Below, one piece after another: positions 1 through 32,006 of a stretch of 32,006 bases of DNA (its first letter is position 1; every line of letters starts with the position of its first letter). The notes beneath the pieces were generated by a model. That model saw only the letters and a list, made by a program, of their open reading frames with translations, had not been told where the DNA came from and made no database searches. Source of the DNA: a virus; IMG/VR virus record IMGVR_UViG_3300013094_000170, positions 1 through 32,006 of that record; one strand, given 5' to 3'. The translations under genes and the position numbers were made by a program.

Positions 1-2
1 AG

Positions 3-128
3 TGTTCGTGGGAAACCACAACGCCTACAAAGTCATATGGCTTTATGAGCGGTCTTCTTACATCTCAACGAGTATCTATGGAGCTAGGTCTTCACGTAGG
101 GACACATAAGAAAAAGAAGAAGAGGTAG
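3..128 (+). CDS. C-terminal end of an unidentified gene, cut by the window edge
   Basis: This frame is open from the left edge to a TAG and ends in a basic run of lysines and one arginine (KKKKKR). The next gene starts eight bases later, after an AGGTAGGG stretch that can serve as its ribosome binding site. That spacing fits the tight gene packing of the whole region. Another frame is open to position 109, so the frame choice is not certain. The visible 41 residues match nothing I recognise, and no function is assigned. Confidence 0.4.
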   Translation, partial: CSWETTTPTKSYGFMSGLLTSQRVSMELGLHVGTHKKKKKR

Positions 129-135
129 GGTAATC

Positions 136-324
136 ATGACAACTATTGCTGGTTGCATGGGTAAGTTGAGGTTCATCACACATTCAGAAGCAAAGAAGGT
201 GCGTCGCCTGCGTCATGCTGGAGTAAAGCTGTACATTTACCAGTGTTCAAACTGCGGGTTCTTTCATTTCAGTAGTAGTAACTATAAGAGCCAGCCTCAA
301 CGAGTATGGGACGCCGATGTTTAA
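136..324 (+). CDS. small zinc-ribbon-like phage protein
   Basis: A 62-residue basic protein. Its centre reads SEAKKVRRLRH, followed by a beta-like stretch and a CSNCGFFHFS segment. This layout (basic helix, then YxCxxCgxxH) is common among small conserved proteins of actinobacteriophages, whose role is unknown. With only one CxxC and one nearby histidine, the metal site would be incomplete or shared between subunits. The start is preceded by a purine-rich AGGTAGGG. It overlaps the next start by eight bases, which suggests translational coupling with the HNH gene that follows. Confidence 0.7.
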   Translation: MTTIAGCMGKLRFITHSEAKKVRRLRHAGVKLYIYQCSNCGFFHFSSSNYKSQPQRVWDADV

Positions 325-772
325 AATTTGCTCTATGTGTGAACAAGCAAAGCACATATCTGAGTACAACCTTCGTAGAGGCAATCAACCTCAGGGTTAC
401 TGTAAAGAGTGTAATAAGAGCTATAAAAAGGATATGTATAAATCCAACCCTCTTGAGCGTATTCGACTGAAGGTGAGTAATCGAACGATAAAGATGGACA
501 AAAGGTCGATTACATCACGAGCTAAGGATAAGCCTTGCGCAGATTGCAATAGACGCTTTCCGTCACATGCTATGGATTTTGACCATGTTCGGGGAGAAAA
601 GTCGTTTACTATCTCCCACGGAATTAAAAATAAAACGGTAGAGGAAATCCTTGCCGAAATAGAGAAGTGTGACGTAGTCTGTGCGACTTGCCACAGGATG
701 CGAACACAAGACCGTATACGAGGAAGGAAGACCCATGACGGAGCAATCCAAGCGCCAACAGAAAATAGCTGA
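317..772 (+). CDS. HNH endonuclease-like protein with N-terminal zinc ribbon
   Basis: A 151-residue protein. The N-terminus has two cysteine pairs (CSMCEQ at residues 5-10 and CKECNK near 29-34). The C-terminal half has a CADCNRRFP pair, then MDFDHVRGEK, then CDVVCATCHRMRT. The order CxxC, D-H, CxxCH is that of HNH nucleases with a structural zinc, where the DH histidine is the expected catalytic base. Phage HNH proteins are either homing nucleases or helpers in DNA packaging. This one sits far from the terminase gene, so a free-standing nuclease is more likely. Its 3' end overlaps the following gene by 38 bases. Confidence 0.75.
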   Translation: MFKICSMCEQAKHISEYNLRRGNQPQGYCKECNKSYKKDMYKSNPLERIRLKVSNRTIKMDKRSITSRAKDKPCADCNRRFPSHAMDFDHVRGEKSFTISHGIKNKTVEEILAEIEKCDVVCATCHRMRTQDRIRGRKTHDGAIQAPTENS

Positions 773-1028
773 GCGAGAGGCTGAACAGAAGGCTTTTCTT
801 GACGAACGCAAGGCTGTGCAGATGGCTGTCTACAAACACAACTTTGAGGCTGCTAAGGCTGTCTATGAGCGCGATAAAGAACAGCTTGATGAGGATACCC
901 GCCGTCAGATTGAAGAGGAAATCGCTAAAATTGAAGAGACTCTTGCCGATTACTCCGCAGACCACCCTGAGGTGGAAAAGATGTTAGCTAGTTACCGAGA
1001 GAATCACACAGAGACTTTGCTACCTTAA
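735..1028 (+). CDS. highly charged coiled-coil protein
   Basis: I take the ATG that begins MTEQSKRQQ rather than an upstream in-frame ATG, because AGGAAGGAAG lies just before it. The product is about 97 residues, almost all predicted helix and rich in Glu, Lys, Arg and Ala, with heptad-like runs. It has no membrane segment, cysteines or catalytic motif. Such proteins often act as small oligomeric scaffolds or DNA-associated factors, but no function can be assigned here. It begins inside the end of the HNH gene. Confidence 0.65.
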   Translation: MTEQSKRQQKIAEREAEQKAFLDERKAVQMAVYKHNFEAAKAVYERDKEQLDEDTRRQIEEEIAKIEETLADYSADHPEVEKMLASYRENHTETLLP

Positions 1029-1033
1029 GCCCT

Positions 1034-1264
1034 GTGTTTATCGCGTGGATACTCGACCAGCAGGAAAGAGAAGACCTGACTGGTGATTGTGCACGCGCTA
1101 TCTTTAGCGATATCAACAATGGTTGTTCAAGTACTGCTATAAAGAGCCCAGTTGACTGGAAGCGTCACTTTGAGGAGTACCACTCTAAAGTATCGGTACA
1201 GGTACTGGTGATGCTTACTGAGGCATATATAAGTTACCTCAACAGTTTTTCTGATGAAAACTAG
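1034..1264 (+). CDS. YozE-like small helical protein
   Basis: GTG start, 76 residues. The N-terminal pattern FIAWILDQQEREDLTGDCAR followed by FSDIN resembles the YozE/SAM-like fold family, in which a short aromatic helix is followed by a 'RDDxxGDLA' stretch and then an aspartate-rich turn. The length also fits that family. YozE proteins are small helical proteins of unknown function, found in bacteria and phages. The start follows the previous stop by five bases with only a weak purine stretch. The assignment rests on pattern recall, not on a search. Confidence 0.6.
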   Translation: MFIAWILDQQEREDLTGDCARAIFSDINNGCSSTAIKSPVDWKRHFEEYHSKVSVQVLVMLTEAYISYLNSFSDEN

Positions 1265-1278
1265 GGGATAATAAATCT

Positions 1279-1425
1279 ATGGCTGAAGATAGAGCAAAAG
1301 ACCCTAGGCGCGTAGTGAGCCTTGCCAACTACCGCGATAAAGAAGAAGACTTCAAAGGGTTTGGTCCTGTTCTCAAAGGCATTGTTAAACAACAACCTCC
1401 CAAAAAGGATGAGAAGAATGGCTAG
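1279..1425 (+). CDS. 48-residue charged protein
   Basis: This short frame begins with ATG (MAEDRAKDPRRVVSLANYRD) after a GGGGATAA stretch and ends at a TAG that overlaps the next gene's ATG region. The C-terminal part is Lys/Pro-rich (QQPPKKDEKNG). It belongs to a chain of tiny genes in the same orientation with overlapping ends, and this context is the main evidence that it is translated. No known domain is visible. Confidence 0.55.
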   Translation: MAEDRAKDPRRVVSLANYRDKEEDFKGFGPVLKGIVKQQPPKKDEKNG

Positions 1426-1573
1426 ACTCCTTCCTAACCAGATGCGTGACCCAGCTCTAGGTAAGAGTAAAGCTGAGCGTAGTCTTGGAGAATTTGCCCC
1501 ATCTACTCAGAAACTGAAAAAGGGGAAGCTCAATAAACCTCTAGCACCTAAGAAGGCTAAACGTGGCAAGTAA
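1418..1573 (+). CDS. Lys-rich 51-residue protein
   Basis: The preferred start is the ATG at MARLLPNQMRDPALGK, preceded by GGATGAGAAG. It lies inside the last codons of the previous gene. An earlier in-frame ATG would give a longer N-terminus running through the upstream gene and looks less natural. The C-terminus is strongly basic (KLKKGKLNKPLAPKKAKRGK), as in small DNA- or RNA-binding proteins. No domain is recognised. Confidence 0.55.
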   Translation: MARLLPNQMRDPALGKSKAERSLGEFAPSTQKLKKGKLNKPLAPKKAKRGK

Positions 1574-1745
1574 GAAAAAGACTGCAAAGAAAGCAGCCCC
1601 TAAAAAGCCTCGTAATGGCGACAACGAACTGCGCCAGACTAACAATGGCATGTTCTCTGGTCCACGACCTTCTTATGGCCGTTACCAAGTAGGTGCTAAC
1701 TCAACGGATGTTCTCAATAAGAGTTTGAATAAGAAGACAAAGTAA
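1563..1745 (+). CDS. basic 60-residue protein
   Basis: The GTG start overlaps the previous gene by 11 bases and has AGAAGG upstream. The N-terminus is a dense lysine cluster (SKKKTAKKAAPKKPR) resembling histone-like tails. The rest is Asn/Gly/Ser-rich with FSGPRPSYGRYQVG. It could bind nucleic acid through the tail, but no fold is evident. The stop shares a base with the next ATG. Confidence 0.55.
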   Translation: MASKKKTAKKAAPKKPRNGDNELRQTNNGMFSGPRPSYGRYQVGANSTDVLNKSLNKKTK

Positions 1746-1837
1746 TGTGCCATAACTGCGGTGCGTGCGACCACGAGCCGTCTTTTAATATAGATGATGC
1801 AATTGATGTAGTAGTAGGGGAGACGCTCTTTGGCTGA
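1745..1837 (+). CDS. 30-residue CxxC micro-protein
   Basis: ATG overlaps the previous stop (TAATG). The product begins MCHNCGACDHEPSF and then becomes acidic and hydrophobic (IDDAIDVVVGE). Three closely spaced cysteines plus two histidines at the N-terminus could bind one metal ion. It is too short for confident assignment. Support comes from the stop-start overlaps on both sides. Confidence 0.45.
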   Translation: MCHNCGACDHEPSFNIDDAIDVVVGETLFG

Positions 1838-1940
1838 GTATGAGGTGTTTTGCGGCAAGTGTGACCATAAAATAGAGTATGGTCTTTGTGACCAAGCAGC
1901 GTGTCCATGCGTCTGTGTACCTAGAGGAAGCACACTATGA
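1830..1940 (+). CDS. 36-residue Cys-rich zinc-ribbon micro-protein
   Basis: The start is a TTG placed seven bases after an AGGGGAG ribosome binding site that lies inside the previous gene. The frame has no ATG or GTG at a comparable position. The product has FCGKCDHK and a second cluster CDQAACPCVC, giving six or more cysteines in 36 residues, which fits a small metal-binding ribbon. It ends in an ATGA overlap with the next gene. Confidence 0.5.
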   Translation: MAEYEVFCGKCDHKIEYGLCDQAACPCVCVPRGSTL

Positions 1941-2125
1941 AAAAAGATAGAGCGCACGACCATCGCCGTGTAGTGCAAATTAAAGGCGAAGAGCATGATT
2001 TTTATTTTAATAGTAAAGGACATGCTGAAGTTCACCACCCTCATGGTGAAGATTACGATTTAGGTAAAGTCTCTCTATCAAAGGCAGTTCAAGAAGCGAA
2101 AGATTGGCACAAGAACAATGGCTAA
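1937..2125 (+). CDS. 62-residue His-rich protein
   Basis: The start has a good AGAGGAAG ribosome binding site and overlaps the previous stop as ATGA. The protein is rich in His, Asp and Lys (KKDRAHDHRRVV, HAEVHHPHGEDYDLG), with a short amphipathic C-terminal helix (SKAVQEAKDWHKNNG). The first half reads as two or three beta strands. It may bind a metal through the histidines, but no family is recognised. Confidence 0.6.
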   Translation: MKKDRAHDHRRVVQIKGEEHDFYFNSKGHAEVHHPHGEDYDLGKVSLSKAVQEAKDWHKNNG

Positions 2126-2420
2126 GACACCCGCCTATGCTCGCAAAGAAGGTCAAAATCCCAAAGGCGGACTTAATGCCGAAGGCCGTGCTGCAGCAAA
2201 AAGAGAAGGTCATAATTTAAAACCTCCAGTTAAGTCAGGTGATAACCCTCGTCGGGCATCATTCCTTGCACGCATGGGCGGAATGCCAGGACCTGAGCAT
2301 AAGCCTGACGGCGAGCCAACTCGTCTACTTCTTTCACTACAAGCGTGGGGTGCATCTTCTAAAGCTGATGCTAAGAAGAAAGCTGCTTCTATCTCTAAGA
2401 AGAATAAGGGGAAGAAATAA
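2118..2420 (+). CDS. conserved phage protein, DUF6321-like
   Basis: A 100-residue basic protein starting MAKTPAYARKEGQNPKGGLN, then NAEGRAAAKREGHNLKPPV, FLARMGGMPGP and KPDGEPTRLLLSLQAWGA. This order (NPKGGLNxxGR, NLKPPV, SFxARMxGMxGP, GxPTR) matches a small family widespread in aquatic phages and sometimes called DUF6321. Its role is unknown. Some relatives lie near structural genes. The C-terminal 20 residues are mostly Lys and Ala. It overlaps the previous gene by eight bases. Confidence 0.7.
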   Translation: MAKTPAYARKEGQNPKGGLNAEGRAAAKREGHNLKPPVKSGDNPRRASFLARMGGMPGPEHKPDGEPTRLLLSLQAWGASSKADAKKKAASISKKNKGKK

Positions 2421-2524
2421 TGGCTGACCCATGCTGGGCTAACTACCGTCAATTTGGTATGAAGATGAAAGATGGAAAACAAGTTCCTAACTGCGTCCCT
2501 GAAAAGAAAGCGAAGAAGAAGTGA
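2420..2524 (+). CDS. 34-residue protein with CW...VPNCVP motif
   Basis: ATG overlaps the previous stop (TAATG). The sequence MADPCWANYRQFGMKMKDGK is followed by QVPNCVPEKKAKKK. The GMKxKxGKxVPNCVP signature recurs in small phage proteins and at the ends of some phage structural proteins, so this gene is likely real despite its size. Function is unknown. Two cysteines about 20 residues apart might pair or bind metal. Confidence 0.6.
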   Translation: MADPCWANYRQFGMKMKDGKQVPNCVPEKKAKKK

Positions 2525-2817
2525 GCGAAACTAAAAAGTTTGGACCATATAAAGGTTCTGCTAAAAACGGTGGACGCCCTATTTATGTTTTTAAAACAAA
2601 GGGTAAAGATGGTAAGTGGCACACCACTTCATCAGATAAAGCTCGCGTAGACCACGAGACTCGCACAGGTAAGAAGCTTCGTAAAGACCAAGAGGTTGAC
2701 CACAAAGATAACAATAAGCACAACGATTCTGCAAAGAACCTGCGTGTTATTTCTAAGAAAGACAATGTTGCTAAAGAAAACAAGCGTCGAGCTGGAAAGA
2801 AGGAAAACGAGAAGTAA
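2521..2817 (+). CDS. HNH-like DNA-binding/nuclease protein
   Basis: GTG start overlapping the previous stop as GTGA; 98 residues, very basic. The centre reads LRKDQEVDHKDNNKHNDSAKNLRVIS. This is the core of the HNH_3-type fold (xxVDHxDxNkxNN...NLxxxS), and the DH histidine is the candidate catalytic base. It lacks the zinc-binding cysteines found in the HNH gene near the left end, so the two belong to different HNH subtypes. A homing or packaging-linked nuclease are both possible. Confidence 0.65.
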   Translation: MSETKKFGPYKGSAKNGGRPIYVFKTKGKDGKWHTTSSDKARVDHETRTGKKLRKDQEVDHKDNNKHNDSAKNLRVISKKDNVAKENKRRAGKKENEK

Positions 2818-3221
2818 TGACGCTTCAATCGGAGTTTTCTACAGGGTCTGAACGAGGAGCCATTGCACCAAATCCTTATGCGATGGACGGTGGTTCAGAG
2901 GCACATAGTTACAGTGACAACGCTAGACTTAAGCAAGGTCCAGTAACTAGCGCTACAAACGCTAGTAAGTTTGGAGGTAACGTGAGCGAGACTCATCGTC
3001 AGATGCAGGACACGCTTTTGAATAAACAACAGACACTTAGTTTTGGTACTACGTCTGTAGACACAACCCCATCATACTCACTTGGTAGTATTCCTCATAC
3101 AGAGACAAAGCCTCCTAGTGCTCTAGATACTCCTGAAACAATGTGGTCAATCCCATCTTCAGGTTCAGGAGCTGCAGCAGGTGCAGGAATCACAGGAGCA
3201 GCGGGTGGAGGAGTAGCGTGA
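2817..3221 (+). CDS. unknown low-complexity protein
   Basis: A 134-residue protein rich in Ser, Thr, Gly and Ala, with few hydrophobic core segments and a glycine/alanine tail (SSGSGAAAGAGITGAAGGG). It looks largely disordered. The start overlaps the previous stop (TAATG). Disordered, Ser/Thr-rich small proteins in this position could be minor virion or ejected proteins, but there is no motif to support a role. Confidence 0.55.
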   Translation: MTLQSEFSTGSERGAIAPNPYAMDGGSEAHSYSDNARLKQGPVTSATNASKFGGNVSETHRQMQDTLLNKQQTLSFGTTSVDTTPSYSLGSIPHTETKPPSALDTPETMWSIPSSGSGAAAGAGITGAAGGGVA

Positions 3222-3409
3222 ACGCAACAATCGATTCTATAGAATTACTTGCGGTTGACAGATGTGACTCGTGCGGAGCGCAGGCTCGCACCATTGTTAC
3301 ACTGGCTTCAGGAGAACTTATGTTCTGCGGGCATCATTCACGTGAATTTGGTTCAAAGCTTATTGAACAAGCTATTGGAATTTACGACCCTGACAAATAC
3401 ATTTCCTAG
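3218..3409 (+). CDS. small zinc-binding protein, DUF7455-like
   Basis: GTG start overlapping the previous stop (GTGA); 63 residues. It reads VDRCDSCGAQARTIVTLASG then ELMFCGHHSREF. The pattern DRCDxCGAqAxVxVxLxSGxLxFCxHHxxE is a well-conserved actinobacterial and actinophage family (DUF7455), with a four-ligand CxxC/CxHH metal site. The function of the family is not known. Its presence agrees with an actinobacterial host. A longer upstream extension in the same frame runs back through the previous gene and is rejected. Confidence 0.75.
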   Translation: MNATIDSIELLAVDRCDSCGAQARTIVTLASGELMFCGHHSREFGSKLIEQAIGIYDPDKYIS

Positions 3410-3513
3410 CCGTTAACCATTGCTTTAGAGCGCTCATAATCAAGCGCCATCTCTAGTTCAGAGACACGGAGGTTAAGGCGGGCAATCTCGGCTTGAGCTT
3501 CCTCGGTATTCAT
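3406..3513 (-). CDS. possible antisense 35-residue coiled-coil peptide
   Basis: On the - strand an ATG starts MNTEEAQAEIARLNLRVSEL, which continues as EMALDYERSKAMVNG with clean a/d leucine spacing. It fills the gap between two + strand genes almost exactly and ends tail-to-tail with the DUF7455-like gene. There is no strong ribosome binding site on that strand, and no other - strand gene nearby. It may be a real small regulator or a chance open frame. Confidence 0.35.
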   Translation of the reverse strand: MNTEEAQAEIARLNLRVSELEMALDYERSKAMVNG

Positions 3514-3536
3514 GCCTATAAGTGTAGGGGCAGCCA

Positions 3537-3644
3537 ATGTACGAAAAAAGTAAAAACGACACATGGCAGTGCGAAATCTGCAAAAAGATGTACGTTGTTC
3601 CATCTCTAGCTCGCTGGTGTGAAGAGAAGCATTTAGCCGTTTAG
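3537..3644 (+). CDS. 35-residue zinc-finger-like protein
   Basis: ATG preceded by AGGGGCAGCCA. The product MYEKSKNDTWQCEICKKMYV continues as VPSLARWCEEKHLAV. The arrangement C-x2-C, then WCxxxH resembles a single treble-clef or C2CH finger. It is the right size for a free zinc finger of the type many phages carry. Its stop codon lies inside a GTTTAGCC word that recurs in other intergenic regions. Confidence 0.5.
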   Translation: MYEKSKNDTWQCEICKKMYVVPSLARWCEEKHLAV

Positions 3645-3680
3645 CCTTAATTTTTTACATCTGAGTTAGATAATAAAGAC
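3639..3680 (+). promoter_or_regulatory. GTTTAGCC word and AT-rich candidate promoter
   Basis: The gap before the next gene begins with tandem TTTAGCCG/TTTAGCCT words and continues through ATTTTTTACA and TTAGATAATAAAG. TTAGATAAT resembles a -10 box and TTTACA a poor -35 box at short spacing, so standard sigma-factor recognition is uncertain. The first word is shared with the gaps near 4527, 20374 and 22998. A regulatory role is inferred from that recurrence only. Confidence 0.35.
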
Positions 3681-4268
3681 ATGGCTACTCCTAATCAGAA
3701 CCCGTTTCAAGCCCTTCCAGGTGGTCAGACTGGAGGAGGCGCATTTATCGAGGGCGTTAAAAAAGGTCTCGGTAAAAATAAGAGTCAGTTCACTAAAGGT
3801 GACTGGGCGGAGATGGCAAAGCTTCAAGAACAGAAGCACATGCTAGGAGAGAAAGCTGCTGACAATGCTCACTTGCGTGGGATGCAGATGGCAGCGGTTA
3901 AGCACGGTAGCGCAGTAGGACTTGAAGCTGCAAAGCATGCCAACACACTAGAACAACACCACGCGGCAACAGGCACGTTGCATGAAATTGCAAGTACATA
4001 TGGGGTTATCCCAACAAGTCATAGAACTGCTGCGGGTTCAACAACATTTCGCATGCCACCAGAGAAAGAAACTCCTGCTGCTCCAACCCAAACAACTGGA
4101 CCAGTCCCAATAACCAATGAGGGCCCTGGCGGAGCCCATGTTGACCGTCGTAGCGAAGGACAGGTAACTCAGAGTGCGCTCAAAAAAGAAATCAATTCCA
4201 AACCCCAAAAGTCAAGCAAGCCAGTATCAGGAGGCCTTGCGAACCCTTTCTCCACAAATAACGCGTAG
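3681..4268 (+). CDS. unknown helical protein, possible minor virion protein
   Basis: A 195-residue protein. Residues 1-25 are Gly/Pro-rich; 25-110 are helical and rich in Ala, Lys, His and Gln (KLQEQKHMLGEKAADNAH, AVKHGSAVGLEAAKHAN); the rest is a Pro/Thr/Ser-rich, likely disordered tail. There is no membrane segment or enzyme motif. The composition would fit an internal capsid or ejected protein, but this is only a guess. The end overlaps the start of a frame-shifted downstream ORF. Confidence 0.6.
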   Translation: MATPNQNPFQALPGGQTGGGAFIEGVKKGLGKNKSQFTKGDWAEMAKLQEQKHMLGEKAADNAHLRGMQMAAVKHGSAVGLEAAKHANTLEQHHAATGTLHEIASTYGVIPTSHRTAAGSTTFRMPPEKETPAAPTQTTGPVPITNEGPGGAHVDRRSEGQVTQSALKKEINSKPQKSSKPVSGGLANPFSTNNA

Positions 4269-4368
4269 TCGTCAATTTAGAGATGCGCTAACGCGCACAT
4301 CTGTCGATGGCAAAGTTGTCGATGGAATTGATGTAGGAGCTCTTCAACAAGGTCGGTGGAATGTATGA
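4174..4368 (+). CDS. 64-residue basic protein overlapping its neighbour
   Basis: A GTG-started frame overlaps the previous gene by about 95 bases and ends in an ATGA junction with the next gene. The unique part reads SRQFRDALTRTSVDGKVVDG and then IDVGALQQGRWNV, which looks like normal coding sequence. A TTG closer to the previous stop has AGGAGG only two bases upstream, too close to be normal. The true start is therefore uncertain. The clean stop-start junction downstream is the best evidence that the frame is translated. Confidence 0.45.
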   Translation: MRSKKKSIPNPKSQASQYQEALRTLSPQITRSRQFRDALTRTSVDGKVVDGIDVGALQQGRWNV

Positions 4369-4526
4369 GCCGTAAAAAGTCTTTTAAGCAGCCTAAGATT
4401 GAGCAAGTAACTATTAGAGATTCCCGCTTTGGCGTTCGTCGTCTATTTCTTAATACAGAGGAACGTCCACGTATCCATGTCCCACAGCGCCCAGGCAGAG
4501 GTCCTAACGGCGAGAGTCAGAACTAG
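4365..4526 (+). CDS. basic 53-residue protein
   Basis: ATG overlaps the previous stop as ATGA. The sequence begins MSRKKSFKQPKIEQVTIRDS and ends RIHVPQRPGRGPNGESQN. It is basic, with a short beta-like centre (SRFGVRRLFL). No family is recognised. It is the last of the chain of tiny genes before a 62-base gap with an inverted repeat. Confidence 0.5.
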   Translation: MSRKKSFKQPKIEQVTIRDSRFGVRRLFLNTEERPRIHVPQRPGRGPNGESQN

Positions 4527-4588
4527 GTTTAGCCGTTAAATCGGCTACAATTGCTCTACTGTAATATCTATCTATCGAAAGGATAATC
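4527..4588 (+). promoter_or_regulatory. intergenic gap with inverted repeat and GTTTAGCC word
   Basis: Directly after a stop codon the sequence reads GTTTAGCC and forms the inverted repeat TAGCCG (4530-4535) / CGGCTA (4542-4547) around a six-base AT loop. It has no U-run, so it is a poor intrinsic terminator. A TTGCTC and AT-rich words follow, then GAAAGGATAATC as ribosome binding site. This is the largest gap since 3.7 kb and a reasonable place for a promoter feeding the structural genes that follow. Confidence 0.4.
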
Positions 4589-4717
4589 ATGGCTGACCTC
4601 GAAACCACTTGCGCTTCTTGCGCTGCAAATATCGTTGTTGCTGAAGTTGTTGCTGATGCGAGCGAAAGCAAGTCTTTCCTCTGCGCTAAGTGCCAAGCTG
4701 CAGGCATCGTACTTTAA
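4589..4717 (+). CDS. 42-residue zinc-ribbon protein
   Basis: ATG with a good AAAGGA ribosome binding site. The product has two CxxC pairs (TCASCAAN and LCAKCQAAG) separated by about 22 mostly small or acidic residues, which is the minimal layout of a zinc ribbon. There is little beyond the metal site. Small ribbons like this occur throughout actinophages and have no established role. Confidence 0.6.
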   Translation: MADLETTCASCAANIVVAEVVADASESKSFLCAKCQAAGIVL

Positions 4718-4742
4718 TTAATTATTTATCTGAGGGAGTAAC

Positions 4743-5081
4743 ATGGCAACATACACGCCGAAACGTTTAGCGGGTCCAGCCCAGCTAACAACATCCGCTG
4801 GTAGCAGCCTCTATACTCCCTCAACGGGTGCTACAGGCGTTATTAAAGAAATCGTACTAGCGAACACATCATCTAGCTCTACTGCAGTAACTGTGTACCT
4901 AGTTCCTTCAGGAAGCTCTACTGGAGCAGCTACAACCCTTGTCCCAGGCATCACTCTGGCAGGTAACTCTTTTGTTGCAATCCCACTATCTCAGGTCATC
5001 AATAACTCTGAGAACATCTACGCCAGCGCAACTGTCGGTTCATCGGTCACTCTTACTATTTCAGGAGTAGAGTTCGCATAA
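4743..5081 (+). CDS. small beta-sandwich virion protein
   Basis: A 112-residue protein starting MATYTPKRLAGPAQLTTSAG with GAGGGAGTA as ribosome binding site. It is Ser/Thr/Gly/Val-rich with alternating hydrophobic strands (IKEIVLANTSSSS, TVYLVPSG, SVTLTISGVEF). The N-terminal pattern (YTPKRL..LTTS....YT..TG.TG.IKEIVL.NT) is typical of small phage virion decoration or fibre-associated proteins. The stop shares a base with the next ATG. Confidence 0.6.
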   Translation: MATYTPKRLAGPAQLTTSAGSSLYTPSTGATGVIKEIVLANTSSSSTAVTVYLVPSGSSTGAATTLVPGITLAGNSFVAIPLSQVINNSENIYASATVGSSVTLTISGVEFA

Positions 5082-5536
5082 TGAAAACTTCGGTCTACGG
5101 ACCGTACGTTAACCAGGAAGGTACTACTCTTCCCTCGGCTAACCTTACGGCTCCCATTGAAAATATGAGTATCACCTCAGCCTCTGTAGGCTCTGGTATT
5201 AACTTCGATGTCCTTACCTCTACTTTTCAATATTACACGACCGCTACTACAGGTAACTTTTCCATTAATATCCGTGGAAACTCTGCGACAACGCTGAACT
5301 CTGTTCTCTCTGTCAATCAATCTATCAGTTTTGTACTCCTTATTACTAACGGTTCAACTGGTTATTACCCTTCATCTTTCTCTATTGATGGCACGTCCGT
5401 AATCCCAAAGTGGTTAAACGGCGTTTCTCCTGTAGCAGCTAACTCATCCGATATAGATGCCTATTCTTTGACTGTGATTAAAACAGCTAACGCTACCTAT
5501 ACAGTTTTGGCATCAGGTCCTAGTAAGTTTGCATAA
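5081..5536 (+). CDS. virion protein related to the C-terminus of the collagen-like fibre
   Basis: A 151-residue beta-rich protein. Residues 38-151 line up with the last ~115 residues of the collagen-like fibre encoded near 28.7 kb: NSVLSVNQSISF versus NSLLSVGQSITI, NGSTGYYPSSFSIDGTSV versus NGSTAYYASGFQVDGVSV, and KTANATYTVLAS versus KTASATYTVLAS, both ending KFA. It therefore carries a stand-alone copy of a fibre tip or trimerisation-like domain. ATG overlaps the previous stop. It is probably a fibre or spike component. Confidence 0.7.
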   Translation: MKTSVYGPYVNQEGTTLPSANLTAPIENMSITSASVGSGINFDVLTSTFQYYTTATTGNFSINIRGNSATTLNSVLSVNQSISFVLLITNGSTGYYPSSFSIDGTSVIPKWLNGVSPVAANSSDIDAYSLTVIKTANATYTVLASGPSKFA

Positions 5537-6465
5537 TGCCACTATTTACTGGTCAAGCACTGGGTGGCTCATGGCGCAAGTGGATTCTTAGCGCTATCAA
5601 AGACGCGTTCAATCGCTCTAACACTACAACTGGATTAGAAAATACTGATACAGGTAACGTATGGAACGCTTTACGCGGAAACTGGTTTATTAACAACAAT
5701 AAGGCTGCAAGCACAGATATTCCTACTAACTATCCTATTGCCACTGTTCAAGCAGGTAGTGCTAATAAAACAATCAGTTTAGATGTTGATACTAACGGAG
5801 GCGTTGGAGCTGCTTTTTGGGTTACTGACACTGCTAACTGGTGGGGAATGTTTCCATATACGGCAACAAATACTGCTTACGGACAAGCATGTGCCACATA
5901 CGCTACTAGTGCTGGAACCTACTATTGCACAAGTTACGGAACCAGCGCTGGAAGCTATTTCTGCACAGGATACTCACAAACATCCAGCTATAACTGCACC
6001 TCATGGGCTCCATACGGATACGACCCTCTTCGCGGTTACTACTACGGACAGACATGTACTGGGGGAACTACCTCATATGGAAGCACGTGCTCTAGCAGTG
6101 GCTACTCCCCTGGAGGAACTACTTGTACTGGTTCAGGTTATTCTCCTGGAGGTCAGTATTGTGCAACCTACAGTCAAACAACAACAAATTCCGCAGGAGC
6201 AACTACCCTACGCCTCGTACGTTCGGTAGCAAACACTGTGACCACCGTCATCGACCAAGCTATCAGTGCTCTACCTGCCTCTATACAGACAGTGCTATCT
6301 GGTTCTAGTATTAACGCAACCGCGTACGCTGGAACAGGTCAATCAGGAACTGTTGTAGGTACAATTTCAACAACACAGACAGCAGGGGGAACTCAGCACG
6401 GTCTCATATTGGCTCCTGGTGGCTACACGCAGGGCGAGTATGCAGATAACCTCACCATCCAGTAA
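5536..6465 (+). CDS. tail fibre/minor tail-like protein with periodic Cys-rich insert
   Basis: A 309-residue protein. Residues 24-110 (AFNRSNTTTGLENTDTGNVW onward) and 220-309 resemble the two halves of a LamG-like jelly-roll seen in actinophage minor tail proteins. Between them lies a Tyr/Ser/Gly/Thr-rich insert with eight cysteines at residues 119, 131, 143, 154, 174, 185, 197 and 209. Spacing is 11-12 residues except for one 20-residue gap. The even number and regular spacing suggest a disulphide ladder or metal sites in an extracellular loop. It likely contacts the host surface. The exact fold is inferred. Confidence 0.65.
   Translation: MPLFTGQALGGSWRKWILSAIKDAFNRSNTTTGLENTDTGNVWNALRGNWFINNNKAASTDIPTNYPIATVQAGSANKTISLDVDTNGGVGAAFWVTDTANWWGMFPYTATNTAYGQACATYATSAGTYYCTSYGTSAGSYFCTGYSQTSSYNCTSWAPYGYDPLRGYYYGQTCTGGTTSYGSTCSSSGYSPGGTTCTGSGYSPGGQYCATYSQTTTNSAGATTLRLVRSVANTVTTVIDQAISALPASIQTVLSGSSINATAYAGTGQSGTVVGTISTTQTAGGTQHGLILAPGGYTQGEYADNLTIQ
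5878..6174 (+). repeat. degenerate tandem repeat coding for a Cys-rich segment
   Basis: Within the preceding gene, a unit of roughly 36 bases recurs. It encodes variants of S-A-G-(T/S)-Y-(Y/F)-C-T-(S/G)-Y and later G-Y-S-P-G-G-x-x-C. Seven or eight degenerate units are visible. Each contributes one cysteine. The divergence at DNA level shows old duplications kept by selection on the protein. Confidence 0.6.
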
Positions 6466-6469
6466 AGAG

Positions 6470-6478
6470 TGCTATACT
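6470..6478 (+). promoter_or_regulatory. candidate extended -10 promoter
   Basis: The 36-base gap contains TGCTATACT, which matches an extended -10 element (TGnTATAAT with one change). No clear -35 box lies at the usual distance upstream. It is followed by AAGGAG as ribosome binding site for the next gene. It could restart transcription ahead of the enzyme cassette. Confidence 0.35.
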
Positions 6479-6501
6479 TTTAGCGAATAAGGAGACTTTA
6501 C

Positions 6502-6768
6502 ATGACACTACCAACACCGCGCCCTTTAGCAGATATTCTTGCTGAACAGGCTGCGCAAGACGTTACTGCTACTGTTTCAGCTATGCCGTACCATGTTGCT
6601 ATGGTTATTGACGGAGTAGTTCAGCAAGTATTTCATGTAGATGAGCGTCTCGGTGCAGTTCTTCTTAGCAATCCTACCCTTGTTCAGTGTGAGTCCCCTG
6701 CAAATGGTGGTCCAGACAGCCAGTGGAAGTACGACGCAACAACAAATACTTTCTCAAAACCAGAGTAG
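6502..6768 (+). CDS. small fibre-associated or structural protein
   Basis: An 88-residue protein with AAGGAG upstream. The core YHVAMVIDGVVQQVFHVDER, then LGAVLLSNPTLVQCES and a WKYDATTNTFSKP end, resembles short proteins found near tail-fibre genes of aquatic phages (VIDGVVQ...D.R..A.LLSNP.....W.YD..T..F). Such proteins are beta-rich and of unknown role. It is the gene before the oxygenase. Confidence 0.5.
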   Translation: MTLPTPRPLADILAEQAAQDVTATVSAMPYHVAMVIDGVVQQVFHVDERLGAVLLSNPTLVQCESPANGGPDSQWKYDATTNTFSKPE

Positions 6769-6775
6769 GTTTTAA

Positions 6776-7327
6776 ATGAGCTCTCTTAAGAGTTTAATCA
6801 CTGACCCTACCGCGATATTTTTAGATGAAGAAATTGTTGTTATTAATAACTTCCTCCCTGAGGATTTACTTTCTACCCTTTTAGACATTGAAAAAAACGC
6901 CACTTTTGGCGAGTGGACTAGTCGTGCTAATAATCTTGAGGGTCAATGGTATGCCAGTATTCTTCCTTTTGAAGGAGAGGCTGCTGACCAAGTGCGTCGC
7001 CTATGCGACGAGGTTTTTAACTATAACTATACTTTTAAACACCCGATGTTTATACGTCGTCGAAGAGAGTCAGAGGCACTTCTTCCTCATTACGACAACC
7101 AGAATCAAAAATCCTGCGAATGGGGACTTGTTGTCTATCTAAATGATGAGTATGACGGTGGAGAAATCTATTACCCAAATCGCAACATTGAACACAAACC
7201 TGTTAAAAATAGTTTAGTGATACACTCAGCAGGTGTAGATTACACACACGGAGTACGTGCCGTTAAAAATGGAACACGATTGTTTATGACCTTGTGGGCG
7301 TTTTATGACGATACTGAGGGGTTATAA
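6776..7327 (+). CDS. 2-oxoglutarate/Fe(II)-dependent oxygenase, prolyl-4-hydroxylase type
   Basis: A 183-residue protein with the double-stranded beta-helix signature of the P4H-like superfamily. The iron ligands are H105 and D107 in LLPHYDNQ and H158 in YTHGVRAV, and R168 in NGTRLF is the 2-oxoglutarate anchor. VVYLNDEYDGGEIYYPN is the typical strand between the ligands. The enzyme would hydroxylate a peptide side chain or a small molecule, using O2 and 2-oxoglutarate. Phages often carry such genes next to structural or glycan genes. The substrate is unknown. The collagen-like fibres of this phage are candidates, but their repeats contain little proline. Confidence 0.85.
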   Translation: MSSLKSLITDPTAIFLDEEIVVINNFLPEDLLSTLLDIEKNATFGEWTSRANNLEGQWYASILPFEGEAADQVRRLCDEVFNYNYTFKHPMFIRRRRESEALLPHYDNQNQKSCEWGLVVYLNDEYDGGEIYYPNRNIEHKPVKNSLVIHSAGVDYTHGVRAVKNGTRLFMTLWAFYDDTEGL

Positions 7328-7341
7328 GATGGAGCAACTAT

Positions 7342-8067
7342 ATGAAGTTTTATCATTTTGTGCCAACAGACCATGCTGCTCATGATGGAGTTCCAAACCC
7401 TAAGCTAGCAAAAGATGTTATACCTCAATGGTATAAACATGCTGAGATTGCATACGAAGACTCAAACGGCGTGCGTCATAATGGTTTAAAAACATGTGTA
7501 CCCTTCTTAGACGGAATGATTTCTGGGTACATGCTCCTTACATGGACAGATATACATGTAAAAATTCTTGAAGATGGCAGCGTCGATATTAAATGGGATT
7601 CTGAATCTACAAGCAATCCCCTTGCAGAACGTCCAAAAGAAACAGGGCACACAATGCCTCGTCCCGCAGGTCACTTACCTAATCATATGGTTTGGACGCC
7701 TAAATGGGGCGTCAAGTCTCCTCGCGGTTGGAGCACGTTGTTTACTCATCCTTTTAATAGATTTGATTTACCTTTTACAACAATGTCTGCGCTTGTTGAC
7801 AGCGACAGGTACTACGGCTCTGGAAATATCCCCTTCTTCATAAAAGAAGGTTTTGAAGGCACTATTCCTAAGGGCACTCCTTATGTCCAGCTTATCCCAG
7901 TAAAACGCGCTAAATGGACTGCCTCAGTGTACGACCCTGCCTTGTACCCTCATATCGCTCGTACTGGTAACCTTGTTCGAGGAAGAGAGCGGGGATACTA
8001 CCGAGATGTTTTCTGGGTCAAAAAGGTCTATAAATTGTTAACTAAGGGAGCAAAAAATGCGCGATAA
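7342..8067 (+). CDS. conserved phage protein, DUF6065-like
   Basis: A 241-residue protein. Recognisable blocks are IPQWYKHAEI near residue 30, LKTCVPFLDGMISGYMLLTW at 49-68, GWSTLFTHPFNRFDLPF near 130, and the late strand YVQLIPVKRAKW. Together they resemble DUF6065-type proteins (CxPfxDxxxxGy, then GxSxLFThP, then PVxR), thought to have a cupin- or psi-barrel-like fold. No catalytic residues are established for the family. It lies between an oxygenase and a glycosyltransferase, which suggests a linked role in surface modification. Its end overlaps the next gene by 11 bases. Confidence 0.5.
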   Translation: MKFYHFVPTDHAAHDGVPNPKLAKDVIPQWYKHAEIAYEDSNGVRHNGLKTCVPFLDGMISGYMLLTWTDIHVKILEDGSVDIKWDSESTSNPLAERPKETGHTMPRPAGHLPNHMVWTPKWGVKSPRGWSTLFTHPFNRFDLPFTTMSALVDSDRYYGSGNIPFFIKEGFEGTIPKGTPYVQLIPVKRAKWTASVYDPALYPHIARTGNLVRGRERGYYRDVFWVKKVYKLLTKGAKNAR

Positions 8068-8812
8068 CGAAAAGATTGCTATTGGGTGGATTGACCCTGG
8101 AACCGTGTACACGGGCTTTGCAGCCTTCGTATCAACTATAGTTCTTAATCGTCCTGAAAGAATCAGCGATGTGATAGCTGCATCAGGTCCATATCTTTCA
8201 TTAAATAGAAATAAGATGGTAGAAATCTTTCTTAAGTCTGACGCAGATTGGCTTCTTTCGTTAGATAGTGACATCTGCCTTTCTCTTGAATCTTTTGATA
8301 AATTAGTTAAATCCGCAGACTCGCTAGAAAGACCTGTTGTCGGTGGAAAGTACTATGTTCCTTGGGATAATGGTTCTGGAGTAACCGTCTCAGCGGTCAA
8401 ACCTGTAGACCTCAGTGACCACACAGCTATGGGTGTTTGGCTTACACACGAGGAGCTCGCAGCAGGTGGAGAAATCATTGAAGGCCTTCACTCAGTGGGC
8501 ATTGGCTATGTGCTTATTCATCGCGAGGTCTTTGAAGCAATCGCATCAATTAAACCTGAAAAGTATCCTTGGTTTAAAGATGGTTGGAAACCAGAGTGGG
8601 ACACATGGACTTCGGATGACATGTACTTTTGGGAACAAGTGCGAGGTCTAGGAATTAAAATCTCACTCAACGCCGAAGCTACTTCAGACCACTTAAAGAA
8701 CTTTAAGCTTAACGACACTGTTTACTTACAGTCTAATTTGAATTCTCCGACAGCTCATCATCATGAGCACCCTTCCCGCCGTTTATGGTGGTGGGCTGGA
8801 AAAAAGAAGTGA
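8057..8812 (+). CDS. GT-A-type glycosyltransferase
   Basis: A 251-residue protein. It lacks a signal peptide and membrane segment, so it acts in the cytoplasm. Residues 54-75 read KMVEIFLKSDADWLLSLDSD, with DSD at 70-72 as the metal- and nucleotide-sugar-binding DxD. GIGYVLIHREVFEAI and SDDMYFWEQVRGLGIKI match the acceptor-side helices of phage GT2-like enzymes, and TSDH supplies a late metal-binding histidine. It would transfer a sugar from an NDP-sugar to an unknown acceptor. ATG has AAGGGAGC upstream and overlaps the previous gene. The next gene, a sugar dehydratase homologue, may provide the donor. Confidence 0.75.
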   Translation: MRDNEKIAIGWIDPGTVYTGFAAFVSTIVLNRPERISDVIAASGPYLSLNRNKMVEIFLKSDADWLLSLDSDICLSLESFDKLVKSADSLERPVVGGKYYVPWDNGSGVTVSAVKPVDLSDHTAMGVWLTHEELAAGGEIIEGLHSVGIGYVLIHREVFEAIASIKPEKYPWFKDGWKPEWDTWTSDDMYFWEQVRGLGIKISLNAEATSDHLKNFKLNDTVYLQSNLNSPTAHHHEHPSRRLWWWAGKKK

Positions 8813-9843
8813 AGGTTCTCCTAACAGGAGCAGGTGGCTTTGTAGGTCACCACACTCTTGAGCATATTTTAAAAACAACTGATTGGGACGTTGTCTGCGT
8901 AGATAGCTTTCGTCATAAAGGACTTAGCTCGCGACTTCGTGCCGTATTCGAAGCTAACCCATCAGAGCGCTCTAGGGTAAGCGTTGTTACTCACGATTTG
9001 CGCACACCTATTGACCACATCACAGCAAAGGAGATTGGGCATGTGGACGTCATTATCAACATGGCTTCGGAGTCGCACGTTGACAGGAGTCTTCTCGAAC
9101 CGCGTCATTTTGTCACTAATAATGTTGCTCTTGTTCTCAATATGCTTGAGTTTGCTCGCAGCTTGGAACGTCTCTCACTTTTCATCCAGATAAGTACTGA
9201 TGAGGTTTATGGACCCGCTAAACACGGTGACCACCCCGAATACGACCCTATCCTGCCTTCTAACCCTTATTCAGGTAGTAAGGCTGCCCAAGAAGCCATA
9301 GCTATCTCTTACTGGCGTTCCTACAACCTTCCAATCGTTCTCTCTAACACTATGAACATCTTTGGAGAGAGGCAGGATGTTGAAAAGTTTATTCCTAAGA
9401 CTATTAGTAACTTTCTTCAAGGAAAGCAAATGCCTGTGCATGGAGCTGTGTCAGACGGGAAGTTTAAATCAGGCTCCCGTTTCTACCTGCATGCCAGAAA
9501 TCAAGCGGATGCTCTTACCTATGTTATAGATGAACATCTTAAACATCCTATTCGTTTTTCAGAGGGACTTGAACGCCCACACCGCTTTCACGTCGGTGGT
9601 GAGCTAGAAGTTTCAAATGAGGATATGGCAATTATGATTGCTGACCACATGGGGATTAACACTGCTATGTGGGAGCCTATTGAACGAGTAGATGTTGGTA
9701 CGACGCGACCAGGGCATGATTTACGATATGGCCTTGAAAGAAAAACTTTAGAAGAATGGGGCTGGATATCTCCTGTTTCTTTTGACGAGTCTTTAAAAAA
9801 GACCGTTTTGTGGACATTGGAAAATCGTGAGTGGCTTCACTAG
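8809..9843 (+). CDS. NAD-dependent nucleotide-sugar dehydratase/epimerase, RmlB-like
   Basis: I choose the GTG that overlaps the glycosyltransferase stop (GTGA) because the product then begins at the first Rossmann strand, MKVLLTGAGGFVG. It has 344 residues, close to the usual length for dTDP-glucose 4,6-dehydratases. Visible motifs are GAGGFVG (7-13) for NAD, ESHVDRS (88-94), STDEVYG (129-135) and YSGSKAA (154-160) with the catalytic Y-x3-K. The D131-E132 pair is the one that distinguishes 4,6-dehydratases from plain epimerases. The product would be a 4-keto-6-deoxy sugar nucleotide. The exact substrate cannot be told from sequence alone. Confidence 0.8.
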   Translation: MKVLLTGAGGFVGHHTLEHILKTTDWDVVCVDSFRHKGLSSRLRAVFEANPSERSRVSVVTHDLRTPIDHITAKEIGHVDVIINMASESHVDRSLLEPRHFVTNNVALVLNMLEFARSLERLSLFIQISTDEVYGPAKHGDHPEYDPILPSNPYSGSKAAQEAIAISYWRSYNLPIVLSNTMNIFGERQDVEKFIPKTISNFLQGKQMPVHGAVSDGKFKSGSRFYLHARNQADALTYVIDEHLKHPIRFSEGLERPHRFHVGGELEVSNEDMAIMIADHMGINTAMWEPIERVDVGTTRPGHDLRYGLERKTLEEWGWISPVSFDESLKKTVLWTLENREWLH

Positions 9844-10504
9844 GTTCTATCACCTTCACATTCCAAAAACAGGGGGTCACTATGTTAGGGACAAAATAAC
9901 CTCGTTTTTAGTAGAGCCGTTGGTTGCTGCAAATATTGAAAATATTGTCGCTCATTCTGGATGGAACTATGTCACTGATACCACTTACGTTTTCTCCGCT
10001 TTCAGAGACCCTATAAAAAGGACGGTCAGTCATTACTGCCATCATGTAAAGTTTTTTGAAAACAATCCTGAAAAACCAACGCTTGAAAGTTTTCGTAAGT
10101 GGTGCTTAAACAACTACTCTTTTTTAGCTAACTACCAGTCAAAGTGTTTTCTTTACGAGCAGAAATCGACCGTCCCTTATTTTTATAGAGACGATGAAGA
10201 TTTTCTTGCCATAGACCTTAAAGATAAAGAAGAGCTTTACAGCCGCCTCAGTAGAGTTAACCTTCTTATGAAAGACTCTGATTTAACTGACGAAGTGGCG
10301 GAAAAAGCTGTTAATACAATTCTTACTGAGGTTGGAGCGCCCCATCTTGCTACTAAACCACCGTCCTCAGGACACAACATCAATGAACACTCATCTGCTC
10401 TGTACTCAGAGCTCAAACAAAGTGATGTAGACTTCATCGCAGAGATGAATCGAGTAGATATGGAGATTTACCATGATTATCCAAATTATAGGTCTTCCTG
10501 GTAG
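9827..10504 (+). CDS. PAPS-dependent sulfotransferase-like protein
   Basis: A 225-residue protein with a GTG start inside the end of the dehydratase gene. HIPKTGG (11-17) is the 5'-phosphosulphate-binding loop, and the FRDPIKRTVSHY stretch (59-70) is the 3'-phosphate-binding motif of the Sulfotransfer_2 / heparan 2-O-sulfotransferase group. There is no signal peptide, so it works in the cytoplasm. The next gene encodes an APS kinase domain that could supply PAPS. Acceptor is unknown; a glycan made by the two upstream genes is an attractive candidate. Confidence 0.75.
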   Translation: MSGFTRFYHLHIPKTGGHYVRDKITSFLVEPLVAANIENIVAHSGWNYVTDTTYVFSAFRDPIKRTVSHYCHHVKFFENNPEKPTLESFRKWCLNNYSFLANYQSKCFLYEQKSTVPYFYRDDEDFLAIDLKDKEELYSRLSRVNLLMKDSDLTDEVAEKAVNTILTEVGAPHLATKPPSSGHNINEHSSALYSELKQSDVDFIAEMNRVDMEIYHDYPNYRSSW

Positions 10505-11225
10505 CGGTAAGACAACCTTAGCTGTAGAGCTGGCTAGCCGTATTAATGCTGTTCACCTTAATGCAGACTACGTTCGCTCCACCATTAACTCCGACCTCGG
10601 ATTTTCTCCAAAAGACCGCATAGAGCATGCACGGCGTCTTGGAGAGATGTCTCGAATGCTCTCTAGTCAAGGCCTTGATGTAGTTGTTGATTTTGTATGC
10701 CCTACTGCAGAAACTAGAGCAAGCTTTGGAAAACCAGACATTCTTGTCTGGATGGACACTATCCAAGAAAGCCGTTTTGACGATACCAATAAACTGTGGG
10801 AAGACCCGACGGAGTTTGACTACCATTGGCTTTCTAAGTCCTATGAAGAACAAGCAGACTTCATTATTGAGTGGTCAGAGTTGCACGACTGGAAAGAGCC
10901 TACGACCCTTATGCTTGGTCGCTACCAACCATGGCATGAAGGTCACCATGCCCTCTATAACGAGGCTAAGAAGCGAACAGAGCAGGTGATGCTGGGGGTT
11001 AGGGATACTCAAGGTACCAGCCCTAAAGACCCCCTCTCGTTTGAAGAGGTTAAGGGCTACATTAACAAGGACCCGCATATGGCAAGAGCTATGGTAGTCA
11101 AGATGCCGAACATCACTCATATCGTCTATGGCAGGGACGTTGGATACAAGATTGAGCAGGTTAAGCTAGGGGACGAGATTGAGGCTATTTCTGCCACACA
11201 AAAAAGAAAAGAGATGGGTTTATAG
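10473..11225 (+). CDS. APS kinase-like / nucleotidyltransferase fusion
   Basis: A 250-residue two-domain protein. Residues 1-135 are APS-kinase-like: Walker A GLPGSGKT (7-14), HLNADYVRSTINSDLGFSPK (28-47), and RRLGEMSRMLSSQGLDVVVD (54-73). Residues 142-250 form a small cytidylyl/adenylyltransferase fold: GRYQPWHEGHHAL with H155xxH158, VPNIT-type strand MPNITHIVYGRDVGYKIEQ, and ISATQKRKEMGL (239-250), the ISxTxxR motif. This fusion is known in aquatic viruses. The first domain would phosphorylate APS to PAPS. The second might adenylate sulphate or activate another small molecule. It overlaps the sulfotransferase gene by 32 bases. Confidence 0.75.
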   Translation: MIIQIIGLPGSGKTTLAVELASRINAVHLNADYVRSTINSDLGFSPKDRIEHARRLGEMSRMLSSQGLDVVVDFVCPTAETRASFGKPDILVWMDTIQESRFDDTNKLWEDPTEFDYHWLSKSYEEQADFIIEWSELHDWKEPTTLMLGRYQPWHEGHHALYNEAKKRTEQVMLGVRDTQGTSPKDPLSFEEVKGYINKDPHMARAMVVKMPNITHIVYGRDVGYKIEQVKLGDEIEAISATQKRKEMGL

Positions 11226-11525
11226 ATGAATAAATTTACGTATATCTGGAAAATAGTTAAAGACAGGTGGTTGCGCCCTTACGATGAAATTATTCTAAGG
11301 TTTAACACGAAAGCACAGCCAGGGGACCATCTGGTTTGGAGAGTTTTTGTCAACGGTGTTGAACACCTTGCAAGTGGCTTTTCGATAACTGGCTATGCCA
11401 GCGACATTGTTTCTGAAGAAAATGGCGTAACCAAATGGAATGTTGGCTGCAATGGCAGGGTTCGTTGGAACGGAACAAAGGCAGAGATAATTACACCTAA
11501 GCCACAAAACGATATAATTCTATAA
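11226..11525 (+). CDS. unknown beta-rich 99-residue protein
   Basis: The ATG directly follows the previous stop. After a basic, aromatic N-terminus (MNKFTYIWKIVKDRWLRPYD) the sequence alternates strands (DEIILRF, HLVWRVFVNG, WNVGCNGRVRWNG, AEIITP). No catalytic motif or membrane span is visible. It is the last gene tightly linked to the enzyme cassette and could be an accessory or acceptor protein, but this cannot be shown. Confidence 0.55.
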   Translation: MNKFTYIWKIVKDRWLRPYDEIILRFNTKAQPGDHLVWRVFVNGVEHLASGFSITGYASDIVSEENGVTKWNVGCNGRVRWNGTKAEIITPKPQNDIIL

Positions 11526-11560
11526 AGAACGCTTCTGGAGCAAGACTACGTGGAGAAAAA

Positions 11561-11827
11561 ATGACTGAGGATAAACCCGCTCGTCCGTGGGATGTTTTTA
11601 ATAAAAATTTGACCAATATTCCTGAATATATCCCCGCTGCCCGCATGGGTATCTGTCAGGAGTGCCCTCAATTTATTAAGTTAACTAAACAGTGCAAGCT
11701 CTGTGGGTGCATTATGCCTCTTAAAACAACCCTTGCTCATGCTGAGTGCCCTGCGGGTAAATGGCAGAAAGTATCTGTCTCTATTGAGGCAGAGGGTGAG
11801 ATACAGAATGATGGTTTACCTAAGTAA
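11561..11827 (+). CDS. small four/six-Cys zinc protein
   Basis: An 88-residue protein with GGAGAAAAA upstream. The core is ARMGICQECPQFIKLTKQCK, then LCGCIMPLKTTLAHAECPAG and KW. The pattern CxxCP...CkxCGCxMxxKxxxxxxxCPxxKW is a small family frequent in phages, with enough cysteines for one or two zinc ions. The function is unknown. It is common next to virion genes, and here the next gene is a large virion protein. Confidence 0.65.
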   Translation: MTEDKPARPWDVFNKNLTNIPEYIPAARMGICQECPQFIKLTKQCKLCGCIMPLKTTLAHAECPAGKWQKVSVSIEAEGEIQNDGLPK

Positions 11828-11839
11828 AGCCTGACAGTC

Positions 11840-11901
11840 TTTCTGTTCTCTTGGAGAATAGAGACAACCCCAGTGCACGGGGACTCTCGAGAGAACAGGA
11901 A
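11840..11901 (+). promoter_or_regulatory. long structured leader covering the ribosome binding site
   Basis: The 62 bases fold into one long hairpin. An outer stem pairs 11840-11850 with 11891-11901 (one G-U pair) and can extend inward. Then AGAG (11860-11863) pairs with CTCT (11884-11887), and CCCC (11868-11871) with GGGG (11879-11882), around the loop AGTGCAC. The 3' arm contains ACAGGA, the ribosome binding site of the next gene, so the structure hides it. There is no U-run, which argues against a terminator. It could be a translational switch or an mRNA-stabilising 5' element. Confidence 0.6.
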
Positions 11902-11907
11902 TTAACA

Positions 11908-13083
11908 ATGACAGTAATTCGCGACTCTGGCTACAAGCAAGCCCCTAACGGCAACGTAGCAGTCGACTTCGTGTGGGGCAACATGGCTCCGCAGACAGGT
12001 GACGACCGCGTCACATCTCCTTCTTACAACGCTACAGGCGGAACTTCAGGAAGCACCTCTTACCTAGAGCTTAGCGCAACTGTTACAGCTGCTTCTGCTT
12101 CTGGCGGAACCGTCACATACACAGCAAACAACGAATTCGTTGCTGGTCAGATTGTCACCATTACAGGTCTTTCAACCTCAGCTTTCAACCTCAGCTCAGT
12201 AGTAATCGCCTCAGCTTCTTCAACACAATTTACAGTGACCAACGCTGCCACAGGAACCGCTGTTACAGGCGCATCTGCGACTGCAGTAGTCCCTGCTTCT
12301 ATCATCCCAGGAATTGGTGCTGATACTAACTGGTCAACAACCACAGATATCGCATCTGCAAAGCTCTCAGACAACAACTACACAATCGATGTCGGAGCTT
12401 TCAACGCTTCTGCTCCATCTGATAGCCATGACCAGTGGATGAACAACTGGAACGCATATCCAGCCAACTCACAGCCAACAAAGGCTACAGGCGGATTTAA
12501 CCAGGCTTACACCCTTACAGCTGTTGTCACAGCAGTTTCTGGTAACGGAACAACAGTTACCTATACAGCTAACAACGCGTTCTCTTCAGGTCAGACTGTG
12601 ACCATCTCAGGTCTTTACAACTATGTATCAGCTGGCTCAACTCAGCCAATTGCTACCCAGTACTACGCAAAGACCTACACAACTGCATCAGCATTTAACT
12701 TGTCTGCTGTCACAATCGCGTCTGCGACTCCTACATCATTCACAGTTACAAACGCTGCTTCAGACTCAGCTCTTACTGGTGTTAATGGCGTAGCAGTAGT
12801 TACTGTTGCTGCTTCAAACTCAACAGCTGCAGTTCCTACAGTTACAGGCGTCACCGTTCAGGAAGCAATCCGCTTGCTCGGTGTTGCAGGCTTCAACGTT
12901 GGAACAGTCACCATCCGCAACACAGGTGCTACTGCTGCCAACAACGAGACTGTATACAGCCAGTCACTTACAGGTACACAGACACTTGGCTCAACAGTCA
13001 ACCTTGTCTACTACCAGACAGCTACAAACGAGAGCGAAGCTGCTTCAGCTACAAACGCTACAGAGTTCACTGTCGAAGAATAA
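11908..13083 (+). CDS. virion protein with Ig-like repeats and a PASTA domain
   Basis: A 391-residue protein, starting at MTVIRDSGYKQ, which follows AACAGGA; an upstream in-frame ATG would lie within the leader hairpin and is rejected. Two related beta repeats occur at about residues 53-130 and 200-300 (TVTYTANNxF..GQxVTIxGL, SAFNLSxVxIASAxxTxFTVTNAA). Residues 307-372 form a PASTA domain (PTVTGVTVQEAIRLLGVAGF then NVGTVTIRN). PASTA domains bind cell-wall peptidoglycan in penicillin-binding proteins and Ser/Thr kinases. Codons are regular and the gene ends at a strong terminator, as expected for an abundant product. A capsid decoration or tail protein that touches the wall is likely. Confidence 0.7.
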   Translation: MTVIRDSGYKQAPNGNVAVDFVWGNMAPQTGDDRVTSPSYNATGGTSGSTSYLELSATVTAASASGGTVTYTANNEFVAGQIVTITGLSTSAFNLSSVVIASASSTQFTVTNAATGTAVTGASATAVVPASIIPGIGADTNWSTTTDIASAKLSDNNYTIDVGAFNASAPSDSHDQWMNNWNAYPANSQPTKATGGFNQAYTLTAVVTAVSGNGTTVTYTANNAFSSGQTVTISGLYNYVSAGSTQPIATQYYAKTYTTASAFNLSAVTIASATPTSFTVTNAASDSALTGVNGVAVVTVAASNSTAAVPTVTGVTVQEAIRLLGVAGFNVGTVTIRNTGATAANNETVYSQSLTGTQTLGSTVNLVYYQTATNESEAASATNATEFTVEE

Positions 13084-13095
13084 TCTCAACCCAAA

Positions 13096-13127
13096 CAAAA
13101 AGCCGCCCCTTATCGGGCGGCTTTTTG
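13096..13127. terminator. bidirectional intrinsic terminator
   Basis: AAAAAGCCGCCC (13097-13108) pairs with GGGCGGCTTTTT (13115-13126) around a six-base loop, 13 bases after the PASTA gene stop. The flanking A and T runs give it a U-tract on both strands. It therefore ends the + strand unit and also the convergent WhiB transcript. On the - strand the stem includes the last codons of whiB. Confidence 0.9.
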
Positions 13128-13430
13128 CTTTCTACGTCTTCTTATTTCTTGTCGTTCTCTCTCCGAGGTTCCTCCCCAGATACCTATAGGAGAAGTTTTA
13201 AGAGCGTACTCTAAGCAAGGAGCCTGAAAGTGACAATCATTACAAATGCTCTTTGCTAACTTCACAATACTCGGGGGAGTATTTACCTCTGGAAAGAATA
13301 TCTCTGGGTCTGTTTGACTACATAGTTGACTGCCGTCGAGTTTAAATAACTCAATACCATTTATGAACCTGCCAGAAAGACCAAGCACCGCACGCGTCTC
13401 CATATCTTGATTGAATGTAATGTAGTCCAT
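13110..13430 (-). CDS. WhiB-like iron-sulphur transcription regulator
   Basis: A 106-residue protein on the - strand. Cysteines 37, 63, 66 and 72 (C-x25-C-x2-C-x5-C) are the [4Fe-4S] ligands, followed by GIWGGTSERERQ at 83-94, the conserved WhiB turn, and a basic RRRRKQK tail for DNA contact. DPEIFFPE after the first cysteine is also typical. WhiB proteins exist only in actinobacteria and their phages. They bind the primary sigma factor and redirect transcription. The start is unclear: ATG at 13430 overlaps the upstream lysin by 80 bases, while a GTG at codon 15 has a GGAG about nine bases upstream. The C-terminal codons lie in the terminator stem. Confidence 0.9.
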   Translation of the reverse strand: MDYITFNQDMETRAVLGLSGRFINGIELFKLDGSQLCSQTDPEIFFPEVNTPPSIVKLAKSICNDCHFQAPCLEYALKTSPIGIWGGTSERERQEIRRRRKQKAAR

Positions 13431-13890
13431 ATTGAATTTGTAGAGCAGCGCTAGCAGTTTTGGTTACATTGTAATCACCCCATGTTGTGGGCAAAAACTG
13501 TGCTATTCCAAATGCTTTTGAGCCCATATTAAGAGCCTTGGGGTTGAAGTGACTCTCATGAGTCCAAAGCGTATCTAAACATTGCCACTGTTGCAAGGGC
13601 ATTCCTTTTGCATACGTAGTAAGGAATGCAAGGGTTTCAATATCAAAGTATTTTGCATAAGGGCTGGATACAGCAGCCTTAGCTGCTTGACGCGTTGTAG
13701 TTACATCTAAATATTGCAGACGAACTGTCACAGCTTTTTCAAAAACTATTGCATGATAGAACTCAGGCATTTTTACCTCAGCTGCTTGTGCAGGGGCACC
13801 CGTAATGTGGGCGAAAGTTATGAATAGAGCTGCTGCACCCGCTAACCACTTTTTCACGTCTATCGTGAAGTTTATTCTGATATTAAGCAT
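13351..13890 (-). CDS. secreted lytic transglycosylase-like cell-wall hydrolase
   Basis: The start at MLNIRINF is chosen because GAGAGGAG lies six bases upstream; an ATG five codons earlier precedes that site. The 179-residue product has a basic N-terminus, hydrophobic core (WLAGAAALFITFAHITG) and an APAQA|AE signal-peptidase site near residue 37, so it is exported. The C-terminal half has the SLT-like signature WTHESHFNPKALN...SKAFGIAQFLPTTW, with the Glu of THES as catalytic acid. It would cleave peptidoglycan glycan strands. It forms an operon with whiB on the - strand and differs from the CHAP endolysin encoded nearby on the + strand. Confidence 0.75.
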   Translation of the reverse strand: MLNIRINFTIDVKKWLAGAAALFITFAHITGAPAQAAEVKMPEFYHAIVFEKAVTVRLQYLDVTTTRQAAKAAVSSPYAKYFDIETLAFLTTYAKGMPLQQWQCLDTLWTHESHFNPKALNMGSKAFGIAQFLPTTWGDYNVTKTASAALQIQYGLHYIQSRYGDACGAWSFWQVHKWY

Positions 13891-13910
13891 TTCTGCTCCT
13901 CTCAAAATGA

Positions 13911-13933
13911 AAAAACCACCTTAACGGTGGTTT
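13911..13933 (-). terminator. intrinsic terminator/attenuator in the lysin leader
   Basis: Read on the - strand, AAACCACC-GTTAA-GGTGGTTT forms an eight-base-pair hairpin followed by a run of T. It sits between the candidate promoter and the lysin ribosome binding site, with only about 20 bases between its end and the start codon. It would stop transcripts before the lysin unless bypassed, so it could act as an attenuator. On the + strand it has only three T after the stem and is weak. Confidence 0.6.
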
Positions 13934-13944
13934 AACACTTCTCT

Positions 13945-13975
13945 AAGTTACCACAGAGTTACATACCCATGTCAA
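13945..13975 (-). promoter_or_regulatory. candidate promoter for the lysin-whiB unit
   Basis: On the - strand a perfect TTGACA (13970-13975) is followed 18-19 bases later by GTAACT/TAACTT (13945-13951), a weak -10. Transcription would start near 13938, just before the terminator hairpin in the leader. The -35 match is strong and the -10 is poor, as for promoters that need an activator. Confidence 0.45.
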
Positions 13976-13987
13976 GGCGAGCAAGTG

Positions 13988-14005
13988 TATTTATCCTGAT
14001 AAATA
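13988..14005. promoter_or_regulatory. 18-base palindrome, operator candidate
   Basis: TATTTATC-CT-GATAAATA is a near-perfect inverted repeat in the 208-base divergent gap between the - strand lysin gene and the + strand lysis module. It lies just upstream of the TTGACA box of the - strand promoter. The arms (ATTTATC) recur in the gaps before terL and the portal gene. A dimeric regulator binding here could control both directions. No protein partner is identified. Confidence 0.5.
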
Positions 14006-14098
14006 TCGACATATCTGCAAAAATATACGTATTACACGCATTTGTGATACATATTTGGACAAAGACCTCGATTATTTAACTACTATTTCGGGGGTCTA

Positions 14099-14449
14099 AT
14101 GGACGCATCTACAGTGATTGCAACTGTATCTTCATCTCTCTTTATTGCAGGTTCAGTAGGCGGTATAGCCCGCTGGTACGTAAAACAGCACTCTACAGAA
14201 GCTTTTAAAGAGTACATGGAAGAGATGCGCCCTAGTCTAGAAGAGCTAAAGCCCAATCACGGGGGCTCTGTAAACGACGCTATAAAACTTCAAATTCTTC
14301 CTCTTGTCAAGAGTCTCAAAGAGGACATATCTGAAGTGAAGGCCGATGTCAAGGAATTACGCACACATCAGATTGAGGTAGTAAAGGACCTTTCTAGATT
14401 AGAAGGTCGTGTTCAAGCCCATGTAGAAGAGGGCATTAAGAGGGTTTAA
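14099..14449 (+). CDS. membrane-anchored coiled-coil protein of the lysis module
   Basis: A 116-residue protein. Residues 5-27 form one membrane segment (VIATVSSSLFIAGSVGGIAR-type), followed by a charged region and a long coiled coil (IKLQILPLVKSLKEDISEVK onward to VQAHVEEGIKRV). Small phage proteins with this single-span plus coiled-coil layout are common beside endolysin genes and are sometimes annotated as holins or spanin-like factors. A purine-rich GGGGGTCTA precedes the ATG. The function is inferred from location. Confidence 0.6.
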   Translation: MDASTVIATVSSSLFIAGSVGGIARWYVKQHSTEAFKEYMEEMRPSLEELKPNHGGSVNDAIKLQILPLVKSLKEDISEVKADVKELRTHQIEVVKDLSRLEGRVQAHVEEGIKRV

Positions 14450-14450
14450 T

Positions 14451-14930
14451 ATGTACGAGCCACGCATAGGTGACTACGGCGTAGTAAAGACTAATGGGTT
14501 CTTTGGCAAATTAATTCGACTTGGAACTATGTCTCGTTGGAACCACTGCTTTATTTACATTGGGGGTGGTCAGATAGTCGAAGCCGACCCTAAGGGTGTA
14601 CGCGTTAGTCCAGTGACTAACTACCCTCTGATTGCATGGAACCAACATGAACACCTCTCAACTATGGAGCGCCATAAAATTGCTCAGGCAGCTGTAGCTT
14701 TAGTAGGAAAGCCCTACAGCTTTCTAACTATCGCTCTCCTAGCTTTTCGTATCCTAGGTTTAAGGCTTTTATCTAACAGCAACATCATGGAGTACATGGC
14801 TCAAAAAGAAGGCTACATCTGCTCTGAGCTAGTAGAGGCATGCTACGACAAAGCTGAAATTGTTTTAGTACCGAAGAGAGACTACTTAGTAGTACCAGGG
14901 GATTTAGCAGAAAGGCTGGTGTACCAGTGA
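14451..14930 (+). CDS. permuted papain-like (NlpC/P60, YiiX-type) hydrolase
   Basis: A 159-residue protein. IGDYGVVKTNGFFGKLIRLG (6-25) is followed by WNHCFIYIGGGQIVEADPKG (30-49), and GYICSELVEACY (121-132) carries the catalytic cysteine C124. Having the histidine (H32) before the cysteine is the circularly permuted order of the YiiX/C92 group, which cleaves amide or ester bonds in cell-wall peptides or lipids. A hydrophobic helix at 89-108 may touch the membrane. Its position one base after the coiled-coil gene and before the endolysin supports a role in lysis or wall degradation. Confidence 0.7.
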   Translation: MYEPRIGDYGVVKTNGFFGKLIRLGTMSRWNHCFIYIGGGQIVEADPKGVRVSPVTNYPLIAWNQHEHLSTMERHKIAQAAVALVGKPYSFLTIALLAFRILGLRLLSNSNIMEYMAQKEGYICSELVEACYDKAEIVLVPKRDYLVVPGDLAERLVYQ

Positions 14931-15367
14931 CCGATGCACATAAGCAAGCGATGAACCTTCATCTCGCTGTTTCAATTCCTGAGCATGAGCCTCGCGAAAG
15001 TGACCCGCACTATCACCTGTTCAACCAAGCAAAGGCAAGAATTAAGAAGCAAGGTTTATGGAAGTGCATTATTAACGACGACCTCTGCTCTGGTGGTCCT
15101 GAGCTTCATCACTCTCATATCGAGTTCTCTCAAGTAAACAACATGGACCTTAAGAAGGTGGAGGAAGCTTTTGGCCTTCACTTTACCAATGATGAGGATT
15201 TTCAAGAGTGGATTGAGAGCCCAGGAAATCTAGAAGTTCTTTGTGAGGCTCACCATCGTACACGTTTTGGCATTCATGAGATTCCAGCACCTTTGTGGGA
15301 AACCTTTCGTTATAGGAAGGATGGGACAGAGGCTGCTGCTCAAGTAGTAACGGAGGATAAAAAATGA
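14927..15367 (+). CDS. HNH nuclease-like protein
   Basis: A 146-residue protein with GTG start overlapping the previous stop. KCIINDDLCSGGPELHHSHI (46-65) followed by SPGNLEVLCEAHHR has the order C...C, HH, N, C-x2-HH that defines the HNH fold, with the HH pair as the active-site region. HNH proteins often lie next to terminase genes and help cohesive-end cleavage. This one sits inside the lysis genes 3.4 kb before terL, so it may be a packaging helper that moved or a homing nuclease. Confidence 0.65.
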   Translation: MTDAHKQAMNLHLAVSIPEHEPRESDPHYHLFNQAKARIKKQGLWKCIINDDLCSGGPELHHSHIEFSQVNNMDLKKVEEAFGLHFTNDEDFQEWIESPGNLEVLCEAHHRTRFGIHEIPAPLWETFRYRKDGTEAAAQVVTEDKK

Positions 15368-16221
15368 CAGCTGGTGTTGACATTGTTAACGCTGCTATGA
15401 AGCAAGTTAACTTTTACGGTGGAACAACAGATGCTAACCCGTATGGCGATTGGTATGGAATTCCAAATGAGCCTTGGTGTGCGATGTTCGTATCGTGGTG
15501 TTTTGCGCAGGTTAACGCTTCTCATCTTATAGCTGCACAGACTCCTAAAGGCTTTTCATACTGTCCCGCGGGGCTAACATGGTTTCAGAAAAATGGCCAA
15601 GTTGTTGATAAATATTCTGCATTACCAGGCGACTTGGTGTTCTTTTCTTGGGCAGGTAACGGGGTTGCAGACCACGTAGAGATTGTTCAAGCAGCTTCAA
15701 AAGACGGTATAACAACAATTGGTGGAAACACTGGACCTGAGCATATGACGAATGCCTCACAATATGACGGGCATGGGGTTTACCAACGCCACCGCGCTTA
15801 CCTATATGTTCTTGCTATTGTTCGACCAGAATATGATGCTAGCTCTAAACCAGCAACATCAAAAGTAGCAAGTAAAACTACCGCTGCTGGAGTAGCTGGC
15901 GTAACAGCGTTAGCTGGTGGAGGAGCTGCTGTTGTTCACAATACAACCCCTGCAACCACTAAATCACCAACGGTTCTTGTCGCACCACCGTTTCCAGGAA
16001 CTTCTGCATTTAAAGCTGGGTATACCAACCAAGCAGCAAAGATTGTCGAAACAGCCTTGTCAAAAGCTGGGTTACTTCCAAGCAACTTAATAACAGGAAA
16101 GCTGTCCCAGGAAGACTTGGCGTTAGTACCTGTTTATCAGTCTAGGTTTGCTGCTCTAAAGAAGTCAAAAGGACTAGATGCGGCGACTTACGCATCAATG
16201 ATTAAAGAGGCGGGGGCTTAA
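15364..16221 (+). CDS. CHAP-domain endolysin
   Basis: A 285-residue protein. Residues 1-155 form a CHAP domain: C39 in NEPWCAMFVSWCFAQ and H104 in ADHVEIVQA are the catalytic Cys and His, and GNTGPEHMTNASQYDGHGVY closes the domain. A Ser/Thr/Ala-rich linker with a short hydrophobic run (AAGVAGVTALAGGGAAVV) follows. The C-terminal 80 residues (AGYTNQAAKIVETALSKAGL onward) look like a small helical wall-binding domain. It would cut peptide bonds of peptidoglycan to release progeny. The next genes encode membrane proteins that may act as holins. ATGA overlap with the HNH gene. Confidence 0.85.
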   Translation: MTAGVDIVNAAMKQVNFYGGTTDANPYGDWYGIPNEPWCAMFVSWCFAQVNASHLIAAQTPKGFSYCPAGLTWFQKNGQVVDKYSALPGDLVFFSWAGNGVADHVEIVQAASKDGITTIGGNTGPEHMTNASQYDGHGVYQRHRAYLYVLAIVRPEYDASSKPATSKVASKTTAAGVAGVTALAGGGAAVVHNTTPATTKSPTVLVAPPFPGTSAFKAGYTNQAAKIVETALSKAGLLPSNLITGKLSQEDLALVPVYQSRFAALKKSKGLDAATYASMIKEAGA

Positions 16222-16547
16222 TGAAGCGCTTTCAAAAGATGTCCGACTGGGCATCAACAGCTTTTGGCTCTCCTTGGTTCCTTGTTATCCATATGGTGTT
16301 CTGGTCTCTGTGGATGACCTTTGCTGCCTTTGACCCGTACCCATTTAACCTGTTGACCTTAACAGTATCGTTAGAATCAATCCTTCTCTCAGGCTTACTT
16401 TTAAATGCGACTAACCGTTCTGGGGAAGAAGATAGGCGTATTATTACAAAAGACCTAAAGCTAGACCAGGAGACCCATAACCACCTCGAGGAGCTCCGTC
16501 GGCACGTAAACGAGATATTGGAGCACATTCGTGGGGATAAAGCTTAA
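16221..16547 (+). CDS. DUF1003-family membrane protein, possible holin
   Basis: A 108-residue protein beginning in the endolysin stop (TAATG). It has two membrane spans, about 17-37 (SPWFLVIHMVFWSLWMTFAA) and 44-63, with the FDPYPFNLL signature between them and an ENR-like ATNRSGEEDRR after the second span. This is the DUF1003 layout: FGS.wFL..h..fW..W......FDPyPF.lL...vSleai. The tail is a charged coiled coil. The role of DUF1003 proteins is unknown. Position directly after the endolysin suggests a holin-like or regulatory role in lysis. Confidence 0.75.
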   Translation: MKRFQKMSDWASTAFGSPWFLVIHMVFWSLWMTFAAFDPYPFNLLTLTVSLESILLSGLLLNATNRSGEEDRRIITKDLKLDQETHNHLEELRRHVNEILEHIRGDKA

Positions 16548-16758
16548 CGTCACCAGTCCAGTTCACTTAGCTATCTCAGGCACTGCTGCCCTAGGAACTT
16601 GGGCTGCTACTGGGTACGCCACGGATGTAAAACACCTCGCAGCAGTAGCCGTTGCTGCTGTTGGGGGTGTAGCATCAGAGACGAAAGACCCGTCTAACCC
16701 CAAGGTTCAGGCGGACTCTCACATTGTCACGCCATACGTAAACAACATAGAGGAGTAA
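16531..16758 (+). CDS. small holin-like membrane protein
   Basis: A 75-residue protein with a GTG start that overlaps the previous gene by 17 bases. It has one or two short hydrophobic helices (VHLAISGTAALGTWAATGY and HLAAVAVAAVGGVA) and a hydrophilic tail. Size and location agree with actinophage holins of the second-membrane-protein type. No family-specific motif is visible. Confidence 0.55.
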   Translation: MGIKLNVTSPVHLAISGTAALGTWAATGYATDVKHLAAVAVAAVGGVASETKDPSNPKVQADSHIVTPYVNNIEE

Positions 16759-16761
16759 CAA

Positions 16762-17076
16762 ATGGCAAAATTCACCCGTTCAGAAGAAGTACTCGTAGAG
16801 CACTACGTCTACGCAACAGGTACTTCAGCACTTATCTTGTGGCATACAGGCCATCACAACATCCACACAGTTCTCTGGGCAGCTCTACTCGGCACAATCG
16901 CGCCAGCAGTAGCAAAGCTCAACCCACGCGGTGCTGTAGCAAAGCTTGCTAAGGAAGAGCACCTAAACGCTGCTACAACAGCTGCTATTCAGACTGTTGC
17001 AGCTTCTGCGGTTGCAGACGCTCAAAAGGCTGTTGCTAAGGCTGCTGTAGACGCAGCTGCTGACGTAGCTAAGTAA
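16762..17076 (+). CDS. Ala-rich holin-like membrane protein
   Basis: A 104-residue protein three bases after the previous gene. Residues 14-50 form two hydrophobic stretches (YVYATGTSALILWHTG and TVLWAALLGTIAPAVAKL), and the second half is a long Ala/Val/Lys amphipathic helix without breaks. It resembles its neighbour in overall plan. Two consecutive small membrane proteins after an endolysin fit a holin/anti-holin pair, but this is inference. Confidence 0.5.
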   Translation: MAKFTRSEEVLVEHYVYATGTSALILWHTGHHNIHTVLWAALLGTIAPAVAKLNPRGAVAKLAKEEHLNAATTAAIQTVAASAVADAQKAVAKAAVDAAADVAK

Positions 17077-17088
17077 GCATTACAACGA

Positions 17089-17112
17089 GAAAGGGGCAGC
17101 AATGCCCCTTTC
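17089..17112 (+). terminator. stable GNRA-loop hairpin, weak terminator
   Basis: GAAAGGGGCA pairs perfectly with TGCCCCTTTC around a GCAA tetraloop, 12 bases after a stop codon. Only three T lie at the base of the stem and no U-run follows, so termination may be partial. It could also protect or process the mRNA 3' end. The next ribosome binding site (AAGGAG) comes six bases later. Confidence 0.55.
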
Positions 17113-17128
17113 ATCATAAGGAGAAAAA

Positions 17129-17311
17129 ATGAAGTGTGTTAACTGCGATAAAGACGCAATGTACAAAGTCGAAGACCCTGGAGCTAACCCGCTTCATTAT
17201 TGTCACAAGTGTTTGCCACTACGCTTACATGCTCGTGCACGCAAAGGTGATTACGCACTACCTATAGTTGACGATGAAGCACCTAAGGTTAAAAAGACTA
17301 CTAAAAACTAA
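17129..17311 (+). CDS. 60-residue zinc-ribbon protein
   Basis: ATG after AAGGAGAAAAA. The N-terminus CVNCDKDAMYKV and CHKCLPLRLHARA form a two-pair metal site separated by 18 residues (HYCHKCLP). The C-terminus is Lys-rich. Similar short CxxC proteins with a C-terminal LRLHARA-type helix recur in actinophage genomes. The function is unknown. Confidence 0.65.
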   Translation: MKCVNCDKDAMYKVEDPGANPLHYCHKCLPLRLHARARKGDYALPIVDDEAPKVKKTTKN

Positions 17312-17685
17312 TGGATAACTTTAGAGACTGGATTCCAGTTCATAGAGACTCCCCAACTTTTGAGCAACCTATATTTGCTACTAGGGTTCAGCGCATAGCT
17401 GCTGTCCAGACTCACCCAGTACCTAACCACGCACACGCACCAAGAGGACCTTTTCCTCCAGAGATGCAACAGGGAAACCCTGCGTCAGAACCAGAAATTG
17501 TTATTGATTACGACCAAGCCTTTCCTGACGACGGTAGTAACTTACAATTAGGAACTACTGCACAAAACAAGTTCAGAGCGTATCGTTGGCTCAGATGCGG
17601 AACATGCTTTGAGCGAGTACGCGAAGACCAGACAGAAGCCCACGTTTGCGAGGTAATTGACGATGGCGAAGAGACCGAATCTTAA
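17311..17685 (+). CDS. 124-residue protein with C-terminal zinc finger
   Basis: ATG overlaps the previous stop. Residues 1-85 are Pro/His/Gln-rich and probably disordered (HPVPNHAHAPRGPFPPEMQQ). Residues 90-113 read WLRCGTCFERVREDQTEAHVC, a C-x2-C...H-x-C treble-clef-like site. The end is acidic. It may bind a partner through the finger. It overlaps the next gene by 23 bases. Confidence 0.6.
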   Translation: MDNFRDWIPVHRDSPTFEQPIFATRVQRIAAVQTHPVPNHAHAPRGPFPPEMQQGNPASEPEIVIDYDQAFPDDGSNLQLGTTAQNKFRAYRWLRCGTCFERVREDQTEAHVCEVIDDGEETES

Positions 17686-18121
17686 TCCCAGTGAAATCTT
17701 TGGAGTCCGTGAAGCTAGCTTAGCTGACACAAGTATTCCCACCTATGACGATTTATTCTTTCCAGATAAAAAGAAAAAGAGCCGTTGGGATATCGCTAGA
17801 GCTGTTCCTTGGGTAACTCAACCAGCCCCCCATCAAAACAGAAAAGAACCTCGTAGAGCTCCTAGGGCAAAGATGCTTGCCTACAACCAAGAAGTAGGAG
17901 ATGGCACGCTTGTAGTGCGTTTTTGGGACGACGCGTGGATTAAATGGGAAGGAGTTCCTGCTAGTGTATGGTCACAGTTACGTGCTGCCCCATCTACAGG
18001 AACCTTTCTATGGAACGAAGGGTTTGACCGTAGAAACCCAGAAGTAGGGCTTATCTATGCGCAGTCAGCTTTTGACCCATCAGAAATGGACGAGAATACG
18101 AAAGTGATGTTTAACGAATGA
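17663..18121 (+). CDS. KTSC-domain-like protein
   Basis: I choose the ATG at MAKRPNLNPSEIFG, which has GAGG nine bases upstream; an in-frame TTG two codons earlier is less likely. The product is 152 residues. VGDGTLVVRFWDDAWIKWEG, then VPASVWSQLRAAPSTGTFLW resembles the KTSC fold (strand, short turn, 'Y.gVP..v...l..A.S.G.yfn'). KTSC domains are small beta domains linked to RNA- or protein-binding contexts in phages and bacteria. The N-terminal 65 residues are Lys/Pro-rich. Confidence 0.55.
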   Translation: MAKRPNLNPSEIFGVREASLADTSIPTYDDLFFPDKKKKSRWDIARAVPWVTQPAPHQNRKEPRRAPRAKMLAYNQEVGDGTLVVRFWDDAWIKWEGVPASVWSQLRAAPSTGTFLWNEGFDRRNPEVGLIYAQSAFDPSEMDENTKVMFNE

Positions 18122-18429
18122 AGAAGTCGTTTATGAAATCATTTGGACCAATCTATGTAGGACGCCTGCGCTACTACCACAACAATCTTTTACCTATTGT
18201 GGAGATAGGGCACACACAGGAGACAGAAGATAACTACCGCAAAGGTAAGTGCTTTGTTTTTAGAGTCCCTAAAGGCGAGTGGGGTCACTATCTTGGCGTC
18301 TTTTATAAAAGCTATAAAAACCCAACAGACGAGGATGCTATTAAGCTGATTAGCTCAGCCTTACGTCGACGGGATATGGGATTAACTGCTGAGAATATTG
18401 AGGAGTGGGATGTTAAATCGCAAGCCTAA
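18118..18429 (+). CDS. unknown 103-residue protein
   Basis: ATG overlaps the previous stop. The first half has alternating strands (PIYVGRLRYYHNNLLPIVEIG, KCFVFRVPKGEWGHYLGVFY) and the end is helical (DAIKLISSALRRRDMGLTAE). It looks like a compact alpha/beta domain. No motif identifies it. It lies in the packed set of small genes before the terminase. Confidence 0.55.
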   Translation: MKKSFMKSFGPIYVGRLRYYHNNLLPIVEIGHTQETEDNYRKGKCFVFRVPKGEWGHYLGVFYKSYKNPTDEDAIKLISSALRRRDMGLTAENIEEWDVKSQA

Positions 18430-18661
18430 AGAGCCGTGGAGTAAGCCGTTCTCTGAAAAAATATTTAAAAGAATTCAACGCATACCTAGCGCAGAGTTAG
18501 AGATGTGGGCAGACAGGTATATTGACGAGCTCGGTCGCTGCATGAGTGGGTACCTGCGTACTCGCGAGGCTCTCTATCTTAATGAAGCTCTTAATGGAGC
18601 AGAGGCTCTGCATGCAGTTTTAGATACGCTTAATATTCGCGACACGCTTAAACGCCAATAG
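18410..18661 (+). CDS. conserved small helical phage protein
   Basis: The ATG at MLNRKPKEPW is preferred because AGGAG lies four bases upstream; a TTG 12 bases earlier is in frame. The 83-residue product is helical, with ELEMWADRYIDELGRCMSGY and LNEALNGAEALHAVLDTL. This type of sequence is common among small actinophage proteins of unknown role. It overlaps the previous gene by 20 bases and is the last gene before terL. Confidence 0.6.
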   Translation: MLNRKPKEPWSKPFSEKIFKRIQRIPSAELEMWADRYIDELGRCMSGYLRTREALYLNEALNGAEALHAVLDTLNIRDTLKRQ

Positions 18662-18784
18662 AGATTTATCGACATTATCTGTATAGTTATCTCACCGCGT
18701 GTTTCTTCTCTCCGTGTCGTGGTAAAAAGGTTTGCCTGGGTTTACGTAGCCCAGGCAGCCGTTATTTCATAGACTGTAGGCACT
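18662..18784 (+). promoter_or_regulatory. regulatory gap before the terminase gene
   Basis: This 123-base gap holds AGATTTATCGAC (18662-18673), shared exactly with the gap before the portal gene. It also has TCTGTATAG (18678-18686), shared as well, and three TTATC words. It then has a perfect seven-base-pair hairpin GCCTGGG (18734-18740) / CCCAGGC (18750-18756) whose loop is TTTACGTAG. The loop word TTTACGTAGC recurs after terL. The hairpin lacks a U-run, so it is not a classic terminator. A promoter and leader for the packaging genes is likely here. Confidence 0.5.
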
Positions 18785-20368
18785 ATGTCAGAACAAGAAT
18801 TTTTCGATGAAGACGACCTCCTAGAAGACGATGATGAAGACGTCCTGCCGATAGAGGATGAAGAAGAGGAGCTCGATGAGCTCTCTAAAGAGTTCGTTAA
18901 AAAGCTAATAGACCAGTGTATTGAATTTCAGACTACCCTTGTAGGACATGAACTGCACCCCTATCAAATGCCATTAGCACGGCGCATTATTGAATCCGTG
19001 ATTATCAATGATGGTGAAGAAATCACAGCTTTGGCTGCTCGTCAGTCAGGTAAGTCAGAAACTATCGCCAATACAGTTGCTACATTGATGGTTCTATTAC
19101 CACGCCTAGCAAAGATGTATCCAGACCTACTTGGGCAGTTTAAAGATGGTATCTGGATAGGTATGTTTGCTCCCGTCGAAGGTCAGGTTGAAACTCTGTT
19201 CGGTAGAACAGTCAACCGTCTTACTAGTGAACGCGCCCTTGAAATTTTAGGTGACCCTGAAATTGATGATTCTCTAGGAAGAGTGGCTGGAGTTACTCGT
19301 CAGATTAAGTTAAAGAACTCTGGCTCATCCCTCATGATGATGACAGCTAACCCACGAGCTAAAATTGAATCTAAGTCGTTCCACATCATTGTTATTGACG
19401 AGTGTCAAGAAGCGGATGACTTTGTAGTATCTAAATCTATCTCTCCTATGTTGGCGTATTACTCAGGAACTATGGTTAAAACTGGGACACCAACTACTCA
19501 TAAGAACAACTTCTACCGCTCTATACAGTTAAACAAGAGAATTCAAACAGCTCGCGGTAAACGCCAAAACCACTTTGAGTGGGACTACCGAGATGTATCT
19601 AAGTTTAACCCTAACTACGCAAAGTTTATTAAAAAGGAAATGATACGCATCGGTGAGGACTCTGATGAGTTCCAGATGTCGTACTGTTGCAAATGGCTTC
19701 TTGAACGCGGTATGTTTGTTACCAGCAGTATTATGGAAGAGCTTGGTGACAGGTCTGCTGAAATTATGCGTGCGTGGCAGCGCACACCTGTAGTGGTAGG
19801 GATTGACCCTGCACGTAAACTTGACTCTACAGTGGTCACAGTTGTTTGGGTTGATTGGGATAGGCCTGATGAGTTTGGATACTTTGACCATCGCATCTTG
19901 AACTGGTTAGAGCTTCAAGGTGATGACTGGGAAGACCAGTACTTTCAGATTGTTAACTTCCTCGCTAACTACGACGTCCTTGCTGTCGGTGTAGACGCCA
20001 ATGGTGTGGGAGATGCAGTAGCCCAACGTCTCAAGATTCTCATGCCTCGGGCAGAGGTACACGCTATAGGTAGTAGCCAACCTGAGCAGTCAAAGCGTTG
20101 GAAGCACCTCAAAGCCCTGATTGACCGCAGACTTATCGGCTACCCAGCGCACGCAAAGACACGAAAGCTGCGTACCTACAAGCGTTTCCTTCAGCAGATG
20201 ACTGACCTAGAAACAAAGTTCCAAGGACCTAACTTTCTTGCCCATGCACCTGAAGAGGCTCACGCGCATGACGACTATGCGGACTCACTAGCTATTGCAT
20301 GCAGCCTTACTCTAGACCTCACTATGCCTACAGTAGAGCTAACCCACAATCTCTTTTACCAAAGATAA
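18785..20368 (+). CDS. terL: terminase large subunit
   Basis: A 527-residue protein. After an acidic N-terminus, LHPYQMPLARRII precedes Walker A (ARQSGKS, 85-91). IIVIDECQEAD (201-211) is Walker B with the catalytic Glu, and TGTPTTHKNNF is the coupling motif. The C-terminal nuclease has D341 in VVVGIDPARKLDST, D404 in VGVDANGVGD, and HDDYADSLAIAC near the end, all typical of the RNase H-like fold. It packages DNA into the prohead and cuts it. No small subunit is recognised nearby; one of the small upstream genes could fill that role. Confidence 0.95.
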   Translation: MSEQEFFDEDDLLEDDDEDVLPIEDEEEELDELSKEFVKKLIDQCIEFQTTLVGHELHPYQMPLARRIIESVIINDGEEITALAARQSGKSETIANTVATLMVLLPRLAKMYPDLLGQFKDGIWIGMFAPVEGQVETLFGRTVNRLTSERALEILGDPEIDDSLGRVAGVTRQIKLKNSGSSLMMMTANPRAKIESKSFHIIVIDECQEADDFVVSKSISPMLAYYSGTMVKTGTPTTHKNNFYRSIQLNKRIQTARGKRQNHFEWDYRDVSKFNPNYAKFIKKEMIRIGEDSDEFQMSYCCKWLLERGMFVTSSIMEELGDRSAEIMRAWQRTPVVVGIDPARKLDSTVVTVVWVDWDRPDEFGYFDHRILNWLELQGDDWEDQYFQIVNFLANYDVLAVGVDANGVGDAVAQRLKILMPRAEVHAIGSSQPEQSKRWKHLKALIDRRLIGYPAHAKTRKLRTYKRFLQQMTDLETKFQGPNFLAHAPEEAHAHDDYADSLAIACSLTLDLTMPTVELTHNLFYQR

Positions 20369-20373
20369 GTCCT

Positions 20374-20404
20374 GTTTAGCCTGTATTACTTGCCTTTACG
20401 TAGC
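20374..20404 (+). promoter_or_regulatory. GTTTAGCCTG ... TTTACGTAGC intergenic motif
   Basis: Starting five bases after the terL stop, this combines the word GTTTAGCC (20374-20381) with TTTACGTAGC (20395-20404). A similar pair is found near 18730 (GTTTGCCTG...TTTACGTAG) and 22998 (GTTTAGCCTG...TTCGTAG). All three lie in gaps before head genes. It could be a binding site for a phage regulator or an unusual promoter. Confidence 0.45.
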
Positions 20405-20410
20405 ACACTT

Positions 20411-20444
20411 TTAACTGAGGTCCTCAACCTAATTTAGGAGTTAA
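20411..20444 (+). promoter_or_regulatory. nested inverted repeats around a ribosome binding site
   Basis: TTAACT (20411-20416) and AGTTAA (20439-20444) flank two short palindromes, TGAGG-T-CCTCA (20416-20426) and CCTAA-T-TTAGG (20428-20438). The ribosome binding site AGGAG (20436-20440) overlaps the 3' arms. The pattern could be a DNA operator or an RNA fold that limits translation of the next gene. Confidence 0.4.
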
Positions 20445-20447
20445 CTA

Positions 20448-20846
20448 ATGGCAATTGCACCACAACCAAAATTCCCAGAGCGTCCAGGTACGGTTTATGA
20501 CCGTAAGATGTCACCTGCAGTTGCAGGTCAACGCGGACCACTTCGTTTTGAAGAGGGAATTGCAACAGACACCGACGTTCCAAATGAATTCTCAAAAGGC
20601 GCTGGACAAGGCTACGCAGCAGCTCCAGGACGCCCAAATCGTAATGCGAATGTATTTGAAAAGCTTCCAGATGAGACAATGCGCGAACGCGCACACGTTG
20701 GCTCAGCTGCATGGGTAGAGTCACAGAACACACTTTCTGAGTTCTCTACAGGAGCTTTTGGTAAGGGCGCTGAAGTTCAGTTCGAAGAAGTTATTCGTAG
20801 CGGAGCACATCAGCAGCGTTCAAACCCAGCAATCGTAAACGACTAA
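20448..20846 (+). CDS. unknown protein between terminase and portal
   Basis: A 132-residue, mostly hydrophilic protein rich in Gly, Ala, Pro and Glu (KFPERPGTVYDRKMSPAVAG, SKGAGQGYAAAPGRPNRNAN). It has no membrane segment or catalytic motif and looks largely extended. It has its own leader and a strong terminator, which suggests separate and possibly high expression. A minor head protein is possible. Confidence 0.6.
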   Translation: MAIAPQPKFPERPGTVYDRKMSPAVAGQRGPLRFEEGIATDTDVPNEFSKGAGQGYAAAPGRPNRNANVFEKLPDETMRERAHVGSAAWVESQNTLSEFSTGAFGKGAEVQFEEVIRSGAHQQRSNPAIVND

Positions 20847-20861
20847 ATAGGAAATCTAGCT

Positions 20862-20893
20862 CCCCGCCGTCCTCAGGGATTGGCGGGGTTTTT
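20862..20893 (+). terminator. intrinsic terminator
   Basis: CCCCGCC (20862-20868) pairs with GGCGGGG (20882-20888) around a 13-base loop, followed by five T. It begins 15 bases after a stop codon. This is a standard rho-independent terminator that separates the preceding gene from the next small gene and portal. Confidence 0.85.
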
Positions 20894-20908
20894 CCCAAGG
20901 GATTATTA

Positions 20909-21217
20909 ATGGCATTAATTAAAGGCAAGGAAGTTAAAGAAGGTCCTTCGGGAACCCCTGCCAATCCAAAGTTATGGAACACAATTACTGTTCAAGCAGG
21001 TTCTCGCTTCTCTAAAAACTCACCCGCAAAAGCTCACTGGATTCATGCAAAGTATCAGCAAATGGGTGGGAAGTTTGTCGCTTCTAAAAAAGAAGTAGAC
21101 CCTCGTCTTCGAGACTATGTCCAAGAAGAGGTAGATAAGAAAAAAGAAGAACAAGAAAAAAGCGTTAAACGCTCTGTTAAGAAAAAAGTTGCAAAACCTA
21201 TTACACAGATACCGTGA
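20909..21217 (+). CDS. unknown basic protein with coiled-coil tail
   Basis: A 102-residue protein. PSGTPANPKLWNTITVQAGS and KAHWIHAKYQQMGGKFVASK form a compact N-terminal part that resembles small actinophage head-region proteins. Residues 70-97 are a charged helix (EEVDKKKEEQEKSVKRSVKK). It starts right after a terminator, with AGGGATTATTA upstream. The role is unknown; a position between terL and portal fits a minor head or connector protein. Confidence 0.6.
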   Translation: MALIKGKEVKEGPSGTPANPKLWNTITVQAGSRFSKNSPAKAHWIHAKYQQMGGKFVASKKEVDPRLRDYVQEEVDKKKEEQEKSVKRSVKKKVAKPITQIP

Positions 21218-21226
21218 GTCGTCTGT

Positions 21227-21263
21227 AGATTTATCGACTTTTTGTTATTGTTTGTCTGTATAG
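21227..21263 (+). promoter_or_regulatory. repeated AGATTTATCGAC / TCTGTATAG motif before portal
   Basis: AGATTTATCGAC (21227-21238) and TCTGTATAG (21255-21263) are exact copies of words in the gap before terL, though spaced 16 rather than 4 bases apart. TATAGAT could serve as a -10 box. GATAAGGACG follows as ribosome binding site for the GTG start of the portal gene. The two gaps may be controlled by the same regulator. Confidence 0.5.
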
Positions 21264-21276
21264 ATAAGGACGTGAT

Positions 21277-22995
21277 GTGAGCTCAATTGACTTTTCACCC
21301 CCTAGTTATAGGGCGGCGTCAAGCGACTTAACCATCTCGATTTCTCCGCTGGGCTTAGTAGAGCTAGCTGATGAAGAGTTTGAAGTACACGGTCCTCGCC
21401 TCAACCGTTACTCGCTGAACTGGGCGATGTATCTTGGTCATCACTACTCTTACCGCCGTCAGGCTGGTGAACCACAACTAGCGCTTAACTATTTCCGCGC
21501 ATTCTCTGATTTTATTATTAACTTTACTTTTGGCAAGGGCGTTAACTTCCGCTCACCTAAAGAAACAGAAGCTATCGTCCCAGACCTACTAGAGCGCGTA
21601 TGGGAAGTAGACAACAACAAAGCCACCGTTCTTTGGGAGATTGGTCAGCAAGGAACTGTCTCAGGCGACTGCTTTATTAAAGTAGCTTACGAAGAGGCTT
21701 ACATGGACTCTGCTGGACGCATGCACCCAGGACGTGTTCGTATTCTTCCCCTGAACGCGTCGTTTGCATTTCCAGAGTTTCACCCACATGACCGTGAACG
21801 TTTAATTAGATTTAAGCTCAAGTATCGTTTCTGGGGCACATCACTAGAAGGAACACGTCAGGTATTTACCTACACTGAAATCTTGACAGACGACACCATC
21901 GAGGAATATATCAATGACGAGCTCATCGATTCTCGCCCCAATCCGCTGGGCACAATACCTGTTATCCATGCTCCTAATATTCGTATTAGCGGTAGTCCTT
22001 GGGGTCTCAGCGATTGCGACCAAATTATTAACATTAATAGAACTTACAATGAGGTTGCTACTGATATTGCTGACATTGTCAATTATCACGCTGCTCCCGT
22101 CACCGTTATTATTGGAGCTAAAGCCGCTCAGCTTGAGAAAGGCCCGAACAAAGTCTGGGGAGGTCTTCCTAAAGACGCTAAGGTCGAAAATCTTGAAGGC
22201 GGAGCGCAAGGTCTAAAGAGTGGTCTTGAGTTCCTAGAGATGCTCAAGAAGACTATGCACGAAATGGTCGGTGTTCCAGAGACTGCGCTTGGTCAAGCTC
22301 AGCCTATTTCTAACACCTCAGGTGTAGCGCTGTCTATTCAGTTCCAACCATTGATGGCTCGTTATCATCAAAAGATTATTCAATACGCACATGCTTTAGA
22401 ACGCGTGAACGAGCTCATCCTTCTTAATCTTGCTGTCAAAGAACCAGAGACATTTATCTGGGATGCTAACGCCAGCACCACACCGCTTAAGCCAGGTCAG
22501 GTTGCGCAGTTAGACCCTTCAGACCCTATTACTTACCGCTCTTACTGCCACTTCCCACCACCACTACCGCTTGACAAGCTCATCTTGCTGAACGAAGTTC
22601 AAACAATGATGACCCTTGGACTTGAGTCTAAAGAAGGTGCTTTGCGTGCATTGGGTGAGGAATTCCCTGCAGAAAAGCTTACAGAGATTCGTCAAGAACT
22701 TATGGACGATGCTAAGGCTGATGGAGCACTCAAGCTTCTTCAAACTGAAATTCAAAATGAGATTGCAAACCTTACAGGAATGATGGCAGGCCCTGACGGA
22801 ACTGCCGTCCCTCTACCAACAGGCCCCGAAGGTCAACAGCTAGCCCCATCACCTGCTGGTGGAGCAACCCCAATCCTTGACGAGGCACAGATGTTCCTCC
22901 AGCAAGGAGAAGCAGCGGTAAGAAACCGCTTGGTAACAGAAGCTTATGGAACACAACTCCCACAGAGAAGAGTTCCAGAAGACTACGAAAAGTAA
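21277..22995 (+). CDS. portal protein
   Basis: A 572-residue protein with a GTG start. It has the plan of large phage portals: a beta/alpha wing (FRAFSDFIINFTFGKGVNFR, GTVSGDCFIKVAYEE), PLGTIPVIHAPNIRISGSPW and GLSDCDQIININRTYNEVAT as the conserved clip/stem entry, and a long helix with MHEMVGVPETALGQAQPISN and SGVALSIQFQPLMARY, as in SPP1-gp6-like portals. The C-terminus is Pro/Gln-rich. It forms the dodecameric ring through which TerL packages DNA. Its place between terL and the scaffold is normal. Confidence 0.9.
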   Translation: MSSIDFSPPSYRAASSDLTISISPLGLVELADEEFEVHGPRLNRYSLNWAMYLGHHYSYRRQAGEPQLALNYFRAFSDFIINFTFGKGVNFRSPKETEAIVPDLLERVWEVDNNKATVLWEIGQQGTVSGDCFIKVAYEEAYMDSAGRMHPGRVRILPLNASFAFPEFHPHDRERLIRFKLKYRFWGTSLEGTRQVFTYTEILTDDTIEEYINDELIDSRPNPLGTIPVIHAPNIRISGSPWGLSDCDQIININRTYNEVATDIADIVNYHAAPVTVIIGAKAAQLEKGPNKVWGGLPKDAKVENLEGGAQGLKSGLEFLEMLKKTMHEMVGVPETALGQAQPISNTSGVALSIQFQPLMARYHQKIIQYAHALERVNELILLNLAVKEPETFIWDANASTTPLKPGQVAQLDPSDPITYRSYCHFPPPLPLDKLILLNEVQTMMTLGLESKEGALRALGEEFPAEKLTEIRQELMDDAKADGALKLLQTEIQNEIANLTGMMAGPDGTAVPLPTGPEGQQLAPSPAGGATPILDEAQMFLQQGEAAVRNRLVTEAYGTQLPQRRVPEDYEK

Positions 22996-22997
22996 GG

Positions 22998-23109
22998 GTT
23001 TAGCCTGATTTTTTCGTAGGGTAAGGGAAAAATTAAATACTGTAAAACACTGTTTGGTCATACGTGCTAATAATTTGGAAAACGACCCCGAGGATAAGGA
23101 AGTACACGC
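22998..23109 (+). promoter_or_regulatory. gap before the scaffold gene with GTTTAGCCTG motif
   Basis: Two bases after the portal stop lies GTTTAGCCTG followed by TTTTTTCGTAG (to 23019), the third copy of the composite intergenic motif. The rest of the gap is AT-rich (AAAAATTAAATACTGTAAAACAC) and ends in GAGGATAAGGAAG before the ATG. No clear -35/-10 pair or terminator hairpin is visible. Confidence 0.4.
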
Positions 23110-23910
23110 ATGTCAGAAATCACGAACGTTGCTGTCGATGGCTTTGCAGCTGAGACAGGCACAATCCCAGGAGTAGGTCAGCAGGGCGTTGACGCTTCGG
23201 CTACTACTACCAACAATCGCGCCACTATCAACCAAAAGTTTTATACTGAGGAAGATTTGGCAAAAGTGCGCTCACAAGAAAAGGACAAGCTCTATCCGCA
23301 GATTGATTCACTTAAAGCGGAAATTGATTCGTTAAAGAAATCTCAAGCTGACAAAGAAGCAGCTAAAGCAGCTCAACGCGAACAAGAAGAGATTGAACAA
23401 CTTAATAAGAAACAACGCGAAGTTCTTGAAGAAGAACTATCAGCTAAGGAACTTCTTAAGCTTAAAGAGCGTGAGTGGAAAGAGGAACTGGAACGTGAGC
23501 GCCAAGCTCGCGAAGCAGCCAATGCACTTTGGGAAAAAGAACGTCAGTTATCTGACTTACAAAGTTACCGCAACCAGCGCTTAGAGCAGGAACGTGAAAA
23601 TATCGTGCCTGAGCTAATCGACCTAGTTATCGGCAATAGCAGAGAAGAAGTTGAAGCAAGCATCAATGATTTGAAAGCTCGCTCTCAATCTATTCTCGAC
23701 AATGCACGAGCAACTCGTCAAGAGGTGCGCCGTGAAATGACGGGGACACGGGTTACTACGCCCCCAGCTGGACCATTGGAAACTAATTCGGAACAACGCC
23801 AATTGACACCGCAAGAAATTGCAAACATGCCAATGGCTGAATACGCAAAATACCGCTCACGACTATTGAGTGCAGAAGCTCAAGGCCGTTCACAGGGAAT
23901 GTTCAGTTAA
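23110..23910 (+). CDS. capsid scaffolding protein
   Basis: A 266-residue protein. Residues 50-160 are a long, highly charged coiled coil (LYPQIDSLKAEIDSLKKSQA, ELLKLKEREWKEELERERQA) and the C-terminus is a short mixed segment (LTPQEIANMPMAEYAKYRSR). This composition, and the place between portal and major capsid genes, is that of a scaffold that guides prohead assembly and is then removed. No protease motif is visible. Confidence 0.8.
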   Translation: MSEITNVAVDGFAAETGTIPGVGQQGVDASATTTNNRATINQKFYTEEDLAKVRSQEKDKLYPQIDSLKAEIDSLKKSQADKEAAKAAQREQEEIEQLNKKQREVLEEELSAKELLKLKEREWKEELERERQAREAANALWEKERQLSDLQSYRNQRLEQERENIVPELIDLVIGNSREEVEASINDLKARSQSILDNARATRQEVRREMTGTRVTTPPAGPLETNSEQRQLTPQEIANMPMAEYAKYRSRLLSAEAQGRSQGMFS

Positions 23911-23952
23911 CCCATTTTCATCCATCAACGACTAATTAGGAGTCACAGCTAA

Positions 23953-25026
23953 ATGGCATCATCCATCACAGGTACAGGCAATCTCGCCGCTGCGCCTACC
24001 GCGTACTCAGGTACCAACACCCAGCTGACTCAAGCGATTCAGACAATCTGGTCAAAGGAAATTTTGTTCCAGGCAATGCCTATCCTTCGCTTCGAGCAGT
24101 TTGCAGTTAAGAAGACGGAGCTCGGTGTAGCTCCTGGTCTTCAAATCAACTTCATGCGTTACAACAACCTCGGCTTTGCTTCACCGCTCGTCGAAGGTGT
24201 TCGTATGCAGACAAACGCATTGACAGCACAGCAGTTCTCAATCACAGTAACAGAGCATGGTTATGCTCTTGCTATTTCAGAGCTTCTTCTCAATGCTTCA
24301 TTCGACGATGTGATGGCTTCTGCTTCACGTCTTCTTGGTCGTAACATGGCTATCTACCTAGACCAGCTTTCACGCGACACACTCTACGCAGCATCTTCAA
24401 CCGTTTACGGTGAAGACCGCTCTTCAGTTTCAGCTGCAGTTAACAACTGGTACGGATACGGAACCTTTGGCACAAACCGTGCTTCTATGACAGGTTCTTC
24501 ATACCTCACACCACACGTTGTTAAGGATACAGTTGAGACCTTGGCAACAAAGAACATCCCTCGTCTTGGCGAGACCTATGTTTGCTTTGTTCACCCACAC
24601 CAGAGCCGTACACTTCGCGACAACCCAGAGTTCATCGAAGTAACAAAGTACGCTGCTCCAGGAAACTTCATGCTCGGTGAAATCGGTCGTTTGTACGACG
24701 TAGTATTCATCGAAACAACTCAGGTTCTTCACGTTCCTGGTGGTGCTGGTGCAGGCTACACAGCTGACACAGCAGTTTCTTCTCCAACAGTTCTTCCTGG
24801 CGGAGGATACACAACTCCTAACACCTACACAGGTAACGGTGCATCTGACCGCTACAGCGCTATCTTCATCGGAGACAACGCATTTGGTCACGCTATCTCA
24901 CTCCCAGTTGAACTCCGCGATGGCGGTATTCTTGACTTTGGTCGTGAGCACGCAATTGCTTGGTACTCAATCTTCGGACTTGGCCTTATCACAGACCAGT
25001 CTGTTGTTATTGCAGAAACCAACTAA
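23953..25026 (+). CDS. major capsid protein, N4-gp56 type
   Basis: A 357-residue protein. TQLTQAIQTIWSKEILFQAM, then ILRFEQFAVKKTELGVAPGL, LVEGVRMQTNALTAQQFSIT and VTEHGYALAISELLLNASFD match the N4-gp56 family of HK97-fold capsid proteins (WSxxxL, LP...G, EGxxP, qyGxxxxxSdxl). The codon pattern is regular and a very strong terminator follows, as for the most abundant virion protein. Ribosome binding site is TTAGGAGTCACAG. It forms the icosahedral shell with the portal and scaffold encoded just upstream. Confidence 0.9.
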   Translation: MASSITGTGNLAAAPTAYSGTNTQLTQAIQTIWSKEILFQAMPILRFEQFAVKKTELGVAPGLQINFMRYNNLGFASPLVEGVRMQTNALTAQQFSITVTEHGYALAISELLLNASFDDVMASASRLLGRNMAIYLDQLSRDTLYAASSTVYGEDRSSVSAAVNNWYGYGTFGTNRASMTGSSYLTPHVVKDTVETLATKNIPRLGETYVCFVHPHQSRTLRDNPEFIEVTKYAAPGNFMLGEIGRLYDVVFIETTQVLHVPGGAGAGYTADTAVSSPTVLPGGGYTTPNTYTGNGASDRYSAIFIGDNAFGHAISLPVELRDGGILDFGREHAIAWYSIFGLGLITDQSVVIAETN

Positions 25027-25046
25027 TACAACTAAATATGCAGTAA

Positions 25047-25075
25047 ACGGGGGGCTGAAAAGCCCCCCGTCTTTT
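25047..25075 (+). terminator. strong intrinsic terminator after the capsid gene
   Basis: ACGGGGGGCT pairs perfectly with AGCCCCCCGT around a GAAA tetraloop, followed by CTTTT. The ten-base-pair GC-rich stem and GNRA loop make it very stable. It would end or reduce transcription after the capsid gene and protect the 3' end of that mRNA. Confidence 0.9.
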
Positions 25076-25103
25076 AACAGCTACTAATTCGGAGGAAAAT
25101 TTA

Positions 25104-25475
25104 ATGCCAAAAGAACAAGTCAAGCCGACCGATGTAACAGGTCGCACCCGTGCAGCTCTTGCAGAGCAATATGCCGAAGAGCAGGCAGAACGCGCAGGCG
25201 AGATGTCTATGATGAACGCCAAGGCCAAAGCAACATTGGAACAACCAATTGACGCTACGGTCCCTAACCGCGCCACAGTTATTGTAGATAATCCTGTAGA
25301 ACTCGTTAACTCAGAGGATGAAGATAAAGTCAATATCCGCGTAATTGCAGATATTGAGAACATGACTCTTGGTAAAGGAAATAACTACATCTTTAAAGCT
25401 GGTCAGAAGTACGTTGTAACACGTCACGTAGCTCAGCACCTTAAAGAAAAAGGTTATCTAGCTGCCGATTTCTAA
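25104..25475 (+). CDS. conserved protein downstream of the capsid gene
   Basis: A 123-residue protein with CGGAGGAAAA upstream. The N-terminus is helical (RAALAEQYAEEQAERAGEMS). The C-terminal half reads VNIRVIADIENMTLGKGNNY, then FKAGQKYVVTRHVAQHLKEK and GYLA, a pattern (R...D.e.mT.G.gn.y.f..G..Y.Vp.hVa.hL.eKG) seen in actinophage genes next to the capsid gene. It may be a head-completion or decoration protein. It is bracketed by terminators on both sides. Confidence 0.65.
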   Translation: MPKEQVKPTDVTGRTRAALAEQYAEEQAERAGEMSMMNAKAKATLEQPIDATVPNRATVIVDNPVELVNSEDEDKVNIRVIADIENMTLGKGNNYIFKAGQKYVVTRHVAQHLKEKGYLAADF

Positions 25476-25495
25476 GGCAATAGCTAAGCGAGACT

Positions 25496-25518
25496 GGCGT
25501 CCTAACGGGCGCCTTTTT
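25496..25518 (+). terminator. intrinsic terminator
   Basis: GGCGTCC (25496-25502) pairs with GGGCGCC (25507-25513), including one G-U pair, around a TAAC loop, followed by five T. It starts 20 bases after a stop codon and closes the head gene unit. Confidence 0.85.
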
Positions 25519-25537
25519 CGTTTGTGGGGATTTTTTA

Positions 25538-25550
25538 GTCATTTAATGAC
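25538..25550. promoter_or_regulatory. 13-base palindrome, operator candidate
   Basis: GTCATT-T-AATGAC is a perfect inverted repeat 20 bases after the terminator, in the gap before the connector gene. A new transcription unit should begin here, so a binding site near its promoter is plausible. No convincing -35/-10 pair was found, and the GTG start is preceded by TTAGGAG. Confidence 0.4.
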
Positions 25551-25580
25551 ATCATGTAGTTGAAGCGTTAGGAGTATTGG

Positions 25581-26669
25581 GTGGCTCAATTAAGTGATTT
25601 AATTGCAAGAACTCGTTTAGAGCTTGGAGATGAGCAGACCCAGTTTAGCTTCACCGCAACAGGTGATGGGGTCAGTACTCAGTTCACCGTAAACGCTAAG
25701 CCTATTGAACTCACCAACATGCTTGTCACCGTTAACGGCACAGCCATCCCATACCCATCTGGCTATTCGGTTGAGCAGAGCACAGGAATTATCACCTTTG
25801 CTACAGCTCCCGCTAACAATGCTGCTATCTCAATTACAGGTATTCAGGACCGTTACTTCCTAGACTCCACGATTACTGAGTTTGTTAACACAGCGGTCAC
25901 TCAGCACACCTACAACCGCACCAACTCTTATGGCTCTCAGATGACTATCAGCCTGATTGAGCCTGTAGAAGAGTATCCAGTTGCCATCCTTGCAGCTATC
26001 GAGGGTCTATGGGTTCTTGCCACTGACGCATCGTTTGATATCAACATCACTGCTCCAGATGGCGTCGTCATCCCACGAGCTCAGCGTTATGCTCAACTTA
26101 CTGGAATCATTCAACAGCGCTTTGAGCAATATAAGACACTCTGCGCACAGCTCAACATCGGGCTATGGAAGATTGAGATGGCAACCCTACGCCGCGTCTC
26201 CCGTACTACCAACAAGCTTATCCCTGTGTATATCGCTCAAGAAATCGACGACTCCCGTATACCAAATCGCGTCTACTTGGAGAACGACCTTACTGGCTAC
26301 GAAGCTATGCCAAGCTATGCTCAAACATACGACATTGTTCTTTACCAAGGCGACTCATACGCAACTACCTTTACGTTCCCGTTTGATGTAACAAACCTTG
26401 TATTCAATGCACAGATTCGTACCTACCCAGCGTCGCCATCTATCTACGCAACCTTTACTATTACAACACTTTCTACATCTTCTACATCAAGCGTCATTCA
26501 GCTTTCTCTTAATCCTTCAGATACCGAGTATCTTCCTACTCGCGCTTTCTGGGATTTGCACGCAACATCCACAGTCAATTCAAACTGGCGTCAGACTTAC
26601 ATCAAGGGACAAGTATTTATTACACAAGAGGTGACTGATTCTCCTGGAGCTCTAGGAGGTAGTTGGTAA
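25581..26669 (+). CDS. head-tail connector / baseplate upper (BppU-like) protein
   Basis: A 362-residue protein with a GTG start. Residues 1-15 form a helix (SDLIARTRLELGD) typical of connector or adaptor proteins. Residues 22-90 (TATGDGVSTQFTVNAKPIEL, VTVNGTAIPYPSGY, GIITFATAPANNAAISITG) form a beta domain common in phage tail components. Residues 250-350 (YDIVLYQGDSYATTFTFPFD, VTNLVFNAQIR, AFWDLHATSTVNSNWRQTYIKG) resemble the BppU N-terminal domain that holds receptor-binding proteins. One chain may thus link the head or neck to the fibres that follow. The fold calls are pattern-based. Confidence 0.6.
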   Translation: MAQLSDLIARTRLELGDEQTQFSFTATGDGVSTQFTVNAKPIELTNMLVTVNGTAIPYPSGYSVEQSTGIITFATAPANNAAISITGIQDRYFLDSTITEFVNTAVTQHTYNRTNSYGSQMTISLIEPVEEYPVAILAAIEGLWVLATDASFDINITAPDGVVIPRAQRYAQLTGIIQQRFEQYKTLCAQLNIGLWKIEMATLRRVSRTTNKLIPVYIAQEIDDSRIPNRVYLENDLTGYEAMPSYAQTYDIVLYQGDSYATTFTFPFDVTNLVFNAQIRTYPASPSIYATFTITTLSTSSTSSVIQLSLNPSDTEYLPTRAFWDLHATSTVNSNWRQTYIKGQVFITQEVTDSPGALGGSW

Positions 26670-28711
26670 TGTGTAACTATTGCGGTTGTCAGCAAATTCA
26701 AAACATCACCATCACTCCACCTGCTCCAGTTAATATCACTGTAGGCAATGGACTGCAGGGAATTCCTGGTGGTCAAGGCACACAAGGTCTGCAAGGCCCT
26801 GCAGGTGCAGGTGCTCAAGGTATTCAAGGCCTACTTGGTCTACAAGGACACTTAGGTAACCAAGGAACCCAAGGTGTTCAAGGCATCAGCATTCAGGGTG
26901 TTCAGGGTGTGCAAGGTATTGCAATCCAAGGACAACAAGGTAACCAAGGTCTACAAGGCTTTGTTGGTGTTCAAGGTATTCAAGGACAGAACGGTGCTGT
27001 CGGCGTTCAAGGCGGCAATGGACCGCAGGGTGTACAAGGCAAACTTGGTAACCAAGGTGTTCAAGGATACTTGGGACTTCAGGGCTATCCTGGTATTCAA
27101 GGTATTGCGGGTAATACTGGTGGCGCTGGTATTCAAGGATTTCAAGGAACGCAGGGCCTCTTAGGTTTTCAAGGCGCTAACGGCCTGCAAGGTCTTATTG
27201 GTTTTCAGGGAACGCAGGGTCTTAGCATTCAAGGCTATGCTGGTGCTCAGGGTCAAGCAGGTCTTCAAGGATTCATCGGTGCTCAGGGTCTTCAAGGCCT
27301 CTTAGGTCTGCAGGGTCTTCAAGGCTTTATTGGAGCACAAGGTCTTCAGGGCTTTATTGGTGCACAGGGTCTTCAGGGGCTTCAAGGTGTTCAGGGCCAT
27401 TTTGGTAATCAGGGTTTACAAGGAAATCAAGGAACCCAGGGCGTTCAAGGCCTGATTGGTTTACAAGGTCTTACAGGTGCAGGTGCTCAAGGTATTCAAG
27501 GACCCGCTGGTTCTGTACAAGGAACGCAGGGTATTCAAGGCTTCGGCTATGCACAGCTTCAAGGTGTTCAAGGAGCTACGGGCGCAGGTATCCAAGGAGC
27601 TGCAGGCTTACAAGGTATCCAAGGTAATGCGGGCTTTGGCTTCCAGGGTGTACAAGGTTATCTCGGTATTCAGGGATATTCAGGTGCTCAAGGATTTATT
27701 GGTGCTCAGGGTCTTGCTGGTCAATATGCGGCTCAGGGTATCCAAGGCGGCATCGGTATCCAAGGTATCCAAGGTCTTACAGGTGCAGGTATTCAAGGAC
27801 CTCAAGGCTCTAATGCAGCAGTAACGCTATCTGTCACACCACCTCCCAACCCAAACCCAAATGACATCTGGATTGATGGCACTTATGGATATGAGTACAC
27901 GTGGATAACAACTGACGGTGTTCACTATGAGTGGGTGGAGCTCTCTGCCTCTGGTTACTCAGGTGTTCAAGGAACGCAGGGCTTCCAAGGTATCCAAGGA
28001 AATCTTGGACCTGGTGCTTATATTGTTTCTGCTACACAACCAACTAACCCATCTGTAGGTAATGCGTGGAGCAATCTTAACGATGGTCGTCTCTATGTAT
28101 GGGATGGCACAGAGTGGTATGAGCCTAACAACAACCTATCTGGTGTTCAAGGACTGCAAGGTCCAGCAGGTCCTTATGGTCCAGGCGGTGTTCAAGGTTT
28201 GCAAGGACCTGCAGGCCCACAAGGAATTTACACACAGCTTCAAGGTATTCAGGGCGTACAGGGTCTTGTTGGTTCTCAAGGAATTACTGGAACAGCTGGA
28301 GTATTTGCTCCGCAGCAAGCTGTAAGCAGCTTGATTGAAAACGGAAACTACCTGTCTGCTGGTCTAAATGGTGTTACAACTATCTATGCCTCTACCTCTA
28401 CAGTTTGGTATTACACGCAATCTGCTACGGCGAACTTTACGCCAAACATTACTAACAGCTTATCTGTAACAATCAACAGCTTGCTGTCTGTTGGCCAATC
28501 AATCACGATTGTTGTAATGAATACAAACGGTTCAACAGCTTACTACGCTTCAGGTTTTCAGGTAGACGGTGTCAGCGTTACTCCTAAATGGCAAGGAGGT
28601 ATTGCTCCCTACCAAGGAAACGCCAACTCTGTTGATGTCTACACATATGTAATATCAAAGACAGCTTCCGCAACATACACAGTTCTAGCATCTCAAGTTA
28701 AGTTTGCGTAG
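26669..28711 (+). CDS. collagen-like tail fibre protein
   Basis: I take the ATG overlapping the previous stop (TAATG), giving 680 residues beginning MCNYCGCQQIQN. Residues 30-382 are uninterrupted Gly-x-y triplets, dominated by G-(I/L/V/F)-Q with few prolines. A globular spacer (383-432, PNPNDIWIDGTYGYEYTWIT), more triplets, a second spacer (449-490) and a third triplet block follow. Residues 545-680 form a beta-rich tip whose sequence is shared with the small gene at 5.1 kb. The three N-terminal cysteines could cross-link a trimer. It would be a long, flexible host-recognition fibre. Confidence 0.8.
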   Translation: MCNYCGCQQIQNITITPPAPVNITVGNGLQGIPGGQGTQGLQGPAGAGAQGIQGLLGLQGHLGNQGTQGVQGISIQGVQGVQGIAIQGQQGNQGLQGFVGVQGIQGQNGAVGVQGGNGPQGVQGKLGNQGVQGYLGLQGYPGIQGIAGNTGGAGIQGFQGTQGLLGFQGANGLQGLIGFQGTQGLSIQGYAGAQGQAGLQGFIGAQGLQGLLGLQGLQGFIGAQGLQGFIGAQGLQGLQGVQGHFGNQGLQGNQGTQGVQGLIGLQGLTGAGAQGIQGPAGSVQGTQGIQGFGYAQLQGVQGATGAGIQGAAGLQGIQGNAGFGFQGVQGYLGIQGYSGAQGFIGAQGLAGQYAAQGIQGGIGIQGIQGLTGAGIQGPQGSNAAVTLSVTPPPNPNPNDIWIDGTYGYEYTWITTDGVHYEWVELSASGYSGVQGTQGFQGIQGNLGPGAYIVSATQPTNPSVGNAWSNLNDGRLYVWDGTEWYEPNNNLSGVQGLQGPAGPYGPGGVQGLQGPAGPQGIYTQLQGIQGVQGLVGSQGITGTAGVFAPQQAVSSLIENGNYLSAGLNGVTTIYASTSTVWYYTQSATANFTPNITNSLSVTINSLLSVGQSITIVVMNTNGSTAYYASGFQVDGVSVTPKWQGGIAPYQGNANSVDVYTYVISKTASATYTVLASQVKFA

Positions 28712-28719
28712 GTTGACTA

Positions 28720-30717
28720 ATGCCACTACTACAATCTTTTGGAAACACTGGTGCACACTCGTATGAGGTAGGTCCTTCGGCTACTCAAGAGCTGCCCAGC
28801 GGTACATTAAAAAATGGTTTAATTCAATGGCATGATGCTGCGGATTTGTCGACATTTGTATACGGAAATTCGTTTACAGTTACGCTATCTCGTTGGATTA
28901 ATAAAGCAAACCCAGGAACTTTGGACTTTCAACAGTCAACCTCGTCTGCTCAACCAGCTCTTATACAAACGGGTATTAACAATCAGCCATCTGTGTATTT
29001 TGATGGAGTTCAAACATACTTAGACTCAGTGGCTGGAACAACACTAACTACAGCGTTTACTGTGATGGTCGTAGCAAAAAGAGCCCCTAACTCTGTTTCT
29101 GTAGCATCATCTACCTATGGTCGCTTTATCTCAACCGCATCTGGAACTGCAAACGATTATGACAACGTCTCTTCAGTAATGATGTGCGACATAGGTCCTG
29201 TAAATGAGGGTGTAGGAACTTGGCACAATAGCGTGACAAGAGGTTCTGTTATTGATGCTGAGAGCACTTTCTCAGCAATGATGCGTCACGACAACGCTTT
29301 AGGATATGGCAACTTTCAACTGCACGGCTCTCCGATTGCTACAGACGCTTCCTGCGTATCTAATGCTGGAGTAAACCGTTCTGTGACTATGACAGCGCTT
29401 ACAGGCAGCTGGTACTTAGGAGCGCACCACTCTGGAGGAACTCCTGGAGAGTATTGGAACGGATACATCTCAGAAGTCCTTATCTGGAATAGGTATCTGC
29501 AAGATTCTGAAATAGCTCAACTCAATAACTACCTTTACTACAAATGGTATGTGCCTCCAGTCATTACTTTTCCTAATCAAAATACATTTAGCTTAAATTC
29601 ATACAGCGGTTCTGCTTACTCATATCAGATTCCTTATCTTGATTTAGGTGGAGCTGCTCCTACATTTGCTATTACAGCAGGAAGCCTTCCTCCTGGAATC
29701 AGTATGTCATCGACTGGTCTTTTGACGGGCACCTCGTCAAGCACATCGCCATACACTATTACTGTATCGATTACAGACAGCTACGGCCATGTTTCTAGTA
29801 AAACTATGACCCTAACTTATGGACTATACAACTTCCCAGTAAATGGCTCTTTTACATTTACTAATGCTGGAGTTGCTGGTCAAAATGGCCCTACGCTTGC
29901 TCAAATTCAAAGTGCATACTCAGCAACTTCGTGGACACAAAGCACAGCTAATCTCAACATGACACAGCAGGGTTACCAACTATGGACAGTGCCTGTTACA
30001 GGAACGTACGCTATTGATGCGTATGGTGCTGCAGGCGGTTCTGGAAAGTCTAGCTACGGCGGTGGTCTTGGAGCTCGAATCTATGGTCAGTTCTCTTTGA
30101 CTGTAGGACAAGTCCTTAAGATTCTTGTTGGACATGTGGGACCTACATCAAACCACTCTCAAGGCTCAAGTTATGGACTAGGCTGCGGTGGTGGCGGAAC
30201 TTTTGTTACTAAATCCGACAACACTATTTTAGTTATTGCTGGCGGAGGCTCAGGCGGAGTAAACGACGCTTGGACAGGTAACGTTGGCGGTAACAACGCC
30301 AGCACAGGTAACAATGGAAACAACAACCCTCAAAACAACGCCTACGCTGGAGGTTCTAACGGTAATGGAGGAAACGGGCCGTACGCAGCTCCTGGAGCAG
30401 GTTATAGCGGAAATGCTCCTACCCCTAGCGGAAACTCTGGAAACGATAACTCCCTTTCATTCTTAAATGGGGGCACTGGTGGACGACAGTCTTTGAGCTG
30501 GGGTGACCAGGGAGGCTATGGTGGATTTGGCGGTGGCGGCGGAGCTGGTGGTCTAGCTACTGGTGGTGGTGGAGGATACTCTGGCGGAGCTTCAGGCCAA
30601 TGGTCTTCTTACGAAGTTGGTGGTGGAGGTGGCTCATACAACAACGGAGCTAACCAGATAAACACTGCTGGAGCTAACGGCGGTAATGGGTATGTCACTA
30701 TTACAAGGATAAGCTAA
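28720..30717 (+). CDS. LamG / Ig / glycine-rich adhesin, putative receptor-binding protein
   Basis: A 665-residue protein. Residues 30-275 are a LamG/concanavalin-type jelly roll (LIQWHDAADLSTFVYGNS, QPSVYFDGVQTYLDS, WNGYISEVLIWNRYLQDSEI). Residues 280-365 form an Ig/cadherin-like repeat (FAITAGSLPPGISMSSTGLL then TGTSSS). Residues 366-665 are a glycine-rich domain with WTVPVTGTYAIDAYGAAGGS, LTVGQVLKILVGHVG, CGGGGTFVTKSD and runs of Gly, similar to the glycine-rich region of ALK/LTK receptors and phage tip adhesins. All three parts are of a sort used to bind glycans or proteins on the host surface. No chaperone is visible. Confidence 0.75.
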   Translation: MPLLQSFGNTGAHSYEVGPSATQELPSGTLKNGLIQWHDAADLSTFVYGNSFTVTLSRWINKANPGTLDFQQSTSSAQPALIQTGINNQPSVYFDGVQTYLDSVAGTTLTTAFTVMVVAKRAPNSVSVASSTYGRFISTASGTANDYDNVSSVMMCDIGPVNEGVGTWHNSVTRGSVIDAESTFSAMMRHDNALGYGNFQLHGSPIATDASCVSNAGVNRSVTMTALTGSWYLGAHHSGGTPGEYWNGYISEVLIWNRYLQDSEIAQLNNYLYYKWYVPPVITFPNQNTFSLNSYSGSAYSYQIPYLDLGGAAPTFAITAGSLPPGISMSSTGLLTGTSSSTSPYTITVSITDSYGHVSSKTMTLTYGLYNFPVNGSFTFTNAGVAGQNGPTLAQIQSAYSATSWTQSTANLNMTQQGYQLWTVPVTGTYAIDAYGAAGGSGKSSYGGGLGARIYGQFSLTVGQVLKILVGHVGPTSNHSQGSSYGLGCGGGGTFVTKSDNTILVIAGGGSGGVNDAWTGNVGGNNASTGNNGNNNPQNNAYAGGSNGNGGNGPYAAPGAGYSGNAPTPSGNSGNDNSLSFLNGGTGGRQSLSWGDQGGYGGFGGGGGAGGLATGGGGGYSGGASGQWSSYEVGGGGGSYNNGANQINTAGANGGNGYVTITRIS

Positions 30718-31097
30718 TGGACCTTATACAAGAGGATAATCACTTTACAGCGCATCAACAAGCGCTTCTTAAAAACGATGTTGTTATAGCTGTGCTCGCA
30801 TTCCCACACCACAGCGATGAGTCTATGCAAGAGGCTTTTGCTAAGTTTGATTACGACACCGTCATAGATTTATGCGATGTCAATAAAGAAGCTTTTCTAG
30901 GCTCTGTGTGGGATGGGACTGACTTTAATATTCAACCGTATCCATCATGGGTATTGAATGAAAAGAAACAATGGGAAGCACCATACCCTGAGCCAGACGA
31001 TGGCAAGGGCCACTGGTGGGATGAGAGCAGAAAAGTATGGGCGGACCCACTGCCGCTTATACCTATTACAGACTCTACGGAAGGTAAACTTGCATAA
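30717..31097 (+). CDS. small fibre-linked protein with PYPSWV motif
   Basis: A 126-residue protein whose ATG overlaps the adhesin stop (TAATG). The C-terminal half reads PYPSWVLNEKKQWEAPYPEP and DDGKGHWWDESRKVWADP. This matches a small protein family found beside tail fibres of cyanophages and other aquatic phages (PYPSWvlnE...WeaPvpmPdD....y.WdE....W). It may be a fibre chaperone or a structural adaptor. The N-terminal 60 residues are helical and acidic. Confidence 0.65.
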   Translation: MDLIQEDNHFTAHQQALLKNDVVIAVLAFPHHSDESMQEAFAKFDYDTVIDLCDVNKEAFLGSVWDGTDFNIQPYPSWVLNEKKQWEAPYPEPDDGKGHWWDESRKVWADPLPLIPITDSTEGKLA

Positions 31098-32006
31098 TGG
31101 CTATTAGCTTTCCACTGAGTCCTACACTCAATCAGGTATACACCTACGCAGGCCGTTCATGGACATGGACAGGTGCTGTGTGGCAAGCCGTTGGAACCGT
31201 ACAAGGAAACCAAGGTATTCAAGGCCTTCAGGGTATTCAGGGCGGTAACGGCTTTCAAGGACTTCAGGGTAATCAAGGTCTTCAAGGAAACCAAGGTCTT
31301 CAGGGTCAATGGGGTACACACTCCAATATCACTGTGTCAACAGTTCCACCAGTATCTCCAAATCCAAACGATGTCTGGTTGGATGCAAATTCTGGTAGCG
31401 AATATACATGGATTACTACTGATGGAACAGATTACGAGTGGGTTGAGCTTCGTGCATCAGGTTATTCAGGAGCTCAAGGTTTACAAGGACTTCAGGGCGG
31501 TCAAGGAATTCAAGGCCTCCAAGGATTCTTCGGTGTTCAGGGTCTTAAAGGTGGAGGTCTTTATACTTACTCCACAACAGCACCAGCTAATCCAAGTCTA
31601 GGTGACCGTTGGCTTAACACAACAACTGCACGCGAGTACACATGGATGACAGATGACGGTATCAGTTACTTCTGGGTTGATACCCGTACAAGCGGAATCG
31701 TCGGAGCGCAGGGCTTACAAGGAGTTCAAGGACTTTTTGGTCCGCAGGGAACACAAGGACCATCAGGATACGTCGGTAGAGATGGAGTTCAAGGAACTCA
31801 AGGGCTCAATGGAGCTTTTGCTGCCCAAGGTATTCAAGGCCCAATTGGGTTACAAGGAGTCCAAGGTTTTGGTTATGCTCAGCTTCAAGGAACACAAGGA
31901 GCATCAGGAACAAACGGAACTCAAGGGCTCAATGGAACTCAAGGAGTCACTGGAGCCCTAGTAACAGTTTTTGCAACAAGCGCAAATTCTGCAACACCTA
32001 CTATGA
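31097..32006 (+). CDS. second collagen-like tail fibre protein, cut at the right edge
   Basis: The frame starts with ATG in a TAATG overlap and stays open for 303 codons to the window edge. The N-terminus (FPLSPTLNQVYTYAGRSWTW) is a short carbohydrate-module-like anchor. Then come G-x-Q triplets, a spacer closely related to the one in the first fibre (NPNDVWLDANSGSEYTWITT versus NPNDIWIDGTYGYEYTWITT), more triplets, a further spacer (APANPSLGDRWLNTTTAREY) and more triplets. Its end is not visible, so the tip domain is unknown. The two fibres are clearly related by duplication. Confidence 0.8.
   Translation, partial: MAISFPLSPTLNQVYTYAGRSWTWTGAVWQAVGTVQGNQGIQGLQGIQGGNGFQGLQGNQGLQGNQGLQGQWGTHSNITVSTVPPVSPNPNDVWLDANSGSEYTWITTDGTDYEWVELRASGYSGAQGLQGLQGGQGIQGLQGFFGVQGLKGGGLYTYSTTAPANPSLGDRWLNTTTAREYTWMTDDGISYFWVDTRTSGIVGAQGLQGVQGLFGPQGTQGPSGYVGRDGVQGTQGLNGAFAAQGIQGPIGLQGVQGFGYAQLQGTQGASGTNGTQGLNGTQGVTGALVTVFATSANSATPTM

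Follow-up and report, generated by a model that had tools for sequence, protein, structure and literature searches.

PAPS-making enzymes are encoded together with carbohydrate sulfotransferases in Rhizobium (NodPQ with NodH) and in mycobacteria (CysNC with the Stf sulfotransferases). The bifunctional PAPS synthetases (human PAPSS1/2 and the bacterial Sat-CysC fusions) carry an APS kinase and an HxxH-type nucleotidyltransferase in one chain. Here we describe a phage locus that resembles both arrangements. A sulfotransferase gene (ST) and the gene of a putative donor enzyme (KN) are encoded together, as in NodPQ-NodH and CysNC-Stf, but the pair is phage-encoded, the donor enzyme has another architecture, the sulfotransferase is of another family, and a glycosyltransferase gene (GT) and an RmlB-like gene (SDR) lie inside the same overlapping block. 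KN has the domain order of PAPSS, kinase first, but is 250 aa long against about 600 aa for PAPS synthetase, its APS-kinase lid region is divergent, and its nucleotidyltransferase domain is NadM-like and has no detectable similarity to ATP sulfurylase. A search of the open-access literature turned up no report of a phage module that pairs a sulfotransferase with a PAPS synthase.

The window, by which we mean the whole 32-kb linear virus record that was analysed, carries terminase, portal, major head and tail-fibre genes, and no tRNA genes were found in it. The ORFs GT (8057..8812), SDR (8785..9843), ST (9827..10504) and KN (10473..11225) all lie on the + strand and fill positions 8057-11225, with successive overlaps of 28, 17 and 32 bases. 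The first-pass annotation had described four overlapping genes forming one operon, and the layout agreed with the overlaps and supported an operon-like four-gene block. A promoter scan returned fewer sites than shuffled sequence did. Terminator-like sites were present in the scan. Two conserved genes lie upstream on the same strand: a 2OG-Fe(II) oxygenase gene (6776..7327, PF13640, E 6.3e-10) and a phrog_7084 gene without assigned function (7342..8067), which overlaps GT by 11 bases.

Profile searches confirmed the four family readings of that annotation (GT-A glycosyltransferase, 4,6-dehydratase-like SDR, sulfotransferase and APS-kinase-like domain), and the motifs it had quoted were all found in the translations. 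The GT product (251 aa), in which we also read an LDSD motif of the DxD type, matched the phrog_34859 glycosyltransferase family over residues 3-224, most of its length (E 3.5e-20). A four-sequence profile of GT and three relatives had as its best PDB match the viral GT-A glycosyltransferase A197 of STIV (2c0n), which comes from an archaeal virus and was matched weakly (E 1.1e-4). The SDR product (352 aa) matched GDP_Man_Dehyd/Epimerase with E 1.9e-43, and its best class of structural match was dTDP-glucose 4,6-dehydratase (E 1e-41). It has the expected RmlB motifs, namely GAGGFVG for GxxGxxG, the TDE triad in STDEVYG, and YSGSK for YxxxK. Its match to TIGR01181 reached E 4.6e-62, but with 209.9 bits fell below the equivalog cutoff of 365.1 bits. 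We describe the enzyme as an RmlB-like NDP-sugar 4,6-dehydratase of the dTDP-glucose type.

The ST product (225 aa, GTG start) carries HIPKTGG as its 5'-PSB motif and FRDPIKRTVSH, the extended form of the quoted FRDPIKR, as its 3'-PB motif. The single protein scored 20.3 bits against Pfam Sulfotransfer_2 (E 6.5e-4), below the gathering cutoff of 22. The family profile A3 returned four PDB matches, all of them sulfotransferases, with heparan sulfate 6-O-sulfotransferase the best (E 1.7e-5); the diversity of this pooled alignment was judged excessive for searching. The KTGG and RDPxxRxxS motifs of HS6ST3 align with those of ST, but ST has 225 aa and the profile match is weak. Arg60 and Ser68, the residues predicted to bind the 3'-phosphate of PAPS, were invariant in 12 relatives, most of which also keep the PKT loop, and the claimed sulfotransferase thus reads as a PAPS-type (Sulfotransfer_2 / HS6ST-like) enzyme. 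A tblastn search of INPHARED with ST gave no match.

The co-occurrence of the four genes, proposed earlier as a check, was surveyed in related contigs and proved real but patchy. Two contigs (L037 and L085), whose terminases are 80-88% identical, have the same order GT-SDR-ST-KN and the same upstream genes (5536, 6502, the oxygenase and the phrog_7084 gene). Because the four genes recur in order on these independent contigs, the arrangement is not a product of chance. A third contig, L086, shares the phrog_7084 gene and has GT-SDR-ST-ST; KN was absent from its 30-kb record. ST was the fastest-changing member in the cassettes of these relatives, with 29-38% identity against 60-78% for SDR. Eight further members of this terminase group (L257, L262, L264, L274, L277, L278, L281 and L298), in which the sequence extends to the phrog_7084 gene, have no such cassette, which marks the cassette as accessory.

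The reading of KN as an APS-kinase-like protein held for its first domain (residues 1-140) but missed the second, since KN is a kinase-adenylyltransferase fusion. KN matched Pfam APS_kinase over residues 2-84 only (E 4.7e-16), and its score against the curated APS-kinase equivalog TIGR00455 was 60.1 bits over residues 2-83, below the cutoff of 138.7. Its match to the phrog_10255 'kinase' family covered the full length (E 1.8e-71). Structure prediction had also been proposed as a check and was run on KN; in the resulting AlphaFold (AF2) model (pLDDT 93.9) the kinase part was closest to the APS kinase fold, with Z scores of 15-18 for APS kinases, about 15 for gluconate kinase, and shikimate kinases also lower. 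The P-loop of KN reads GLPGSGKTT. Residues D32, R35, F44, R49 and P77 were invariant in 128 viral KN sequences, and together with G7, G12 and K13 they were invariant or nearly so when 24 cellular sequences were added. We take these residues, from general knowledge of the family, to include the P-loop, the catalytic Asp and the APS-contact Arg, Phe and Arg. Where the ENxRR motif has its Asn, KN sequences have H, Q or N. From these sequence features, the kinase domain is predicted to phosphorylate APS at the 3'-OH with ATP.

Residues from about 140 to 250 of KN form an HxGH nucleotidyltransferase domain by profile searches. It was closest in sequence to NadM-type NMNAT (E 2.5e-10 to 2qjt and 4.6e-9 to 1f9a), and its top Foldseek matches were also of this type, though weak. 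Its score against the curated NMNAT family PRK01153 was 24.1 bits, below the cutoff of 127. The motifs HxGH, GR-VGY and ISxTxxR were nearly invariant in the 128 viral sequences; since the kinase residues for catalysis and APS contact are essentially invariant as well, both halves of KN are under selection. We rejected a plain ATP sulfurylase as an identity for this domain: hhalign against a shallow profile of two Sat sequences gave a probability of 1.8 and aligned the ISGT (ISxT) motif alone, and where Sat has RNPxHxxH and GRDHAG, KN has GRYQPWHxGH and YGRDVGY. ATP sulfurylase was also absent from the profile list for this domain and from the best 50 Foldseek matches, although such lists are still compatible with a distant kinship. 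One structural alignment of KN with PAPSS1 spanned residues 1-250 at 16 A rmsd, which leaves the kinase part as the only real match. Readings as a TagD/CCT-like cytidylyltransferase or a Cj1415-type CDP-amidate kinase, suggested by motif resemblance, were dropped because NadM was the better match.

In IMG/VR, at least 587 contig stretches carry a relative of KN, and isolates of Stenotrophomonas, Xanthomonas and Clavibacter phages also encode one. We scanned all ORFs of the viral loci, regardless of position, with sulfotransferase profiles seeded from the neighbours of cellular KN genes (L170, L182 and L186) and from alignment A3. A sulfotransferase lay within four genes of KN in 36 of the 85 non-redundant viral loci, and in about 58% of the loci none was detected within that distance. 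The commonest position was directly upstream of KN (19/80 loci). Sulfotransferases made up 12% of the ORFs at most one gene away (20/164) against 0.8% of those six or more genes away (5/607; Fisher p 2.7e-10). Ten further matches were checked, and a sulfotransferase family was the best Pfam match for all ten, weakly for two. In a Pfam tally of 124 ORFs lying no more than two genes from KN, Sulfotransfer_3 occurred six times, Sulfotransfer_1 six times (possibly the same ORFs) and Sulfotransfer_2 four times, while the 25 commonest families in 124 ORFs of these loci at a distance of at least six genes included no sulfotransferase. The 2OG oxygenases were about equally frequent in the two sets (10 near, 8 distant). 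The enrichment is therefore specific to sulfotransferases. A negative control with TerL relatives gave a sulfotransferase in 0 of 1,186 ORFs, but this control is weak because many of its loci stop short of the accessory region. The claim that a sulfotransferase beside its donor-making enzyme is unusual in a phage was contradicted by these counts, as the pairing is recurrent in phage contigs.

Full-length, two-domain relatives with 41-43% identity belong to the phrog_10255 phages (Stenotrophomonas phages Suzuki and DLP_6, Xanthomonas phage AhaSv and Clavibacter phage 33). In the surroundings of three of these isolates (AhaSv, DLP_6 and Clavibacter phage 33), KN had no annotated sulfotransferase neighbour and lay near MazG, DNA topoisomerase or 2OG oxygenase genes. 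In seven other loci (L008, L018, L022, L033, L039, L041 and L046) the KN-adjacent sulfotransferase has a phage domain at its start, identified as phrog_7759 in the scanned examples, and lies between KN and a glycine-rich or repeat-type gene, which had weak tail-fibre-assembly matches where scanned. This position suggests an acceptor related to the virion or to adsorption in those phages.

Cellular fused KN genes also adjoin sulfotransferases (L170, L182 and L186) and lie near genes of surface-glycan type, such as glycosyltransferases and, judged by eye, NeuB-like and ABC-transporter-like genes. About 40 small genomes (1.4 Mb or less, mostly Pelagibacteraceae) had KN-type genes; counted from tables, and with genomes that may be incomplete, Sat occurred in two, CysD in none and Sulfotransfer_3 in 29. 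This pattern fits a self-sufficient KN; most of these genomes, however, carry the kinase and nucleotidyltransferase as a split pair. The split pair is near-universal in Pelagibacterales (SAR11), with some match in 177 of 198 genomes, and lacks the link to sulfotransferases: one of 104 adjacent ORFs was a sulfotransferase, and the surroundings of the pair held Rieske, amine-oxidation-type or halogenase-like genes. A genome-level association of KN with sulfotransferases in Pelagibacterales was unconvincing, as sulfotransferase presence did not track KN presence (135/177 KN-positive against 13/21 KN-negative genomes).

Taken with the gene order, these results make it probable that this accessory block serves the phage to build and sulfate a glycan. 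SDR would convert a host NDP-hexose, probably dTDP-glucose, into a 4-keto-6-deoxy sugar, and GT would move a sugar onto part of the virion or onto a glycan of the host envelope. The adenylyltransferase domain of KN may form APS from ATP and sulfate, the kinase domain would phosphorylate APS at the 3'-OH, and ST would transfer the sulfuryl group from the resulting PAPS to the glycan. KN and the sulfotransferase would be the core module, reused by many unrelated phages with differing sulfotransferases, and GT and SDR the local part that builds the substrate. The RmlB-like enzyme and the glycosyltransferase suggest that the acceptor in the window's phage is a deoxysugar glycan. Mainly because of the neighbourhood counts, the most likely role of KN is predicted to be the supply of PAPS to phage sulfotransferases. 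More tentatively, and with rather less confidence than in the cassette as a whole, we suggest that KN may be a compact PAPS synthase of 250 aa: sulfate would be activated by the NMNAT-like domain, and the APS kinase fused to it would take APS on to PAPS. Phages would in this way power a variety of sulfotransferases, with tail fibres or glycans of the host surface as acceptors, without relying on the host sulfate pathway. No sequence kinship of the NMNAT-like domain with Sat was detected, and CysDN is also counted as unrelated to it in the compact-synthase proposal.

The strongest competitor to a single glycan pathway, though on balance unlikely, is that GT-SDR and ST-KN belong to separate pathways, for instance with sulfation of a tail-fibre protein, and have no more in common than one operon within an accessory region. 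KN-ST pairs are widespread without this GT or SDR, and several, among them L018, L033, L039 and L041, have the phrog_7759-domain sulfotransferase between a tail-fibre-like gene and KN. Against this separation, GT-SDR-ST is intact in each of the three closest relatives, including the one whose record lacks KN, and the only confident PDB match of the ST profile is a glycan sulfotransferase. It is very unlikely that the cassette acts on a small metabolite or nucleotide instead of a surface glycan. Phage sulfotransferases and glycosyltransferases have been suggested to modify nucleotides (PMC10829341) and the region is rich in 2OG oxygenases, but the combination of an RmlB-like dehydratase, a glycosyltransferase and an HS6ST-like sulfotransferase points toward glycans, as do the surface-glycan-type genes, partly judged by eye, around cellular fused KN.

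Two further alternatives concern KN itself. The nearness of its C-terminal domain to NadM-type NMNAT and the pairing of kinase with NMNAT, which is the layout of NadR in reversed order, would suit an NAD-salvage enzyme, a nucleoside kinase and NMNAT that rebuild NAD+, possibly against an NAD-depleting defence. We regard this as quite improbable, as the kinase domain resembles APS kinase and not ribosylnicotinamide kinase in both sequence and fold, its APS-contact residues are invariant, and its neighbours are sulfotransferases, with NAD genes not among the commonest neighbour families. Earlier reports class viral cysC with sulfate assimilation (PMC9611531, PMC12766990), and kinase-only relatives of KN (L161, L162, L166 and L219) show that the kinase can also stand alone. 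KN could be an auxiliary 'cysC' that boosts host cysteine synthesis, with the sulfotransferases nearby by accident. Such a role in assimilation alone is less likely than PAPS supply, and we give it little credence: the clustering with diverse sulfotransferases is strong and specific, the assimilation families CysD, Sat and CysH were not among the commonest neighbours of KN, and the fused nucleotidyltransferase domain and its motifs are retained in 128 viral sequences.

With PAPS supply for sulfotransferases as the preferred role, the weight of the finding moves from the cassette of a single phage to a sulfation module that is widespread among phages and has a two-domain enzyme at its centre. 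The neighbourhoods suggest that this large KN family feeds sulfotransferases rather than assimilation, and some ecological inferences on viral sulfur metabolism may therefore need revision. If the adenylyltransferase half does activate sulfate, KN would be a new sulfate-activating enzyme and, as a compact PAPS synthase, a third way that evolution has found to activate sulfate, serving a widespread viral sulfation system so far overlooked. Were phages to sulfate their own particles or the host surface in the course of infection, this would be a largely unexplored route to altered adsorption, superinfection or defence, and KN, as one small protein, renders the idea testable.

Directly upstream of the glycosyltransferase gene (GT), window 7342-8067 encodes a phrog_7084 protein, which neighbours GT in all three of the closest cassette relatives and is present in 22 of the 86 loci compared. 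A 99-aa protein (11226-11525) lies immediately downstream of the fused kinase-nucleotidyltransferase gene (KN), and its relatives (62-73% identity) are located just downstream of KN in about 10 other contigs. Near the cassette, window 11851-13083 encodes a protein of 410 aa that is of low complexity, rich in Ser, Thr and Ala, and internally repetitive; it has an uncertain TTG start and a weak PASTA match, and is possibly a virion surface protein. In the cassette relative L086, GT and the dehydratase gene were followed by a tandem pair of divergent sulfotransferase genes (7191-8723), and KN was not found anywhere on this 30-kb record.

KN was split into two adjoining genes, kinase then nucleotidyltransferase, in contig L197 (7995-8773) and in about 150 Pelagibacterales genomes. 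The split pair is near-universal in SAR11, where its neighbours are Rieske, FAD-amine-oxidase-like and peptidase-like genes; no sulfotransferase link was seen in L197 or these genomes. Some SAR11 share the arrangement of L203 (8428-14023), in which the nucleotidyltransferase gene does not adjoin the kinase gene and precedes one for a HalD-like 2OG halogenase relative (PF23169, E 1.6e-11). Kinase-only relatives, without the nucleotidyltransferase domain, were found at L161:3467-3865, L162:2460-2903, L166:3874-4326 and L219:7989-8432. L182, labelled a Euryarchaeota MAG, carries a sulfotransferase and then KN, directly adjoining; the contig was probably binned wrongly and comes from an alphaproteobacterium or a virus.

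The sulfotransferase domain was joined to an N-terminal phage domain, phrog_7759 in the scanned members, at L018:1012-1833, L033:886-1728, L039:509-1348, L041:1788-2627, L046:7157-7996, L022:7144-7998 and L008:2854-3765. The window also holds a phrog_7759 relative (30717-31097), immediately after gene 28720-30717; it aligns with the N-terminus of the L008 protein across 63 aa at 41% identity. In these seven contigs with the joined form, the phage-domain sulfotransferase has a glycine-rich tail-fibre-like gene on one side and KN on the other, which suggests that sulfation is tied to tail fibres in these contigs.
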